Below are positions 1 to 64,000 of a DNA stretch of 64,000 bases, in pieces. The first letter of the stretch is position 1, and the number at the start of each line of letters is the position of its first letter. Source of the DNA: Mycobacteroides chelonae (GTDB lineage: Bacteria > Actinomycetota > Actinomycetes > Mycobacteriales > Mycobacteriaceae). The stretch spans positions 744,001 through 808,000 of the forward strand of contig NZ_CP050145.1 in assembly GCF_016767715.1 (NCBI RefSeq), read 5' to 3'. The translations under genes were made by a program, and so were the position numbers. The notes under the pieces were generated by a model. That model made no database searches. It was not told where the DNA came from and saw only the letters and a list, made by a program, of their open reading frames with translations.

Positions 1-605
1 TCGTGTGGACGCAGTGGCGAGGCGATGTACGGCTGATCCAGCAGCGATTCGACTCCCGGAGCACCTGCCCTGAGCGCGAAGGGATTCGACAACGCATCGG
101 TCAGCGATTGGTTCACCACATCGGCCATCTCTCGCTCTGTGGTGATACCGGCCTCGACGACGGCCGCCGCCTGCAGACCGGCGATCGCATGCCGATGCGG
201 ATGAAGGGGAGTCAGGTAGTAGGGGTCCAGTGAAGCGGGCGCCACCTGATCCAGGTCGGTGGGCAGCGCGCCGCGGCCGATGCCGTACACCAGGGCGATA
301 TCACCGTGGCCCAGTTGGAGCCATGACCAGGCCTCGTAACACGCCCATGCGGCGTCCATTTCGACATGGGATTCCGATATCGGCGGCCAGGCGCCGACAG
401 CGTCGAGGGACTCGATGTACGCGAAGGTACGGCCCTCGAAGAAGTCATGGCTGCCTGATGCGTAGAAGTCGATGTCCTCGCGGCGCAGTCCTACCTGTTC
501 GAGGGCCTCGCGGACCACGGGTAGCAGGATCTCGGCCATATCGTCACGAAGATTTGCTGCAGTACAAGCCGATTGGGAAAAAGAAACCACGGCAACATCA
601 CGCAT
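1..605 (-). CDS. Thiolase-fold lipid-transfer protein (Ltp3-like), partial
   Basis: The gene runs off the left edge, so only the first 201 codons are present. It opens MRDVAVVSFSQSA and continues with DFYASGSHDFFEGR and ESHVEMDAAWACYEAW, the pattern of the SCP2-thiolase/lipid-transfer branch found in sterol catabolism (Ltp3-like). The ATG at 605 overlaps the end of the upstream DUF35 gene by 8 bases, so the three minus-strand genes look like one operon. The segment where thiolases carry the nucleophilic Cys (N-x-x-C-A-S-G) reads EMDAAWACYEA here, so ordinary thiolysis is doubtful; some relatives paired with DUF35 proteins are retro-aldolases. The substrate is inferred to be a CoA thioester, possibly steroid-derived. 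Confidence 0.8.
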   Translation of the reverse strand, partial: MRDVAVVSFSQSACTAANLRDDMAEILLPVVREALEQVGLRREDIDFYASGSHDFFEGRTFAYIESLDAVGAWPPISESHVEMDAAWACYEAWSWLQLGHGDIALVYGIGRGALPTDLDQVAPASLDPYYLTPLHPHRHAIAGLQAAAVVEAGITTEREMADVVNQSLTDALSNPFALRAGAPGVESLLDQPYIASPLRPH

Positions 606-1074
606 GGGCGGCCTTGCCTGGCACTGGCCGGAAGTAGCGGATGCTCTGCATGCTGGCACCGAGCTCCTCATCGGTCACCCAGACCGGCTCTACGGTCATG
701 CCGATGTGAACGAGGTCTGGCGCGGTGTCTCCGATCATGTGCATGAGTCTGTTGTCGGCGCCGTGCAACTGGATGTGCGCCACTGCGTAGGGCGGCGCGA
801 ACACTTGTCCCGGAAAGGGGAAGCTCACGATGCAGAAGGTCTCCACCGTTCCCGTCCCCGCGAGGGGGAACGGTTCACCCAGTTCCGTCAGGCATCGTGA
901 ACAGAATTGCGGCGCAGGACAGTACGCGCGTTGACAGCCAGGGCATCGGCGTGCCAGCAGGCGCCTGTGCGCCAGCCCGCGCAGGAAGATGGAACGACCG
1001 GATCCCGCCACATACGTGTAGTCCATGCGGAACGGGCTGGCGATCGAAGAGACCGGTTCGGGTAGTGCGGTCAC
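598..1074 (-). CDS. DUF35 Zn-ribbon/OB-fold protein
   Basis: 158 residues from a GTG at 1074. The GTGA overlap with the stop of the upstream gene decides this start over in-frame starts further upstream. The N-terminal half holds a rubredoxin-like zinc ribbon, CPGC then CSRC about 14 residues later, followed by an OB-fold half (FPLAGTGTVETFCIV, YAVAHIQL). This is the DUF35 architecture that partners thiolase-fold lipid-transfer proteins and acyl-CoA hydratases in CoA-thioester catabolism. It lies directly upstream of such a thiolase gene, so a heteromeric enzyme is likely. Confidence 0.85.
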   Translation of the reverse strand: MTALPEPVSSIASPFRMDYTYVAGSGRSIFLRGLAHRRLLARRCPGCQRAYCPAPQFCSRCLTELGEPFPLAGTGTVETFCIVSFPFPGQVFAPPYAVAHIQLHGADNRLMHMIGDTAPDLVHIGMTVEPVWVTDEELGASMQSIRYFRPVPGKAAHA

Positions 1075-1526
1075 TGCGGGCCCACCGGTTCGAAGCAGAC
1101 GATATCGGTGATGGCGCCGACACGGTCCGGGCGCCATCGTGCGACGACGGGCAGTCCCGTTTTCATGGTCAGGGGATTCCCGCCGACATCGACGGCGTGG
1201 AACATCGCGTTAGTGGTTCCGTCGATGCGGATAAGCGCCCATGCGAAATCGTCCTGCAACTCGTCTGCCGGCCGCGACCGTACCCAGGTCCATTGCAGGA
1301 CAACGCCCTTCGGTTCGAGTTCTACCAGCTCGCCGGTAGGGCCGGCATCGGCCGGGTCGAACTCGAGCACCGGGCACAAGACCTGACCATGGATTGTCCG
1401 TACTCCGAAAAGTCGCGCGTCCCGCAGTCCGCCGAGGAAGGTGCCGATCTTGGGGCCGACGGTGCGCTCGAATCCGAACTCGATCGTGTACGGCGCGCGC
1501 AGGGATTCGGAGGATTGGTCGCTCAC
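1071..1526 (-). CDS. OB-fold (DUF35-type) protein lacking a zinc ribbon
   Basis: 151 residues. First gene of the DUF35-DUF35-thiolase operon. The sequence fits an OB-fold domain (GPTGELVELEPKGVV, DDFAWALIRIDGTTNAMFHAVD) and carries no CxxC pair, so it appears to be the OB-only member of a split DUF35 pair. It could be a MaoC-like or acyl-CoA-binding subunit, but I see no hydratase motif. The stop shares a GTGA with the next start. The upstream gap (1527-1637) contains a TCAATTGA palindrome near 1548 but no clear promoter. Confidence 0.75.
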   Translation of the reverse strand: MSDQSSESLRAPYTIEFGFERTVGPKIGTFLGGLRDARLFGVRTIHGQVLCPVLEFDPADAGPTGELVELEPKGVVLQWTWVRSRPADELQDDFAWALIRIDGTTNAMFHAVDVGGNPLTMKTGLPVVARWRPDRVGAITDIVCFEPVGPQ

Positions 1527-1637
1527 AGCCCTCCCGACGCGGTTCTATCAATTGATTGAATCGAGCGATAGGACCGTAACACGGGAGTGATGGCGGCCAC
1601 AGATTTACGTGGACACCAATGCGGCGAGGGATGGCGG

Positions 1638-2603
1638 TTATCGCGGAGGGGGTGGCTTCAGGGCCTTTTCGAGCTGGGGTGTCAGTTGTTCGAGGGCATA
1701 GATCCGGGCTAGCGGGCCTCCGAGCCGAAGGGCGCTCACCACCGGGCTGTCCGCCGGGATGTAGACAGCGCGCCCCTCGGTGACGGCACGCAAATCGGCG
1801 AGACCGTTCGTGGACTTCGCCTGCTGTTCAGTGGCTCCCACCACCACCAGGAGGTCCTCGTCGGCCTTGGCCTTCAGCTCGTTATCCGGCACCGGGCCGG
1901 AGTATCGCTGGCTGAGGAACCCCAGACCGTCGAACACCGCGCGGCGTGGGTCGCGGAAACCCAAGAGGAAGGTGCCTTGTCCGTCGGCGACCCAATCGAC
2001 CACGGCCGTGCGGTTGACCCAATGTTGATGTCCAGTGCGTATCTGGTTGTACCGAGTCCCGACCTCTTCGGATCGCATGCGCGCCCGATCAGACTTGCCC
2101 AGGGCTCGCCCGATTGTGAAGAGCTGTGTATACCAAGGTGTTTCGGCGCGATCGACTCGATCTTCCGAGACCACGGTCGGCGCGATTTTGGCCAGCTTGT
2201 CGTAACTGGGTCTGTCGATATCGGCGCCGGTGGCCAGGATGACATCGGGTTTGGCGGCCGCGATGGCATCGAAGTTCAGTTCCGAGCCCGAGACGACGGG
2301 GGGATAGGAGACCTCCGGAACGACCCAGGGGTACATCGGGTACTCCGGCAGGGTGGACCGGACACCAACGGGTTTAGTGCCCAACGACTGCACCAGATCC
2401 TGGTCGTTCCATCCCAGGGTGACGACGCGATTGGGTCGTGTCGCGAGGAACGCACCGCCGTACCGGTGGGGGATGCTGAGCGGGAACCCGTCGGGAGACA
2501 ATGTCGGCGGGGCGGCGGGTAGCGGACTTTGGTTGCGAGAACACCCGGCAAGTGCCAGCAGCGTCAGCAGCGCGGCAATGACGCGCCATCCGGCAGTTGC
2601 CAT
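1638..2603 (-). CDS. FecB-like iron-siderophore substrate-binding lipoprotein
   Basis: 321 residues. The start MATAGWRVIAALL is chosen because it gives a signal peptide ending in a good lipobox (LALAGC); longer in-frame ORFs add a non-signal tail. The mature protein is a PF01497-type periplasmic binding protein: NRVVTLGWNDQDLVQSLGTKPVGV near the N-terminus, KPDVILATG in the middle, and a second lobe after a long helix. It would sit on the outer face of the membrane and bind a ferric siderophore or haem-like ligand. No permease or ATPase gene is adjacent, as for other orphan mycobacterial FecB proteins. I found no IdeR box upstream. Confidence 0.85.
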   Translation of the reverse strand: MATAGWRVIAALLTLLALAGCSRNQSPLPAAPPTLSPDGFPLSIPHRYGGAFLATRPNRVVTLGWNDQDLVQSLGTKPVGVRSTLPEYPMYPWVVPEVSYPPVVSGSELNFDAIAAAKPDVILATGADIDRPSYDKLAKIAPTVVSEDRVDRAETPWYTQLFTIGRALGKSDRARMRSEEVGTRYNQIRTGHQHWVNRTAVVDWVADGQGTFLLGFRDPRRAVFDGLGFLSQRYSGPVPDNELKAKADEDLLVVVGATEQQAKSTNGLADLRAVTEGRAVYIPADSPVVSALRLGGPLARIYALEQLTPQLEKALKPPPPR

Positions 2604-2748
2604 GCCGAGCAAACTACCATCGCCCGACGTCGATATACGAACGTGATCGCAATCGGCTCGGGGTGAATCGAACGGGCGGGCACCGGGTTGCACGCCCACC
2701 ACCTGCGAGAACGTCACCAGGCGGGACGCCGTTTGCTGGACGTTGCCA

Positions 2749-2777
2749 TTGACGCTGGGGTGGGACCTTCATACGTT
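2749..2777 (+). promoter_or_regulatory. Candidate SigA-type promoter for the exported four-gene locus
   Basis: TTGACG at 2749-2754, a 17-base spacer, then TACGTT (TANNNT) at 2772-2777, about 55 bases before the ATG at 2832. It lies in the 228-base divergent gap between the FecB-like gene and the locus. Pattern match only. Confidence 0.4.
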
Positions 2778-2831
2778 TGCGCCGTTCCCAGCTCGTGCTA
2801 CGGGTCAGAGCAACAGTCCAATAGGAAGCCG

Positions 2832-3821
2832 ATGATTAAGCATCTCACCCGCCGCGCGACGGTCGCCCTCGTCGTGGCAGCCGCGGCGATGTCGCCTGCC
2901 GCCTACCCGGCAGTGGCCGATACGGCCACCCCGCTCAACGGCCTGTTCGCGTTGACTCCCGGCAGCTGCGCGGAGGGTCGCGCCACGGGCTCCTACTTCC
3001 GCATGATCTTGCCCGCGGGTGACGCCTCCGGCCCCTACCTCGCCAACGGCGATTCCACCTGCTCGGATAACACGGTCACCCTGCTGGCGCCCGGTACCGA
3101 TGGTGGCCTGAAGTCCGGTGAGTATCAGCCGCAGCCCGGCAACGCATTCGATGGAAATGGAAATGCGGTGTCCGGCAGTATTACTCAGCCAGTGAAGTTC
3201 TACGGCGTGGGCTTTGCCACGGCGTCCAACCAGACCGATCCGCAGACCGGCCAGGGCACTGCCACGCCCCAGATCACCGTCAGTGGCAACAAGCTCGGCG
3301 GCGACCTCAGTGCCTTCGGCGTGACCTGGAACAACCAGGTGTTCAACCAGGGATCGCCCAAACCCGGTGGCGCGTTTCCCGGTAAGACCACACCGGTGAC
3401 CGGCACCTACGACCGCAACACCGGCGCATTCATCGTCGAGTGGACCAGCCAGATCGTGGGCGGTCCTTTCAACGACTTCACGGGACTATGGCACCTGGTC
3501 GGCAAGGTCGGGGGCAGCCCCGGTGGCGCCGCGGTGGCCGAACCGCCGCCGCCTCCTCCGCCGGGTGCCCCACCGGCAGCGGCGGATGCGCCTCCCGCCG
3601 TGGCCGCGCCCGCGGCCCCTGGGCAGGTTGTCGTGCAAGCTGGGCAACAAGTGGTGGCACCGCCACCGCTGTCGGCCGGCCAGCAGCTCATCGCGCTGCC
3701 GGTTGACGACAATCCCCGCACCATCACCCCGCCATGGGTCATTGCCCTGTTGGTGTTCGTGGCGATCGGCGGCGGAATCCTGTTTGTGGTGGGGGAGCGG
3801 ATCTTCAGCCGTGGCCGCTGA
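2832..3821 (+). CDS. Exported protein with C-terminal membrane anchor, unknown function
   Basis: 329 residues. Starts MIKHLTRRATVALVV with a cleavable signal peptide (about 1-30, ...AVADTATP). A globular domain of about 210 residues follows, with SxxWNNQxFNQGSPKP and WTSQIVGGPFNDFTGLWHL. Then comes a Pro/Ala-rich stretch (about 235-290), and a single C-terminal transmembrane helix (PPWVIALLVFVAIGGGILF) with a short basic tail. The globular domain is clearly paralogous to the product of 4818-5597. Not recognised as a named family. First gene of a four-gene run with overlapping junctions, so probably an envelope complex component. Confidence 0.8.
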   Translation: MIKHLTRRATVALVVAAAAMSPAAYPAVADTATPLNGLFALTPGSCAEGRATGSYFRMILPAGDASGPYLANGDSTCSDNTVTLLAPGTDGGLKSGEYQPQPGNAFDGNGNAVSGSITQPVKFYGVGFATASNQTDPQTGQGTATPQITVSGNKLGGDLSAFGVTWNNQVFNQGSPKPGGAFPGKTTPVTGTYDRNTGAFIVEWTSQIVGGPFNDFTGLWHLVGKVGGSPGGAAVAEPPPPPPPGAPPAAADAPPAVAAPAAPGQVVVQAGQQVVAPPPLSAGQQLIALPVDDNPRTITPPWVIALLVFVAIGGGILFVVGERIFSRGR

Positions 3822-4836
3822 GCGGTTGGCTGAGACGTCTCAGCCGACCCTGCCTTCTTACGCCGACATCGTCGGTGAGGAGGCTGTTGTCGCCGAGGCC
3901 GGACCGGCGCCGCGACCCCGGTGGCGGTTTGTCGCGCTCATCGCCCTTGGTGTGCTCCTGTTCGCGTTGCCGGTGGTCACCGGAATGTTCACACGTGCCG
4001 CGGGCGGTCAGCAGCTGCTGACCGAGTTCCGGCCCTACGTGTCGTCGGAGGTGATCGCCAAGTTCCGCGGTTACCTCGATACCGTCGACGCCGCCCGTAC
4101 CGATGTGCAGGCGACCCAGTCGATCGCGGGAGGACATTACGAGCGACTGGATACCTTTGTGGCGCAGTATCCGTCGATCCGTCAGGACATGAACGGTCTG
4201 CTCGATGCGGTCGAGGGTCAGGTGGGTAATTACGGGCAGTTGCGCGCCGTGGGCCCGTTCGACGTGCTGCCGTTCCTGCTGGCGGTGCCGGGACTGGTCT
4301 TGGTAGGTGCCGGTGTGTGGGGACTTCGCCGTACCGGCAACGGTGAAAAAGCTTTCGGTGCACGGATTCTCGCGATCCTTGCGGCGGCGGTGCTCATCGC
4401 CGTGCCCTTCGCGGACGGGCTCTTCTCCCGTGCCCCGGCGGGTGCGCAGCTCATCGATGCATTCACCCCGATCATGACCCACGAGCGGGTGGCCGCGGTG
4501 CAGCGGCACTTCGTGGTGCTGGTCGCGGCGGAAGGGGAGTTGGACACCCAGTTCCTGGGTGATTTGCGGCAGCATGACTCGGCCCGCGCGGTTCCGGGTA
4601 TCGACGCCTTCGTTTCGCAATGGCAGCCCATGACAGCGGATTTCGCTTCGCTGATCGGGGTGATGGCCGACAACGTCGACAATTTCGGCAGGGTGGTGGC
4701 GCTCGATCGGATCACGGCCCCGCTGGGATTCCGATCGTTCGACTACTTCGGGTGGTTCTTCCTCGTGCCCGGTGTACTGGCGGCCGCTGCCGCTATTGAC
4801 GTGAAAGGAGCCGCACGGTGGCCCAGAAAACGATGA
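3811..4836 (+). CDS. Four-helix membrane protein with duplicated extracytoplasmic module
   Basis: 341 residues from the GTG at 3811, overlapping the previous gene by 11 bases; upstream in-frame codons are shadow of that gene. After a cytoplasmic tail of about 38 residues there are two copies of the same unit: TM helix, about 90-110 residue helical outer domain, TM helix. Copy 1 begins LLFALPVVTGMFTRAAGGQQL and copy 2 LIAVPFADGLFSRAPAGAQL; both end with a VPG-containing helix (LAVPGLVLVG / FLVPGVLAAAA). Function unknown. It lies between two paralogous exported proteins and may scaffold them. Confidence 0.75.
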   Translation: MAAERLAETSQPTLPSYADIVGEEAVVAEAGPAPRPRWRFVALIALGVLLFALPVVTGMFTRAAGGQQLLTEFRPYVSSEVIAKFRGYLDTVDAARTDVQATQSIAGGHYERLDTFVAQYPSIRQDMNGLLDAVEGQVGNYGQLRAVGPFDVLPFLLAVPGLVLVGAGVWGLRRTGNGEKAFGARILAILAAAVLIAVPFADGLFSRAPAGAQLIDAFTPIMTHERVAAVQRHFVVLVAAEGELDTQFLGDLRQHDSARAVPGIDAFVSQWQPMTADFASLIGVMADNVDNFGRVVALDRITAPLGFRSFDYFGWFFLVPGVLAAAAAIDVKGAARWPRKR

Positions 4837-5597
4837 CGCGCGGCACATTTGGTGTAGCGCTGGCGGCCGTGGTGCTGGTGACGGCTCCGGCCTGTGGATC
4901 GGAGAAGCCGACCGAGTCTCCGCTCACCGGGCTGCTGGCATTGGAGCCCGGCAAGATCGAGGGGAACAAGCTCAGCGGCACCTGGTTCAAGATGGTGCAG
5001 CCGGGCGGTAACCCCCAAGAGGGTCCGTTCATGCCCAATGCGAATTCTCCTGTGCCGCAAGGGGCAGCTACTCTGCTCTCGCCGGGCGCAGATGGCGGTT
5101 TGGTACTGGGCGACTACCAGGGTGAGCCGGATCCGGCGTTCGATGAGGCCACCGGGTACTCGCTGGCGGCCCGCGTCACCCAGCCGACGAAGTTCTTCAA
5201 TATCGAGTTCGGCATCTCCACCAACAAGATCGACCCGCAGACTCAGCGCGAGCTGCCGGCGCCCTCGGCCACGGTGGCGGGTGACCAGATTTCGGCGGAC
5301 GTGTCCGCATGGGCCGCCTCGTGGAACCGCCAGGAGTTCAACCAGGGCGCGCCCAAGCCGAAACCCAAGGAGCAGGCCCAGATCCCCGGCGAGGCTCGCG
5401 CCAAGCAGGTGTGGGAGTTCGTGGCCGGGCGCTGGGTCGGCCGCGATTCCGTGGACGGCGAAAGCCCTAAAGCCACCGGTACATACGACAAGGACACCAA
5501 GAAGTTCACTCTCGACTGGACGAGTCTCATTGTGGGTGGCCCGTTCAACAGCTTCACGGGAGTCTGGCACCTCGAAGGCGTGGTGAAAGACCGATGA
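4818..5597 (+). CDS. Putative lipoprotein, paralogue of the 2832-3821 product
   Basis: 259 residues, GTG start at 4818 preceded by AAAGGAG. The signal segment ends VTAPAC, a weak lipobox, so lipid anchoring is likely but not certain. The body matches the globular domain of the first gene of the locus: LTGLLALEPG versus LNGLFALTPG, WNRQEFNQGAPKPK, and WTSLIVGGPFNSFTGVWHLEG. It lacks the Pro-rich linker and C-terminal helix, so the pair offers the same domain with two kinds of anchor. Overlaps the previous gene by 19 bases and the next by ATGA. Confidence 0.8.
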   Translation: MAQKTMTRGTFGVALAAVVLVTAPACGSEKPTESPLTGLLALEPGKIEGNKLSGTWFKMVQPGGNPQEGPFMPNANSPVPQGAATLLSPGADGGLVLGDYQGEPDPAFDEATGYSLAARVTQPTKFFNIEFGISTNKIDPQTQRELPAPSATVAGDQISADVSAWAASWNRQEFNQGAPKPKPKEQAQIPGEARAKQVWEFVAGRWVGRDSVDGESPKATGTYDKDTKKFTLDWTSLIVGGPFNSFTGVWHLEGVVKDR

Positions 5598-6640
5598 GTT
5601 CGACACCAGCAGAAGAGACCGCTCCGATCGCTGCTCCGATTGCTTCCGTTGACCGCAGGCCCACCAAGGAACGCGTATTCGGGATAGCCGTAAGGGCATT
5701 CGCTGCCATCACGGTGATCGGCAGCGTGGCCGCCATTACCCAGCTCTCGTATTCGCCTGCGCGTGCACCCATCGTCGGATACCAGATCGTGAACCGCGAC
5801 GGATCGATTCCCGAAGGTGCCATCCCGATCCCGGTACCCCCGCCGGGGCCGCAATTGATTGCGCCGCTGCCGCGGCCTCAGGTGCCTTCGCATCCACCGG
5901 GTCAGGCTGCGGGACCGTTTGGTGCACTGCCTTCGGTGACCGACCGCGGGCTTCCGATATCCGTCGCACAGCCCTGCCCCTTCGGCTGGCCGGCGCCCGG
6001 TCCGGATGAGCAGGGCGGGTTGGCCTCGCTGATCGATGTGGCTCCGGCCGCGGGTGTGTTCTCGTCCGAGGCGTTCGCTCCGGCTACGGCGTATGAACCG
6101 ATCCTGAAGATGATGGGTCCGGTGCTGGCCCGGATCTCCCCGCTGCTCTCGCGGCATCCGTGGGCGATCGACCAGTTCGTCACCCGGTTCCAGACCGTCA
6201 TGGTGCGCGTTCTCGAGGCGATCCTGCCCTATTACGGCCCCTACCGGAACGACGTCCTCAAGGCCGAGGGCGATCTCGCAAAGGCGTTGACTCCCTTCCT
6301 GGAAAGCCTGTACAACACGCCGACGGCGCAATGCCTCGTCGCGTGGGAGGCGCAGCGCATTCGGGACGCGCGTGGGGGCCGCCCACCGGCGCTGCGCCTG
6401 CATGATCTGGGCAAGGTGATTGATCTGTACCGTTCGACGCACTGGCGTGAGGGCGACGATGATCCGCCACCTCCGCCGCTGCCGGCCTACGAGTTCACGC
6501 CGGCGCCCGCGCCCCCACCGGCCTCGGATGCTCCGGCCGCCCCGAGTACGTCGCGACCGGTGATCCCCAACTTCCCGACACCGACCCCGGCCCCCGCGCC
6601 CACACAGACGTCGTCACCGGCCATCTCCTCGTCTCTCTAG
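5594..6640 (+). CDS. Proline-rich membrane-anchored exported protein, unknown function
   Basis: 348 residues. Last gene of the four-gene locus (ATGA overlap). An uncleaved-looking N-terminal helix (about 30-50, FAAITVIGSVAAITQL) is followed by a Pro-rich segment (IPIPVPPPGPQLIAPLPRP), a helical domain at about 130-275 with two Cys (VAQPCPFGW and PTAQCLVAW) that could form a disulfide, and a long Pro/Ala-rich C-terminus. Cell-wall-spanning topology is inferred. No catalytic motif seen. Confidence 0.75.
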   Translation: MSSTPAEETAPIAAPIASVDRRPTKERVFGIAVRAFAAITVIGSVAAITQLSYSPARAPIVGYQIVNRDGSIPEGAIPIPVPPPGPQLIAPLPRPQVPSHPPGQAAGPFGALPSVTDRGLPISVAQPCPFGWPAPGPDEQGGLASLIDVAPAAGVFSSEAFAPATAYEPILKMMGPVLARISPLLSRHPWAIDQFVTRFQTVMVRVLEAILPYYGPYRNDVLKAEGDLAKALTPFLESLYNTPTAQCLVAWEAQRIRDARGGRPPALRLHDLGKVIDLYRSTHWREGDDDPPPPPLPAYEFTPAPAPPPASDAPAAPSTSRPVIPNFPTPTPAPAPTQTSSPAISSSL

Positions 6641-6648
6641 CCGCACTT

Positions 6649-6676
6649 CCCAACCAACGGGTTGAGTGGCTAGGGT
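6649..6676 (+). promoter_or_regulatory. Operator-like inverted repeat and leaderless promoter of the racemase gene
   Basis: CAACC-AACG-GGTTG at 6651-6664 (core of a longer repeat also found before fadA at 11149-11168) sits just upstream of TAGGGT (TANNNT) at 6671-6676. Seven bases separate that hexamer from the ATG at 6684, typical of a mycobacterial leaderless transcript. The repeat covers the -35 to -10 interval, so a bound repressor would block transcription. The regulator is unknown; the site is not a perfect KstR match. Confidence 0.55.
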
Positions 6677-6683
6677 GACCCTC

Positions 6684-7775
6684 ATGGGTGACACTGGCGT
6701 CAAGACAGGCCCTCTCGCGGGCGTAAAGGTGATCGAGCTCGGCGGTATCGGCCCTGGGCCGCATGCGGCGATGATGTTGTCCGACTTGGGGGCAGACGTC
6801 ATTCGGGTGCGTCGTCCCGGTGGTCTCGCCATCCCCGCCGAGGAGACGGACCTGTTTCACCGCGGTAAGCGCCTGGTCAACCTGGACGTCAAGAAGGACC
6901 CCGAGGCGCTGCTGGCGCTCGTCGACAAGGCCGATGTGTTGCTGGATCCCTTCCGGCCCGGGGTGTGCGAGCGAATCGGGATCGGACCCGAGGAATGCGC
7001 CAAGCGCAACCCGCGGCTGATCTTCGCCCGGATGACGGGCTGGGGTCAGACCGGCCCGATGGCCGACCGGGCGGGCCATGACATCAACTACCTGTCGCTG
7101 ACCGGCGCGCTGGGGTCGATGGGCTACAAGGACCGCCCACCGATGCCGCCGATGAACCTCGTCGCGGATTTTGGTGGTGGCTCAATGCTTTTGGTGCAGG
7201 GCATCCTGGCCGCGCTGTATGAGCGCGAGAAGTCGGGCGAGGGGCAGGTCATCGATGGCGCGATGGTCGACGGCGTCAGCCAGTTGGCTCAGATGCAATG
7301 GACGATGTACAACAACGGACTGCTGTTCGACGAGCGCGAGTCGGGGCTGCTCGACGGCGGTGCGCCGTTCTACGGCACCTACGAGACCGCCGACGGCAAG
7401 TACATGGCGGTGGGATCCATCGAGCCACAGTTCTTCGCGATTTTGGTGCAGGGCCTGGGGCTGGACCCCGAGAGCGTTCCGTTCCAGCTCGACAAGGCGC
7501 GCTACCCCGAGATGCGCAAGCTGTTCGACGATGCGTTCAAGACCAAGACCCGCGACGAATGGACCGAGATCTTCATCGGTACCGACGCCTGCGTGTCACC
7601 GGTGCTCACCTGGGGTGAGGCCAAGCAGAATGCGCACCTTCGCGATCGCGGCACCATCACCGATGTCAACGGCGTGACCCAGGCCGCGCCGGCCCCGCGC
7701 TTCTCGCGGACGCCGAGCGGGCCCATCGAGGCGCCGCCGAAGGACACGACCGAGCTCGCCGATATCGGCTGGTGA
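6684..7775 (+). CDS. far: CoA-transferase family III / alpha-methylacyl-CoA racemase
   Basis: 363 residues. Interconverts 2R/2S methyl-branched acyl-CoA (or transfers CoA) ahead of beta-oxidation. His132 and Asp133 (GHDINY), Asp162 (ADFGGGS) and Glu247 (SIEPQF) line up at a constant offset with the catalytic residues of mycobacterial MCR, and the length fits (about 360). The ATG at 6684 is preferred over GTGs at 6666/6675 because of the TAGGGT hexamer seven bases upstream. Gene order (racemase, aminotransferase, fadA, fadB) matches M. tuberculosis Rv0855-Rv0860, hence the symbol. Confidence 0.9.
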   Translation: MGDTGVKTGPLAGVKVIELGGIGPGPHAAMMLSDLGADVIRVRRPGGLAIPAEETDLFHRGKRLVNLDVKKDPEALLALVDKADVLLDPFRPGVCERIGIGPEECAKRNPRLIFARMTGWGQTGPMADRAGHDINYLSLTGALGSMGYKDRPPMPPMNLVADFGGGSMLLVQGILAALYEREKSGEGQVIDGAMVDGVSQLAQMQWTMYNNGLLFDERESGLLDGGAPFYGTYETADGKYMAVGSIEPQFFAILVQGLGLDPESVPFQLDKARYPEMRKLFDDAFKTKTRDEWTEIFIGTDACVSPVLTWGEAKQNAHLRDRGTITDVNGVTQAAPAPRFSRTPSGPIEAPPKDTTELADIGW

Positions 7776-7844
7776 CTTAGCCGAGATTGTCGGTACTAGG
7801 TACTGGTAGTCTCATCCCGAGCAATGACGCTATGAGGAGGCTTG

Positions 7845-8918
7845 ATGACCACTGCCCGACACGCCGCCGAATCCCGGCTGGCCGCCGCCGTCACATACGC
7901 GGGGCCGGAATGGATGGGCAAGGCCAATTGGCATTCGGTGGCCGAGACCTATCTGTTCAAGGCAGTCGGTAAGCCGGGGCTCTATGCGCTGACCCGGCTG
8001 ATGCTGGCCGTCAACCGCCGGTTCCCTGACGCTCTGCTGAATCGGCGATACGACGGACTGGAACGTCTCATGGGCTGGATGCCAGGCGTGTCCGGAACCC
8101 GCACGGAGCCTGTGCAATTGCCGAACTGCGCGGCCGAATGGACGTGGAATGCTAAGAATGAACCGGGGCCGGACGCGCCGGTGGTCATTTACTTCCACGG
8201 GTCGGCGTTCATCGCGTTGGGGATCAACAGCCATCGCCCGTTGGTCAGCCATATCGCGCGTGACTCCGGTGCACGGGCGCTGAGCGTGGGTTACCGGTTG
8301 TGCCCGCGCAATCTGGTCGAAGATGCCGTCGCCGACGGTGTCGATGCGTACCGCTACGTGTTGAGTCAGGGCGTCGCTCCCGAGAACATCGTGCTCGCAG
8401 GCGATTCGGCCGGAGGCTTCCTGGCGGCCATGACCGCCATCGCGGTGCGCGATGAGGGCTTGACGCCGCCCGCGGGATGCGTGCTGATCTCGGCGGCGAC
8501 CAACAACGACATGGAGCCGAAGTATGCTGCCGCCAAGCGCGTCGGCGATGCCATGTTCCCCGTCGACTTCTTGAAGATGATCAACGACGTGTTCCTGTTG
8601 CGCAACGGCGCACGCGAGCCGGGGCCATGCCCGGCGGATGCCGACCTGACCGGACTGGGGCCGTTCCTGCTGCAGGTCGGCTCGCAGGAAGCGTTGCGAC
8701 CGGACTCCGAGCTGTTGGCGGAACGTCTTGTCGCCGCCGGAGTTCCGGTGCGGTTGCAGATTTTCGACCGCGCCATTCACGTGTTCCAGGTGTTCGCGGC
8801 GACCAACCCGGACGCCCGGCGGGCGGTGGGAGAGATCACCGAGTTCATCAAGGTCCTGCCGGGGCTGGCCAGGGCGCGGCAGCGTCCCGACACGATCGCG
8901 ACGGGACTAACCTCCTAG
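7845..8918 (+). CDS. Alpha/beta hydrolase of the hormone-sensitive lipase family
   Basis: 357 residues, ATG at 7845 with AGGAGG eight bases before it (7834-7839). Features an oxyanion-hole HGSAF (in place of HGGG/HGGAF), the nucleophile GDSAGG, the acid in the DLTGLGPFLLQVGS...LRPDSE region, and the catalytic His in RAIHVFQ. A short-chain carboxylesterase or lipase acting on acyl esters is the natural reading. Its 3' end overlaps the convergent aminotransferase gene by 12 bases. Confidence 0.9.
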   Translation: MTTARHAAESRLAAAVTYAGPEWMGKANWHSVAETYLFKAVGKPGLYALTRLMLAVNRRFPDALLNRRYDGLERLMGWMPGVSGTRTEPVQLPNCAAEWTWNAKNEPGPDAPVVIYFHGSAFIALGINSHRPLVSHIARDSGARALSVGYRLCPRNLVEDAVADGVDAYRYVLSQGVAPENIVLAGDSAGGFLAAMTAIAVRDEGLTPPAGCVLISAATNNDMEPKYAAAKRVGDAMFPVDFLKMINDVFLLRNGAREPGPCPADADLTGLGPFLLQVGSQEALRPDSELLAERLVAAGVPVRLQIFDRAIHVFQVFAATNPDARRAVGEITEFIKVLPGLARARQRPDTIATGLTS

Positions 8919-10085
8919 CCGCGCCAGGCGGGATATTGCCTCGTCGATCACCGCATCACGTTTGGCGAAGGTGAACCGCACCAGGTGATTCCATTGATCG
9001 GCCGTGTCGGTGTTGGGGTCGCAAAAGGCGCTTACCGGAACCGCCGCTACGCCGACGGTTTCCGGTAGGCGCCGACAAAGTTCTGCGCTGTCGCTGAATC
9101 CCAGGGGGCGTGGATCTGCGCAGACGAAGTACCCGCCGTGGCTGCTGTGCACCTCGAAGCCCAGGCCGGTGAGCGCCTCAGCGAGACGATCGCGCCTGCG
9201 CTGCAAGGACTCTCGTAGATTCTTTACCCAGGCCTGTTCGGTGTCGAGGGCTACCGCTACGGCCGGCTGAAACGGTGCACCGCCGACGTAGGAAAGGAAC
9301 TGCTTGGCGGCGCGCACGCCCGTGATCAACTCTGGTGTGCCACAAGCCCAGCCGATCTTCCAGCCGGTGCAGTTGAACGTCTTGGCGGCGCTGGAGATCG
9401 TCACGGTGCGATCGGCCATCCCGGGCAGGCCGGCCATGGGTGTCTGGGTGCGCCCGTCGAAGAGCAATCGCTCGTACACCTCGTCGGAGATGACCAGCAG
9501 ATCGTGTTCGACCGCCAGCTCAGCGACCCGTGCCAATTCGGAGTCGGTGAACACCTTGCCCGTTGGATTGTGCGGGGAGTTGATGATCAGTGCCGCGGTC
9601 CGGGGTGTGATGGCGGCCGCGAGCGTGTCGGTGTCTAATGCGAAGCCCGCTCCGTCGGGAACGAGTGGCACCGGGACGCGAACGGCGCCCGCCATGGCCA
9701 CCACGGCGGCATACGAGTCGTAGTAGGGCTCGATCAAAATGACCTCGGAGCCGGGTTCGACGAGGCCGAGGACCGCGCCCGCGATTGCTTCGGTGGCGCC
9801 GACGGTGACCAGCACTTGCGTATCCGGATCGAGTTCCTCGCCATAGCGGGCGAGTCGGTCGGCGGCGATGGCCCGGCGCAGTTCGGGAACGCCCAACCCG
9901 GGCGGGTACTGATTGAGGCCCGAACGGATGGCCTGCTGTGCCGCGTCCAGCATGGACGCGGGCCCGTCTTCGTCGGGGAAACCCTGGCCCAGATTGATTG
10001 CGTCGTGTTGGACGGCGAGGGCCGACATCTCGGCGAAGATCGTTGCGCCGAAGGGGCGCAATCGTTTGACGGTCTTCGGGTTCAC
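8907..10085 (-). CDS. dapC: PLP-dependent class I/II aminotransferase, DapC-like
   Basis: 392 residues, full length. Fold-type I markers: SPHNPTGKVF, ISDEVYERLLFDG and the PLP lysine in SSAAKTFNCTGWKIGW. Its position next to fadA-fadB matches Rv0858c, annotated as N-succinyldiaminopimelate aminotransferase for lysine/meso-DAP synthesis. Kynurenine or methionine aminotransferase activity cannot be excluded from sequence alone. Convergent with the hydrolase gene and divergent from nothing nearby. Confidence 0.85.
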   Translation of the reverse strand: MNPKTVKRLRPFGATIFAEMSALAVQHDAINLGQGFPDEDGPASMLDAAQQAIRSGLNQYPPGLGVPELRRAIAADRLARYGEELDPDTQVLVTVGATEAIAGAVLGLVEPGSEVILIEPYYDSYAAVVAMAGAVRVPVPLVPDGAGFALDTDTLAAAITPRTAALIINSPHNPTGKVFTDSELARVAELAVEHDLLVISDEVYERLLFDGRTQTPMAGLPGMADRTVTISSAAKTFNCTGWKIGWACGTPELITGVRAAKQFLSYVGGAPFQPAVAVALDTEQAWVKNLRESLQRRRDRLAEALTGLGFEVHSSHGGYFVCADPRPLGFSDSAELCRRLPETVGVAAVPVSAFCDPNTDTADQWNHLVRFTFAKRDAVIDEAISRLARLGG

Positions 10086-10139
10086 GCTGGCCCGTGTTCG
10101 GTGCTACCCGGCTTCATGCCGGGCAGCCTACCGGCGGAC

Positions 10140-10547
10140 CTAGCAGCTGGGCGGTTCGAAGGACAGGTCGGTATCCGGTATCGGGCAGAAGTAGTGGCTG
10201 AATCCGGGATTGCCGCGGTCCCGGTTGTCCACGAAGACCTCCACATCCCGGTCCGCCCGGTACACCCGGTAGTAGGTGGTGGTGTCCTCGAGGAAGAAAT
10301 TGGCGACGGTGGTCGTCAGCTCCGCACCGGTGCCCGCCGCGCGGGCTTGACGCATGCAGTTCAGATAGTTCGGGGGGATCTCGTGTGAGGGCGGCAGCAT
10401 GCGCAGGCGGCCACAATTCTGCAGCGGTGCGCGCTGCTCGAATGCGGTGTCGGGGGACAGGGGTTCCGGCTCGGCCTGTGCTGCCGGCGGACACACGGCG
10501 GCGGCAACCGCCAAGGTCGCCGTCGCGATGCAGAGTCGTGTGAGCAT
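10140..10547 (-). CDS. Small exported protein, paralogue of 10654-11124
   Basis: 135 residues starting MLTRLCIATATLAVA with a cleavable signal peptide (…AAQAEPEP). The mature part (about 110 residues) has four Cys (QNCGRL, LNCMRQ, HYFCPI, PPSC) and the string TTTYYRVYRADRDVEVFVD. The neighbouring upstream gene carries the same pattern, so this is a duplicated family. No catalytic motif or named domain recognised. Secreted and disulfide-stabilised by inference. Confidence 0.8.
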   Translation of the reverse strand: MLTRLCIATATLAVAAAVCPPAAQAEPEPLSPDTAFEQRAPLQNCGRLRMLPPSHEIPPNYLNCMRQARAAGTGAELTTTVANFFLEDTTTYYRVYRADRDVEVFVDNRDRGNPGFSHYFCPIPDTDLSFEPPSC

Positions 10548-10653
10548 CGCTTCAGGCTTGTCGCCCACGGTGTAAAAGCGGGAGGTTTCGGCGAAATCTC
10601 GTCGAAGAGCACCGCACAGCGCGTGCCCGCTTGGGGGTCGCACCCCAGACGGC

Positions 10654-11124
10654 CTATCGGTCGGGCTGGTCTGACGGTGAGTCGCACCTGGGGTCGCCGG
10701 GGTAATTGAGCGGTGCGGCCCAGCAGAAGAAGTGGTTCCAGCGGCCATTGCCGAACTGGTCCGCGCTGAAGTCGACGAAGACCTCCACCCTCTGGTCGCG
10801 CGAGAACACTCGGTAATACGTCGTGATGGGATCGCCCTCGGTAGTGGATTCGACGATCTTGAGTTCACCGCCACGGCCCGAGGCTCTGGCGTTGTTCATG
10901 CAGTCGCGCTGTGCGGCGGGCAGGTCCTGCCGGACGAACCTGTATGTCCCGCAGCTGGGAAGGGCCGCGCGTTCGGTGAAGGCGGCAGGCGGTGGCGAGG
11001 CCGCGGGGCAGTAGATAGTCCTTGCGTCCAGCCAGTACCAGCCCATCCACACCGCGAATATTGCGAGAACTGCAATGGCGCCGATGACCACGCGTCTTAG
11101 CGGTAGAGACCGAGTCCGCAGCAC
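10654..11124 (-). CDS. Small membrane-anchored exported protein, paralogue of 10140-10547
   Basis: 156 residues. N-terminal basic stretch and TM helix (VVIGAIAVLAIFAVWMGWYWL), then an outer domain with FTERAALPSCGTYR, QRDCMNNARASGRGGEL and TTYYRVFSRDQRVEVFVDF, matching its downstream neighbour. Cys positions are shared (SCG, DCM, FFC, RCD). It differs by having a retained anchor instead of a cleaved signal. Function unknown. A start a few codons downstream at 11100 or so is possible. Confidence 0.75.
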   Translation of the reverse strand: MLRTRSLPLRRVVIGAIAVLAIFAVWMGWYWLDARTIYCPAASPPPAAFTERAALPSCGTYRFVRQDLPAAQRDCMNNARASGRGGELKIVESTTEGDPITTYYRVFSRDQRVEVFVDFSADQFGNGRWNHFFCWAAPLNYPGDPRCDSPSDQPDR

Positions 11125-11148
11125 ACTTCGAGCGTACCGGCATCAGAT

Positions 11149-11182
11149 TCCCAACCAACGGGTTGGGAGGGCTGCTTACCAT
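11149..11182 (+). promoter_or_regulatory. Operator-like inverted repeat upstream of fadA
   Basis: Perfect 8-base arms TCCCAACC (11149-11156) and GGTTGGGA (11161-11168) around AACG. A TANNNT hexamer (TACCAT) lies at 11177-11182. The inner CAACCAACGGGTTG is identical to that before the racemase gene at 6651-6664. This suggests both beta-oxidation promoters answer to one repressor, perhaps a TetR or GntR type; the identity is not known. Confidence 0.55.
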
Positions 11183-11308
11183 GGGGACGCCACCCTGGTC
11201 TAACGTAAGGCTGTCTCGGCGAAACTGACCCGGAGTCAACCCGGCGTCACAAGGCTGCGGCACTTGCACCACATGCCCCATACGCACCCCCTATAAGGAC
11301 GTATACCC

Positions 11309-12517
<1,209 letters not shown>

Positions 12518-12532
12518 GGAGAACCAGAACCA

Positions 12533-14692
12533 ATGAGTGCAAACACAATTCAGTGGGAAAAGGATGCCGACGGCATCGTCACCCTCACCCTGGACGACCC
12601 CAACGGTTCGGCCAACGTCATGAACGACGACTACAAGCAGTCGATGGCTGCGGCCGTCAAGCGCCTTGTGGAAGAGAAGGATTCGATCACCGGCGTGGTG
12701 GTCACCAGCGCCAAGAAGACCTTCTTCGCCGGTGGTGACCTCACCAAGATCATCCAGATCCAGCCGGAGAACGCCCAGGAGGCTTTCAACGAGGTCGAGG
12801 AGATCAAGAAGGACCTGCGCACGCTGGAGACCTTCGGTCGTCCGGTCGTGGCCGCCATCAACGGTGCCGCCCTCGGTGGTGGCCTGGAGATCGCATTGGC
12901 CACCCATCACCGGATTGCGGCCGATGTCAAGGGATCTCAGATTGGCCTGCCCGAGGTATCGCTGGGTCTGCTGCCCGGCGGCGGTGGCGTCACCCGCGTG
13001 ACCCGCATGCTCGGCATCCAGAACGGCTTCGTCACCGTGTTGGCGCAGGGCACCCGGTTCAACCCGACCAAGGCCAAGGAAGTCGGCCTGATCGATGAGC
13101 TGGTTGGCTCCGTCGACGAGCTGATCCCCGCCGCCAAGGCGTGGATCAAGGCGAACCCGGAGGCCGTGCAGCGTTGGGATGTCAAGGGATACAAGATCCC
13201 CGGTGGCACCCCCTCCACGCCGGCGCTGGCGGCCATCCTGCCGTCGTTCCCGTCGAACCTGAAGAAGCAGCTCAAGGGCGCGCCGATGCCGGCCCCGCGG
13301 GCGATCCTGGCCGCCGCGGTCGAGGGTGCCCAGGTGGACTTCGATACGGCCAGCCGTATCGAGAGCCGTTACTTCACCAGCCTGACCACCGGCCAGGTCG
13401 CCAAGAACATGACGCAGGCGTTCTTCTTCGACCTGCAGACCATCAACGGCGGCGGGTCACGTCCGGATGGCATCGCCAAGCAGGAGATCAAGAAGATCGG
13501 TGTGCTGGGCGCGGGCATGATGGGTGCCGGTATCGCCTACGTCTCGGCCAAGGCCGGTTACGACGTCGTGCTGAAGGACGTCTCGCTCGAGGCGGCCCAG
13601 AAGGGCAAGGGCTACTCGGAAAAGCTTGAGGAGAAGGCTCTTTCGCGCGGCAAGACCACCGCGGAGAAGTCGGCTGCGCTGCTGGCCAAGATCACCCCGA
13701 CCGCAGATCCGGCCGACCTGGCAGGCGTCGACTTCGTGGTCGAGGCGGTCTTCGAGAACACCGAGCTCAAGCACAAGGTGTTCCAGGAGATCGAGGACAT
13801 CGTCGAGCCCAACGCGCTGCTTGGCTCCAACACCTCCACCCTGCCCATCACCGGGCTGGCCGCGGGTGTGAAGCGCCAGGAGGACTTCATCGGCATCCAC
13901 TTCTTCTCGCCCGTCGACAAGATGCCGCTGGTGGAGATCATCCGCGGTGAGAAGACCTCGGACGAGGCGCTGGCCCGGGTGTTCGACTACGTGCTGGCCA
14001 TCAAGAAGACCCCGATCGTCGTCAACGACAGCCGTGGCTTCTTCACCTCGCGCGTCATCGGCACGTTCGTCAACGAGGCCGTCGCGATGCTGGCTGAGGG
14101 CATCGAGCCCTCGACCATCGAGCAGGCCGGCAGCCAGGCCGGATACCCGGCGCCGCCGCTGCAGCTGTCGGATGAGCTGAACCTGACGCTCATGCAGAAG
14201 ATCCGCAAGGAGACCGTCGAGGCGGCCAAGGCCGAGGGCAAGGATCTGCCGGACGATCCGGCGGGCGGTGTCATCGACACCCTGGTGGATGCGGGACGCC
14301 CGGGCCGTCTGGGTGGTGCCGGCTTCTACGACTACGTGGACGGCAAGCGCACCGAGCTGTGGCCCGGCCTGCGCACGACGTTCAACACCCGATCGGGTGC
14401 TGACGCGGCCAACCCGCCGCTGCAGGACCTCATCGACCGCATGCTGTTCGCGGAGGCCATCGAAACGCAGAAGTGTTTCGACGAGGGCGTGTTGACCTCG
14501 ACCGCCGATGCCAACATCGGCTCGATCTTCGGCATCGGCTTCCCGCCGTGGACCGGCGGTGTGCACCAGTACATCGTTGGGTACGAGGGCCCCGCAGGTA
14601 AGGGCAAGGCTGGATTCGTTGCTCGTGCAAAGGAATTGGCCGCCAAGTACGGCGACCGATTCACCCCGCCTGCGTCGCTGCTGGACGCGTAG
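12533..14692 (+). CDS. fadB: Multifunctional fatty-acid oxidation enzyme FadB
   Basis: 719 residues. The N-terminal enoyl-CoA hydratase domain (about 1-290) has the oxyanion/catalytic segment INGAALGGGLE with Glu119 and LPEVSLGLLPGGGG with Glu141. The NAD-binding 3-hydroxyacyl-CoA dehydrogenase domain begins at about 320 with GVLGAGMMGAG. The catalytic His is in GIHFFSPVDKMPLVEII near 457, and the C-terminal 3HCDH repeats follow. Partners FadA in a membrane-free complex. A strong terminator follows at 14708. Confidence 0.95.
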   Translation: MSANTIQWEKDADGIVTLTLDDPNGSANVMNDDYKQSMAAAVKRLVEEKDSITGVVVTSAKKTFFAGGDLTKIIQIQPENAQEAFNEVEEIKKDLRTLETFGRPVVAAINGAALGGGLEIALATHHRIAADVKGSQIGLPEVSLGLLPGGGGVTRVTRMLGIQNGFVTVLAQGTRFNPTKAKEVGLIDELVGSVDELIPAAKAWIKANPEAVQRWDVKGYKIPGGTPSTPALAAILPSFPSNLKKQLKGAPMPAPRAILAAAVEGAQVDFDTASRIESRYFTSLTTGQVAKNMTQAFFFDLQTINGGGSRPDGIAKQEIKKIGVLGAGMMGAGIAYVSAKAGYDVVLKDVSLEAAQKGKGYSEKLEEKALSRGKTTAEKSAALLAKITPTADPADLAGVDFVVEAVFENTELKHKVFQEIEDIVEPNALLGSNTSTLPITGLAAGVKRQEDFIGIHFFSPVDKMPLVEIIRGEKTSDEALARVFDYVLAIKKTPIVVNDSRGFFTSRVIGTFVNEAVAMLAEGIEPSTIEQAGSQAGYPAPPLQLSDELNLTLMQKIRKETVEAAKAEGKDLPDDPAGGVIDTLVDAGRPGRLGGAGFYDYVDGKRTELWPGLRTTFNTRSGADAANPPLQDLIDRMLFAEAIETQKCFDEGVLTSTADANIGSIFGIGFPPWTGGVHQYIVGYEGPAGKGKAGFVARAKELAAKYGDRFTPPASLLDA

Positions 14693-14707
14693 GTACCGCT
14701 CAACGGC

Positions 14708-14745
14708 ACTACAGCCGCTCACCCTCCGGGGTGGGCGGCTGTAGT
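14708..14745 (+). terminator. Intrinsic terminator of fadA-fadB
   Basis: Eleven-base arms ACTACAGCCGC / GCGGCTGTAGT, extended inward by partial CACCC/GGGTG pairing, followed by CGTTTTA. It lies 16 bases after the fadB stop, so read-through into the accessory block is unlikely. Confidence 0.85.
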
Positions 14746-15234
14746 CGTTTTACGGCTCGTCGTGACGGTGCGGACGGAGCCCGCCCGATGCGTGTCCCCG
14801 AAGATTCAGCAGATTTAGAGTCGGTTACCAGAAGTGGCCGATCCAGAGGAGTGGTCCACGCCACAACGATGGTGGCTGGCGTAGTGGCCCACAAAAAATC
14901 ACCCAGATCTCGCGGGTTCTCTGCTGGCACTACAGACATAGTTATTGATACTTCGCGTAACCAGATATGAATGGCCAGGTCATACGGTATTTCTATGTAG
15001 TAGTTGTATTTGCGGGAATTGGGTTACCGTAAGTCTTACGGGAAGTTGCTGTCATATGGCGTAACGCGGCGTTACCCACAGTTCACTAGCTATTTCTTTG
15101 ATGGAACGTACCTTTGCGAGATATTTATTCGCTACGCTGCTCGCAATGATTAATGTCTTTGCCGTCCGCACTGTCGCAGGCAAATCGAGCATGGTCACGC
15201 TCGTAGTCCAGATCGCTGAACAGGAATAGGGACG
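14746..15234 (+). other. AT-rich intergenic region with two perfect palindromes
   Basis: 489 bases without a convincing gene. Base composition falls well below the neighbours from about 14930 to 15200. It contains CCGTAAG-T-CTTACGG at 15027-15041 and GTAACGC-G-GCGTTAC at 15061-15075, both perfect odd palindromes, 19 bases apart. They lie 160-210 bases before the acyltransferase start at 15235 and are candidate operators for the acyltransferase/esterase/MmpL cluster. Short ORFs here look random. Confidence 0.6.
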
Positions 15235-16626
15235 ATGGTTGCACTCGGAACGATCCACGATTGGCGCCCCAAGCCGGGAACCGTCATTTCCTGGAGTGCT
15301 TCGCCAGGCGCCCGCCAGGTCGCCGCCCAGGCTCCTGCCAGCATGGTGCCGCCCAGCTATCAGCAGGCCCAGCATGTGCGTTCGTACCGGGATCTGGCCC
15401 GTCAGGACCGCGAGATGGCCCGTTTGGGAATCGGTTCCTGGGATGTCCTAGGTGTCTGCGATATCGATGCGATGACCGCGGCGATCAACGCACATCTGCG
15501 ACGGCACGACACCTACCACTCGTGGTTCGAGTTCGACAGGGCCGACAACATCGTCCGGCATGTGATCGAGGATCCGCAGACCATCGACTTCGTGCCGCAG
15601 GATCACGGGCTGCAGGGGCCCGACGAGATCCGCGCGCACCTGCTGCGTACCTCGGGTACTCCGCTCTCGTGGGACTGCTTCACGTTCGGGGTGATTCAAC
15701 GTGCGGATCACTTCACGGTGTACCTGAGCGTTGATCATCTACACACCGACGGCATGTCGACCGGCATCCTGTACGTCGAGATCCAGTTGATGTACGCCAG
15801 CCTGGTGCACGGGGCGGCACTGGAACTCCCGGCTCCCGCGGGATATCTGGATTTCTCCGCCCGTGAGCGCGCGCACAACCAGTCCATGAGCCTGGACTCC
15901 TTCGAGGTGCAGACCTGGCTCCGGTACGCGCGGGACAACGGGGGCACGCTGCCCGACTTCGTCCTGCCGCTCGGCGACCGATCTGTGCCGAACGTCGGCG
16001 GCATGGTCGCGGCCCAGCTGCTCGATGCCGAGCAGACGGTGGCATTCGAAAAGGCTTGCGAACGGGCGGGTGTGCGATTCAGCGGTGGTGTGTTCGCCTG
16101 CACCGCACTGATCGACCGCGAGCTCACCGGCGCCGACGTCTTCTACGGCATCACCCCGTACGACACCCGCAGCACCGCCGAGGAGCAGATGTCGGTGGGG
16201 TGGTACGCGAGCTTCATTCCCTTCGTGGTGGATATGTCGGAGGACTCTTTCGCGCGGGTCGCGCGATCGGCGCAGAAGTCGTTCGACGAATGCCAGCCGC
16301 TGGCCAAGGTTCCGTTTGAGCGCGCGCTGGAGCTCGCCGGTCCTGAGTCGGGGTTGGCCGCCCCCGAATACGTGGTTCCGATGGTGTCTTTCCTGGATGC
16401 GCGCAAGATCCCGGTCAGTGCCGAATGGGACCGCATCAATGGCGGAATCTACGGGGACAGCCGTTCTTCCGATCAGGTGTGTATGTGGGTCAACAGGTTT
16501 GAGAATGAAACCAACCTGACCATCTCGTTCCCCGACAACGCTGTCGCCCGTGAATCTGTGTCGCGCTATTTCGATGTGGCTCGCAGGGTGTATCAGCGTG
16601 TCGCGCAGTCACAGTTCGTTTCCTGA
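15235..16626 (+). CDS. PapA-type acyltransferase (condensation-domain fold)
   Basis: 463 residues, ATG preceded by AATAGGGACG. Related to polyketide-associated (PapA) acyltransferases that move acyl chains from CoA or carrier protein to sugar hydroxyls. The HHxxxDG motif appears as DHLHTDG near 164-170, keeping the second His (catalytic base) and Asp-Gly but with Asp at the first His. The C-terminal half has the PTPYDTRS-like GITPYDTRSTAEEQMSVGW block where the family has a structural Arg. First gene of a co-directional set with an esterase, a second acyltransferase and an MmpL; role in glycolipid acylation is inferred. Confidence 0.85.
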   Translation: MVALGTIHDWRPKPGTVISWSASPGARQVAAQAPASMVPPSYQQAQHVRSYRDLARQDREMARLGIGSWDVLGVCDIDAMTAAINAHLRRHDTYHSWFEFDRADNIVRHVIEDPQTIDFVPQDHGLQGPDEIRAHLLRTSGTPLSWDCFTFGVIQRADHFTVYLSVDHLHTDGMSTGILYVEIQLMYASLVHGAALELPAPAGYLDFSARERAHNQSMSLDSFEVQTWLRYARDNGGTLPDFVLPLGDRSVPNVGGMVAAQLLDAEQTVAFEKACERAGVRFSGGVFACTALIDRELTGADVFYGITPYDTRSTAEEQMSVGWYASFIPFVVDMSEDSFARVARSAQKSFDECQPLAKVPFERALELAGPESGLAAPEYVVPMVSFLDARKIPVSAEWDRINGGIYGDSRSSDQVCMWVNRFENETNLTISFPDNAVARESVSRYFDVARRVYQRVAQSQFVS

Positions 16627-16677
16627 TTCCGCGGCATTGCGGCCGCATTTGAGCAGCAGTGAAAGGTTGGCACCGTC

Positions 16678-17877
16678 ATGAGCACAAGCCTTGATGTCGC
16701 GGTGAATGGAACCAGCTCACCGGATTTCGACAATGTTCGGCGCGCGTTTGCACTGAATTTCCTGGAGAACGACGAGCTGGGCGCGGCGGTCGCGATCTGG
16801 GTCGACGGTGAGCTCGTCGTCAATCTGTGGGCCGGATGGGCCGACGAGGCCCGCACCCGTCCCTGGACCGAGGACACCTTGGCGCCGGTGTATTCGGGCA
16901 CCAAGGGATTGATGAGCACCTGCGTTCACATGCTGATCGAGCGCGGTGTGCTGGACCTGCATGCGCCGGTCGCGCGGTACTGGCCCGAATTCGGCCAGGC
17001 CGGTAAGGAATCCATCACGCTGGCCATGGTGCTCGGGCACCGGTCGGGTGTGATCGGGCCGCGCACCAGGTTGACGCCGGAGCAGGCCGCCAACTGGGAC
17101 GAAGTGTGCGAGCACATCGCCAGAGCGACACCGTGGTGGGAGCCCGGCACCGCGCAGGGTTACCACATGGCGACGTTCGGGTTCATCCTGGGCGAGGTCG
17201 TCCGCCGGACCACGGGTAAGACGCTCGGACAGTTCCTGCGCACCGAGATTGCCGAGCCGTACGGGCTCGACGTACATGTCGGGCTGCCGCACAGCGAGCA
17301 CCACCGGTGCGCGGAGCTGGTCAACAAGCCGTTCCTGCGTGATGTGTTCCGCGGCGCGCCTGGGGAGTTCGAGTGCATGAGCGACCACCCACTGGCCGGC
17401 CCGCTCATCTCGGGCGACTTCATCCCCGATGACGAGATAGCGCGCAAGGACATCGCGATGTGGCGGGCGCTGGAGTTCCCCGGGACTAACGCCCACGTTT
17501 CGGCGCTGGGCATGGCGACCTTCTACAACGCGATGGCGCTTGGCAAGTTGCTCAGCCACGATCACATGGATGTGGTGCGGGTGTCGCAGGGCGGGTTCGA
17601 TCCCGACGTCGTGCTGGGGCCCCGGGTCGCCAACCATGGATGGGGCCTGGGCTACATGCTCAATCAGCGCTGCTATGCCGGTCCTAACCAGAAGACCTTC
17701 GGGCACGGCGGATCCGGTGGCTCGTACGCCTTTGTCGACCTCGAGCACCGCATCGGTTACTCGTATGTGATGAACCAGTTCGATGTGACCAAGGCAGATG
17801 CCGATCCTCGTAGTGTGCGGCTGATCAATGAGCTCTACACCACGCTGGGGGTGTCGCCGGCGGGAGAGTCGCTGTGA
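16678..17877 (+). CDS. Beta-lactamase-fold serine esterase (EstB/LipE-like)
   Basis: 399 residues. The S-x-x-K nucleophile is YSGTKGL near 64-67, a Tyr-containing second motif lies in GYHMATFGF, and the C-terminal block is TFGHGGSGGSYAFVD. This is the class C beta-lactamase/esterase family, which in mycobacteria mostly comprises carboxylesterases and transacylases. No signal peptide, so cytoplasmic. It sits between two acyltransferase genes, so a transacylase step in glycolipid assembly is possible. Next start overlaps by GTGA. Confidence 0.85.
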   Translation: MSTSLDVAVNGTSSPDFDNVRRAFALNFLENDELGAAVAIWVDGELVVNLWAGWADEARTRPWTEDTLAPVYSGTKGLMSTCVHMLIERGVLDLHAPVARYWPEFGQAGKESITLAMVLGHRSGVIGPRTRLTPEQAANWDEVCEHIARATPWWEPGTAQGYHMATFGFILGEVVRRTTGKTLGQFLRTEIAEPYGLDVHVGLPHSEHHRCAELVNKPFLRDVFRGAPGEFECMSDHPLAGPLISGDFIPDDEIARKDIAMWRALEFPGTNAHVSALGMATFYNAMALGKLLSHDHMDVVRVSQGGFDPDVVLGPRVANHGWGLGYMLNQRCYAGPNQKTFGHGGSGGSYAFVDLEHRIGYSYVMNQFDVTKADADPRSVRLINELYTTLGVSPAGESL

Positions 17878-19238
17878 CGGCCACGATCCCGGGCATCGAC
17901 GCGCCGCCACGCGGCACAACCCTGTCGATCTCTCACCTGGACTTCGTCGATCAGGCGTCCTTCCTAGGGCTGCGGGCCACCGAGCTGTCCACACTGAGTC
18001 AGATGGTCTGGATCTACGAGCGCGATATCGACACCGACCGCCTGCGCAGATTTCATGCCAACCTGGGCCGGGGGCTGCTCGGGCGGCGAATCGAGCGTTC
18101 CCGCTTGCCTTTTGGTCGCCATCGCTGGGTACTTGATGCGGCGTGCCACCCCATTGATGTCGAACTCGCACCGTTGCCACGCACCGAACTGCAGGATTGG
18201 GTGCACCGGCACGCCCAGTTGCCGATCGATCCCGAGCACGGCCCGGCCTGGCGGCTCGGTGTCACCCGATTCACTGATGGTGCGACCGCGGTGAGTCTGG
18301 TGATCTCGCACAGCATCGCCGACGGTGTGGGCATGTGCCGGGCAATCGCCGATGCCACCAATGATGCGGACCTCCCGTTGGGTTACGCGGCACCGCAGTC
18401 GCGCAAGCGCGTGCGCAGCGTGCGGGAGGACCTGCGGCGCGCCCGGCATGACCTGCCGGATACCGCGCGGGCCTTTCGAAAAGCCACCAAGATGCTGAGC
18501 TCGCGGCGCCAGGACATCAAGCACGCGGGCCGGCCCGCTACCGAGGAGCACATCGAGCAGATTCCGGCGGTGACCGTGTATCTGGACGAGAGCCACTGGG
18601 ACACACACGCACGTGAGCGTGGCGGTACCAGCAACTCGCTGGTCGGCGCGTTTGCCGCGCAACTTGCCACCAAGGTGGGCAGGCTCGGTCCAGACGGCCG
18701 GGTCACTTTGTCCATGCCGGTCAACGAGCGCACCGAGGGCGATCACCGTGCCAACGCCATGACATCGGTGATGTTCGCGATCGATCCGGCGGAACTGACC
18801 ACCGACCTGCGCGGAATCCGCAGAGCCACCAAGGAGGTGCTCTCCCGCCTGCAGGACACCCCCGACGAAAAGTGGGCACTGCTCCCGCTGACGCCATTCA
18901 TCCCGAAGGCGGCCGCACGCCGGCTCGCCGATGTGGCGCTGGAGTACAACGACTACCCCGTCGGATGCTCGAATGTGGGGCCGCTGGATCCCGATGTGAA
19001 TCGTCCCGACGGGACCCATGCCGACTACGTGTTCTGCAAACTGGCCGAGCAACGGGTGCGGCCCGACAAGGTGCTGAGCACCTACGGACAGCTCTTCCTC
19101 GCGTCCGGGAGGGTCAACGAGAAGATCTTCCTGGCCGTTGTCGGCTACCAACCCGGTGTGATCGAATCACGCGCTGACCTGACCAATCTGCTGACCGAGA
19201 CGCTTGAGGACTTCGGTATGCGCGGCGTGATCGAGTAG
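17874..19238 (+). CDS. Condensation/WS-DGAT-like acyltransferase
   Basis: 454 residues from GTG 17874, sharing GTGA with the esterase stop. The active-site motif is SHSIADGVG (HSxxDG form of HHxxxDG) near 144-150, followed by a second half with VTLSMPVNERTEGDHRANAMT, as in wax-ester synthase/PapA-like enzymes. It would transfer an acyl chain to a hydroxyl. It differs in sequence from the acyltransferase at 15235, so the cluster has two distinct acylation activities. Two bases separate it from the MmpL start. Confidence 0.8.
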   Translation: MTATIPGIDAPPRGTTLSISHLDFVDQASFLGLRATELSTLSQMVWIYERDIDTDRLRRFHANLGRGLLGRRIERSRLPFGRHRWVLDAACHPIDVELAPLPRTELQDWVHRHAQLPIDPEHGPAWRLGVTRFTDGATAVSLVISHSIADGVGMCRAIADATNDADLPLGYAAPQSRKRVRSVREDLRRARHDLPDTARAFRKATKMLSSRRQDIKHAGRPATEEHIEQIPAVTVYLDESHWDTHARERGGTSNSLVGAFAAQLATKVGRLGPDGRVTLSMPVNERTEGDHRANAMTSVMFAIDPAELTTDLRGIRRATKEVLSRLQDTPDEKWALLPLTPFIPKAAARRLADVALEYNDYPVGCSNVGPLDPDVNRPDGTHADYVFCKLAEQRVRPDKVLSTYGQLFLASGRVNEKIFLAVVGYQPGVIESRADLTNLLTETLEDFGMRGVIE

Positions 19239-19240
19239 TT

Positions 19241-22200
19241 GTGGCGGACAACACAGGTGGCATCTACGGACTGATCGCTCGGATCGTCCGGAAGGCTCCT
19301 GTCGCCGTCATCGGGGTATGGATCGCACTGGCCGCGGTCTTGGCGCTGACCGCGCCCTCTCTGCAGAAGGCCATCGAGGAGCACCCCGTCGATCTGCTGC
19401 CCAAGGATGCTCCCGTCATGGAGACCACGCGGCAGATGGTCGAATCGTTCCAGGAGTCGGGTGCACAGAACATTCTGTTGATCGTCCTCACCAACGAGAA
19501 CGGGCTGACTCCCGCCGACGAGCAGACCTATCGAGTCCTCGCGGCCCGAATGCGTGAGGACACCCGCGACGTCAGCATGGTGCAGGACTTCATCACCAAA
19601 CCGATGCTGCGCGAGATGATGTCGAGCACCGATGGCAAGGCGTGGTACCTGCCGGTGGGATTGCAGGGCGAGCTTGCCACCCCCGAATCCGGCAAGGCCT
19701 ACGTGGGTGCCCTGAAGATCATCAAGGAGGCGACCGCAGGCACCACCCTGAATGCCTTCACGACGGGGCCCACAGCGACCGTCGGCGATCTGACGGTGGT
19801 CGGAGAGCGTGACCTGCACAAGGTCGAAATCACCACGGCGGCTTTGGTTCTTCTCATCTTGCTGATCGTCTACCGCAATCCGGTGACGATGATGCTGCCG
19901 TTGATCGTGGTGGGTGTCTCGCTCGGCATCGCCCAGGCCGCTGTTGGTGGGCTGGCGCAGATGGGTCTGAGTATCTCGAATCAGACGCTGACCTTCATGA
20001 CCGCGATGATGATGGGCGCGGGTGTCGACTACGCGGTTTTTCTCATCAGCCGATATCACGAATACGTCAAACAGGGCATGGATTCTGACAGCGCGGTGGC
20101 CGCCGCGCTGGAATCCATAGGCAAGGTGGTCGCGGCCTCGGCGGCGACGGTGGCGGTGACCTTCCTGGGCATGGGCTTCACCAAGCTGGGGATCCTGTCC
20201 ACCATCGGGCCGGCGCTGAGCGTGTCCATCCTGATCGCGTTCGTGGCGTCAGTGACCTTCCTGCCCGCGGTGCTGGTCCTGGTGGGACGCCGAGGCTGGG
20301 TGAAGCCGAGAAAGGCCTATGCCAACAAGATTTGGCACCGTTCAGGCATCAACATCGTCAGACGCCCGGGCGCACACCTGGCCGTGAGCCTGGTCATCCT
20401 GATCATCCTCGCCACGTGCGGGGCAATGGTGAAGTTCGGCTATGACGACCGCAAGAACCTGCCGCCCTGGGCCGACAGTAACCTGGGCTATGCCGCGATC
20501 GAGAAGCACTTCCCGGTGAATTCGACCTTGCCGCAATACCTCTACATCAAGTCTCCGCACGATCTGCGCACTCCGCGCGGGCTGGCCGACCTGGAACAGA
20601 TGGCCGCGCGGGTGAGTCAGGTCCCCGGTGTGGACAAGGTGCGCGGCATCACCCGTCCCACGGGTGAGCCGCTGGAGGAAGCCAAGCTGTCCTACCAGGC
20701 AGGTGAGGTCGGCGGGAAGCTGGGCGATGCGTCGAATCTGATCGACGCACGCACGAGGGATTTGGACAAGCTCGCCGCGGGTGGACATACGTTGGCGGAC
20801 AAGCTCGGTGAGGTCCGAAACTCGGTGAAGAACTCACTGGGTACGGCGCGCGCACTGGTCGAGGTGCTGGCGCAGTTGCGCGGCAGCGGTAGGACGGGCA
20901 CCCTCGCCGATCTGGACTCGGTGGACAAGCTGGTCACCAGCATGCATTCCCTGGGCGAGGCCATCGAGGCCAACGCCCAGGGCGCCAGCGAGGTGTATGG
21001 CTGGATCGAGCCCGTCGCCCGTGTGCTGGTCGGCAACCCCGCGTGTGAGATGGACCCCGCGTGCCGCTCCTCGCGAGACGAGATGAACAAGTTCCTGGAG
21101 ACCAAACAGGATGGCACCAGGGACAGGATCGTCGAGCTCGGCCGTGAACTGAAGGCCGTCGACAATGACAAACAGATCAGTTCGACCATCGCCCGGCTGC
21201 GCACCGCGCTCAACGCCATTGATACGAATCTGCGCCGGTTGGGTCTGTCCGACTCTTACGGCATCCAGCAGAAGTTCGCCGAAGTCCTGACCGGAGTCAA
21301 TTCGCTGGCCGATGGCAGCGCACAGCTGGCCGAGGGTGTGCAGATGCTGGTGGACCAGACCAAGCAGATGGGCGGCCAGTTGGGCGATGCCTCCACGCTC
21401 CTGGTCGCCGCCAAGCGCGATGCGGCGCCCGGATCGATGTCTGGCTTCTACATCCCGCAGCAGGTACTTACGCAAGACTCCTTCAAGACCGCTGCGGCGG
21501 CGTTTGTCTCGGCCGACGGCCATGCGGTGCGTTATCTGGTCCAGAGCAACCTGAATCCGTTCAGTCCCGAGGCAATGGATCAGGTCCGCGCCATCCAGGA
21601 TGCGGCCCACAGCGCACAACCCAACACCACGCTGTCCGACGCGTCCATCTCGATGGCCGGATTGTCGGCGATGTACAACGACATCCGTAACTACTACAAC
21701 CACGACCTGCGATTCATCATCGTGCTGACGGTGATCGTGGTGCTGCTCATCCTCGTCGCACTGCTGCGGGCCATTGTCGCTCCGCTGTATCTCATTGGTT
21801 CGGTGATCATTTCGTACGCCTCGGCAGTGGGTATCGGGGTGATCGCGTTCCAGTTCATCGGTGGGCAACCGTTGAGTTGGAGTGTGCCGGGCATGGCGTT
21901 CATCGTGCTGGTCGCGGTGGGCGCGGACTACAACCTGTTGTTCATCTCGCGCATCCGTGACGAATCGCCCGACGGTATCCGTTCTGGGGTCATCAAAACG
22001 GTCAAGTCGACCGGCGGTGTGATCACCTCTGCCGGAGTCATTTTCGCCGCGTCGATGTTCGGCCTGCTGATCGGAAACCTGCAGTCGATGGTGGAAGCGG
22101 GCTTCATCATCGGCATGGGCCTGCTCCTGGACACCTTCCTGGTGCGCACCATCACCATTCCTGCTCTGGTCGTACTGTGTGGGCAGGCCAACTGGTGGCC

Positions 22201-22372
22201 CTCTGCGATCGTGGAACCTTGGTTCCAGAAGCACTTTTCGCGCTCGAAGGTTGACGATCAGGATGCGGCAACGCCGGAGTTGGAGGAGCCCGAGTGTCCT
22301 AGCGGCGATCCGATACCCGAGGAGCCGCTGATTTCCGTTTCCCGCGAAGCCGAGCTCGCAGGCCGTCGATGA
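19241..22372 (+). CDS. MmpL family RND lipid transporter
   Basis: 1043 residues, GTG start. Typical MmpL layout: TM1 (VAVIGVWIALAAVLAL), a first outer loop with ENxxxL and SGAQNILLIV, a TM2-6 block including the DYAVFLISRYHE proton-relay Asp-Tyr pair, a large second outer loop (about 375-820, coiled-coil rich), and TM7-12 with GADYNLLFISRIRDE. A hydrophilic C-terminal tail of about 50 residues follows. It probably exports the lipid made by the three preceding genes. In M. abscessus an MmpL called MmpL8MAB is linked to a diacylated glycosyl-diol glycolipid; this locus resembles it by gene content, from memory. No MmpS gene is adjacent. Confidence 0.92.
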   Translation: MADNTGGIYGLIARIVRKAPVAVIGVWIALAAVLALTAPSLQKAIEEHPVDLLPKDAPVMETTRQMVESFQESGAQNILLIVLTNENGLTPADEQTYRVLAARMREDTRDVSMVQDFITKPMLREMMSSTDGKAWYLPVGLQGELATPESGKAYVGALKIIKEATAGTTLNAFTTGPTATVGDLTVVGERDLHKVEITTAALVLLILLIVYRNPVTMMLPLIVVGVSLGIAQAAVGGLAQMGLSISNQTLTFMTAMMMGAGVDYAVFLISRYHEYVKQGMDSDSAVAAALESIGKVVAASAATVAVTFLGMGFTKLGILSTIGPALSVSILIAFVASVTFLPAVLVLVGRRGWVKPRKAYANKIWHRSGINIVRRPGAHLAVSLVILIILATCGAMVKFGYDDRKNLPPWADSNLGYAAIEKHFPVNSTLPQYLYIKSPHDLRTPRGLADLEQMAARVSQVPGVDKVRGITRPTGEPLEEAKLSYQAGEVGGKLGDASNLIDARTRDLDKLAAGGHTLADKLGEVRNSVKNSLGTARALVEVLAQLRGSGRTGTLADLDSVDKLVTSMHSLGEAIEANAQGASEVYGWIEPVARVLVGNPACEMDPACRSSRDEMNKFLETKQDGTRDRIVELGRELKAVDNDKQISSTIARLRTALNAIDTNLRRLGLSDSYGIQQKFAEVLTGVNSLADGSAQLAEGVQMLVDQTKQMGGQLGDASTLLVAAKRDAAPGSMSGFYIPQQVLTQDSFKTAAAAFVSADGHAVRYLVQSNLNPFSPEAMDQVRAIQDAAHSAQPNTTLSDASISMAGLSAMYNDIRNYYNHDLRFIIVLTVIVVLLILVALLRAIVAPLYLIGSVIISYASAVGIGVIAFQFIGGQPLSWSVPGMAFIVLVAVGADYNLLFISRIRDESPDGIRSGVIKTVKSTGGVITSAGVIFAASMFGLLIGNLQSMVEAGFIIGMGLLLDTFLVRTITIPALVVLCGQANWWPSAIVEPWFQKHFSRSKVDDQDAATPELEEPECPSGDPIPEEPLISVSREAELAGRR

Positions 22373-22967
22373 CGATCGCGAGTCCGTCCTCGAAGTCGGC
22401 ATCGAAGTCGGGCTCATAAAGCTCCGAGAAGACCTCCAAGATCGCCGGATACTTCTGCAGATCGAGCTTGGCGATCAGATTCTCTTCGGTGTACGGATTG
22501 GGCCCCGGGTATTCCGAGCCATCGCGGGCCTGTTGTTCGATGGTGAAACCGATTGTGTAGTGGTGGATCACGGGAGATAGCCGGGCCGCTTCGCGAACAG
22601 TGAACCCGGCCGACGTCATGGCATCGAGCATCGGCTCCAGCATGTCGGCGGCGTTGGTCACAAAGGTGCCTGCCAGGATCCGGGCGCCCTGGTGGTAGCG
22701 CAGCATCGCCTGCCGTAGTGCACGAGCGCCGTTGGCCAGGAAGATATCCCATGGCGCCGAGGTGTCATCGAAGGCATCATGGGCATCGCTCATGATCGCC
22801 TCACCCATGAGGTCGATGAGTTCGCGCCGGTTCTTCACATGCCAGTACAGCGCCGGTGCCTGCACGCCGAGGGATGCCGCTAATGCCCGCATGGTGAGGC
22901 CGTCGCTGCCCTTTTCGTCGAGCAGAGCCAGCCCGGCGCGCGCGATCGTCTCCCGATTCAAAATCAC
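22299..22967 (-). CDS. TetR-family repressor
   Basis: 222 residues, GTG start at 22967. The N-terminal helix-turn-helix (LTMRALAASLGVQAPALYWHVKNRRELIDLM) is that of classical TetR/TetR_C repressors, and the C-terminal ligand domain has HHYTIGFTIEQQA. Divergent from the FAD monooxygenase gene, with a perfect palindrome in the shared promoter, so it very likely represses that gene and itself. Its 3' end overlaps the convergent MmpL gene by 74 bases. Confidence 0.9.
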   Translation of the reverse strand: MILNRETIARAGLALLDEKGSDGLTMRALAASLGVQAPALYWHVKNRRELIDLMGEAIMSDAHDAFDDTSAPWDIFLANGARALRQAMLRYHQGARILAGTFVTNAADMLEPMLDAMTSAGFTVREAARLSPVIHHYTIGFTIEQQARDGSEYPGPNPYTEENLIAKLDLQKYPAILEVFSELYEPDFDADFEDGLAIVIDGLRARLRGKRKSAAPRVSDRR

Positions 22968-22968
22968 G

Positions 22969-22997
22969 TTGACACCTTAACATTGTTAAAGTAATTA
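22969..22997 (+). promoter_or_regulatory. Promoter of the FAD monooxygenase with TetR operator in the spacer
   Basis: TTGACA at 22969-22974 and TAATTA at 22992-22997, spaced by 17 bases. The perfect palindrome TTAACA-T-TGTTAA (22977-22989) lies inside the spacer. A repressor bound there would exclude RNA polymerase. The TTGACA begins two bases upstream of the repressor's own GTG, so the repressor is probably autoregulated too. Confidence 0.75.
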
Positions 22998-23032
22998 TGG
23001 AGTCAATACCAATAACGACGTTAAGGAGAACC

Positions 23033-24502
23033 ATGACCGAGCATGCAGTGGTCATCGCAGGTGGAGGCCCAACCGGGCTGATGCTGGCCGGTGAGCTGGC
23101 TCTCGCCGGTATTGACGTTGCGGTGTTGGAACGCCGGGGCAGCCACGAAGAGGTGGGATCACGTGCGGCGGGCGTGCATTCGCGCACCATTGAGGTGTTC
23201 GATCAGCGTGGGATCGCCGAGAGATTCCTCTCTCAGGGGATGGCCGGCCAGGTCACCCATTTCTCGGGGATCTTCATGAGCATCGAGGATTTCCCCACCC
23301 GTCACCCCTACGCCCTGGGCCTGCTTCAGCACTACACGGAGAAGACCTTGGCGGCCTGGATCACTGAACTCGGCGTGCCGATCTACTACAACGCCGAGGT
23401 CGTCGGGTTTACCCAGGACGACTCCGGTGTCGATGTGGAGCTTGCCGACGGGAGTGCGCTGCGTGGGCTGTACCTGATCGGATGCGACGGCGGACGCAGC
23501 ACCATCCGTAAGGCGGCGGGGATCGGGTTTCCCGGACATGATCCGTCGTGTTCGGCGATGCTGGTGGACGCCGAGATCACCGAGCAACCGCTCGAGTTCG
23601 GTCTGCTGCGCAAGCCGGGACAATCGTTCCTCGGCATCCTGCCCTTCGAAGAGGGGTGGTGCCGGTTGGTGTTCAGCACCGATCTTGACCGACTGGGTGT
23701 CGAGCCGACATTGGAAGAGGCGAAGGAAGCGCTCATCGCCATCGCCGGAACGGATTTCGGGCTGCACAGTCCACGCTGGATGTCGCGGTTCTCCGATATG
23801 ACTCGCCAGGCCGACCGCTACCGCGACCGTCGCCTGTTCCTTGCCGGAGATTCCGCGCATATTCACTTCCCGTTCGGCGGACAGGGGCTGAACACCGGTG
23901 TTCAGGACGCGGTGAACCTGGGATGGAAGCTGGCGGCGGTGATCAAGGGAGAAGCCCCCGACTCGCTGTTGGACACCTACCACTGCGAGCGTCATCCGGT
24001 GGCCGAAAGGGTGCTGCACAACACCATGGCCCAAACACCGTTGTCCGACGCCGGGCCGCGGATGGATGCACTGCGTGACATCGTGGCCGACCTGCTGGCG
24101 ATGGATGAGCCACGCAAGCGCATCGCCGGCATGATGAGCGGCCTGGACATCCACTACGAGCTGGGCGAGGGGCATCCGCTGCTGGGGCGCCGCATGCCGG
24201 ACCTAGACGTGGTCACCCCGGATGGGCACACCCGCGTCTACCCCTACCTGCACGCCGCCCGTGCTGTGGTGTTCAACTTTGGCGAGCCACAGAGTCTGAA
24301 CGTCGACGGATGGGCCGACCGGGTTCAGCTGGTTGACGCGAAATACTCAGGTGCATGGGATCTTCCGGTGCTCGGTGAGGTCTCGGCGCCGGATGCGGTG
24401 CTGGTGCGACCCGACGGGTACGTCGCCTGGGTGGGGGAGGGGTCCGATGCGGGCCTCGGCGAAGCGCTCACCCGCTGGGTGGGATCTCCCGCCCCGGCGT
24501 AG
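23033..24502 (+). CDS. FAD-dependent aromatic/antibiotic monooxygenase (PHBH fold, Rox-like)
   Basis: 489 residues; ATG 23033 with AAGGAG eight bases upstream. FAD-binding motifs in order: GGGPTGLMLAGELALAG (GxGxxG-like), LIGCDGGRSTIRK (DG motif), and LAGDSAHIHFPFGGQGLNTGVQD (GD motif). The C-terminal thioredoxin-like domain (about 385-489) is typical of rifampicin monooxygenase, MhpA and polyketide hydroxylases. With the adjacent TetR regulator it forms an inducible unit, plausibly for inactivating an antibiotic or a phenolic xenobiotic. The substrate is unknown. It should not be equated with M. abscessus TetX, which I recall at another locus. Confidence 0.88.
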   Translation: MTEHAVVIAGGGPTGLMLAGELALAGIDVAVLERRGSHEEVGSRAAGVHSRTIEVFDQRGIAERFLSQGMAGQVTHFSGIFMSIEDFPTRHPYALGLLQHYTEKTLAAWITELGVPIYYNAEVVGFTQDDSGVDVELADGSALRGLYLIGCDGGRSTIRKAAGIGFPGHDPSCSAMLVDAEITEQPLEFGLLRKPGQSFLGILPFEEGWCRLVFSTDLDRLGVEPTLEEAKEALIAIAGTDFGLHSPRWMSRFSDMTRQADRYRDRRLFLAGDSAHIHFPFGGQGLNTGVQDAVNLGWKLAAVIKGEAPDSLLDTYHCERHPVAERVLHNTMAQTPLSDAGPRMDALRDIVADLLAMDEPRKRIAGMMSGLDIHYELGEGHPLLGRRMPDLDVVTPDGHTRVYPYLHAARAVVFNFGEPQSLNVDGWADRVQLVDAKYSGAWDLPVLGEVSAPDAVLVRPDGYVAWVGEGSDAGLGEALTRWVGSPAPA

Positions 24503-24512
24503 TGTGGCGCGG

Positions 24513-25505
24513 GTGGCCGAGACACTGGAGTTCGGAGTCTTCATCCCGCAGGGCTGGCGCCTGGATCTGGTAGGCGTCGCGCCCGATTGTCAATGGGACG
24601 TCATGCGTGATCTGGTCCGCTATGCGGAGGACGGGCCGTGGGACTCGGTGTGGGTCTACGACCACTTCCATACCGTGCCGGTACCCACCGACGAGGCGAC
24701 TCATGAGGCGTGGACGCTGATGTCCGCCTTCGCGGCGGTGACCTCGCGAATCAAGCTCGGGCAGATGTGTACGGCGATGGGATACCGAAACCCGGTGTAT
24801 CTGGCGAAGATCGCCGCGACAGTGGACATCATCTCGGGCGGACGCACCCAGATGGGCATCGGGGGCGGCTGGTACGAGCACGAGTGGCGCGCCTACGGCT
24901 ACGGCTTTCCGGACGCCGCCGAGCGCCTCGGCCGATTGCGCGAAGGGGTGCGCATCATGCGTGACGCCTGGCGGGATGGGCGTGTCACTCTGGACGGCAC
25001 CTATTACCAGGTCGACGACGCCATCGTGGCGCCCAAGCCACTGCAGCCCAAGGGCATTCCGCTATGGATCGCCGGTGGCGGCGAGAAGGTGACATTGCGG
25101 ATCGCGGCACGTTATGCCCAGTACACCAACTTTGGGCAGACTCCCGAGGAATTCGAACACAAATCGAAAATTCTTGCGGCGCACTGTAAGGACATCGGCA
25201 CCGACTTCGACGCGATTGTTCGAAGCGCCAACATCAACGTCGTGATCGGTGCCGACGATGCCGAGGTGGCGGACCGGCTGGCGGCCATCAAGGCGCGGCT
25301 GGTTCCGGTTGTCGGCGAGGACATCGCCGATGTCACGGTCGGCAATCTGACCGCGACCGCCGGAACTCCCGAGCAGATCGCAGAGCGTCTGGCCCAGTTC
25401 CGCAGACTGGGCCTGGGCTATGCGATATGCAATTTTCCGGAAGCGGCGTACGACCGTTCCGGGATAGATCTGTTTGTGCGCGAAATAGTCGCCGCCCGAG
25501 TGTAA
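24513..25505 (+). CDS. LLM-class (F420-dependent type) oxidoreductase
   Basis: 330 residues from GTG 24513 (GTG 24504 is an alternative). Luciferase-like TIM barrel: WDSVWVYDHFHTVP near the N-terminus, RIKLGQMCTAMGYRNP, GGWYEHEWRAYGYGF, and PLWIAGGGEKVTLR. Such mycobacterial proteins use F420H2, or rarely FMN. It begins 10 bases after the monooxygenase stop, so it is probably co-transcribed and under the same TetR control. Confidence 0.85.
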   Translation: MAETLEFGVFIPQGWRLDLVGVAPDCQWDVMRDLVRYAEDGPWDSVWVYDHFHTVPVPTDEATHEAWTLMSAFAAVTSRIKLGQMCTAMGYRNPVYLAKIAATVDIISGGRTQMGIGGGWYEHEWRAYGYGFPDAAERLGRLREGVRIMRDAWRDGRVTLDGTYYQVDDAIVAPKPLQPKGIPLWIAGGGEKVTLRIAARYAQYTNFGQTPEEFEHKSKILAAHCKDIGTDFDAIVRSANINVVIGADDAEVADRLAAIKARLVPVVGEDIADVTVGNLTATAGTPEQIAERLAQFRRLGLGYAICNFPEAAYDRSGIDLFVREIVAARV

Positions 25506-25649
25506 TTGATTTAATTAGACGCTCTGTCTATTACGGATTCATCGCCGGAGAATCTCGCTTGAACGAATGCTCTGGTGATTCGAATTAATCCGATAGTACT
25601 TTGCGCGTGAATCGTTTTACGCCTGCTATCGGACAGGGTGTTCACGCTC

Positions 25650-27407
25650 ATGAGAGTTCTACGGTTCTTGGTTGTCGTGTCCGTCCTAGTGACCATCGGG
25701 ATAACATTTCCATCTGTCTCGCAAGCAGATACGGCCATCGAAGCAGAATCGATGTCCTATACCAGCGGCGGCGGGGGAGCCTGGGCGGACGGTAGTGCGT
25801 CCGGTGGAACCCTCCTGGGCCTATACGGTCAGAATGCTATTGCCACGAACACGGTGTGGCTCCAAACTTCGTCGAGAATAGTTATTCGGGCGCGTGGGCA
25901 GCAATGTCTGGGCGCGCCGGCCATGCGCATCAGCGTCGACAATGCCGAGGTGGGCAATTTCACCGTATCGGCAAATGGCCTGACCGATTACACGGTGGAT
26001 TTGTCCATCGCCGAAGGGTCGCATTCCATCACCATTACGAACAGCGCGGCGTACAGCACCTTCTTCTGCGGGCGGATGCTGGTGCTGGACAAGGTGACGG
26101 TGGTGTGGACCGCGCCCACCACCACGACGCCGACAACCACCACGGCGCCGTCCTCGGACTGCGTTGTGAATGAGTACCAGGCCAGCTACTACAACAACAC
26201 CGCGTTGAGCGGTGACCCGGTGGTGCGACAGTGCGAGACATCGGTGGGTGGCTACTTCCGAAGTGCCGCACCGGTATCCGGTGTCAACACGTCGAACTGG
26301 GGTGCCCAATATGTCGGAACGATCCACTTTCCGGTCAGTGGCAACTACGTGTTCAGCGCGGACACCGGGAACATGGCGGTGCGGGTGTGGCTTGACGGAC
26401 AACTGGTGATCGACAAGGGGACGGTGAGCTGGGGCCGAAATCTAGCTGCCAAGAACGTCACCGCGGGTGATCACGCGGTTCAGGTTGCCTTCTGGAAGTC
26501 GTCCGGCGATTCCTTCGAGTTCTTCTCCGTCTCGCAAATGGGGCCGGGCCCGGCCAGTACCAATGGCAACTACTTCTCGGCAGACTCCTTCTGGAACACA
26601 CCGATCCCCGCCGACGCCCAGATCGACTCTCGCTCTGACGGTTGGGTGGCGATGCTGGGAAACCAGAATGGCATCTCGCTGAACAGCAGCACGTGGACGC
26701 AACCCATCTACGTCGCGCCAGCGGGCACCCCTACCCGCGCCATCCGGATCACCAACTCGAACAAGTACCTGACGGTTCCGTACCTGCCGTCCTATAGGGC
26801 GAGCCCTGACGGTGACAGCGCGCTGATCATCGTGGATCAGGCGAAGGGATGTGCCTATGAGCTGGAGATATTCAACAATTCCTCCTCGGCGGTGGCCTCC
26901 GCCTCCTATCACGCCTACACGGGCACCGGCGGACACACATCGGGGCCGGCCCATGCGGGCGGCGAGCTGTCCTGGCTGGCCGGGCTCATCAGATCGTCCG
27001 AGGTGAACGCGGGCGGCATCAACCATGCGCTGCGCTATGCGCTGCCTATCGGCTCACCACGATTCGCCTATCCGGGCACCCGTTCCGACGGCACCACGCC
27101 CGGCGGCATTCCGCAGGGGACCAGGATGCGGCTCGACCCGTCTCTGAATCTGGACCAGTTCGCCCTGACCCCGTTTCAGCGGATGGTGGCCATCGCCTTG
27201 CAGAACTACGGCGGCTACAACGCCGATACCGCCGGGGTGCTCGCCGTCGCCACCGAGAACACCATGGCCTCAGCGCCTTTCAACCTGCCACTTTCGGGGT
27301 TGCCGCAGACCCTCATCCAGCATCTGCAGTTCCTCAAACCCACTGTGGCGTCTACTGACATCCGGTTGGACGAGCAGGCCGACCAGACCTGTGCGCAACA
27401 GCAGTAG
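25650..27407 (+). CDS. Secreted CBM-PA14 protein with unassigned C-terminal domain
   Basis: 585 residues from ATG 25650 (GTG 25638 also possible). Signal peptide about 1-27. Residues about 30-150 resemble a calcium-dependent carbohydrate-binding module (IEAESMSYTSGGGGAW...GRMLVLDKVTVVW). A Thr/Pro linker follows, then a PA14-like domain (about 170-305; YYNNTALSG, VRVWLDGQLVIDKG). A C-terminal domain of about 275 residues has DSFWNTPIP, TGGHTSGPAHAGGELSWLAGLI, and RFAYPGTRSDG. The last two domains match the product of 27959-29308. Function on a surface or environmental glycan is inferred; no catalytic family recognised. The 144-base upstream gap is AT-rich. Confidence 0.8.
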   Translation: MRVLRFLVVVSVLVTIGITFPSVSQADTAIEAESMSYTSGGGGAWADGSASGGTLLGLYGQNAIATNTVWLQTSSRIVIRARGQQCLGAPAMRISVDNAEVGNFTVSANGLTDYTVDLSIAEGSHSITITNSAAYSTFFCGRMLVLDKVTVVWTAPTTTTPTTTTAPSSDCVVNEYQASYYNNTALSGDPVVRQCETSVGGYFRSAAPVSGVNTSNWGAQYVGTIHFPVSGNYVFSADTGNMAVRVWLDGQLVIDKGTVSWGRNLAAKNVTAGDHAVQVAFWKSSGDSFEFFSVSQMGPGPASTNGNYFSADSFWNTPIPADAQIDSRSDGWVAMLGNQNGISLNSSTWTQPIYVAPAGTPTRAIRITNSNKYLTVPYLPSYRASPDGDSALIIVDQAKGCAYELEIFNNSSSAVASASYHAYTGTGGHTSGPAHAGGELSWLAGLIRSSEVNAGGINHALRYALPIGSPRFAYPGTRSDGTTPGGIPQGTRMRLDPSLNLDQFALTPFQRMVAIALQNYGGYNADTAGVLAVATENTMASAPFNLPLSGLPQTLIQHLQFLKPTVASTDIRLDEQADQTCAQQQ

Positions 27408-27432
27408 GGCCCATTGTTTACAACCCAACCGA

Positions 27433-27447
27433 TACCGTAAGTTACGG
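27433..27447 (+). promoter_or_regulatory. Palindrome overlapping a leaderless promoter
   Basis: CCGTAA-G-TTACGG at 27435-27447 ends two bases before the ATG at 27450. TAAGTT (27438-27443, TANNNT) lies six bases before that ATG, as in leaderless mycobacterial promoters, so the palindrome covers the -10 element. It resembles CCGTAAGTCTTACGG at 15027-15041. Confidence 0.45.
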
Positions 27448-27449
27448 GA

Positions 27450-27935
27450 ATGCCTTCGCTTGACGCAGTCGATGAAGCCTTCCTGTCCAGTGCTCCCGTG
27501 CGAGCCAGTCACACCATCTCGGTACCGGTGTCCGCCGACACCGTGTGGCGTGAGCTGACCAACGACACCACGTTGCGGTGGTTGGCGCCGGGTATCAGGG
27601 TTGTGTGGGGTAGCCCGCGCGCCGGGGTCGGAGCGGTGCGCAAGATCGGGCCGGCTGTGGGGCCCAAGGTGAACGAGCACTACTTCCTCTGGGAGGAAGG
27701 ACGTCGGAAGGCGTTCTACGTGACGAGCATGCCGGTGCCTGCTCCCGGCTTGCGTGCCTTCGCCGAGGACTACGTGGTGACGCCGACGGATCGCGGTGCC
27801 GACTTCACCTGGGCATGGGCCATCGACGGCACGGGGCCGATTCGTAATGCCACCCCCGCGGTGAACGCCATCGTCGGATTCTCGATGAAGCGCACTCAGC
27901 GGTACTTCGACAAGATTGCCGCCGCCGGAAGGTAA
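27450..27935 (+). CDS. START/SRPBCC (polyketide cyclase-like) protein
   Basis: 161 residues. The helix-grip fold is indicated by ASHTISVPVSADTVWRELTNDTTLRW at the start and the C-terminal helix VNAIVGFSMKRTQRYFDKIAA. Such proteins bind hydrophobic ligands in a deep pocket. No catalytic residue can be assigned. It stands between two secreted PA14 paralogues but has no signal peptide, so it works inside the cell. Probably leaderless. Confidence 0.8.
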   Translation: MPSLDAVDEAFLSSAPVRASHTISVPVSADTVWRELTNDTTLRWLAPGIRVVWGSPRAGVGAVRKIGPAVGPKVNEHYFLWEEGRRKAFYVTSMPVPAPGLRAFAEDYVVTPTDRGADFTWAWAIDGTGPIRNATPAVNAIVGFSMKRTQRYFDKIAAAGR

Positions 27936-27958
27936 GAGTTCGCCCGTACAGTGAATCC

Positions 27959-29308
27959 GTGCGTGCGTTCGTTCTGCTTACGGTGTTCCTGGTGGTGGCG
28001 GCGTGCGCGCCTGCCCGGAATGAGACGGATGCGGCAGCCCAGAATCCTTGCGATGTAGGCCAATACTGGACGCGGTACTACAACAACACCGATCATGCGG
28101 GCACCGCGGTGCTCGCTCGATGCGAGCACTCGGTCGGCGGGAACTTCGCGGGATCTCCAGCACCGGGCATACAGGCCGACGGATTCTCGGCCGACGCCAT
28201 CGGCTCGTTGCGATTCCCGGTGACGGGTCAGTATCGGATCGCCTCGATGAGCGGTGGTGTCGTCGCGCGTGTATGGCTGGATGGCGAGCTGATCTTCGAT
28301 CATGCCGATACCCGTGACTGGGGGACCGATCTCGCCACACGCACCGTAGAGGCCGGTGTACATGCGGTCCGCGTCAGCTATGCCGGGGTCAGCGGGCCTG
28401 CGGTACAAGAGTTCTCGGTGTCTCAGGTCGCGCTTGGTCCGGCTTCGGGCAACGGCAACTACTTCGCGGCGAATTCCTTCCTGAATCAGCCCCTCCCGCC
28501 CAATCCGGCGGTCGACCCGCGTTCGCCGAATTGGGTTGCCGCGCTGATGCATCACCCGGATGTCAAGGCAATCGACGTCAACGAGGACATCTGGACCACC
28601 GCCGTCTACCACGCGCCCGCGGGCACCCCGACCCGGATCGTCGCCGTCCGCAACAGCGGGAAGTCGATCGAGATCCCCTACCTGCCGCATTATCTGCCCA
28701 CCCAGGACGCCGACGCCCATATCGCGATCATCGACGACACCACCGGGTGTGAGTATGAGTTCCAGTCCTTCAAGCCGGATGCGATGTCGGCCATTGCCCA
28801 GGCCACCTACCGGGTCAACACCGGATCGGGCGGACATGTCAGTGGGCCCGCGCATTCGGGCGGCGAGCTGTCCTACCTGGCCGGGCTGATCACGCCGGAG
28901 GATGTGCAAGCGGGCGCGATTGATCACGCACTGAGATTCGCCATCCCGATCAACGCCCCCACCTACATGTACCCGGGTACCCGGTCGGACGGCACGGTCC
29001 TCGATGGGGTGCCGGAGGGGATCAGAATTCAGCTTGATCCGGCCCTGGATTTGCGAACGCTGAAACTGAGCCCCTTCCAGCAGATGGTTGCGACGGCGCT
29101 GCAGAAGTACGGCGCGTTCGACGCCGATGTCGCCAAGACCTTCTCGCTGACGGCGCGCAGCGTGATCGACGGCACCCGGTACCCGATCCGGGTCGACGAT
29201 CTGCCGCGCGAGTTGATCGGGCATCTTCGTTTTCTCACGCCGTCGATCAGCTCCACGGATATCCAGCTGGACACCGCTGCGGACCAGGGCTGCCGACAGC
29301 AGCGCTAG
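27959..29308 (+). CDS. PA14-domain lipoprotein, paralogue of 25650-27407
   Basis: 449 residues, GTG start. Signal sequence with a lipobox-like VVAAC (Cys17). PA14-like domain at about 35-165 (RYYNNTDHAGTAV, ARVWLDGELIFDHAD), then the same C-terminal domain as the gene two upstream: NSFLNQPLPP, SGGHVSGPAHSGGELSYLAGLI, YMYPGTRSDG, RIQLDPALDL, ALQKYGAFDAD. It lacks the N-terminal carbohydrate-binding module. The pair thus presents one free and one lipid-anchored form of the same enzyme-like domain. Name and activity unknown. Confidence 0.8.
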   Translation: MRAFVLLTVFLVVAACAPARNETDAAAQNPCDVGQYWTRYYNNTDHAGTAVLARCEHSVGGNFAGSPAPGIQADGFSADAIGSLRFPVTGQYRIASMSGGVVARVWLDGELIFDHADTRDWGTDLATRTVEAGVHAVRVSYAGVSGPAVQEFSVSQVALGPASGNGNYFAANSFLNQPLPPNPAVDPRSPNWVAALMHHPDVKAIDVNEDIWTTAVYHAPAGTPTRIVAVRNSGKSIEIPYLPHYLPTQDADAHIAIIDDTTGCEYEFQSFKPDAMSAIAQATYRVNTGSGGHVSGPAHSGGELSYLAGLITPEDVQAGAIDHALRFAIPINAPTYMYPGTRSDGTVLDGVPEGIRIQLDPALDLRTLKLSPFQQMVATALQKYGAFDADVAKTFSLTARSVIDGTRYPIRVDDLPRELIGHLRFLTPSISSTDIQLDTAADQGCRQQR

Positions 29309-29335
29309 TCTGGTAACGCTGATACCCTCCTTTCG

Positions 29336-30481
29336 GTGTCGCGACGGTCTGTGGCTGCTTATGAGTGCTTTCTGGCCACGAGAAAATTCGGGGCTCTGGA
29401 TGGCCTGCGGGCGCTGAGCGTCCTGGCGGTGATCTGGCACCACACATCAGGGACGCCGGGCCCGAGGATCTCGCACAGCGGATTCATGGGCGTGGACTTC
29501 TTCTTCGCGATCAGTGGCTTTCTCATCACCACGCTGCTGATGCGTGAACGAGATCGCACGGCGGACATCTCGCTGCGAAACTTCTATGCGCGCAGGGCGT
29601 TACGAATCTTCCCGCTGTACTACGCGGTGCTGGCACTGTATGTCCTGCTGGTGTTCGCCACCGAACGCGATACGCCGAAAGGCGAGCAATTCTTCCGGAA
29701 CCTGCCCGCGTTCCTGACCTACACCGTCAACTGGTTCGTCGACCTGTCCGCCGGTACCTCGGTGCCGTTCTACTTTTCGTGGTCGCTGTCCACCGAGGAA
29801 CAGTTCTATGTGTTGTGGCCGCCCCTGTTGGCCGGCGCGCTGCTCCTGGCCAAGGGAAGAATCGGGCCCCCGCTTGCCGTGCTGTTCGTCCTGATCGCGG
29901 TATCGGTGGGCGCAGGCATGTTTCTGGACACCCGGGTGCTGCCCTGGCGCATTTTCGCGAGCCTGTCCTTGCCCATCCTGCTCGGTGCCGCCTCCGCGAT
30001 CGTGGTGAACACGCGTCGCGGCTACGCGGGAGTCTCCGCGGTGCTGGGATGGTGGTGGTCGGCCCCGACCGTGTTCGCGGCGATGATCGGCGCGCTGTGG
30101 TTCGGTGCCCCGCCCTGGTCGATACAGGTCATCATGGTCACCGCGGTCACCGCCGTGACCATCCGCGAGGACACCCTCATGCACCCAGTGCTGACCTGGC
30201 GGCCGCTGGCATTCATCGGTGTCATCAGTTATGGGATCTACCTGATGCACATGTTGTGCGCCAACGTCGTTCGCCGCGTGGTGCACGAGGAGCAAGGGTT
30301 GGTGCTGTGCGCCGGGACAACGGTTCTCGTCGTCGTCGTTGCCTATGTCAGCTTCCGGTACTTCGAGACGCCTCTACTGCGCATCAAGCGCCGCTTCGAA
30401 TCACCTGCGGAGCGATCCGGTGACGAACTGTCCCGGACCGCTAACCAATTGCCGGTCCGAGCAGGTCGTCGGCATCGGTGA
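29336..30481 (+). CDS. Acyltransferase 3 family membrane protein (OafA/YrhL-like)
   Basis: 381 residues, about ten TM helices. Family markers: LDGLRALSVLAVIWHH with the catalytic His pair near 40, GVDFFFAISGFLITTLL, NFYARRALRIFPLYY and SWSLSTEEQFYVLWP. These enzymes O-acetylate or O-succinylate surface glycans and glycolipids using acyl-CoA from the cytoplasm. Twenty-seven bases downstream of the PA14 lipoprotein gene, so possibly co-transcribed. The last 41 bases overlap the convergent helicase gene. Confidence 0.9.
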   Translation: MSRRSVAAYECFLATRKFGALDGLRALSVLAVIWHHTSGTPGPRISHSGFMGVDFFFAISGFLITTLLMRERDRTADISLRNFYARRALRIFPLYYAVLALYVLLVFATERDTPKGEQFFRNLPAFLTYTVNWFVDLSAGTSVPFYFSWSLSTEEQFYVLWPPLLAGALLLAKGRIGPPLAVLFVLIAVSVGAGMFLDTRVLPWRIFASLSLPILLGAASAIVVNTRRGYAGVSAVLGWWWSAPTVFAAMIGALWFGAPPWSIQVIMVTAVTAVTIREDTLMHPVLTWRPLAFIGVISYGIYLMHMLCANVVRRVVHEEQGLVLCAGTTVLVVVVAYVSFRYFETPLLRIKRRFESPAERSGDELSRTANQLPVRAGRRHR

Positions 30482-32093
30482 TCCGGTAGCCGTAGCCCTG
30501 TTCGGCAAGGAATCGCTGCCGGTGGGCGGCGTATTCGGCATCGAGGGTGTCGCGCGACACCACCGAATAGAAATAGGCCTGCCCGCCGTCTGCCTTCGGC
30601 CGCAGCAGCCGCCCAAGTCGCTGCGCTTCCTCTTGGCGTGAGCCGAACGTACCCGAAACCTGAACCGCTACAGCTGCTTCCGGAAGGTCGATGGAGAAGT
30701 TGGCTACCTTGGAAACCACCAGGGTGGCGATCTCCCCGCGACGGAAAGCGTCGAAGAGCGCTTCGCGTTCGGCGTTCTTGGTGGAGCCCTGGATCACCGG
30801 GGCGCCGAGCTCGGTGCCCAGCTCGTCGAGCTGATCGAGGTAGGCGCCGATCACCAGCGAGGGAACTCCCGGATGGCGGGCGAGGATCGACTTCACCACG
30901 TTGATCTTCGTGTGGGCTGTCGAGCACAGTTTGTATCGCTCGTCGGCCTCGGCCGTCGCGTAGATCATCCGTTCGTTATCGGTAAGGGTGACCCGCACCT
31001 CGATGCACTCAGCGGGGGCGATCCAGCCTTGTGCCTCAATGTCTTTCCACGGTGCGTCATAACGCTTGGGCCCGATGAGGCTGAACACGTCGCCCTCGCG
31101 GCCGTCCTCCCGGATGAGGGTGGCGGTCAGTCCGAGGCGGCGGCGCGACTGCAGGTCGGCCGTCATCCGGAACACCGGAGCGGGCAGCAGATGCACCTCG
31201 TCGTACACGATCAAGCCCCAGTCCCGGCTGTCGAACAGCTCCAGGTGGCGGTATTCGCCCTTGGTGCGCCGGGTGATCACCTGGTAGGTCGCGATGGTGA
31301 CCGGCCGGATCTCCTTGCGTTCACCGGAGTATTCGCCGATCTCCTCTTCGGTCAACGAGGTCCGCGCGATCAGCTCCCGCTTCCACTGCCGACCGGCGAC
31401 GGTGTTGGTCACCAGGATCAGGGTGGTCGCCTGGGCCTTGGCCATGGCGGCGGCACCCACCAGCGTCTTACCGGCACCACAGGGCAGTACCACCACGCCG
31501 GAACCGCCCGCCCAGAACGAGTCGGCTGCCATCTGCTGATAGTCCCGAAGCTCCCAACCATCCTGAGCCAGGCTGATCGGGTGCGCTTCACCGTCCACGT
31601 ATCCCGCGAGATCCTCTGCCGGCCAGCCGATCTTAAGCAGCAGCTGCTTGACGCGGCCACGCTCGCTGGGGTGCACCTGCACGGTGTCGTCATCGATGCG
31701 GGCGCCGAACATGGGGGCGAGCTTCTTATGCCGCAACACCTCTTCGAGGACGGCGCGATCCAGGCTCACCAACGTCAGACCATGGGCCGGATGTTTGACG
31801 AGCTGCAGGCGCCCGTAGCGGGCCATCGTGTCGACGATGTCCACCAACAGCGGTTGCGGTACCGCGTACCGGGAGAAGGTGACCAGGGCGTCGACAACCT
31901 GCTCGGCGTCATGCCCGGCGGCGCGGGCGTTCCACAGCGCCAGCGGGGTGATGCGGTAGGTGTGCACGTGCTCGGGTGCACGCTCGAGCTCGGCGAAAGG
32001 GGCAATCGCCTGGCGTGCCGCGTCTGCCTGGTCGTGATCGACCTCCAGCAGCACGGTCTTATCGGATTGGACGATCAGCGGTCCATCGGTCAT
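30441..32093 (-). CDS. ercc3: XPB/Rad25-type DNA repair helicase
   Basis: 550 residues, starting MTDGPLIVQSDK. SF2 helicase with 3'-5' polarity in characterised mycobacterial orthologues. An N-terminal domain (about 1-180) precedes Walker A LPCGAGKT, motif II YDEVHLLPA (DEVH), and the XPB signature RED in TATLIREDGREGD. The C-terminal RecA lobe holds VSKVANFSIDLPEA and GSRQEEAQRLGR (motif VI). Corresponds to Rv0861c. Neighbours the helicase-associated protein at 32578-34803, its usual partner. Confidence 0.93.
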   Translation of the reverse strand: MTDGPLIVQSDKTVLLEVDHDQADAARQAIAPFAELERAPEHVHTYRITPLALWNARAAGHDAEQVVDALVTFSRYAVPQPLLVDIVDTMARYGRLQLVKHPAHGLTLVSLDRAVLEEVLRHKKLAPMFGARIDDDTVQVHPSERGRVKQLLLKIGWPAEDLAGYVDGEAHPISLAQDGWELRDYQQMAADSFWAGGSGVVVLPCGAGKTLVGAAAMAKAQATTLILVTNTVAGRQWKRELIARTSLTEEEIGEYSGERKEIRPVTIATYQVITRRTKGEYRHLELFDSRDWGLIVYDEVHLLPAPVFRMTADLQSRRRLGLTATLIREDGREGDVFSLIGPKRYDAPWKDIEAQGWIAPAECIEVRVTLTDNERMIYATAEADERYKLCSTAHTKINVVKSILARHPGVPSLVIGAYLDQLDELGTELGAPVIQGSTKNAEREALFDAFRRGEIATLVVSKVANFSIDLPEAAVAVQVSGTFGSRQEEAQRLGRLLRPKADGGQAYFYSVVSRDTLDAEYAAHRQRFLAEQGYGYRITDADDLLGPAIG

Positions 32094-32157
32094 TCGGTCC
32101 AGGATAGTGATGCCCGGAGACATTGGCGGGTGCTGTATGCCCTGCTAGATTGCTGCG

Positions 32158-32556
32158 GTGACGACACCACAAGACCGCAGCACCCTGGCCGAGATTTGGC
32201 AGCGCCGGTTCGCGTTCTACGACCAGTACGCTGCGGCACCGACGAAGGAAGAGGCCAATGCCATCTTCCGGGCCGGGTCGTTCTGGACACGTATCCGCTT
32301 GACCAGTAATTTCCTGGCCTTTTTCTTTGGCCCGATCTACTTCTTCGTCAAGGGGATGTGGCGCAAGGGCCTCGTGCTGCTGGGGATCACCGTGAGTGTC
32401 AGCATCGCGCTGGGGGTCCTGGGAGCCTCCGACAGTGTGACGCGCGCGTTCTCCTTTGGCTTTGCTGCGCTGTTCATGGGAATCGCCAACCAGGCCTACT
32501 ACCTGCATTGGGTGCGCAAGAGTGAGTCCTGGAATCCTTTCGAGGGTGTCCGCTGA
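32158..32556 (+). CDS. DUF2628-type membrane protein
   Basis: 132 residues, GTG start. A soluble N-terminus (QRRFAFYDQYAAAPTKEE) is followed by two or three TM helices (NFLAFFFGPIYFFVKGMWRKG, LVLLGITVSVSIALGVLG, FAALFMGIANQAYYLHW), the layout of DUF2628 proteins. Function unknown. Lies in the gap between two minus-strand helicase-related genes. Confidence 0.8.
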   Translation: MTTPQDRSTLAEIWQRRFAFYDQYAAAPTKEEANAIFRAGSFWTRIRLTSNFLAFFFGPIYFFVKGMWRKGLVLLGITVSVSIALGVLGASDSVTRAFSFGFAALFMGIANQAYYLHWVRKSESWNPFEGVR

Positions 32557-32577
32557 GGGGTTAACCAGCCGTCGCGG

Positions 32578-34803
32578 TCAGGACGGTGGGGAAACCGCGG
32601 TGATGCGGTGGATCGCGAAGTCGCGGATTCGCCCGGCGGCGGTATCGAAGGCCGACAGCTGCCCACCGCGCACGCTGATCGGATTGACCACGCGCGAGGA
32701 CGCCACCCCGGCCGGGTCCACGTACCCGATCAACACGCTGGTTTGAGCCTTGGCGGACTGCTGCAGCAAGGCCACCGCATGCGACGGCTCGATGCGAACG
32801 CCGTCGTGATCGCCCGCCGCCCGTAATGCCTTGACCACCGCGGCGGCCGCGGGCTCGCTGAGCACGGGTGGCGTCCAACCCATCCGGTGCGGCTGCGGTG
32901 TCACCCGCGCGCGGTGCGCCCGCAGCGCCACGATCGTTCCGGTGGCATCCTCGGCGGCGGGGGCGAAGCCCGCCGAGCGCAACCCGGCCACCAACTCGGC
33001 CAGGGGAGCCAAGGACACCGCGACCGTCGGGGCCAGCAGCCGCAGCCCCAGATCCTCGGCCACGGCCGATGCCATCACTTGCGTCAGCAGGGCCACGTCA
33101 TCGCAGCGCAGGAACGAGCTGGCCACCCCGGCCCGAAGCTGCCCATGCCGTCGCGCGACATCGTCGATGAGATACGTCAGCGATTGGGGGACAGGGGTTT
33201 TGGAGCGTGAACCGAAGAAACTGTGTAGCGACGTCGCGGTCCGCCCCGAATCCAGCGCGCGGCGGATGCTTGCCTCGCTGACCCGAAAGACGCTGGCTGC
33301 CCCCGCCGATTCGAGGTCCGCCACCGCCGTCAGCTCCAGTTCCACCTCGCGCGTCAGCGGTCCGGGGGCGACGACCGTGAGATCGGCCTGCACCAGGAAG
33401 TGATCTATGGGGCTGGGCAGTGCCTTGTCCATCGCGGCCAGCGTCGCGCCCTCATCGCCGGCACTGTCCAGGAAGGTGCGCACGTGCGTCGTCAAAGCGC
33501 CGCGCCCGATCACTCCCATTGTCGTCGCCTCGAACAACAGGGCCGTTACCGGTTCCACGCCCAGCCGGCCGCCCCAACGCGGTCGGCGCCACCGCATCAC
33601 CCGCGACGTTTCCTCGGCCCGCAGTCCTTGCCCGGGCTCCAGCTCGCCGAGGATCTGCAGCAGTAGCTTGCGATCATGTGGCGCTGCGGTCGAGCGCAGC
33701 GAATCAGAAAGCGCCGCAATGGGTTTGTCCTCGCTGGTGCGCTTACCTATCAGATCCGGCCGCGCCGCCAGCATCAGCCAGGCCGACATCAGCCGTAACC
33801 AGCGGGTTGCGGTGGGCAGCTCGGCGAAACGGTCGGCCTGTACGGTCGGCGCCCAATGCCAACCCTCGGCATCGGTCTCGATATCGGGGTCACCGACCGC
33901 GATCAGCTCCGCTGCCGCCAGCACCTCCAGCAGTAGTCCCATCCGGCTGTCGTCGATCCCCGTCGTCTTCGCGAGCCGTTTGACCTCACGCACCCCCAAA
34001 CCGCCGCTGCGCAGCTGCGGCGCCGGGTTGACCCCGAGCTCGTCGAGCAGCAGGCCGACCTCGCGCAGGAGATCGAGGGCGGCACCGGCGGCAGCAGCGT
34101 CGGCTTCGGCCTGGGTGGCCGTCGTGATTTCCACCATGGGGGGCTGCAGCCGGTCTGGCTCCTCACCACGGAGCAGCTGTGCCACGAATCTCGGCAACAG
34201 CACCGTCTCGTCGTCGATGCGCTGCAGCAGCCCGGCGGCCAGTAGCCGCTGCACCGGGCGATCCGGTGGGGCGTCGGGCGCAGCATCCCGGGTGCGGCCG
34301 ATCGGGGATCCCGCGATGAGCGCCCGCAGCAGCTCCATCCCGCGTTCATCGGTCGCTTCCAGGGCGGCACGGGCAGCGTCGTAGGAGGCCGGGGTCTGCT
34401 CGCTGATCACCTGACCAACAACCCAGGGCAGACCCAACCGCGTTTCTCCCGCCAGGTGCAGTTCGTGATCCCCCCACACCAGCGCCAGCTCGCGCAGCCG
34501 ATCCAGGGTGGCGCGCACCTGCAGTTCAGTGGCGCGACCGTCGACCTGGGCGAGCACCTCCGAGAGCGGAACACCAGTGATGTCCGCACGCGCCACCAGC
34601 AGCGCGTCCAGCACCGCCAGGGTCAAAAAGTCCAGGCTGTCGGTCGCCGCGCGCACCGATTGGCGTGAGAGCGCCCGGCCCGCCAGCGCCGCCAGCGAAC
34701 CCGGAGGTGGCGAGGCCAAATCGGGTCGCAACTGGACCAGCCGCACCAACTGTTCGTCTGGCAGCTGGCGCAACCAGGTAGCCAATGCCGCATCCTCACT
34801 CAT
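32578..34803 (-). CDS. Helicase-associated (XPB/Ssl2-like domain) protein
   Basis: 741 residues, matching Rv0862c in place and length. Almost entirely helical, beginning DAALATWLRQLPDEQLVRLVQLRPDL. There is no Walker A or DEAD-type motif, so it is not a helicase itself. A C-terminal WYL/XPB-associated region includes VLIGYVDPAGVASSRVVNP and GGQLSAFDTAAGRIRDFAIHRI. The conserved pairing with the XPB gene suggests a regulator or DNA-binding partner. Confidence 0.85.
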   Translation of the reverse strand: MSEDAALATWLRQLPDEQLVRLVQLRPDLASPPPGSLAALAGRALSRQSVRAATDSLDFLTLAVLDALLVARADITGVPLSEVLAQVDGRATELQVRATLDRLRELALVWGDHELHLAGETRLGLPWVVGQVISEQTPASYDAARAALEATDERGMELLRALIAGSPIGRTRDAAPDAPPDRPVQRLLAAGLLQRIDDETVLLPRFVAQLLRGEEPDRLQPPMVEITTATQAEADAAAAGAALDLLREVGLLLDELGVNPAPQLRSGGLGVREVKRLAKTTGIDDSRMGLLLEVLAAAELIAVGDPDIETDAEGWHWAPTVQADRFAELPTATRWLRLMSAWLMLAARPDLIGKRTSEDKPIAALSDSLRSTAAPHDRKLLLQILGELEPGQGLRAEETSRVMRWRRPRWGGRLGVEPVTALLFEATTMGVIGRGALTTHVRTFLDSAGDEGATLAAMDKALPSPIDHFLVQADLTVVAPGPLTREVELELTAVADLESAGAASVFRVSEASIRRALDSGRTATSLHSFFGSRSKTPVPQSLTYLIDDVARRHGQLRAGVASSFLRCDDVALLTQVMASAVAEDLGLRLLAPTVAVSLAPLAELVAGLRSAGFAPAAEDATGTIVALRAHRARVTPQPHRMGWTPPVLSEPAAAAVVKALRAAGDHDGVRIEPSHAVALLQQSAKAQTSVLIGYVDPAGVASSRVVNPISVRGGQLSAFDTAAGRIRDFAIHRITAVSPPS

Positions 34804-34866
34804 CGGTCACCAGCGTAGAGGCGGGTTGGGTTCGCCGTCGGCCCCCCGGCCTGCCACAATGGCTTC

Positions 34867-35040
34867 GTGGCTGACAAAGAGCAATACGTCGACAACGGCT
34901 GGCCCGCACATGTGGACGGTGAGCACGCGGTCTCCGAACTCGCGGCCGACCGCACCGGAGCGCTGTCACCCTTCGGCGACATCGAGTTCCCGGTGGAGTC
35001 CGTGCCCTACGTGCACCCCGTCACCGTCATCAACAAGTAA
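34867..35040 (+). CDS. Conserved 57-residue protein (Rv0863-like position)
   Basis: A short gene from GTG 34867: begins [18 protein letters not shown] and ends [12 protein letters not shown]. Its reading frame, acidic composition and location between the helicase-associated gene and moaC correspond to Rv0863. The stop at 35040 is two bases before the moaC GTG, so it is probably the first gene of the molybdopterin operon. Function unknown. Confidence 0.8.
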
Positions 35041-35042
35041 CG

Positions 35043-35555
35043 GTGTCCGACGGTCTTCGCGACAGCGAGGGGTCCCCACCTGACCGTCTCTCCCACATCG
35101 ACGAGCACGGGTCCGCGCACATGGTCGACGTGTCGGCCAAGCAGGCCACCGCACGCGAGGCGGTCGCGGCCGGATGCTTCGTCACCACCCCGGACGTCCT
35201 GAAGTTATTGGCTGATGGCGCGCTCCCGAAGGGCGACGCCATCGCCACCGCTCGTCTGGCCGCCATCATGGCCGCCAAGCGCACCAGCGAGCTCATCCCG
35301 CTGTGCCATCAGATACCGCTCACGGGCATCGACGTCGACTTCCAGATCGACACCGCCAACGGATCCATTCAGATCACCGCCACCGCGCGCACCCAGGACC
35401 GGACCGGGGTGGAGATGGAAGCGCTGACCGCGGTGACGGTCGCCGGACTGACCCTGCACGACATGGTCAAGGCGGTCGACCCGGCATCGCGCATCGACGA
35501 TGTCCGGGTACTGCGCAAAGAAGGCGGCAAGACCGGAACATGGACCCGACCCTGA
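35043..35555 (+). CDS. moaC: Cyclic pyranopterin monophosphate synthase MoaC
   Basis: 170 residues, GTG start. Second enzyme of molybdenum cofactor synthesis, converting 3',8-cyclo-GTP to cPMP. Active-site strings are present: AAKRTSELIPLCHQIPLT, GVEMEALTAVTVAGLTLHDMVKAVD and the KxGGKTG tail. Overlaps mog by 16 bases. Works with the moaA/moaD pair about 6 kb away across rpfA (Rv0864 equivalent). Confidence 0.95.
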   Translation: MSDGLRDSEGSPPDRLSHIDEHGSAHMVDVSAKQATAREAVAAGCFVTTPDVLKLLADGALPKGDAIATARLAAIMAAKRTSELIPLCHQIPLTGIDVDFQIDTANGSIQITATARTQDRTGVEMEALTAVTVAGLTLHDMVKAVDPASRIDDVRVLRKEGGKTGTWTRP

Positions 35556-36025
35556 GATCTGCGCGGGTTATCGTGGCCTCGACCCGGGCGGCCACCGGCC
35601 AATACCCCGACAAGACGGGGCCCGTCATCGCCGAATGGCTTGGTGCGCAAGACTTTCGTGTTGAAAGGCCGATCGTCGTGCCGGACGGCGACGCGGTAGG
35701 GGAAGCCATTCGTTCGGCGTTGGCCGATCGGGTTTCACTGGTCATCACCACCGGTGGTACCGGGCTGTCGCCCACGGACGTCACTCCCGAACAGACCGTC
35801 GCGCTGCTGGACCATCAGATACCCGGCCTGGCCGACGCGATCAGACGCTCGGGACTGCCGACCGTACCCACCAGCATCCTTTCCCGCGGCGTGTGTGGAG
35901 TCGCCGGTCGCACTTTGGTGGTCAACCTGCCCGGTTCCACCGGCGGGGTGCGCGACGGGCTTGCGGTGCTCGAGGGCGTGCTGGGCCATGCACTCGACCA
36001 GATAGCCGGGGGTGATCACGTATGA
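35540..36025 (+). CDS. mog: Molybdopterin adenylyltransferase Mog
   Basis: 161 residues from ATG 35540, the first in-frame ATG after the long out-of-frame shadow. MoCF/MogA fold: [18 protein letters not shown] (TTGGTG nucleotide-binding loop) and [13 protein letters not shown]. Activates molybdopterin by adenylylation before molybdate insertion. ATGA overlap with moaE. Confidence 0.92.
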
Positions 36026-36450
36026 GCGCTAGCGTCACTCGAGCACTATTGACCGGGGAACGCATCTCACTGATCGAGCACGAGCAACTCGTCGATCACG
36101 AATCAGCAGGGGCTACAGTCGGATTCGTAGGGAACGTGCGTGACCACGACGCGGGTAAGACCGTGCTGCGGCTGGAGTACTCGGCGCATCCGTCGGCTCA
36201 GCAGGTGCTGACCGATGTGGTGGAACGCATCGCCGCGCAGGCCGAGGGTGTGCGCGCGGTGGCGGTGAGTCACCGCATCGGCGCACTGACAGTCGGCGAG
36301 GCAGCCTTCGTGGTGGCGGTGAGCGCCGACCATCGTCGTCAAGCATTCACCACCTGTCAGCGCCTCGTCGACGATGTGAAGGCTGCGCTGCCGGTATGGA
36401 AGCACCAGTTCTTCGCCGACGGCAGTGACGAGTGGGTGGGGTCGGCCTGA
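36022..36450 (+). CDS. moaE: Molybdopterin synthase catalytic subunit MoaE
   Basis: 142 residues. Forms molybdopterin synthase with MoaD, inserting two sulfurs into cPMP. Family features: [30 protein letters not shown], ISHRIGxLxVGE-like [19 protein letters not shown], and the C-terminal Lys of [13 protein letters not shown]. Ends the moaC-mog-moaE operon; its MoaD partner is encoded at 41069-41317. Confidence 0.93.
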
Positions 36451-36537
36451 AAAATCCGGTCACCGATTGGGGTCTGGTACCTAAAAACCCAGATCAGGGC
36501 ACTGATGGCTCAGTGGGTGCAGTAACTTCCTTGGTTC

Positions 36538-37845
36538 ATGAGCACTCCAGTGCAACCGAGACACCGCAATACGGCTCCTGCACCCCAGATTTTCCCGCAC
36601 CCCGGTAAACGTCCGGCGCGGCCCGACGACGATCCCTTTCATCTCCCACCTGACGGCTTCTGGGACGCTGAGCCCGGAACAGTTCTGCGTGCCCGCCCGG
36701 CAGACGTCGGGTTCCTGGGGCTGTTACGTCAGCGAGTGACGGCCTGGCAGTTGCTGTTTCGCACCACCGATCCGCATGGCGCGCCTGAAGTCTCGGTTAC
36801 CACGGTGCTGGTGCCGGCGACCCATGACCCGCACTCTCCACGCCTGTTGGCGTATCAGTGTGCGATCAACTCCAGTCAGCGATCCTGCTTTCCCTCCTAT
36901 TGCCTGCTACAGGGTGCACGGGGACCTTTCGCCAACCCACAGATCGAATTGCTGCTGATGGCCGCCGGGTTGCGGCAGGGGTGGATCGTGAGCGTCGCGG
37001 ACCATGGTGGACAGCCCGGCCGCTATGTCGTCGCGCGTCAACCCGGCTACCACGTACTGGACGGTTTGCGTGCCACGCAACAGTTCGCCGAGCTGCGGCT
37101 TCCGTCCGATACGCCTATCGGGCTGTGGGGATATTCCGGTGGCGGGCTTGCCAGTTCATGGGCGGCGGAAATGGCACCTAGCTATGCTCCCGAGCTCAAC
37201 ATCGTCGCGGCGGCGTTGGGCTCACCGGCGTCGGACCCCGGCAAGATCTTGGAGCGGGCCGACGGAGGATTATTCGCCGGGCTGGGCTTCGCGGCCATTT
37301 CTGCCTTGCGCGGTAGCTATCCGGCGCTGGATTCTGTTTTGACGCAACACCTTACGCCCAAGGGCGAGAAGATCATGACGACGGTGCGGGGGCTTTCGAC
37401 GGGACAGGCCGTCGGACGGTATGTGATGCGTAACCTCGACCGCTATGTAGACCTGCCCATCGCCGATCTGATGGCGCTGCCCGATGTCGCGGCCATGAGT
37501 GAAGATCTGCGTCTGGGCAAGGCGGCGCCAACCTGCCCGGTGTACATCTACACCGCAGTACGCGATCAGCTCGTGGGTATCGACGAGGTGGATCGCCAGG
37601 CCGATTTCTACGCCACGCACGGCACCGACGTCACCTACCGGCGCGACATGCTCAGCGAGCATGTGTCACTGGCCCTCCTGGGCGCACCTGCCGCCCTGCG
37701 CTGGCTGGCGCAACGCTTGGAGGGCATGGAACCAGAATCTGGGACCCGCACTGTGGGATCCATGCTCGCCTCGATACCCGCGCTATGGACCATCTCGGTG
37801 ATGTCCGCGGCCGCGGCCCGCGTACTTGGGGGCCGCCAACTGTAG
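36538..37845 (+). CDS. Secretory-lipase (LIP) family alpha/beta hydrolase
   Basis: 435 residues. Nucleophile elbow GYSGGG near 202 and the preceding TPIGLWGYSGGGLASSWAAEMAPSYAPELN, typical of the LIP family (PF03583, Candida lipase-like). Two Cys in SSQRSCFPSYC may form a disulfide. The acid lies in VRDQLVGIDEVDRQ and the His in LSEHVSLALLG. No classical signal peptide despite the family name. Inserted between moaE and rpfA relative to M. tuberculosis; likely triacylglycerol or ester hydrolysis. Confidence 0.85.
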   Translation: MSTPVQPRHRNTAPAPQIFPHPGKRPARPDDDPFHLPPDGFWDAEPGTVLRARPADVGFLGLLRQRVTAWQLLFRTTDPHGAPEVSVTTVLVPATHDPHSPRLLAYQCAINSSQRSCFPSYCLLQGARGPFANPQIELLLMAAGLRQGWIVSVADHGGQPGRYVVARQPGYHVLDGLRATQQFAELRLPSDTPIGLWGYSGGGLASSWAAEMAPSYAPELNIVAAALGSPASDPGKILERADGGLFAGLGFAAISALRGSYPALDSVLTQHLTPKGEKIMTTVRGLSTGQAVGRYVMRNLDRYVDLPIADLMALPDVAAMSEDLRLGKAAPTCPVYIYTAVRDQLVGIDEVDRQADFYATHGTDVTYRRDMLSEHVSLALLGAPAALRWLAQRLEGMEPESGTRTVGSMLASIPALWTISVMSAAAARVLGGRQL

Positions 37846-37847
37846 GC

Positions 37848-38555
37848 CTACGCGCGTTCTGCGATCACCGTGTACACGGGGACGTAGAGCAGCGGATCGT
37901 CGACATCTTGTTCCAGCCGGTCGAGTATTTCGGGATCTCCACGGTAGGTTCCGCGAATCGCGTTGAGAAACTCGGCCTTTGGTGCGGCCATCGTGGTCGG
38001 GTTCAGCTGCAGCACGGTCCACCCATTGGCGGTCAGCGTCTGTTCGATCTGCTCCGCCCGCAGCGCGTTCTGGAACGGTGTCGGCACGCCGTGTACTCCA
38101 CCGTGTGCGAAACACCATATGTACCAGCGTGCTCCGGGGCGCGTGGCGCGGCGCAGAGCACTCGCGTACTTCGCGTTTCCCTCATTGTCGAAGCAGTGAT
38201 AGACGCCGCTGTCGATCACGGTGTCGAACCTCGATTCCCAGCCGTCGAGCTCGGTCGCATCGGCAACCTGGAAGTCGATGGTGACGCCTGCCGCGGCCGC
38301 CCGGCCCTTGGCTTGTTCGATTGCCGAAGGTGCGAAGTCCAGTCCGGTGACGTTAAAGCCCTGTTGGGCAAGGTAAATAGCGTTATCGCCGAGCCCGCAG
38401 CCGATATCCAGGACCTCGCCGCGGACCGCGCCGAGTAGAGCCAGTTCTTTGATGCGAGGTTTGGCGTCCTTGGAGTCCCACGGGACGATGGGCCCGCCGT
38501 CCTTGATGCTCTCTCGGTACAGATCCTCAAATGTGTTCTGGGTGGGTGCGGTCAT
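37848..38555 (-). CDS. SAM-dependent class I methyltransferase, copy B
   Basis: 235 residues. Motif I is VLDIGCGLGDNAIYLA, motif II is VTGLDFAPSAIEQAK, and acidic motif III is VIDSGVYHCFDNEG. Closely related to the adjacent gene at 38561, from which it is separated by five bases. Small-molecule methyltransferase; the thiopurine/halide-type HCF block suggests a volatile or thiol acceptor but this is speculation. Convergent with the lipase gene, two bases apart. Confidence 0.85.
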   Translation of the reverse strand: MTAPTQNTFEDLYRESIKDGGPIVPWDSKDAKPRIKELALLGAVRGEVLDIGCGLGDNAIYLAQQGFNVTGLDFAPSAIEQAKGRAAAAGVTIDFQVADATELDGWESRFDTVIDSGVYHCFDNEGNAKYASALRRATRPGARWYIWCFAHGGVHGVPTPFQNALRAEQIEQTLTANGWTVLQLNPTTMAAPKAEFLNAIRGTYRGDPEILDRLEQDVDDPLLYVPVYTVIAERA

Positions 38556-38560
38556 GACAT

Positions 38561-39349
38561 TTAGCCTCTTTCTGCGACGATACTGAAAAACGGCATGTGG
38601 ATGATGTCGTCATCCAGCTGCTGGAGACGCTCGAAGGTCTGCTGTGCTTGTTCTGCTACGCCCGGGCGCTGAGAGCGCTCGCGCATATCGGCGGGCATCC
38701 GCTCGGGATCGATGCCGGCCAGCGCGGCGCCGACGAATGCCGCTCGCGATCCGAGATAGGTTGTCCGGCCGAAGTATTGGATGTTCCAGTTGGCGTCGGA
38801 CAGTACCGTCTTGATCTCTTCGGGGTCTTGCACGCCGAAGGGCATCGCGATGCCATTGACGGTGCCGTCGCCAAAGCAGGCGATGAACCAGCGGGCACCC
38901 GGCCGGGTGGCCCGGTGCAGCGCGCTCGCGTACTGCTGATGGCCTTCGTGATCGAAACAGTGATACACGGCGCTGTCGATCACGGTGTCGAACCGCCCGT
39001 CCCAGCCGTCAAGCTTTGTCGCATCGGCGACCTGCAGATCGACGGTCACACCCGCGGCGGCGGCCCGTTGTTTCGCCTGCTCGATGGCGGAGGGAGAGAA
39101 GTCCAGACCGGTGACCGACAGGCCTTGCTGAGTGAGATAGATGGAGTTCTCGCCGAGCCCGCAGCCGATATCCAAGATCTCTCCGCGCAATGCGCCGTAC
39201 GCGGCGAGTTCTTTGATCCGCGGTTGTGCGTCCCTGATATCCCAGGGCACGCCCGCGGCGGGGGCGCCCTCGAACATGGGTTTGCCGTTGTAGACCGCTT
39301 CGAATGTCTCTTGACTGGGAACGTCCGGGGGAGTGGTCGGTGCCGTCAT
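38561..39349 (-). CDS. SAM-dependent class I methyltransferase, copy A
   Basis: 262 residues from ATG 39349 (the longer frame adds a non-homologous tail). Same motifs as its neighbour: ILDIGCGLGENSIYL, VTGLDFSPSAIEQAK, VIDSAVYHCFDHEG. The two share most of the N-terminal 190 residues and diverge near the C-terminus, so this is a tandem duplication with possible change of substrate. First gene of the pair. Confidence 0.85.
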   Translation of the reverse strand: MTAPTTPPDVPSQETFEAVYNGKPMFEGAPAAGVPWDIRDAQPRIKELAAYGALRGEILDIGCGLGENSIYLTQQGLSVTGLDFSPSAIEQAKQRAAAAGVTVDLQVADATKLDGWDGRFDTVIDSAVYHCFDHEGHQQYASALHRATRPGARWFIACFGDGTVNGIAMPFGVQDPEEIKTVLSDANWNIQYFGRTTYLGSRAAFVGAALAGIDPERMPADMRERSQRPGVAEQAQQTFERLQQLDDDIIHMPFFSIVAERG

Positions 39350-39437
39350 GCCCACCAAAGTACGCCTCGAAGCTGGGGCGTCAACCCTCTTGACACTGGG
39401 CCTACACTTCGCGCCGAAAGGGTTACCCCGCAACGAC

Positions 39438-39468
39438 AATCGCCCCGGCCGTGAGGGCCGGGGCGATT
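39438..39468 (-). terminator. Hairpin terminator of rpfA
   Basis: Perfect 13-base arms AATCGCCCCGGCC / GGCCGGGGCGATT around a five-base loop, 15 bases past the rpfA stop on the minus strand. The tail after it has only scattered T residues, common for mycobacterial terminators. Confidence 0.75.
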
Positions 39469-39482
39469 ATCTGGTGCAGGAG

Positions 39483-40790
<1,308 letters not shown>

Positions 40791-40973
40791 GTGCGCGGGT
40801 ATGGACTCCGGATGACGGTACGTGTCGATCCGCATCTCGTCATGTTGGACATTTCACGGTGTTTCGTCCACGGCGGGGTGGGTTTATTCCCGTTGCCGGT
40901 GAGGTCTGCGCAGGTTATTGCGTAGCTCCACCGCCCCGTATCCACGCCGTGACCGTACTGTGACCTTGTGATG

Positions 40974-40989
40974 TGTGTCGTAGATCACG
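40974..40989 (-). promoter_or_regulatory. Candidate CRP (Rv3676-type) site upstream of the rpfA riboswitch
   Basis: TGTGT-CGTAGA-TCACG matches eight of ten defined positions of TGTGA-N6-TCACA. It lies about 190 bases upstream of the riboswitch. In M. tuberculosis rpfA is a known CRP target, which raises the odds. Apart from the riboswitch and this site, the 479-base gap 40590-41068 shows no gene. Confidence 0.5.
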
Positions 40990-41068
40990 AAATTGTCTAA
41001 GTGTCTCTATATGCAACTCTCAGAGATGCCTTAGAGCTTCCTTAGGAAATTGGCGGGCCAGCGCTCTT

Positions 41069-41317
41069 TTAACCGCCAGCGAACGGAGGCAGAACGTCCA
41101 CGACAGACCCTGATTCCGGCCGGTGGGAGCGGTCGCGGACGGCCACGCCGTCATGAAGGAAGGAACAACGCGCCAATACGCGTTCCAGTTCCGGCCCTTT
41201 TGCGGCCAGCTGGCGCGTCAGGTCGTCGAAAGATGCCCCCGCGGGGAGCTCCACGGTCTCTTCTTCGATGCCTGCGGCGTTCGCGGCGGCGGCGAAGTAT
41301 CGGATTCGGATGCTCAC
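41069..41317 (-). CDS. moaD2: Molybdopterin synthase sulfur-carrier subunit MoaD
   Basis: 82 residues, GTG start. Ubiquitin-like sulfur carrier ending in the required Gly-Gly (VDVLPPFAGG), with IRIRYFAAAANAAG and LPAGASFDDL at the start. The C-terminal glycine is thiocarboxylated and docks into MoaE. It directly abuts the stop of moaA. Confidence 0.92.
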   Translation of the reverse strand: MSIRIRYFAAAANAAGIEEETVELPAGASFDDLTRQLAAKGPELERVLARCSFLHDGVAVRDRSHRPESGSVVDVLPPFAGG

Positions 41318-42310
41318 CTAACCGCCGATCGCGCTCATGGGACGGTCAGGCTGCAGGAACGACGGGTCATTGATCCCGTGGCCCGGTTTCTTTCCCCACA
41401 TGGCGGCCTGCCAGGCCGAGGCCACCACATCGTCGTCGGCACCCGAGCGGAGCAGCCCGCGCAGATCCGTTTCGGTGGTGGCGAACAGGCAATTGCGTAC
41501 CTGACCGTCGGCCGTCAGCCTGGTGCGGTCGCAGTCCCCGCAGAACGGTCTCGACACCGACGCGATGATCCCGACCGTGGCGGGGCCCCCGTTGACCAGC
41601 CAGCGTTGTGCTGGGGCGCTGCCACGGGGCGCCGGATCCGCGCTCAGCGTGAATTCCCGGCTCAGGGCGGCGTGGACCTCGTCGGCGGTCACCATGTGAG
41701 CGCGGTTCCAGTGATGCCCGGCATCCAGTGGCATCTGTTCAATAATCCGCAGCTCGAAACCGCGCTCCAGACTGAACCGCAGCAGCTCGACCGAGTCCTC
41801 CTTGTACTGCTCGGGGGTCAGCACCGCATTGATCTTCGTCGGGGTCAGCCCGGCAGCGCTCGCGGCTTCCAGGCCGGCGAGAACGTCGGTCAGCCGGTCT
41901 CGGCGGGTGATCGCGGCGAAGCGATCCGCATCCAACGTATCCAGTGACACGTTGATGCGGTCCAGCCCGGCGTCCCGTAGTGTCGCGGCCTTACGGTCCA
42001 GACCGATGCCGTTGGTGGTCAGCGCGATATCCGGGCGTGGTGACAGTGCGGCCACCGCGGTGATGATTCGCTCCAAATCCTTGTATATCAACGGCTCTCC
42101 GCCGGTGAATCGGACGCTACGGATTCCGAGTTCGGTCACCGCGATGCCGATCAGCCGGATGTATTCCTCGGCGGTGAGCAATGCGTCGCTGCGCAGCCAG
42201 TCCAATCCCTCTGCCGGCATGCAGTACGTGCAGCGCAGATTGCACCGGTCGGTCAAGGACACCCGTAAGTCGGTCGCGATGCGGCCGAACGAATCGATTA
42301 ACGGGGTCAT
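41318..42310 (-). CDS. moaA2: GTP 3',8-cyclase MoaA
   Basis: 330 residues. Radical-SAM enzyme for the first step of molybdopterin synthesis. The SAM cluster is Cys23-x3-Cys27-x2-Cys30 (TDRCNLRCTYCMP), then VRFTGGEPL and the C-terminal cluster PFCGDCDRTRLT...VRNCLF. It ends with the GG needed by MoaC coupling (RPMSAIGG). A start at 42310 gives a protein slightly shorter than Rv0869c; upstream in-frame ATGs exist. Confidence 0.93.
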   Translation of the reverse strand: MTPLIDSFGRIATDLRVSLTDRCNLRCTYCMPAEGLDWLRSDALLTAEEYIRLIGIAVTELGIRSVRFTGGEPLIYKDLERIITAVAALSPRPDIALTTNGIGLDRKAATLRDAGLDRINVSLDTLDADRFAAITRRDRLTDVLAGLEAASAAGLTPTKINAVLTPEQYKEDSVELLRFSLERGFELRIIEQMPLDAGHHWNRAHMVTADEVHAALSREFTLSADPAPRGSAPAQRWLVNGGPATVGIIASVSRPFCGDCDRTRLTADGQVRNCLFATTETDLRGLLRSGADDDVVASAWQAAMWGKKPGHGINDPSFLQPDRPMSAIGG

Positions 42311-42402
42311 AAGTCCAGCGTAGCGACCACTTGCGTGCGCCGAGTAGGATGACCAGTCACCGCGTCCTATTTGGGGCGCGTTAATCATGTGAGGTGAGTG
42401 CA

Positions 42403-42816
42403 GTGCCAACCGGCAAGGTCAAGTGGTACGACGCCGAGAAGGGCTTCGGCTTCCTGTCGCAGGAGGACGGCGAGGACGTGTACGTCCGGTCCTCTGCGCT
42501 GCCTGCTGGCGTTGAGGGGCTCAAGGCCGGTCAGAAGGTCGAGTTCGGCATGGCCGCGGGCCGGCGTGGCCCGCAGGCGCTGAGCCTCAAGTTGATTGAC
42601 GCGCCGCCCTCCGTGCAGAAGACGCGCCGCGAGAGCAGCGGGCCGGTGAACCACAAGCACACCACCGATGAGCTACACGGCATGATCGAGGACATGATCA
42701 CCCTGCTGGAGGGCACGGTGCAGACCGAGCTTCGCAAGGGGCGCTACCCGGATCGCAAGATCGCCCGCAAGGTCTCCGAGGTTGTGCGCGCCGTCGCCGC
42801 TGAGTTGGACGCCTGA
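42403..42816 (+). CDS. cspB: Cold-shock domain protein with C-terminal extension
   Basis: 137 residues from GTG 42403, following GAGGTGAG. The CSD (about 1-66) starts [30 protein letters not shown] with RNP1 KGFGFL and RNP2 DVYVRSS. An extension of about 70 residues ([24 protein letters not shown]) is charged and helical. The same arrangement is known for Rv0871. RNA chaperone by family. Confidence 0.9.
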
Positions 42817-43537
42817 CCTGACACTCCTGCGCGCCGAGGATGTGATCGCGGCGCTCGATGCCGCCGGTGACCCCGGCCGGGCCCAGAAATCGGCACGGTT
42901 CTTCAAGACCGCGCCGGGCCAGTACGGCGAGGGCGACGTCTTTGTCGGTGTGTCGGTACCCGATCAGCGTGCGCTGGCACGGCAATTCCGTGGCATCGGA
43001 CGTGATGCGGTGGCGCGGCTACTGGCCAGTGAGGTGCACGAGCACCGATTGACCGGGCTGATCCTGGCGGTATGGGAGTTCGCGCATGCCGAGGGCGCCG
43101 AACGTGACGCGTGGGTGCAGATGTACCTGCAGCAGGTCCGCGGCGGCCGGGTGAACAACTGGGACCTGGTTGATTCCTCGGCTGAGCAGATTCTGGGGGA
43201 ATGGCTTGTCGGTCAGGACTATTCGCTGTTGCTGGAACTAGCGGCAGAAGATGACCTCTGGCGCCGGCGGGTGGGCATCATCGGCACCTTCGCCTTTACC
43301 AAACGCGGTGACGCGCAGCCCCTCCTCTCGGTGGCGCCGCTGGTGATCGACGACCGGCGTGACCTCATCCAGAAGGCCTACGGCTGGATGCTGCGTGAAG
43401 TTGGAAAGCGTTGTGGAGCCGATATTCTCATCAGTTATCTCGATGCGCACGCCGCGGCCATGGGTCGTACCGCACTCGGCTATGCCACCGAACACCTTGA
43501 TGCCGTGGCACGTGCGGAGTATCGCGCTCGGCGCTAG
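42782..43537 (+). CDS. AlkD-like DNA alkylation repair (HEAT-repeat) protein
   Basis: Up to 251 residues from a TTG at 42782; a GTG at 42842 would give 231. HEAT-repeat alkylpurine glycosylase family: [41 protein letters not shown] (Trp and Asp in the catalytic cleft) and [13 protein letters not shown]. Predicted to remove N3/N7-alkylated purines. The overlap with the cold-shock gene makes the exact start uncertain. Ends four bases into the convergent DUF2771 gene. Confidence 0.85.
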
Positions 43538-44037
43538 TTCTGCCAGACCGTGGCCACGGACCAGATTGCGTGGGTGACCTCCAGCAGGTCGCCGGTCTCG
43601 GTCTGAACCACCGTCGGGAGCTTGATTTCCAGGCCCAACAGCCGCCGTCCGTCGCTGTCGATCGTCGGGATGGTCACGGCGGTCCGATGGTCGCGGTACA
43701 CGCTTGATTCGGCCCGTTTGTGGTCGACGTCGTCCACCGGCGCATAGATCCTGGACAACATCCATGGCGCCTGGGCGATGCGCCCATCTACCGAAAGCTG
43801 CACGGGTTCATGAGCGTTGACGGCCAACTGGACGGTGTGTCCGGGCGGGTCGCACTGGTCCAGCTTGTTCTTGTCGCAGTACTGATAGGGCGCGGCGTGG
43901 ATGACGGTGCCGTGCGTGAATGCGCTGATCTCGGGCCGCTCGTCTTTATGCCCGTGCAGCTGCCAGGCGATGAACCCCACCATCGCGGCAGCGGTCAACA
44001 CCAGGACGACGGCAAGTGCCGCCAGTTTTGCCTTCAC
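43534..44037 (-). CDS. DUF2771 exported/membrane-anchored protein
   Basis: 167 residues, GTG start. N-terminal TM/signal helix (LAALAVVLVLTAAAMVGFIAWQL) and an outer domain with two Cys (YQYCDKN, LDQCDPPGH). Equivalent to Rv0875c in order. GTGA overlap with the upstream MFS-like gene suggests co-expression. Function unknown. Confidence 0.8.
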   Translation of the reverse strand: MKAKLAALAVVLVLTAAAMVGFIAWQLHGHKDERPEISAFTHGTVIHAAPYQYCDKNKLDQCDPPGHTVQLAVNAHEPVQLSVDGRIAQAPWMLSRIYAPVDDVDHKRAESSVYRDHRTAVTIPTIDSDGRRLLGLEIKLPTVVQTETGDLLEVTHAIWSVATVWQN

Positions 44038-45698
44038 GCGACTACCTTGCCACCCTCTTGTTCGGCCATCACCGGGCGGTTACCGCCCAGGCCCGGAACG
44101 AGGGAGGCGCCACGGAAGCTGGCCAGTGTCTGCGCCAGGCCGAGGATGAGCACCGCGGATATCACCGTGAACCCCACCCACAGATCGGTGTAGATCATCA
44201 CGCCGACGGCGCCACCGAGTACCCAGGACAGCTGCAACAGCGCCTCGGAACGCCCGAAGGCCGACGCCCGGGATTCCTCGGGCAGGTCATCTTGCAGCGA
44301 GGCGTCCAGGGACGCCTTCGCGATGGCGCTGACTCCCGATGTCACCAGCGTCGCGAACACCACGACCGCCAGCACTCCGGTGACCGCCGCCGCGAGCGCC
44401 ACCACCGTGACCGCACCGGCGCACCGCACCACAAGCAGGGCTGGGCGGCCGAGCTTGAGCCGGGCGCTGGTGGCGTTGCCCGCGAAGTTTCCGATGCCGG
44501 CGGCGGCGCCGATCATGCCGAGCATCGCGAGCTGTTGAAAGCCGTGCGCGTCATGGGACTTGGCGACGAAGGCGGGGTACAGCGTGAGGAAACCGACCAT
44601 CACCTTGATGGTGCTGTTGCCCCACAGTGCGGTGATGATGTTGCGGCCCAGCGGCTGCCGGATCTTGTCCTGCTGCTTGTGGGAGCGCCGGAGCAGGATC
44701 GTCGGGTGTTCACCGTCGTCGCCGTGGTAGCCGAAGGTGGTGGGCACCTCACCGGCGGTCACCTCGACCCACTTGGGGATGCGCATGGATGACCAGGCGC
44801 CCACCGCCGCCGCGGCCATCACGGCGAAGAGTGCTCCGGGCAACTGGAACACCCGGGTGAACATGAGCTCGCAGGCCCCGGCGATGGCGCCGCCCACGAT
44901 GGTCCCACCGACCAATCCGAAGGTCGTAAGCCGTGAGTTGACGCGCACCAGGTCGATGGTCGGCGGCAGCACCCGCGGCGTCACCGCGCTACGCAACACG
45001 CCAAAGGACTTGGACAGCACCAGCATTGACAATGCGCACGGATACAGCACCCAGGGAGGGAAGCTTCCGCTGGCGCCGTCGTAGTTGGCGATCATGATGA
45101 CGGCCAGCGCGATGCGCAGCCCGAATGAGGCCGCCAACGCCGCCCGGCGCCCGTGTTGCAGGCGATCCAGCGCGGGGCCGATCAACGGGGCGATAACGGC
45201 GAACGGCGCGATGGTGATGAGCAGGTACAGCGCCACCTTGCTCTTGGACTCAGCGGTGGCCGCGGCGAAGAAGAGTGTGTTGGCAAGGGCCACCGCCATG
45301 GCGGCATCCACCGCGAAGTTGGCCATCACCGGATAGGTGAGCGCGGTCAGGCCAGATTTGTCGGCGCCGTCGGCGGTCGCGGCCTTGTGGAACAACCCGT
45401 ACATCCGGGAGCCCATCTCACGGCTGCGCATCGCGGCCACCCGGGTGACCGTCAGCTTGGGCGGGATTTCCCGCTCAGGCCGGGGACGTCGTCGCGACTC
45501 GTCCCGGCGTTCCTCGCCCAGGGGCGGTAGATACCGGTTCGATGAGCCGCCGGCACGAGGATCCCGCTGGGCACCGCCCGTCGGATAGTTGGCCATACCG
45601 GGGTGGGAGTTTGCGTCGCGCGGATCCTGATTTCGGCGGCGAGATGGGGAGTCGCTACTGCCTTGGCGGTTCCCGAACCGCGCGTAGTCGTCCCGCAC
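44034..45698 (-). CDS. MFS-like multi-spanning membrane protein (Rv0876c-like)
   Basis: 554 residues from GTG 45698 (ATG 45746 also in frame but would overlap the divergent gene). An unstructured Arg/Pro/Ser-rich cytoplasmic N-terminus of about 90 residues precedes 11-12 TM helices with MFS-type repeats (PLIGPALDRLQHGRRAAL, GRSEALLQLSWVLGG). Substrate unknown. Length and position fit Rv0876c. Confidence 0.85.
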   Translation of the reverse strand: MRDDYARFGNRQGSSDSPSRRRNQDPRDANSHPGMANYPTGGAQRDPRAGGSSNRYLPPLGEERRDESRRRPRPEREIPPKLTVTRVAAMRSREMGSRMYGLFHKAATADGADKSGLTALTYPVMANFAVDAAMAVALANTLFFAAATAESKSKVALYLLITIAPFAVIAPLIGPALDRLQHGRRAALAASFGLRIALAVIMIANYDGASGSFPPWVLYPCALSMLVLSKSFGVLRSAVTPRVLPPTIDLVRVNSRLTTFGLVGGTIVGGAIAGACELMFTRVFQLPGALFAVMAAAAVGAWSSMRIPKWVEVTAGEVPTTFGYHGDDGEHPTILLRRSHKQQDKIRQPLGRNIITALWGNSTIKVMVGFLTLYPAFVAKSHDAHGFQQLAMLGMIGAAAGIGNFAGNATSARLKLGRPALLVVRCAGAVTVVALAAAVTGVLAVVVFATLVTSGVSAIAKASLDASLQDDLPEESRASAFGRSEALLQLSWVLGGAVGVMIYTDLWVGFTVISAVLILGLAQTLASFRGASLVPGLGGNRPVMAEQEGGKVVA

Positions 45699-45735
45699 GC
45701 ATCGATTGTCCCTCACGGTGAGAAGATGGTCAGCG

Positions 45736-46473
45736 ATGGACATCACTATCTCCGGCCGCGACGCCCTCTACACCTGTATAGACCAGGCTCGTACGGCCAT
45801 CGTCGAGTTCAGTGGGGAGACCGTGGGCAAGTACCTCGGGGCCTCCTCCGAGAGCACGGATCTGCACGCGTTGACCCACCGCTTCGAAGCCGATCTGCCG
45901 GGATACCGCGGATGGCATTGGGAGGTGGTGATGGCCGCGGCACCCGGCGCCACCGTCGCGACCGTCAGTGAGGTGGTGCTTGTTCCGGGCACCGAGGCGC
46001 TGCGCGCGCCGAACTGGGTGCCGTGGGAGGAGCGCATCCGCCCGGGTGACCTGGGCCCGGGCGACTTGCTCGCCCCGCCGCCTAACGATCCTCGGCTGGT
46101 ACCCGGGTACACCGACAGCGGAGATGCACAGGTAACCGAGACCGCCGGCGAGATCGGGCTGGGGCGTAAGCAGGTGCTGAGCCTGACCGGGCGTGTCGAC
46201 GCCGCGCAGCGCTGGTTCGACGGCGACTGGGGCCCGGACACCGAGATGGCGCGCGCCACCCGCCGGGTCTGCCGATCCTGCGGCTTCTATCTGCCACTGG
46301 CCGGCTCACTGGGTGTCGCCTTCGGGGCGTGTGCCAACTCGATGTCGGCCGACGGCCGCGTCGTGCACATCGAGTACGGCTGCGGCGCCCATTCCGATAC
46401 GCCGCAGCCACTCAACGCCGCGATGCCGCTGTACGAGCCCTTCGACGACGGCGTCCTGGATCTAGCCGACTAA
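45736..46473 (+). CDS. DUF3027 protein (Rv0877-like)
   Basis: 245 residues from ATG 45736. Soluble. Contains HWEVVMAAAPGATVATVSEVVLVPGTEAL and a CRSCGFYLPL...FGACAN Cys cluster that may bind zinc. Divergent from the MFS-like gene with only 37 bases between starts. Its stop overlaps the stop of the next convergent gene. Function unknown. Confidence 0.85.
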   Translation: MDITISGRDALYTCIDQARTAIVEFSGETVGKYLGASSESTDLHALTHRFEADLPGYRGWHWEVVMAAAPGATVATVSEVVLVPGTEALRAPNWVPWEERIRPGDLGPGDLLAPPPNDPRLVPGYTDSGDAQVTETAGEIGLGRKQVLSLTGRVDAAQRWFDGDWGPDTEMARATRRVCRSCGFYLPLAGSLGVAFGACANSMSADGRVVHIEYGCGAHSDTPQPLNAAMPLYEPFDDGVLDLAD

Positions 46474-46931
46474 ACGCCTTCTGCGGCCGCTTTGATCCTG
46501 GCCAGCGATGTCCGCATGCCCTCCAGCAGTGCCTCGTCGAACACCTCGGTGCCGCCGAGCATCAGATTCTGCAGGTTGGTGGAGATCGCCGAGCGCTTCT
46601 CACCCATCACCCGCCGTTCGGTGACCCTGGTGCCACCGGCCGCGGTGGGCTCCAGCTCGTAGCTCCACTCGCTCAGGTTGTCTTTGACGTGCCAGGCCAG
46701 CCGCTTGTTGGGCTCGACGGCGGTCAACACGGCGCGTGTCGGCCACACCTTCCAGCCCTTGCGGTTGTAGTTGACGACGTTGGTGCCCGCCTGCACAGGA
46801 CCGCGCACGAACATCTTGCGGGTCTGTGGGCTCCATCGTGGCATGTTGTCCAGGTCGGCGATCAATCCCCACACCTTCTCCACCGGCGCATCGATCTCGA
46901 CGGCGGTTTCCAGCAGTGATGCGTTGGGCAT
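46470..46931 (-). CDS. SRPBCC (START-like) family protein
   Basis: 153 residues from ATG 46931; the long upstream frame is shadow. Helix-grip ligand-binding fold: LETAVEIDAPVEKVWGLIADLDNMPRWSPQ, VNYNRKGWKVWPTRAVLTAVEPNKRLAW and the C-terminal helix RTSLARIKAAAEG. It would bind a small lipid-like ligand. Overlaps the neighbouring stop tail-to-tail by four bases. Confidence 0.85.
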   Translation of the reverse strand: MPNASLLETAVEIDAPVEKVWGLIADLDNMPRWSPQTRKMFVRGPVQAGTNVVNYNRKGWKVWPTRAVLTAVEPNKRLAWHVKDNLSEWSYELEPTAAGGTRVTERRVMGEKRSAISTNLQNLMLGGTEVFDEALLEGMRTSLARIKAAAEGV

Positions 46932-46972
46932 GAGATTGCTCCTCTTTCCGGGATATTGCGGGGTTGATTCGG

Positions 46973-47218
46973 CTACAGGCCGGTTTGCGCGCCGCGTGAG
47001 CCGCGCCGCACCGCACGAACTTGTAGCAGGACGATGGTGGTGCCCAACGCGCCGGTACCCAGTCCGGCAAGCGTGATGGGACGCCAGCTCTCGAGCGCAG
47101 GAATGGTGAAGGCAAGGAAGTTGGCAATGAGCCACAGCACTGTGCCTGCGACGACAACCGGCCACGGATTGAGCAGTGCGGCCGGGAGCGGGGGCGGTTG
47201 GGGCGCGGGGGTGTCCAC
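46973..47218 (-). CDS. Small DUF2530 membrane protein
   Basis: 81 residues, GTG start, Pro-rich N-terminus then two TM helices (WPVVVAGTVLWLIANFLAFTI and ITLAGLGTGALGTTIVLLQV) and a basic tail. Same size and position as Rv0879c. Function unknown. Divergent from the MarR gene. Confidence 0.8.
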   Translation of the reverse strand: MDTPAPQPPPLPAALLNPWPVVVAGTVLWLIANFLAFTIPALESWRPITLAGLGTGALGTTIVLLQVRAVRRGSRGAQTGL

Positions 47219-47298
47219 TAGATGCGCAGCATACGTGGCACGAACTACACCGGGCTAGGTCCCTGTGAAAGCCCTGGACGTGCCGTAAGGTTTGGGCC

Positions 47299-47730
47299 GT
47301 GAGCGACCCCGATGCCCGGTTGGCCAGCGATCTGTCGCTTGTTGTCATTCGCCTGGCCCGGCATCTGCGGTTCCGGCGCGCGGATTCGCCGGTCTCGTTG
47401 ACGCAGCTGTCGGCATTGGCGACGTTGCTTAACGAAGGGGCGATGACCCCGGGTGCGCTCGCTGCCCGCGAGCGCGTGCAGCCGCCGTCGATGACGCGGG
47501 TGATCGCCTCGTTGGCCGAGCTCGGGCTGGTGGAGCGCTCGGCGCATCCGACCGACGGCCGCCAGGTAGTTGTCTCGTTGTCGGAGGCGGGTGCCGATAT
47601 CGTGCAGGCCGATCGCAGCGCCCGCGAGGAGTGGTTGCGCGAGCACTTGGACGATTTCACCCCTGAGCAACGAGCCGTGCTGCGGCAGGCGACCGACCTG
47701 CTGTCGGCACTGGTCAATGAAAACGGTTAG
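47299..47730 (+). CDS. MarR-family transcriptional regulator
   Basis: 143 residues, GTG start. Winged helix with [45 protein letters not shown], recognition helix and wing intact. Rv0880 equivalent. Unlike in M. tuberculosis it is followed by an MFS transporter 34 bases on, making a classic MarR-pump pair in which the regulator probably controls efflux. Confidence 0.9.
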
Positions 47731-47764
47731 CTGACAATCTCGTTAGTCTCTAAAATGATTCACC

Positions 47765-49087
47765 GTGGCTGACCGCGGCGGGATATTCGTATCGCTGCGC
47801 ACACGTAACTACCGGCTATGGATCAGCGGTCAGATGGTGTCGCTCGTCGGCACCTGGATGCAGCGCGTCGCGCAGGACTGGCTGGTGCTGGACCTCTCGC
47901 ACGGCAACGCCTTCCTGCTCGGTGTGGTGATGGCGCTGCAATTCGGGCCGACGCTGTTGCTCTCGGTGTGGGGAGGAATGCTGGCCGACCGCTACGACAA
48001 GCGCCGGATGCTGATGCTGACCCAGGCATTGATGGCGCTGTTCGCGTTGACCGTGGGACTTCTGCAGGTCACCGGTCTTGTCCGGATCTGGCATGTGATG
48101 GCGGTGGCCTTCGCGATGGGATGTGCCGCGGCGATCGAGGCACCCACCAGGCAATCCTTCACCATTGAGATGGTGGGTCCGGAGCATCTGCCCAACGCGG
48201 TCGGGCTCAACTCCATGGTGTTCAACCTCGCTGGCATCATCGGGCCGGCGATCTCGGGAGTGTTGATCGGGCTCGTTGGTACCGGCTGGGTGTTCCTGCT
48301 GAACTTCGTCAGTTTCATTGGTGTGGGTATCGCGTTGTGGCGGATGCGGCCTGCGGAGCTACACCCGAGCGATCCGGTTCCACCCGCAAAGGGCCAACTG
48401 CGTCAGGGCTTTTCGTATGTATGGCACCGCCGCGATCTGTTCATGATCATGCTTACCGTGTTCTTGGTCTCGACATTCGGGCTGAACTTCTCGCTGACAC
48501 TCGCGGTGCTGGCGCGAGAGACCTTCGGTCGTGGCGCGGAGTCATACGGGCTGCTGTCGACGGCGCTGGCAGTCGGCACATTGTTAGGCGCCACGCTGGC
48601 TGCCCGGCGCACCGAGAAGGTGCGTATGAATCTGTTCTACAGCGCCGCTATGGCTTTCGGGGTTTCCGAGGCTGTCGTCAGCGTGATGCCGACCTATCTG
48701 TCGGTGGCCGTCGCGCTCATCCCGACGGGTCTGCTTGCGCTGACGTTCACCACGTCGGCGATGAATATCATTCAGCTGTCCGTGGATTCGCAGCTGCGAG
48801 GAAGGGTGATGGGCATTTACATGGTGGCTTTCCTGGGCGGCACCCCGCTGGGCAGCCCGTTGGTGGGCTGGCTGGCCGATCTGCACGGTGGACGGATGCC
48901 GCTGCTGATCGGTGGGGTGGTATCGGTGGCTGCCGGGCTGACCTGCGCGGTGTATCTGCGCCGTCATCCGTGTCCGGTTGTGGCCGAGGTGGTTCCGGAA
49001 GCCGGCCAGATACGTGCCGGGCTTGTTCCGCCTGCTCCGGTCGCTACCCCGGTGTGCGAACCGACGCCGCTGGCCAGGCGGATGTAG
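47765..49087 (+). CDS. MFS exporter (MFS_3/EntS-like)
   Basis: 440 residues, about 12 TM helices, GTG start. Markers: LWISGQMVSLVGTWMQRVAQDWLVLDL at the start, MLADRYDKRRMLMLTQ (motif A), and MAFLGGTPLGSPLVGWLAD. This subfamily includes siderophore and drug exporters. It is inserted between MarR and the SpoU methylase relative to Rv0880-Rv0881. Its stop is directly followed by the methylase ATG. Confidence 0.88.
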   Translation: MADRGGIFVSLRTRNYRLWISGQMVSLVGTWMQRVAQDWLVLDLSHGNAFLLGVVMALQFGPTLLLSVWGGMLADRYDKRRMLMLTQALMALFALTVGLLQVTGLVRIWHVMAVAFAMGCAAAIEAPTRQSFTIEMVGPEHLPNAVGLNSMVFNLAGIIGPAISGVLIGLVGTGWVFLLNFVSFIGVGIALWRMRPAELHPSDPVPPAKGQLRQGFSYVWHRRDLFMIMLTVFLVSTFGLNFSLTLAVLARETFGRGAESYGLLSTALAVGTLLGATLAARRTEKVRMNLFYSAAMAFGVSEAVVSVMPTYLSVAVALIPTGLLALTFTTSAMNIIQLSVDSQLRGRVMGIYMVAFLGGTPLGSPLVGWLADLHGGRMPLLIGGVVSVAAGLTCAVYLRRHPCPVVAEVVPEAGQIRAGLVPPAPVATPVCEPTPLARRM

Positions 49088-49900
49088 ATGCTGGTCATCG
49101 ATATCGACAACGCTGCCGACCCTCGTTTGGACAGCTTCCGCGATCTCAACAGTGTCGACCGCAGGCCCGATCTGCCCAGCGGGAAGGGGCTGGTGATCGC
49201 CGAGGGCGTCTTGGTGGTGCAGCGCATGCTGGCGTCACGATTCGCACCTTTCGCGCTTTTGGGTACCGACCGCCGATTGACCGAGCTCGCAGCCGATCTC
49301 GAGCCTGTCGATGTTCCGTACTACCGGGCAAGTCCCGAGGTCATGGCGGAGGCCGTCGGCTTTCATCTCAACCGGGGAGTACTTGCCGCGGCGAGGCGCC
49401 CCGTGGAACTGTCGGCGACCGAACTCATGCAAACCGCGCGCACGGTGGCGGTGCTGGAGGGCGTCAACGACCACGAGAATCTGGGTTCGATTTTCCGCAA
49501 CGCCGCGGGAATGGGGGTCGATGCGGTGCTCTTCGGCAGCGGGTGCGCGGACCCGTTGTACCGGAGGGCGGTGCGGGTGTCGATGGGGCACGCGCTGCTG
49601 GTGCCGTTCGTTCGTCTTCCCGAATGGCCGAAGTCGTTGTACAGATTGCGGGACAACGGATTCCGATTGTTGGCGATGACGCCTGCCGGAGACTCGCGGT
49701 CGCTGGCCGATGTGATTCCGCCGCTTCAGAACGAGAGGGTGGCGCTGATGGTGGGTGCCGAGGGACCTGGGTTGACCGACGTGGCTTTGCGTGCCAGCGA
49801 TTTCCGTGTGCGCATCCCGATGGCCAATGGCACCGACTCCTTGAACGTGGCCACCGCCGCGGCCATGGCGTTCTATGAGCGCGCTAGGCTCGCGCCGTGA
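49088..49900 (+). CDS. SpoU/TrmH-family RNA 2'-O-methyltransferase
   Basis: 270 residues. N-terminal substrate-binding domain (VIAEGVLVVQRMLAS), then the trefoil-knot SPOUT domain: NDHENLGSIFRNAAGMGVDAVLFG (motif 1), ALMVGAEGPGLT (motif 2) and IPMANGTDSLNVATAAAMAFYE (motif 3). Methylates rRNA or tRNA ribose. Rv0881 equivalent. Overlaps the next gene by GTGA. Confidence 0.9.
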   Translation: MLVIDIDNAADPRLDSFRDLNSVDRRPDLPSGKGLVIAEGVLVVQRMLASRFAPFALLGTDRRLTELAADLEPVDVPYYRASPEVMAEAVGFHLNRGVLAAARRPVELSATELMQTARTVAVLEGVNDHENLGSIFRNAAGMGVDAVLFGSGCADPLYRRAVRVSMGHALLVPFVRLPEWPKSLYRLRDNGFRLLAMTPAGDSRSLADVIPPLQNERVALMVGAEGPGLTDVALRASDFRVRIPMANGTDSLNVATAAAMAFYERARLAP

Positions 49901-50208
49901 CCGGCGATAAGCAGCCCGCACGGCGGACAACGAGCTCGGCGGAATCCGACACCCCGTGGGTCGAGGGCATCGTCTCGGCGATGTGTGTGGCCGTGGTGGT
50001 CGCGGTGGGTGTGGTGGTGCTGAGCCTCGGTCTTGCGAAGGTACATCCGTTGTGGGCAGTGCTACTCAATATTGTTGCAGTGGGCGGTCTTTCGCCAACA
50101 TTATGGGGTTGGCGGGAACGCCCGGTGTTGCGATGGTTCGTGCTGGGCATCGCGATCGGGATCGCCGGCGGATGGCTGGCGGCCGTGGTGACCGCCCTGA
50201 TCACCTAG
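49897..50208 (+). CDS. DUF2537 small membrane protein
   Basis: 103 residues, GTG start sharing GTGA with the methylase stop. Three TM helices (GIVSAMCVAVVVAVGVVVLSLGL, PLWAVLLNIVAVGGL, WFVLGIAIGIAGGWLAAVV). Rv0882 position. Function unknown. Confidence 0.8.
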   Translation: MTGDKQPARRTTSSAESDTPWVEGIVSAMCVAVVVAVGVVVLSLGLAKVHPLWAVLLNIVAVGGLSPTLWGWRERPVLRWFVLGIAIGIAGGWLAAVVTALIT

Positions 50209-50220
50209 GGTGCGGTCTCG

Positions 50221-51033
50221 CTAATTCTGGCCGCTGGAGCGAACCCCGAGCAGCACGTCTTCCCAGGTGGGCACCGCGGGCTTGCTACGCCGTGAGCGGC
50301 GCGGCGCGGGAGCCGGCTGGGCGTCGTTGACTTCCTCGACCGGCTCCGGCTCGCGGACGGGCTCTGGCTGCGGCGCGGGGCGCTCGGTGAACAACTCCGG
50401 TTCGGGCTCGGGGAGAAGCGGAGCCACCGGCGCAACAGTGCGCAGGCTGCGGGTGAACGTCGGGTCGATGAGTTCGCGGGCGGAATCATCGAGTGCGGTC
50501 ACCGTGCCGCCATGCGCCCCGGGGGTGAACCGGAAGTGCGCCTTGTTGTCCGACCGGCCCGCACGCCACTGCAGCTGGACAGTCCATCGTCCGTCCTCGA
50601 CCTTCCAGGCGTCCCACTCGATGGCGTCGGGGTCTAGTCCCCGCGCGAACATTGCGCCGGCCACGGTATCGGCGAGCGAGTTGACGGTGGGGCCGTCGCT
50701 GCGGACGGGGTGGGCCGCGGTTGCCATCTCGGCAGCGCGCTGCCGTTCCAGCAACACCGGATGGGCGAACCGTTCGATCCGCGCGACATCGACTCCTGCG
50801 GCCGTGGCGACCTGCTGAACGGTGGCGCCGGCCCGGATGCGGGCCTGAATTTCCCGGGGTCGCAACGAGCTCTCCATTTCGATCTGAATCTGCCCGAGGC
50901 GGGACAGATCACCCCGGGCAGCTGCACGGAGCCTGTCGTCGGCGTCGATGACGAACTTGTCGCTGCCGTTGGCGTCCTGGCAGACCACTCGCTTGCCGTC
51001 GGCTGATAGGCCGATGACTTTCAGTTCGCGCAC
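50221..51033 (-). CDS. sepH: Septation protein SepH (DUF3071)
   Basis: 270 residues from GTG 51033, chosen for its AGGAGG six bases upstream (51037-51045 region). N-terminal DUF3071/HTH domain: RELKVIGLSADGKRVVC, LRPREIQARIRAGATVQQVATAAGV (helix-turn-helix) and VARIERFAHPVLLER. The Pro/Glu-rich linker ends in a basic motif RRSRRSKPAVPTWEDVLLGVRS. In actinobacteria SepH stimulates FtsZ assembly. Rv0883c equivalent. Confidence 0.9.
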   Translation of the reverse strand: MRELKVIGLSADGKRVVCQDANGSDKFVIDADDRLRAAARGDLSRLGQIQIEMESSLRPREIQARIRAGATVQQVATAAGVDVARIERFAHPVLLERQRAAEMATAAHPVRSDGPTVNSLADTVAGAMFARGLDPDAIEWDAWKVEDGRWTVQLQWRAGRSDNKAHFRFTPGAHGGTVTALDDSARELIDPTFTRSLRTVAPVAPLLPEPEPELFTERPAPQPEPVREPEPVEEVNDAQPAPAPRRSRRSKPAVPTWEDVLLGVRSSGQN

Positions 51034-51183
51034 GATGTCCTCCTCGCCCTGGTCTGGATGACCCAGTTCTTGGGACCTTAGTGCAGGTAGAGGGCCATTC
51101 CGCGGTGACACGCGGGGGTGTGGGCTACTTGCTTTTACGGACAGTTCGCGCTATGTGACGCATGTGGCAGGTGTTGTTTGCCA

Positions 51184-51678
51184 CTAGGGGCACATGACCT
51201 CGACCTGGAAGGGCTTGATCATGCCGCCCGTTCCCTGGCGATCGCTTCCCCATGCGGTGCCCTTGACGGTGTAGTGCTTGCCGTCTTTGGCGAGGGTGGC
51301 GCTCTCACCGTCTTTCTTGAGTTGTTCGATGTACATGAACTTGAGGCCGTTGACCTCGCCCAGGTTGATGGTCTCGATTGCGGGCGGCTCTCCGATGAGG
51401 GTCAGCCCGCGAGCATCGTGGTCTTTCGCGACGCTGATGAACGTCCTTTGCTCATACTTATCGCATCTGACGGGGGCCCCGGCTACCACAGTCAGAGCGC
51501 CGACTGTCATCGTCGCGGTGCCGCCTTCCGGCTTGCTGAACTGTCCGGGCTTGGCAGGGCTGGTGACGACAGGTGAGGCGGTATCGGTGACCTTCGTGAT
51601 CCCCGTGGTAGTTGCGCAGCCGGACTGGACGGCAGCCAACAGGACCACGCCGACGACGGCGGCCCACACTCGTTTCAT
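51184..51678 (-). CDS. LpqH-like lipoprotein
   Basis: 164 residues. Signal peptide ending at Cys21 (VQSGCATTT). The mature domain shares the LpqH pattern: TMTVGALTVVAGAPVRCD, INLGEVNGLKFMY, KDGKHYTVKGTAWG and the C-terminal FQVEVMCP with the two Cys. Cell-surface lipoprotein, probable TLR2-type antigen by family. Paralogous to the next upstream gene, with a strong terminator between them. Confidence 0.85.
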   Translation of the reverse strand: MKRVWAAVVGVVLLAAVQSGCATTTGITKVTDTASPVVTSPAKPGQFSKPEGGTATMTVGALTVVAGAPVRCDKYEQRTFISVAKDHDARGLTLIGEPPAIETINLGEVNGLKFMYIEQLKKDGESATLAKDGKHYTVKGTAWGSDRQGTGGMIKPFQVEVMCP

Positions 51679-51706
51679 AGCGTCCCCCTGGTAATCCCGA
51701 AACAGA

Positions 51707-51740
51707 CTAGCCGGGCAACACGACGGTGTTGCCCGGCTAG
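51707..51740 (-). terminator. Terminator of lpqH
   Basis: Fifteen-base perfect stem CTAGCCGGGCAACAC / GTGTTGCCCGGCTAG with a four-base loop, 17 bases after the lpqH stop. On the minus strand it is followed by TCTGTTTCG. It separates the two LpqH paralogues transcriptionally. Confidence 0.85.
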
Positions 51741-51756
51741 ATCAGTGTTTCGTGCC

Positions 51757-52233
51757 CTATGGGCAGGTGACCTCGATTTCGAATGGCTTGTTGGAGGGCT
51801 GCATCGGGTTGGCCATGTCCACGGCGATCGCGGTGCCCTCGATGTGGTACTTCTTGCCGTCCTTGGTGGCCTTTGCGTTCGCTCCGGGGGTGCCTTCGGA
51901 GAATGCCAGCGACTGCCCGTTGAGGCTGCCCAGACCGGCGGACTTCACCGTCGGAGAATCGCCTTCCGTCACCACGGCACCGAAGCCCTGGGCGCCGCTG
52001 CCGATGACGATGTTGACGTTGCCGTTTGAGGCCTGGCAGACGACGGCCCCCTCGATCTTCTGCTCCTTGCCGTCGATGACGACCTTGGCGGTGCTGTTTG
52101 TGGCGACGGCGCCGCCGTTGTTACTGACGGTGGTGCCCTTGGTCTCGGACTTGTCCTTATCGCTCGAACAACCGACCAGACCTGCGGCGATAATCGCCGC
52201 GCCGCCAATGGCGACCACAAGCCCACGCTTCAT
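51757..52233 (-). CDS. lpqH: 19 kDa lipoprotein antigen LpqH
   Basis: 158 residues, ATG with AAGGAGA upstream. Starts MKRGLVVAIGGAAIIAAGL, lipobox LVGC at Cys22. Closely follows M. tuberculosis LpqH: KVVIDGKEQKIEGAVVCQ, NVNIVIGSGAQGFGAVV, VKSAGLGSLNGQSL, ATKDGKKYHIEGTA, VDMANPMQPSNKPFEIEVTCP. Immunodominant acylated glycoprotein in the cell wall; Thr/Ser-rich N-terminus suits glycosylation. Confidence 0.93.
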   Translation of the reverse strand: MKRGLVVAIGGAAIIAAGLVGCSSDKDKSETKGTTVSNNGGAVATNSTAKVVIDGKEQKIEGAVVCQASNGNVNIVIGSGAQGFGAVVTEGDSPTVKSAGLGSLNGQSLAFSEGTPGANAKATKDGKKYHIEGTAIAVDMANPMQPSNKPFEIEVTCP

Positions 52234-52323
52234 AGCGTTCTCCTTATGTGTGATGAGGGGTGGAGCCGAACAGGAGAAGTATGGGGTCGTGAGGGGGTCT
52301 GGTCTGCGGAATCGCAGGTATAC

Positions 52324-52632
52324 CTATGTACCCAGATTTGCGATGTCGATACCGGCCGACAGCACGATCACCGCGACCACAGTCAGGGTGGTCAATGTGA
52401 TGGGCCTGCCGCCGTGATGCCAGTGCCCTCGCGCCAGCGCGTGATGGCGCACGGTGCTGATGGCGGCGATTCCGAGTACAACCGCGGTCGCGATCAATGA
52501 GGCCACCGCGGTCTGCTCGTGGATGAGCGCGTGGGTCAGAAATACCGCTGCGGCTCCGGCGGCGGCCAACCCGGTGCGAAGCCAGGCCAGCGCCGTGCGT
52601 TCGACTGCGTGAGTCTCGGGGTCGGTTCTCAT
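52324..52632 (-). CDS. DUF202 membrane protein
   Basis: 102 residues from ATG 52632. ERTALAWLRTGLAAAGAAAVF is the DUF202 signature, then two further TM helices. Start shares ATGA with the upstream DUF202 gene. Function unknown; a paired arrangement is common. Confidence 0.85.
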   Translation of the reverse strand: MRTDPETHAVERTALAWLRTGLAAAGAAAVFLTHALIHEQTAVASLIATAVVLGIAAISTVRHHALARGHWHHGGRPITLTTLTVVAVIVLSAGIDIANLGT

Positions 52633-52973
52633 CGGTAGAACACGGCAATCGATGCCAGGATCGCGACGAGTCCGATGCTGACCGCGAGCAAGGGCACCAG
52701 CAGGGTGCCCTTGAGAGGCTGGTCCCGGTCCATCCGGTCTTTCACATCGCGCCAATGAACGTATGCGCCAATGGACACCACCACGGCCAGGGCCAGGCAG
52801 GACGCCGCCAGTACATGCCGAACCCCGGCATGGTGAAACGGTTGGACGAGGGTTTGTACCGCTACACCACCGGCGAGTAAACCGAGGGCGGTCCGGATCC
52901 ACGAGAGGAATGTGCGCTCGTTGGCCAGCGTGAAGCGGTAGTCGATCTCGTGATCTTTGTGCGGTTCCGTCAC
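52629..52973 (-). CDS. DUF202/YidH-like membrane protein
   Basis: 114 residues from GTG 52973. YRFTLANERTFLSWIRTALGLLAGGVAV is the DUF202 signature; three TM helices. On this strand TAAGTT lies seven bases before the GTG, consistent with a leaderless start; an ATG at 53036 would add 21 unrelated residues. First gene of the DUF202 pair. Confidence 0.8.
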   Translation of the reverse strand: MTEPHKDHEIDYRFTLANERTFLSWIRTALGLLAGGVAVQTLVQPFHHAGVRHVLAASCLALAVVVSIGAYVHWRDVKDRMDRDQPLKGTLLVPLLAVSIGLVAILASIAVFYR

Positions 52974-53038
52974 CCCGACTAACTTACCGAGCCTGATGCC
53001 GATATCGGCAGGAGCTGGATTGCCAATATCTATCATTT

Positions 53039-53063
53039 ATTGAACGACCGTATGTAATTCAAT
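53039..53063. promoter_or_regulatory. Inverted repeat in the DUF202/saccharopine-dehydrogenase divergent region
   Basis: ATTGAA (53039-53044) and TTCAAT (53058-53063) with a 13-base spacer, 17 bases before the ATG at 53080. GTATGTAATTCAATAG here (53050-53065) matches 12 of 16 positions of GTATATGAATTAATAG at 56687-56702. Possible shared operator of the surrounding cluster. Confidence 0.35.
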
Positions 53064-53079
53064 AGGTATTGTGGGATGT

Positions 53080-54309
53080 ATGAAAATTCTGGCTTTGGGT
53101 GGAGCAGGCGCAATGGGGGCCGTCGCCGTACGGACCGCTCGAGAAGTACCGGGCATCGAGGAGATCGTCATCGCCGACCGCGACCTCGGCGCGGCTGAAG
53201 GATTGGTGCGGCAGTTGGGGGAGGGGTGCGTACCGGTCCGGGCTGTTCAGATCGATGTCGCCGATGAGGCGGCGTTGCGCGCCGTCTTGGAACCGGTTGA
53301 CCTCGTTCTGAATACCGTTGGGCCCTACTTCCGATTCGGACTGACGGTGCTGCTTGCGGCGATCGAGACAAGAACGCACTATCTGGACATCTGCGACGAC
53401 TGGGAGCCGACGTTGCAGATGCTTGAGCTCGATGAAACGGCGCGCGAGTACGGTGTCTGTGCGGTGATCGGTATGGGCGCGAGTCCGGGAATCAGTAACC
53501 TGCTTGCCGCTACCGCCGCAGCGGAATTCGATTCGATCCACGACATCTACACGGCGTGGCCCGTAGACGTCGGCACCGACGGCGATGACACCGAAGGCAA
53601 GGCTCAGTTGCTCGGCTCCGGCGGCAGGCCAACTGCTGCGGCAGTGCATTGGATGGAGCAGGCCAGCGGCACCATCACCGTGGTGGGGGGCGGGCAGCTC
53701 GTCGAGCGGCGCCCGCTGAGCCCGGTCACGTTGGACCTGCCCGCCGGACATCGGGGTACCGCCTACTCGATCGGTCATCCGGAACCGATCACGCTGCGGC
53801 GCAGTCTGAAACCGATCGGTACCGTCCTGAACCTCATGGTCATCACACCGTGGACGGTGGCCTACCTCGACACGCTGCGTCGTGACATCGACACCGGACT
53901 ACTCACGCGGGAGCAGGCCGCCGCGGCCTTCGCGGTCCCCGGATGGCGGCGGGCAGTGCGTTCCGCTTGTGCGGCCGTTCGCCTGCGCGGTGCCGGGACC
54001 CTCCCGCCGTTCTTTGCCGCAGTCATCGGTGAACGAGACGGCGATCGTCATACCGCGCTTGCGCGTCTGAATCTGACCGGACCGCAGGCGCAACCGATGA
54101 GAAGCGCGTTACGTGACATGGCCCGCATCACCGGTGTGCCCCTGGCCCTCGGGATGGCACAGGTGATCGATGGCACCGCGCGCCGCGCGGGAGTTCACCC
54201 GCCCGAGGCGGTTATCGAGCCAGGGCGGTTCTTCGCCGACCTTGGGGCGGCGCTGGGGTGTGCCGATGGGGTCTCGCCGTATCTGGTTGAGCATGCGCCG
54301 CGGCCCTGA
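53080..54309 (+). CDS. Saccharopine dehydrogenase-like NAD(P) oxidoreductase
   Basis: 409 residues from ATG 53080. Rossmann start KILALGGAGAMGAVAVRTA, then IVIADRDLGAA, VLNTVGPYFRFG, YLDICDDWEP and IGMGASPGISNLLA, the pattern of saccharopine dehydrogenase-family proteins. Members are often of unknown substrate. In mycobacteria some act as trans-acting enoyl reductases. Followed by a PaaX-like regulator. Confidence 0.85.
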   Translation: MKILALGGAGAMGAVAVRTAREVPGIEEIVIADRDLGAAEGLVRQLGEGCVPVRAVQIDVADEAALRAVLEPVDLVLNTVGPYFRFGLTVLLAAIETRTHYLDICDDWEPTLQMLELDETAREYGVCAVIGMGASPGISNLLAATAAAEFDSIHDIYTAWPVDVGTDGDDTEGKAQLLGSGGRPTAAAVHWMEQASGTITVVGGGQLVERRPLSPVTLDLPAGHRGTAYSIGHPEPITLRRSLKPIGTVLNLMVITPWTVAYLDTLRRDIDTGLLTREQAAAAFAVPGWRRAVRSACAAVRLRGAGTLPPFFAAVIGERDGDRHTALARLNLTGPQAQPMRSALRDMARITGVPLALGMAQVIDGTARRAGVHPPEAVIEPGRFFADLGAALGCADGVSPYLVEHAPRP

Positions 54310-54311
54310 TT

Positions 54312-54332
54312 CGTTCGGCGGTTCACCGAACG
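54312..54332. promoter_or_regulatory. Inverted repeat between the dehydrogenase and PaaX-like genes
   Basis: CGTTCGG / CCGAACG, seven-base arms and seven-base spacer, three bases after the dehydrogenase stop and 44 bases before the TTG of the regulator. It may be a weak terminator or an autoregulatory operator. Confidence 0.35.
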
Positions 54333-54376
54333 TAGGATGATCGAACGCAATACGGCGGCTCTCGTGAGGTGAACGT

Positions 54377-55237
54377 TTGGACATCCAACACGTCCTGAAC
54401 TCCGATATCTCCACCCGCAGTGTGGTCGAGAGCATGATCCGTGAGGACGCGACGATTTCCGCCGGCGAGCTCTACGATGTCGCCGGCATCTTGGGGATGA
54501 GCGACCAGCAGGTCCGATTGTGTGTCAAACGCCTTGTTGCCGAGGGCCGTTTCACGCATGAGGGGCGGGGGCGCAGGGCGATTCTGTATGCGACGGGGGC
54601 GACGAGGAGCTCACTGGAACCGGACCTGGAGTACGTGCGCTACATGTACGAGCAGGATCGCGGCCTCGCACCGTGGGATGGGTGTTGGCACCTCGTCGCA
54701 TTCGCGGTACCCGAATCGGCCCGTACGGCACGCGATGCCATGCGCGACGCGATCCTGCGGTTGGGAGGTGCGCCGATCCAGGGTGGCTTGTATGTGTGCG
54801 CCAATGCCTGGGAAGCCCGGATCGCAGCCACCGCCGAACAACTCGGCGTGACCGAACACGTCACGTCGTTCACCACGACCGACCTCGCACTGGGTGGCCG
54901 ATCGGAAGCTCGCGAGCTGGCCGACCGACTCTGGCCGGTCGACGCAATCGCCGAGCGTCACCGCAGGCTGCTGGCGGTGGCCGAAGCTGTTCTTCCCGCG
55001 ATTCGCACCGCGTCACGAACCGAACTGCTCACCCTAGCTGTGGCGCTGGCGGCAGAGTTCACACAGGCGGTTGAACCCGACCCCCTCCTGCCGCCGCAGC
55101 TGCTCCCACAGCCGTGGGTGGGCGCGGCCGCGCGTGCGGCGGTCGCCGCGTGCTGGGCAGAGTTTGCGAAAACCGAAGCCGAACAACCAATTCGATTGTT
55201 CGGATGGTATGCCGATGCGATTCGACAGATTATCTGA
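54377..55237 (+). CDS. PaaX-like transcriptional regulator
   Basis: 286 residues, TTG start with GTGAGGTGAA upstream. N-terminal winged helix (LGMSDQQVRLCVKRLVAEGRFTHEGRGRRAILYATG), central Cas2-like PaaX domain (WDGCWHLVAFAVPESARTARDAMRDAILRLGG), C-terminal PaaX_C region. PaaX repressors sense phenylacetyl-CoA or other acyl-CoA. The targets here are probably the flanking catabolic genes; no paa genes are in the window. Overlaps the next convergent gene by eight bases. Confidence 0.85.
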   Translation: MDIQHVLNSDISTRSVVESMIREDATISAGELYDVAGILGMSDQQVRLCVKRLVAEGRFTHEGRGRRAILYATGATRSSLEPDLEYVRYMYEQDRGLAPWDGCWHLVAFAVPESARTARDAMRDAILRLGGAPIQGGLYVCANAWEARIAATAEQLGVTEHVTSFTTTDLALGGRSEARELADRLWPVDAIAERHRRLLAVAEAVLPAIRTASRTELLTLAVALAAEFTQAVEPDPLLPPQLLPQPWVGAAARAAVAACWAEFAKTEAEQPIRLFGWYADAIRQII

Positions 55238-55613
55238 ACGGCGCTGTGCGCCTCATCCAGGCCAGTGCGCCGCTGCCCAGCGCGGCGCCGAGAAAGGTCA
55301 GCGTGAACCAGAACCAGCTCCATGACGGTGGCAGCGGAAACAGTAGGAACACCGCCAGGGCGTACCCGCCAACCGCTAGGTGAAGGCGTAGCACATCGTG
55401 AAGACTCGTCAATGTCACCGCAGTGATGATGCGCCGCAACACAACCAACTTCGCGGCGAACATTCCGAGCAGAAAAGTGAGTCCGAGCAGCTGGACCCAC
55501 AGCGGTGGGGCGCCCGTCCACGGTGAGGAAAACGGCAGCGTCGCCGCCGCGAGTAGCACCCCACCCGCGGCCTCGCAGAACGTCAGCCGTCGTATGAGGA
55601 CTCCACTGCTCAT
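55230..55613 (-). CDS. Small four-helix membrane protein
   Basis: 127 residues from ATG 55613. Four TM helices: CEAAGGVLLAAATLPF, LWVQLLGLTFLLGMFAAKLVVL, LAVGGYALAVFLLF, WFTLTFLGAALGSGALAW. No family recognised. Five bases downstream of the hydrolase stop, so part of its operon. Confidence 0.75.
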   Translation of the reverse strand: MSSGVLIRRLTFCEAAGGVLLAAATLPFSSPWTGAPPLWVQLLGLTFLLGMFAAKLVVLRRIITAVTLTSLHDVLRLHLAVGGYALAVFLLFPLPPSWSWFWFTLTFLGAALGSGALAWMRRTAPFR

Positions 55614-55618
55614 CACGT

Positions 55619-56677
55619 TCAGCGCACCGGCTGTTTCGCAACGTAATTCCGTAGGTTGTCCAGATAGCCGGGCGCGTAGAGCGAACGTGGGGATAACACC
55701 GCGACCATCGTTGAGCGCCAATTCTGATCGTTGTCCAAATCGGCCTTCACGATGTTGTGTGACGCGTTGGGGTATCGCTGCACGGTCAGCTGCTGCGGAG
55801 GCAGGATTCGGCGGTAGGTCTGCTCGGTCTCGTCGACATCGACATTCAGATCGTCGTCGCCGATGGCGAGCAGAACTGGCGTTGTGACGAGCGGCAGGAT
55901 ATCGGTGACATCGGACCGAAAATTCTTGCGGACGAAATTCCAGCGATCGGCGGACATGGGATCAGAATCCTGCTGCGCCGCAAGGTACTGCTCGTAGGTC
56001 GCGTTGTCGCGCAGTAGTCGCAATCCCGTCTCGCGGCGATTCAACGCGGTGGCGATCTCGGATTCGGAGGCTCCACGGTGCCGAAGATCGGCGAGTAGGT
56101 TGTATCTCCCCTGCCGTAGCCAATTTATAGCCGCACCAACGATAATCACGAACTGTAGATCTGGTCGGTGGGCGGCGACCTCGGGTACCACCCATCCGCC
56201 TTGGCTGATACCCCATATTCCGATCCGCCGCGGGTCGATATCGGTGCGCTGGCGCGCCCAGTCGATCGCGTCCTCTGCTTCATTGGCCCGGTCGTGCATG
56301 CTTTGATTCAGCCAATTCCCCGGAGCTCCTTGGATTCCCGGTTTGTTCCAGGATAGTGAGGCATAGCCCGCCTGGGCGAATGATTCCCAGATCGGTTCGT
56401 AGAAGCCGTCTCGTGTCGCGTTCGCCGCGCCGTCGCCATGCACGAACACGACCAGCCCGAACGGTCCGGTGCCACGTCGAGGCAAGGCGAGTGTCGCCTG
56501 AAACGGCCCGGTCGCGCCGGGGATGATCACCTGCTGCATCCTGATCGCGAAGTCGTTCGCGTAGATCACCCAGCCGCTCGCGCCCAATACCAGTGCGATG
56601 ACGCACGACGCGGCGATGCTGAGCCGCACGTGCCGGCGATTCGACCGGCGGAAGGAGGCGCCAAAACTATCAAACAC
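55619..56677 (-). CDS. Membrane-anchored alpha/beta hydrolase
   Basis: 352 residues, GTG start at 56677. N-terminal TM helix (SIAASCVIALVLGASGWVIY), then an alpha/beta hydrolase domain of the S9/dienelactone type: FVHGDGAANATRDGF (oxyanion), IGIWGISQGGWVVPEVAA (Ser nucleophile), LLAIGDDDLNVD (Asp) and YPNASHNIV (His). Faces the cell envelope. A 12-base palindrome lies immediately upstream. Confidence 0.85.
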   Translation of the reverse strand: MFDSFGASFRRSNRRHVRLSIAASCVIALVLGASGWVIYANDFAIRMQQVIIPGATGPFQATLALPRRGTGPFGLVVFVHGDGAANATRDGFYEPIWESFAQAGYASLSWNKPGIQGAPGNWLNQSMHDRANEAEDAIDWARQRTDIDPRRIGIWGISQGGWVVPEVAAHRPDLQFVIIVGAAINWLRQGRYNLLADLRHRGASESEIATALNRRETGLRLLRDNATYEQYLAAQQDSDPMSADRWNFVRKNFRSDVTDILPLVTTPVLLAIGDDDLNVDVDETEQTYRRILPPQQLTVQRYPNASHNIVKADLDNDQNWRSTMVAVLSPRSLYAPGYLDNLRNYVAKQPVR

Positions 56678-56678
56678 G

Positions 56679-56690
56679 ATACGATCGTAT
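56679..56690. promoter_or_regulatory. Palindrome at the hydrolase start
   Basis: Perfect ATACGATCGTAT, one base upstream of the GTG at 56677, followed by AT-rich GTATATGAATTAATAG. Candidate operator for the hydrolase gene; the adjacent VirS-like or PaaX-like regulators are possible binders. Confidence 0.4.
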
Positions 56691-56719
56691 ATGAATTAAT
56701 AGTTACGTGGAACGTGTCA

Positions 56720-57736
56720 TCACGTCAGATGCGCGCGCGGCGGAGCGCCGTGCCAGCGCGTGTAGGCATGTGTGAACGCCGCGGGTTCGGAGTACCCCAG
56801 ACGGTCGGAGACCTCTTTCACGGTGAGGTCGTTGGCGAGGAGTTCCTTGGCCAGGGTCTCGCGTACCTCGTCGAGCAGTGCCCGATAGGAGGTGCCCTCG
56901 CGTGCCAGCCGACGGTGCAGCGTGCGCTCGGCGATGTGCATGCCCGCGGCGATGTGGCCCATGGTGGGCACCTGCCCGGGGACTCGAAGCAGCTGGTGGC
57001 GCACCTCACCGGCGATACCGTCACGGGAGCGCCGTTGTTCGAGCAGTTCCTCGCACTGGCGCACGCACAGGGCGGCCGTGTGCGGATCGGCGGTGGGCAG
57101 CGGTGCCGCCAGCAGCTCGGTGGGAAACACCAGCGCATTTCGGGGCGAGTCGAATTCGACGGTGAGTAGCCCGGCCAGGAGGCGCAGCGGCGTGTCGGGA
57201 CCGCTCCGAAGCTGCATGCGTGCTCCTACTGGCATCGCGCCGCCGAACAGGATGGGAACTATGCCGGCGATCGCGGCCAGATCACGTTCCAGTAGAAACC
57301 GGCGGACATCGGGCGGGATCTCGCTCTCGTCGAGATCGAAAATACTGTCCGCGTCGCCGATGGTCAGCGTGAAGCGGTGAAATGTCGAACTGAGCTGGCT
57401 GAAACGCAACCCGACCGCGAGCGCGTCGCGCATGGTCGGGCTGGACAGTAGGGCGAATCCCAAGATTCCGGCACTGGCGATTTGATAACGGGTACCCACC
57501 TCGATCCCGAGTCCCACCGGATCTCCCGTGAGCGCCAACAAGTTCCGCACGATCTGCAGTTCCTGGGCCCCGCTCACGACGGCGTCGGGCCCTACCAGGT
57601 CGGCGTCGGTGAGACCCGTCTCCGCCAGGCATGGGCCTGTGCCGAAACCGCGGTCTCTGGCCGCTTCGACGAGGTTCCGTGTCGCGGTGGGTGAGCGCGG
57701 ATAGTCCCAGAATGGGCGACCACCATCATCGGGCAC
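56720..57736 (-). CDS. AraC-family regulator, VirS-like
   Basis: 338 residues. N-terminal arabinose-binding-like domain (about 25-200) and C-terminal double HTH: TMGHIAAGMHIAERTLHRRLAREGTSYRALLDEVR and VKEVSDRLGYSEPAAFTHAYTRWHGAPPRA. Same layout as VirS, which governs the divergent mymA operon (FAD monooxygenase, lipase, SDR) in M. tuberculosis. Here it is divergent from an SDR and a Baeyer-Villiger monooxygenase, so an analogous role is likely. Confidence 0.88.
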   Translation of the reverse strand: MPDDGGRPFWDYPRSPTATRNLVEAARDRGFGTGPCLAETGLTDADLVGPDAVVSGAQELQIVRNLLALTGDPVGLGIEVGTRYQIASAGILGFALLSSPTMRDALAVGLRFSQLSSTFHRFTLTIGDADSIFDLDESEIPPDVRRFLLERDLAAIAGIVPILFGGAMPVGARMQLRSGPDTPLRLLAGLLTVEFDSPRNALVFPTELLAAPLPTADPHTAALCVRQCEELLEQRRSRDGIAGEVRHQLLRVPGQVPTMGHIAAGMHIAERTLHRRLAREGTSYRALLDEVRETLAKELLANDLTVKEVSDRLGYSEPAAFTHAYTRWHGAPPRAHLT

Positions 57737-57807
57737 TGTCCGAATTTATCAAGTGTTTGGCGGATGAAGTCATTCAATGCCGGATGTGCGATCAATACGT
57801 TCAGGCC

Positions 57808-58650
57808 ATGGCAAGGACGACTGATCACATGTTCGGGCAGGTGGCGGTCATCACCGGCGGTGCCAATGGCATTGGTGCCGAGGTGGTGCGGCAGCTATCG
57901 CGGCGGGGAGCTTCGGTGGCGGTGCTGGATCGGGACGCCGCCCGGGCGGATGCATTGGCTGCTGAGTTGGGGGACGGGGTGGCCGGGTTCGCCGCCGATG
58001 TCACCGATCCCGAATCGATCGCCACGGCAATGGACGCTGTTGTCCAACGATTCGGTGGAATCGACATCGTGATCGCGAACGCGGGCATTGCCGGCCCCAT
58101 CGCGACGGTCGCGAGCGTTCGGCCGCAGGAGTGGCAGCAGGTGATCGATGTGAACCTGGTGGGCGTGTTTCACACCGCGCGGATCGCTATTCCGCACGTT
58201 CGGGCGCGACGCGGATACGTGATGGTGGTGGCCTCTGCGGCAGCCGGGCTTCCCGGTCCGACCTTCAGCGCCTACATGGCCGCTAAGTGGGGTGTTGAGG
58301 CGCTGGCACGTGCATTGCGAATCGAGCTGTCCGACAGTGGGGTTGGTGTCGGCATCGCGTACTTCGGGCTGATCGACACCGAGCTGGGGAATTCGATAGC
58401 AGCTAACCACGGTCTCGGGGCCATCATGTCCACCCTCCCGGATTTTGTTGGCAAGGCCGCTCCCGTCAGCGCCGCAGGCACGGCCATTGTCGAGGGCATC
58501 GCACGGCGCAGTCGTCGGGTGTACGCACCACGCTGGGTGCCATTGTTGTTGGACCTAAGGACAGCCGTCTATCACCTGGACGGACTACTCGGTCGAAATA
58601 GACGACTGCGGAAGGCGATTCGCGAAGCAGATGCGGGTATGGCGGCATGA
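57808..58650 (+). CDS. Short-chain dehydrogenase/reductase
   Basis: 280 residues from ATG 57808 (ATG 57784 possible). TGGANGIG cofactor loop, NAGIAG, catalytic Ser in MVVASAAAGL and YMAAK (Tyr-x-x-x-Lys). Asp after beta2 (VLDRD) points to NAD. ATGA overlap with the monooxygenase suggests it oxidises or reduces an intermediate of the same pathway, as in the mymA operon. Confidence 0.9.
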   Translation: MARTTDHMFGQVAVITGGANGIGAEVVRQLSRRGASVAVLDRDAARADALAAELGDGVAGFAADVTDPESIATAMDAVVQRFGGIDIVIANAGIAGPIATVASVRPQEWQQVIDVNLVGVFHTARIAIPHVRARRGYVMVVASAAAGLPGPTFSAYMAAKWGVEALARALRIELSDSGVGVGIAYFGLIDTELGNSIAANHGLGAIMSTLPDFVGKAAPVSAAGTAIVEGIARRSRRVYAPRWVPLLLDLRTAVYHLDGLLGRNRRLRKAIREADAGMAA

Positions 58651-60131
58651 TGCGCCGGTCACCCTCTGTTGCGATCGTCGGAGCAGGCATGTCCGGTCTG
58701 TGTATGGCGGCGATGCTGCACCAGGCGGGCGTTACCGATATCACCATTCTGGAGAAGGCGGATGAGGTCGGCGGCACCTGGCGAGACAACACCTACCCCG
58801 GCCTGAGCTGTGATATCCCTTCTCGTTTTTACCAATTCACCTTTGCGCCGAAGCCGGACTGGACCAGGTTCTTCTCGCCAGGGGGTGAAATCGGGGAGTA
58901 TTTCCGGCGTTTCGCCACCGAGTTCGATCTTCGCCGACGGATTCGGTTCGGTACCACGGTCACCGAGGCCCGGTTCGAGGACGGCCGGTGGCGGGTGTGG
59001 ACCGATCAAGGCGATGTCTTTGTCGTCGATTTTTTGATCTCGGCTACCGGCATCTTGCGGGAACCGCGATATCCGACCATCGATGGGCTCGCCGATTTCC
59101 ACGGTCCGGTGATGCACTCGGCACGCTGGGACCACTCCTTCGACCCCACGGGGAAACGCGTCGCGGTCATCGGTACCGGATCGACGGGGGTGCAGATCGT
59201 CTGCGGCCTCGAACCGGTTGTGGGCGAATTGAAACTGTTTCAGCGCAGCGCCCAATGGGTGGTGCCCGTCCCCAACCCGTCGTACACGAAGCTGGCGGAC
59301 ATGGTGCGTGCCAGGGTGCCGATCCTCAGTGCCGCGGCCTACCACGGCTACCGCAGTGTGTTCGAGTTCCTTGCCGCGGCGTTGGTTCGTCCCGGCTGGC
59401 AACGCCGCCTGATTTCGGCACTGTGCAGGGCCAACCTTCGGACCGTGGCGGATCCGGACCTGCGGCGCAGGCTCACCCCGGACTACCAGCCGATGTGCCG
59501 AAGGCTGGTGATCTCCGCGGGGTTTTATCGTGCGATGCAGCGTCCCCACGTCGCCCTGGTGGACACGGCGATCGATCACGTCGAACAACAGGGGATAGTG
59601 ACTGCCGGGGGGCGGCTACACGAGGTGGATGCCATCGTGCTGGCCACCGGATTCGATGCCCATGCTTTCATGCGCCCGATGAATCTCATTGGGCAAGAGG
59701 GCATTACGATCGATGCGCTGTGGTCCGGCGGCCCCGTGGCACATCTGGGGGTGGGCCTGCCGGGTTTCCCGAATTTCTTCATGCTGATGGGTCCGCATAG
59801 CCCGGTCGGCAACTATTCACTCACCGCGATCGCCGAGCACCAGTGCGAGCACATTCTGCGCTGGGTCCGTCGCTGGCAGGACAATCAGATCGACGCGGTG
59901 GCACCCTCTGCTGCCGCGACGGCGGCATTCAATGCCGAGATGCGGGCCGCCATGCCGGGCACGGTGTGGGCCACGGGTTGCACCAGCTGGTACCTGGGCA
60001 AGGACGGCGTCCCCGAACTGTGGCCATGGACGCCCGATGCGTATCGGCATCGACTGGCAGCCGAGCCGAACCCATCCGACTATGACCTTGTGACGCCGGG
60101 TGCCAGATTGGTCGAACACCTGCGAAGGTAA
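58647..60131 (+). CDS. Baeyer-Villiger-type FAD monooxygenase (MymA/EthA-like)
   Basis: 494 residues. FAD motif GAGMSGLCMAAML, LEKADEVGGTWRDNTYPGLSCDIPSRFY, BVMO fingerprint FHGPVMHSARWDH (FxGxxxHxxxW), NADP motif GTGSTGVQ and the C-terminal MLMGPHSPVGNYS. Inserts oxygen next to a ketone or hydroxylates an alkyl chain. Class I BVMO relatives in mycobacteria also activate thioamide prodrugs. Operon with the SDR. Confidence 0.9.
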   Translation: MMRRSPSVAIVGAGMSGLCMAAMLHQAGVTDITILEKADEVGGTWRDNTYPGLSCDIPSRFYQFTFAPKPDWTRFFSPGGEIGEYFRRFATEFDLRRRIRFGTTVTEARFEDGRWRVWTDQGDVFVVDFLISATGILREPRYPTIDGLADFHGPVMHSARWDHSFDPTGKRVAVIGTGSTGVQIVCGLEPVVGELKLFQRSAQWVVPVPNPSYTKLADMVRARVPILSAAAYHGYRSVFEFLAAALVRPGWQRRLISALCRANLRTVADPDLRRRLTPDYQPMCRRLVISAGFYRAMQRPHVALVDTAIDHVEQQGIVTAGGRLHEVDAIVLATGFDAHAFMRPMNLIGQEGITIDALWSGGPVAHLGVGLPGFPNFFMLMGPHSPVGNYSLTAIAEHQCEHILRWVRRWQDNQIDAVAPSAAATAAFNAEMRAAMPGTVWATGCTSWYLGKDGVPELWPWTPDAYRHRLAAEPNPSDYDLVTPGARLVEHLRR

Positions 60132-60197
60132 CCCCTCACAGGAAACTCACAGTGGCAACCCAGTTGTGTCAGAGCGGGGGGCACCATTGTCACTCTT

Positions 60198-61421
60198 GTG
60201 ACCAGTGTGATGCAGCCGATCGACACCGCGACGGCACCGACCGCAGTACTCGCGTCGACCCTCGACATCGTGATCCCCGTTTACAACGAGGAGAACGACC
60301 TGGAGCGGTGCGTTCGCCGACTGCACGCGTTCCTTGCCAACGAGGTTCCGTACACGGCTCGCATCACCATCGCCGACAACGCCAGTACCGATGGCACCCT
60401 GCAGATCGCGCACCGGCTGGCGGCCGAACTCGACCATGTCGACGTGCTGCATCTGGAGGAGAAGGGACGGGGACGGGCGCTGGCCGCGGCGTGGCTGTCC
60501 TCGGACGCGGAGGTTGTGGCGTACTGCGATGTGGATCTGTCCACCGACCTCAACGCACTGATGCCGCTTGTCGCACCCCTGATCTCGGGACACTCGGATG
60601 TCGCCTACGGGTCCCGGCTCAACCGCAATTCGCGGGTGGTACGCGGGCCCAAGCGCGAATTCATCTCACGCACCTACAACCTGATTCTGCATGCCTCGCT
60701 GCAGGTCCGGTTCTCCGATGCCCAGTGCGGATTCAAGGCGATCCGCGCCGACGTGGCGCGCCAGCTGCTCCCGTTGGTCGAGGACAAGGAATGGTTCTTC
60801 GACACCGAACTGCTGGTGTTGGCCGAGCGGGTTGGCCTGCGCATCCACGAGGTGCCGGTTGACTGGGTGGATGACCCGGACAGCCGTGTCGACATCGTCG
60901 ACACTGTCCGCAAGGACCTGCTGGGCATCTGGCGACTGGGCCGGGCCCTCATGCTCGGCACCCTGCCGCTGGAAGAGCTACGTCACAGCCTCGGGCGTGA
61001 ACCCCTCGTCGAGGGCGTGCCTGCCGGCATGGTCGGTCAGTTGGTCCGGTTCGGAATCATCGGTGTGGCAAGCACATTGGCTTATGCCTTGCTATTCCTG
61101 GTCTTGCACGGAGCGGTGGGGGATCAGGCCGCCAATTTCCTGGCGCTGCTCATCACCGCGGTGCTCAACACCTCGGCCAACAGGTTCTTCACCTTCGGCG
61201 TGCGGGGTCGGCGCGACGCGGCCAAGCATCAGTTCCAGGGGCTTGTCATCTTCGGCATCGGGTTGGCCCTCACCAGCGGATCTCTGGTGGCCATGCACCA
61301 CCTTGTCCCCGACGCCTCCAAGCATCTGTTGCTGATCGTGCTGACCGTGGCCAACCTCGTTGCCACCCTCGTTCGGTTCGTCGGATTGCGGTGGGTGTTC
61401 CGAAGCGCGAGCATCCGCTAG
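60198..61421 (+). CDS. GT2 glycosyltransferase fused to GtrA domain
   Basis: 407 residues, GTG start (ATG 60210 also possible). The GT2 domain (about 20-250) has DIVIPVYNEENDLERCV, ADNASTDGT, YCDVDLSTDL (DxD-like) and SDAQCGFKAIR, as in dolichyl-phosphate/polyprenyl-phosphate sugar synthases. The GtrA part (about 275-400) has four TM helices (FGIIGVASTLAYALLFLVL). Makes a lipid-linked sugar and may flip it. Its stop overlaps the start of the ArnT-like gene. Confidence 0.9.
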   Translation: MTSVMQPIDTATAPTAVLASTLDIVIPVYNEENDLERCVRRLHAFLANEVPYTARITIADNASTDGTLQIAHRLAAELDHVDVLHLEEKGRGRALAAAWLSSDAEVVAYCDVDLSTDLNALMPLVAPLISGHSDVAYGSRLNRNSRVVRGPKREFISRTYNLILHASLQVRFSDAQCGFKAIRADVARQLLPLVEDKEWFFDTELLVLAERVGLRIHEVPVDWVDDPDSRVDIVDTVRKDLLGIWRLGRALMLGTLPLEELRHSLGREPLVEGVPAGMVGQLVRFGIIGVASTLAYALLFLVLHGAVGDQAANFLALLITAVLNTSANRFFTFGVRGRRDAAKHQFQGLVIFGIGLALTSGSLVAMHHLVPDASKHLLLIVLTVANLVATLVRFVGLRWVFRSASIR

Positions 61422-63289
61422 TGCGGGAACAGTCCCGGGAGCGGATCAGCGTTGCTCTCCTGCTGATCGGCACCGCGGCGGCATATCTGGTCAATCTCGG
61501 CTCCAACGGCTGGGCCAACTCCTTTTATTCTGCTGCGGTGCAGGCGGGTTCGGTCTCGTGGAAGGCCGCGTTCTTCGGATCGTCGGATGCCGCCAACTCG
61601 ATTACTGTCGACAAACCGCCGGCCTCGCTATGGCTCATGGAACTGTCCGCGCGCATCTTCGGGCTCAGTAGTTGGAGCATCCTGGTGCCCCAGGTGCTTT
61701 TGGGCGTGGCATCGGTCGGGCTGTTGTACGTGACCGTTCGCCGGTATTTCGGCCATGGGACGGGTCTGCTGGCCGGTCTGGTGCTTGCGGTGACGCCGGT
61801 CGCGGTCCTGATGTTCCGCTTCAACAACCCGGACGCGCTGTTGGTCTTTCTGATGATCGCCGCGGTATGGGCGATGATGCGCGGTATCGAGGATGGCCGC
61901 ACTCGCTGGCTGCTTCTGGTCGGCGCGCTGGTCGGATTCGGCTTCCTCACCAAGCAGCTGCAGGTGCTGCTCGTCATCCCGCCCATCGCGCTGACGTATG
62001 TGATCGCCGCGCCGGTGGGTGTGGGGAAGCGGTTGGCGCAGCTTGCCGGATCGGCTGCCGCGGCGGTAGTTTCGGCAGGCTGGTGGATTGTCACCGTGGA
62101 GCTGTGGCCCCCGGGCTCGCGCCCGTGGATTGGCGGATCGCCCGATAACTCGATTCTGGAGCTCACCCTCGGCTACAACGGGTTGGGTCGGCTCAACGGC
62201 AACGAGAAGGGCAGCGCGTCCGGTCCGCGTGACGAGATGTACGGCTTCGGTGGCCATTTCGGGAGCGAACCGGGGTTCGGCAGGTTGTTCCAACCGGCGC
62301 TCGGCGGGCAGATCGCCTGGCTGCTCCCGACGGCGGTGGCCCTGGCGGTGTTGGGTTTGGTCTTGCTGCGCAAGGACTCCCGAACGGACACACGCCGCGC
62401 GGTGCTGATCGTTTTCGGGTTGTGGGTGCTCACCACCGGCACCGTCTTCAGCTACATGCAAGGAATCTTCCACCCCTACTACTCGGTGGCGCTGTCGCCT
62501 GCGGTCGCCGCACTTGTGGGGGCGGGTTCGCTCATCGCCTGGCGAGAGCGTGAACGATCTTGGGTGCGTTGGTCTTTGGTGGCCGCGCTATTGCTCACGG
62601 TGGTGATGGCCTGGATCTTGCTGGGGCGTTCCCCGGAGTTTGTGCCCTGGCTGCGCTGGGTGATTCTGATCCTGGGGCTCGTCGCTGTCGTCGGCCTGGT
62701 CCTGAACAGGTATCCCAAGGCTGTCGCCGCCGCCGCGCTCATCGTGGCGTTGGCCGGTCCGGTCGCATACTCGGTCCAGACCATCGCGACGCCACATAGT
62801 GGTGCGCTTCCCTCGGCCGGGCCCGAGGTCAAGGGCGGCGGATTCCCCGACTTCCCGGATATGCCCGGGCGAGAGCATCGTCCGGAATTCGAGGCCGGCC
62901 CGAAACGTGGCGGAGGTCTGCTCGATGGCAGTGATCCGGGCCCCAAGATTGTTGCCGCGCTGGAGGCCAACGCTGACCGCTACACCTGGGTGGCTGCTGC
63001 CGTCGGCTCCAACAAGGCGTCGGGCTATCAGCTGGCCACGGGCCGTCCGGTGATGCCCATCGGTGGATTCAACGGGACCGACCCGTCACCGACGCTGGCG
63101 CAGTTTCAGCAATACGTGGCCGACGGGCAGATCCATTACTTCATCGATGGGGAGGGCGGCGGCCATGGTGGCGAGGGATTCAGCCCCCCGGGCAGTGAGA
63201 CCTCGAAAGCCATCCAGGAGTGGGTGCAGCACACGTTCGCCAAACAGACCATCGACGACGTCGATGTCTACGACCTCACGGATCACTAG
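61421..63289 (+). CDS. ArnT/PMT-like membrane glycosyltransferase (GT39/83 type)
   Basis: 622 residues from GTG 61421, sharing one base with the previous stop (GTG 61391 is also in frame). About 12 TM helices. The catalytic-type acidic loop near residues 60-70 (FGSSDAANSITVDKPPASLW) has the Asp-Lys-Pro-Pro of this family. A large C-terminal outer domain (about 470-622) is Gly/Pro-rich and carries TWVAAAVGSNKASGYQLATGRPVMPIGGF. It probably transfers a sugar from the polyprenyl donor made by the neighbouring GT2 protein to an envelope acceptor. Confidence 0.9.
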   Translation: MREQSRERISVALLLIGTAAAYLVNLGSNGWANSFYSAAVQAGSVSWKAAFFGSSDAANSITVDKPPASLWLMELSARIFGLSSWSILVPQVLLGVASVGLLYVTVRRYFGHGTGLLAGLVLAVTPVAVLMFRFNNPDALLVFLMIAAVWAMMRGIEDGRTRWLLLVGALVGFGFLTKQLQVLLVIPPIALTYVIAAPVGVGKRLAQLAGSAAAAVVSAGWWIVTVELWPPGSRPWIGGSPDNSILELTLGYNGLGRLNGNEKGSASGPRDEMYGFGGHFGSEPGFGRLFQPALGGQIAWLLPTAVALAVLGLVLLRKDSRTDTRRAVLIVFGLWVLTTGTVFSYMQGIFHPYYSVALSPAVAALVGAGSLIAWRERERSWVRWSLVAALLLTVVMAWILLGRSPEFVPWLRWVILILGLVAVVGLVLNRYPKAVAAAALIVALAGPVAYSVQTIATPHSGALPSAGPEVKGGGFPDFPDMPGREHRPEFEAGPKRGGGLLDGSDPGPKIVAALEANADRYTWVAAAVGSNKASGYQLATGRPVMPIGGFNGTDPSPTLAQFQQYVADGQIHYFIDGEGGGHGGEGFSPPGSETSKAIQEWVQHTFAKQTIDDVDVYDLTDH

Positions 63290-63295
63290 CACCCG

Positions 63296-63373
63296 GTCGA
63301 GTGGGAACCTGACGCGTCGAGTGGGAACCTGACGCGGTTTTTGTGGTGTTTTTCCTCGTCAGGTTCCCACTCG
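63296..63373. repeat. Tandem 20-base repeat plus inverted copy (hairpin/terminator)
   Basis: GTCGAGTGGGAACCTGACGC occurs twice head to tail (63296-63315, 63316-63335). A 17-base inverted copy CGTCAGGTTCCCACTCG follows at 63357-63373. The second copy pairs with the inverted copy around a T-rich loop (63335-63356). It lies between two convergent genes and could act as a bidirectional terminator. Confidence 0.8.
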
Positions 63374-63390
63374 GGGCGTAAGGCGTTGAA

Positions 63391-64000
<610 letters not shown>

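Follow-up and report, generated by a model that had tools for sequence, protein, structure and literature searches.

PslG, PelA, AlgL and BcsZ are hydrolases or lyases whose genes form part of exopolysaccharide operons. A different polymer, peptidoglycan, is cut by the lytic transglycosylase MltA (GH102; PF03562/PF06725), considered here together with the 3D proteins YuiC/Sps; PMC4499186 numbers three aspartates in MltA, D261, D297 and D308, the third being catalytic. The GH183 (DUF4185) endo-D-arabinanases occur in mycobacteria and in a Gordonia phage, as described in PMC10115798. PHROG 17388, annotated as 'minor tail protein', matches Gordonia phage proteins and has no stated biochemical function. 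Here we compare these systems with a domain shared by two neighbouring genes of Mycobacteroides chelonae. Our analysis makes it somewhat probable that this domain, the C-domain, founds a family, unnamed in Pfam and NCBIfam, of secreted glycan-cleaving domains with an extracellular polysaccharide as natural target.

The window, the whole stretch of 64,000 nucleotides analysed, carries the two genes, ORF1 and ORF2, on the forward strand (Table 1). A preliminary description had read them as secreted PA14 paralogues sharing a C-terminal domain, the first with a carbohydrate-binding module and the second a lipoprotein. This reading is borne out by the open reading frames, by the PA14 matches (47.5 bits in ORF1 and 36.8 bits in ORF2; Pfam cut-off 24) and by the 46% identity between ORF1 146-589 and ORF2 2-449 (449 alignment columns, E 1e-143). 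The module of the first copy is CBM60 (39.1 bits; Pfam cut-off 28.2), for which ORF2 gave no Pfam match, and a lipobox is visible by eye in the second copy. The shared domain contains the motifs quoted in that description. An in-frame ATG at 25650 lies four codons inside ORF1, downstream of the GTG start at 25638. The PA14 module of ORF1 is similar to the carbohydrate-linked PA14 structures 6qdi and 6qe7 (RsgI3), its best solved relatives (E 2.8e-7 and 4.5e-6), but the likeness is limited to this N-terminal module and the C-domain is unmatched there. With this layout, ORF1 and its two glycan-binding modules would be secreted freely, while ORF2 would stay attached to the cell.

Table 1. Features of the C-domain locus (positions in the window)
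Feature	Position	Strand	Remarks
ORF1	25638-27407	+	589 aa; GTG start; secreted; CBM60, PA14 and C-domain without family name
ORF1 signal peptide	about aa 1-30	+	by eye
CBM60 (PF16841) of ORF1	25878..26102, aa 81-155	+	Pfam E 1.1e-9
PA14 (PF07691) of ORF1	26181..26423, aa 182-262	+	Pfam E 2.1e-12
C-domain of ORF1	26568..27404, aa 311-589	+	without Pfam/NCBIfam; PHROG 17388 E 3.8e-12; model pLDDT 93.8
SRPBCC (Polyketide_cyc2) gene, between ORF1 and ORF2	27450..27935	+	Pfam
ORF2	27959..29308	+	449 aa; probable lipoprotein; PA14 and C-domain
ORF2 lipobox			LVVAAC with Cys16; by eye
PA14 of ORF2	28067..28387, aa 37-143	+	Pfam E 4.3e-9
C-domain of ORF2	28457..29305, aa 167-449	+	
Acyl_transf_3 (PF01757) membrane acyltransferase, downstream of ORF2	29336..30481	+	Pfam E 7e-25

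The intergenic gaps are 42 nt between ORF1 and the SRPBCC gene, 23 nt between the SRPBCC gene and ORF2, and 27 nt between ORF2 and the acyltransferase gene, which suggests that the four genes form a single operon. Neither a sigma-70-like promoter site nor an Rfam match at gathering score was found near them. Against NCBIfam SucT, the acyltransferase scored far below the cut-off. In a maximum likelihood tree the clades of ORF1 and ORF2 are separate, and their joint grouping was not rejected (AU p 0.091, computed on the two clades, the window rows alone being unsuitable as orthologues split that pair); the two genes may or may not have arisen by tandem duplication.

To our search, the C-domain was indeed unassigned, as the preliminary description had it: no Pfam or NCBIfam match covered it at E up to 1, and a sequence search of solved structures with a 12-row profile returned chance rows only (E 0.9 or worse). 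PHROG 17388 matched it in ORF1 (Table 1), in ORF2 (E 4.5e-4) and in two homologues, P0051 (2.4e-16) and P0082 (2.2e-15). Among the papers covered by literature searches, none on the C-domain was found and none combining 'PA14 domain' with 'Mycobacterium abscessus'. Homologues were collected with the C-domain of ORF1 (60 proteins) and with the 12-row profile (best 120 of 192), the latter search scoring solely the candidates with most shared words; merged, the matches listed comprise at least 178 distinct proteins. Another precomputed Pfam domain is present in 59 of 178 homologues among the matches listed. It is of carbohydrate type in 54 of these (PA14, CBM60, CBM6, malectin, NPCBM, ricin, GH114 or Polysacc_lyase), the remaining five having RTX, Calx-beta, Big or Fn3 only; the tables behind these counts are biased towards relatives of the query, and two of their entries are almost identical to ORF1 and ORF2. 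Fusions to GH114 or Polysacc_lyase were found in P0168 and P0060. The link to glycans suggested from the window alone therefore holds among the homologues listed that have a second domain.

We then examined residue conservation over 187 domain copies, drawn from the 178 proteins, ORF1, ORF2 and six phage proteins, with P0044 contributing two. All 186 sequences yielded a match and all 187 strings differ. In this set, whose members were picked by similarity, D83, H153 and E/D145 are kept in 187 copies, E/D98 and D220 in 186, D174 and Q212 in 184, and D190 in 172. Domain numbering plus 310 gives ORF1 numbering, so that D83, H153, E/D145, E/D98, D220, D174, Q212 and D190 correspond to D393, H463, E455, E408, D530, D484, Q522 and D500 of ORF1; their equivalents in ORF2 are, in the same order, D252, H323, D315, E267, D390, D344, Q382 and D360. 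The preliminary description had singled out His, Glu and Asp residues of its motifs as catalytic in appearance. Only the Asp of YPGTRSDG stood up to conservation mapping (184/187), whereas the SGPAH His (ORF1 H439) is His in 9 of 91 rows and the GGE Glu (ORF1 E443) is Glu in 8 of 91; the (near-)constant positions other than this Asp are D83, E/D98, E/D145, H153, Q212 and D220. In the phage copies (n=6; Guacamole, Stormageddon, GTE8 and three IMG/VR contigs) the polar set is intact but for D190. A near-invariant polar set of this kind resembles that of an enzyme, and catalysis would be by D83, H153, D174 and D220 with the acidic residues 98 and 145. The proposal of a new glycan-active enzyme family thus stands as regards the missing name, the glycan link and the enzyme-like residues; the activity itself, and its exact substrate, we infer.

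The C-domain was predicted with confidence, but the fold search suggested in the preliminary description returned no Foldseek row against the PDB with E <= 0.001 for two C-domain models. The best structural rows, though weak, are enzymes; rows for poxin, neuraminidase and GH62 were discarded for low probability. Structural alignment covered solely Foldseek's own candidates, among which GH45, expansin, RlpA and other lyases were not present and could still be relatives. The C-domain may have an MltA-like double-psi barrel fold. At the sequence level, the MltA and 3D profiles (PF03562, PF06725) gave no Pfam match in the C-domain at E up to 1, and hhalign was not significant against either 3D (local P 0.065-0.12, using a profile with a usable domain from 15 of 30 fetched loci) or MltA (0.35-0.39). 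Mapped by eye, D174, D220 and E230/231 would fall on MltA D261, D297 and D308. D220 had been considered as the MltA catalytic Asp, and this was dropped because PMC4499186 numbers D308 as the third Asp, whose counterpart would be E230/231. In contrast to MltA, the third acidic residue of the C-domain is mostly Glu or is lost: an acidic residue near this place is present in 148 of 182 domains and missing in 34, including ORF2, where R400 stands at the place of ORF1 E540. Without this residue, ORF2 may have a different mode of working.

The C-domain is present in 21 of 60 genomes of a genus set and in 37 of 200 of an order set (the sets overlap), and also on contigs labelled Acidobacteriaceae and Thermoleophilia (MAGs). 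To describe the surroundings of the nearest short forms, we took places with >230 bits and an open frame of <=450 aa, which gave 19 places with the tandem pair of G279 counted once; 17 were examined, two in G209 being left out, in fetched stretches of 14-20 kb. In raw counts, homologues of the GT4 glycosyltransferases of L027 lie near the C-domain gene at 15 of the 17 places, L027 itself, the query source, included, and a Wzy_C homologue is also present at 14, G279 being the exception among the 15. In L027 and L030, both Wzy_C and GT4 were also recognised by Pfam. The places without GT4/Wzy are G338:C2 and G044:C54, the latter with 2.6 kb of sequence only. No Wzy/GT homologue was found at eight distant-form places (G006, G025, G035:C5, G395, G284, G354, G208 and G335; 8.5-18 kb), which lowered our confidence in the main reading very slightly. 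The short forms are similar to PslG, PelA, AlgL and BcsZ in their synthesis-cluster location and export signal.

A position inside a polymer synthesis cluster thus holds for the nearest short relatives at 15 of the 17 places, but neither for the eight distant-form places nor for loci of the window's type among Mycobacteroides relatives. The only Wzy_C of the window genome, at 2.69 Mb, is a long way from the window itself (0.74-0.81 Mb). The order SRPBCC-ORF2-acyltransferase recurs in five relatives (G050, L066, L067, L082 and L085); L080 and L088 have an SRPBCC gene and a C-domain gene, with no acyltransferase at the threshold applied. Of the loci examined, those of the window, L066 and L067 are the only ones with two C-domain genes at this place. 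Around the PA14-type relatives of the window ORFs in Gordonia, Tsukamurella and Rhodococcoides the neighbours vary and include no Wzy, with single GT4-like ORFs nearby in L072 and L087.

In a phage collection, tblastn with the C-domain of ORF1 matched 64 records, all of Gordonia phages, and tblastn with P0051 matched 70, namely 69 of Gordonia and one of Microcystis. No Mycobacterium phage record matched, although the collection, sized by Lysin B queries, holds at least 1911 of these and at least 454 of Gordonia (some phages being two records). The Microcystis phage protein keeps D83, E145, H153, D174, Q212 and D220, with seemingly Arg at 98 by eye. Residues 1-204 of the Guacamole tail protein are common to many Gordonia phages whose remainder does not match, and residues from about 221 onward recur behind other N-termini. 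The extents of these matches show the C-domain, as far as sequences go, to be a swappable module of phage tail proteins. The PHROG 17388 proteins have the same domain by sequence with the polar set kept, but differ in their N-termini, which serve tail attachment, and in an additional region at the C-terminus.

The near-invariant polar set, the short forms in exopolysaccharide clusters and the exchange between phage tails together fit a C-domain that would cleave an extracellular polysaccharide, either exopolysaccharide or capsule, rather than peptidoglycan or arabinogalactan. Many mycobacteria make the short form next to their Wzy and GT4 machinery, where it would shorten the polymer or set it free. 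Genomes of the Mycobacteroides type have the domain as a separate gene that brings its own modules for glycan binding, PA14 and CBM60, and the same glycan may be decorated by the membrane acyltransferase next door. In Gordonia phages, the tail-protein module would attach to the coat of the host and cut it as the phage enters. The main rival is a non-catalytic lectin or adhesin that would hold the polymer at the cell in the clusters and be a pure receptor binder in phages. Several members do consist of the C-domain and binding modules only, phage tail modules are often mere binders, the catalytic residues are candidates by sequence, and some domains, that of ORF2 included, lack the MltA-type acidic residue. 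On the other side, seven polar positions are preserved in 184-187 of 187 domains, those of phages too, which is more than is usual for binders of varied ligands. The addition of binding modules of several kinds is the usual pattern of a catalytic module, and the best structural rows are enzymes, albeit weak ones; we therefore consider the lectin unlikely, though worth keeping in view.

We regard a distant MltA/3D-like (GH102-type) lytic transglycosylase that cuts the cell wall as improbable. It has no sequence-level support in hhalign, and the short C-domain forms, unlike MltA/3D proteins, are neighboured by exopolysaccharide genes of Wzy/GT type. The added modules among the matches listed are xylan-, malectin- or PA14-type and none is LysM, Guacamole has separate Lysin A genes, and mycobacteriophages, which face a similar peptidoglycan, gave no match. 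As a hydrolase of arabinan or arabinogalactan in the mycobacterial wall, the C-domain would be a functional parallel of the GH183 enzymes: both are surface-located or secreted proteins of Mycobacteriales with Gordonia phage occurrence (PMC10115798), and this parallel keeps the idea alive at a low probability. The C-domain gave no DUF4185 (GH183) Pfam match at E up to 1, and a different substrate is expected. Its distribution is patchy among hosts that generally have arabinogalactan. Both Mycobacterium and Gordonia have this polymer, yet the domain was found in 69 Gordonia phage records and in none of Mycobacterium phages; this absence and the patchy distribution disfavour arabinogalactan and peptidoglycan alike. 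Acidobacteriaceae, Thermoleophilia and the Microcystis phage, where it also occurs, belong to groups not known to us to make mycobacterial arabinogalactan. The arabinan or host-glycan target of the preliminary description is thus not upheld, and we think a wall arabinanase very improbable.

Within the polysaccharide-cleaving reading, we put forward more tentatively, as possible but doubtful, an MltA-like two-domain barrel with its own active site (D83/H153/D174/D220) that would be a dedicated Wzy-type exopolysaccharide depolymerase in mycobacteria, repeatedly taken up as a coat-cutting module by Gordonia phages. Such a depolymerase would offer an enzymatic handle on the Wzy-type exopolysaccharide. 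If the C-domain cuts that polymer, the composition and role of the coat become testable, the Gordonia phage tail module is explained and a tool enzyme is gained; the near-invariant residues are direct mutants for testing. As it stands, a family without a Pfam or NCBIfam name occupies exopolysaccharide-factory-like clusters in mycobacteria and tail proteins of Gordonia phages.

An acyltransferase gene also accompanies the phage form. The Guacamole tail gene follows the lysis genes and the other tail genes and adjoins an acyltransferase gene that shares a Pfam family with that of the window, with no notable BLASTP similarity between the two. This acyltransferase type was found in 5 phage records only. 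The same tail gene has an annotated acetyl- or acyltransferase as its neighbour in Birdsong, Getalong, Horus and Periwinkle.

An Acyl_transf_3 gene adjoins the gene for the C-domain, the C-terminal domain common to the two window paralogues, both in the window and in the Gordonia phage Guacamole. This adjacency hints that the target glycan may be acylated. BLASTP detected no notable similarity between the Guacamole and window acyltransferases. The C-domain was also found fused to other domains, namely to GH114 in the homologue P0168 and to a BSP peptidase and a ricin lectin in P0163 (named Candidatus Levybacteria), and as two tandem copies in the 724-aa protein P0044. Two mycobacterial proteins of ~670-690 aa, encoded at L033:6105-8084 (genome G025) and by a similar ORF in genome G032, matched only the C-terminal half of the C-domain profile. 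The G025 copy carries Big_9 repeats. These half-matching proteins are perhaps a degenerate or trimmed form of the C-domain.

Genes and frames near C-domain genes
Feature	Source	Coordinates	Strand	Position
Acyl_transf_3 gene	Guacamole	L005:9532-10656		adjoins C-domain gene
Acyl_transf_3 gene	window	29336-30481		adjoins C-domain gene
long secreted protein	G037	L027:11382-13265		between short and long C-domain genes, exopolysaccharide cluster
long secreted protein	G018	L029:9161-11167		between short and long C-domain genes, exopolysaccharide cluster
515-aa open frame	window	27896-29443	-	antisense, spans all of ORF2

The long secreted protein of the L027 and L029 clusters resembles BcsB-type proteins, as judged only by eye, and a Pfam search with the L027 copy returned no match. 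In genome G384, a single long open frame adjoining the C-domain gene (L135:3446-6754) matched both the Wzy query and a GT4 query, and perhaps represents two genes that are fused or overlapping. The 515-aa frame opposite the window paralogue ORF2 looks like the shadow frame of a GC-rich gene.
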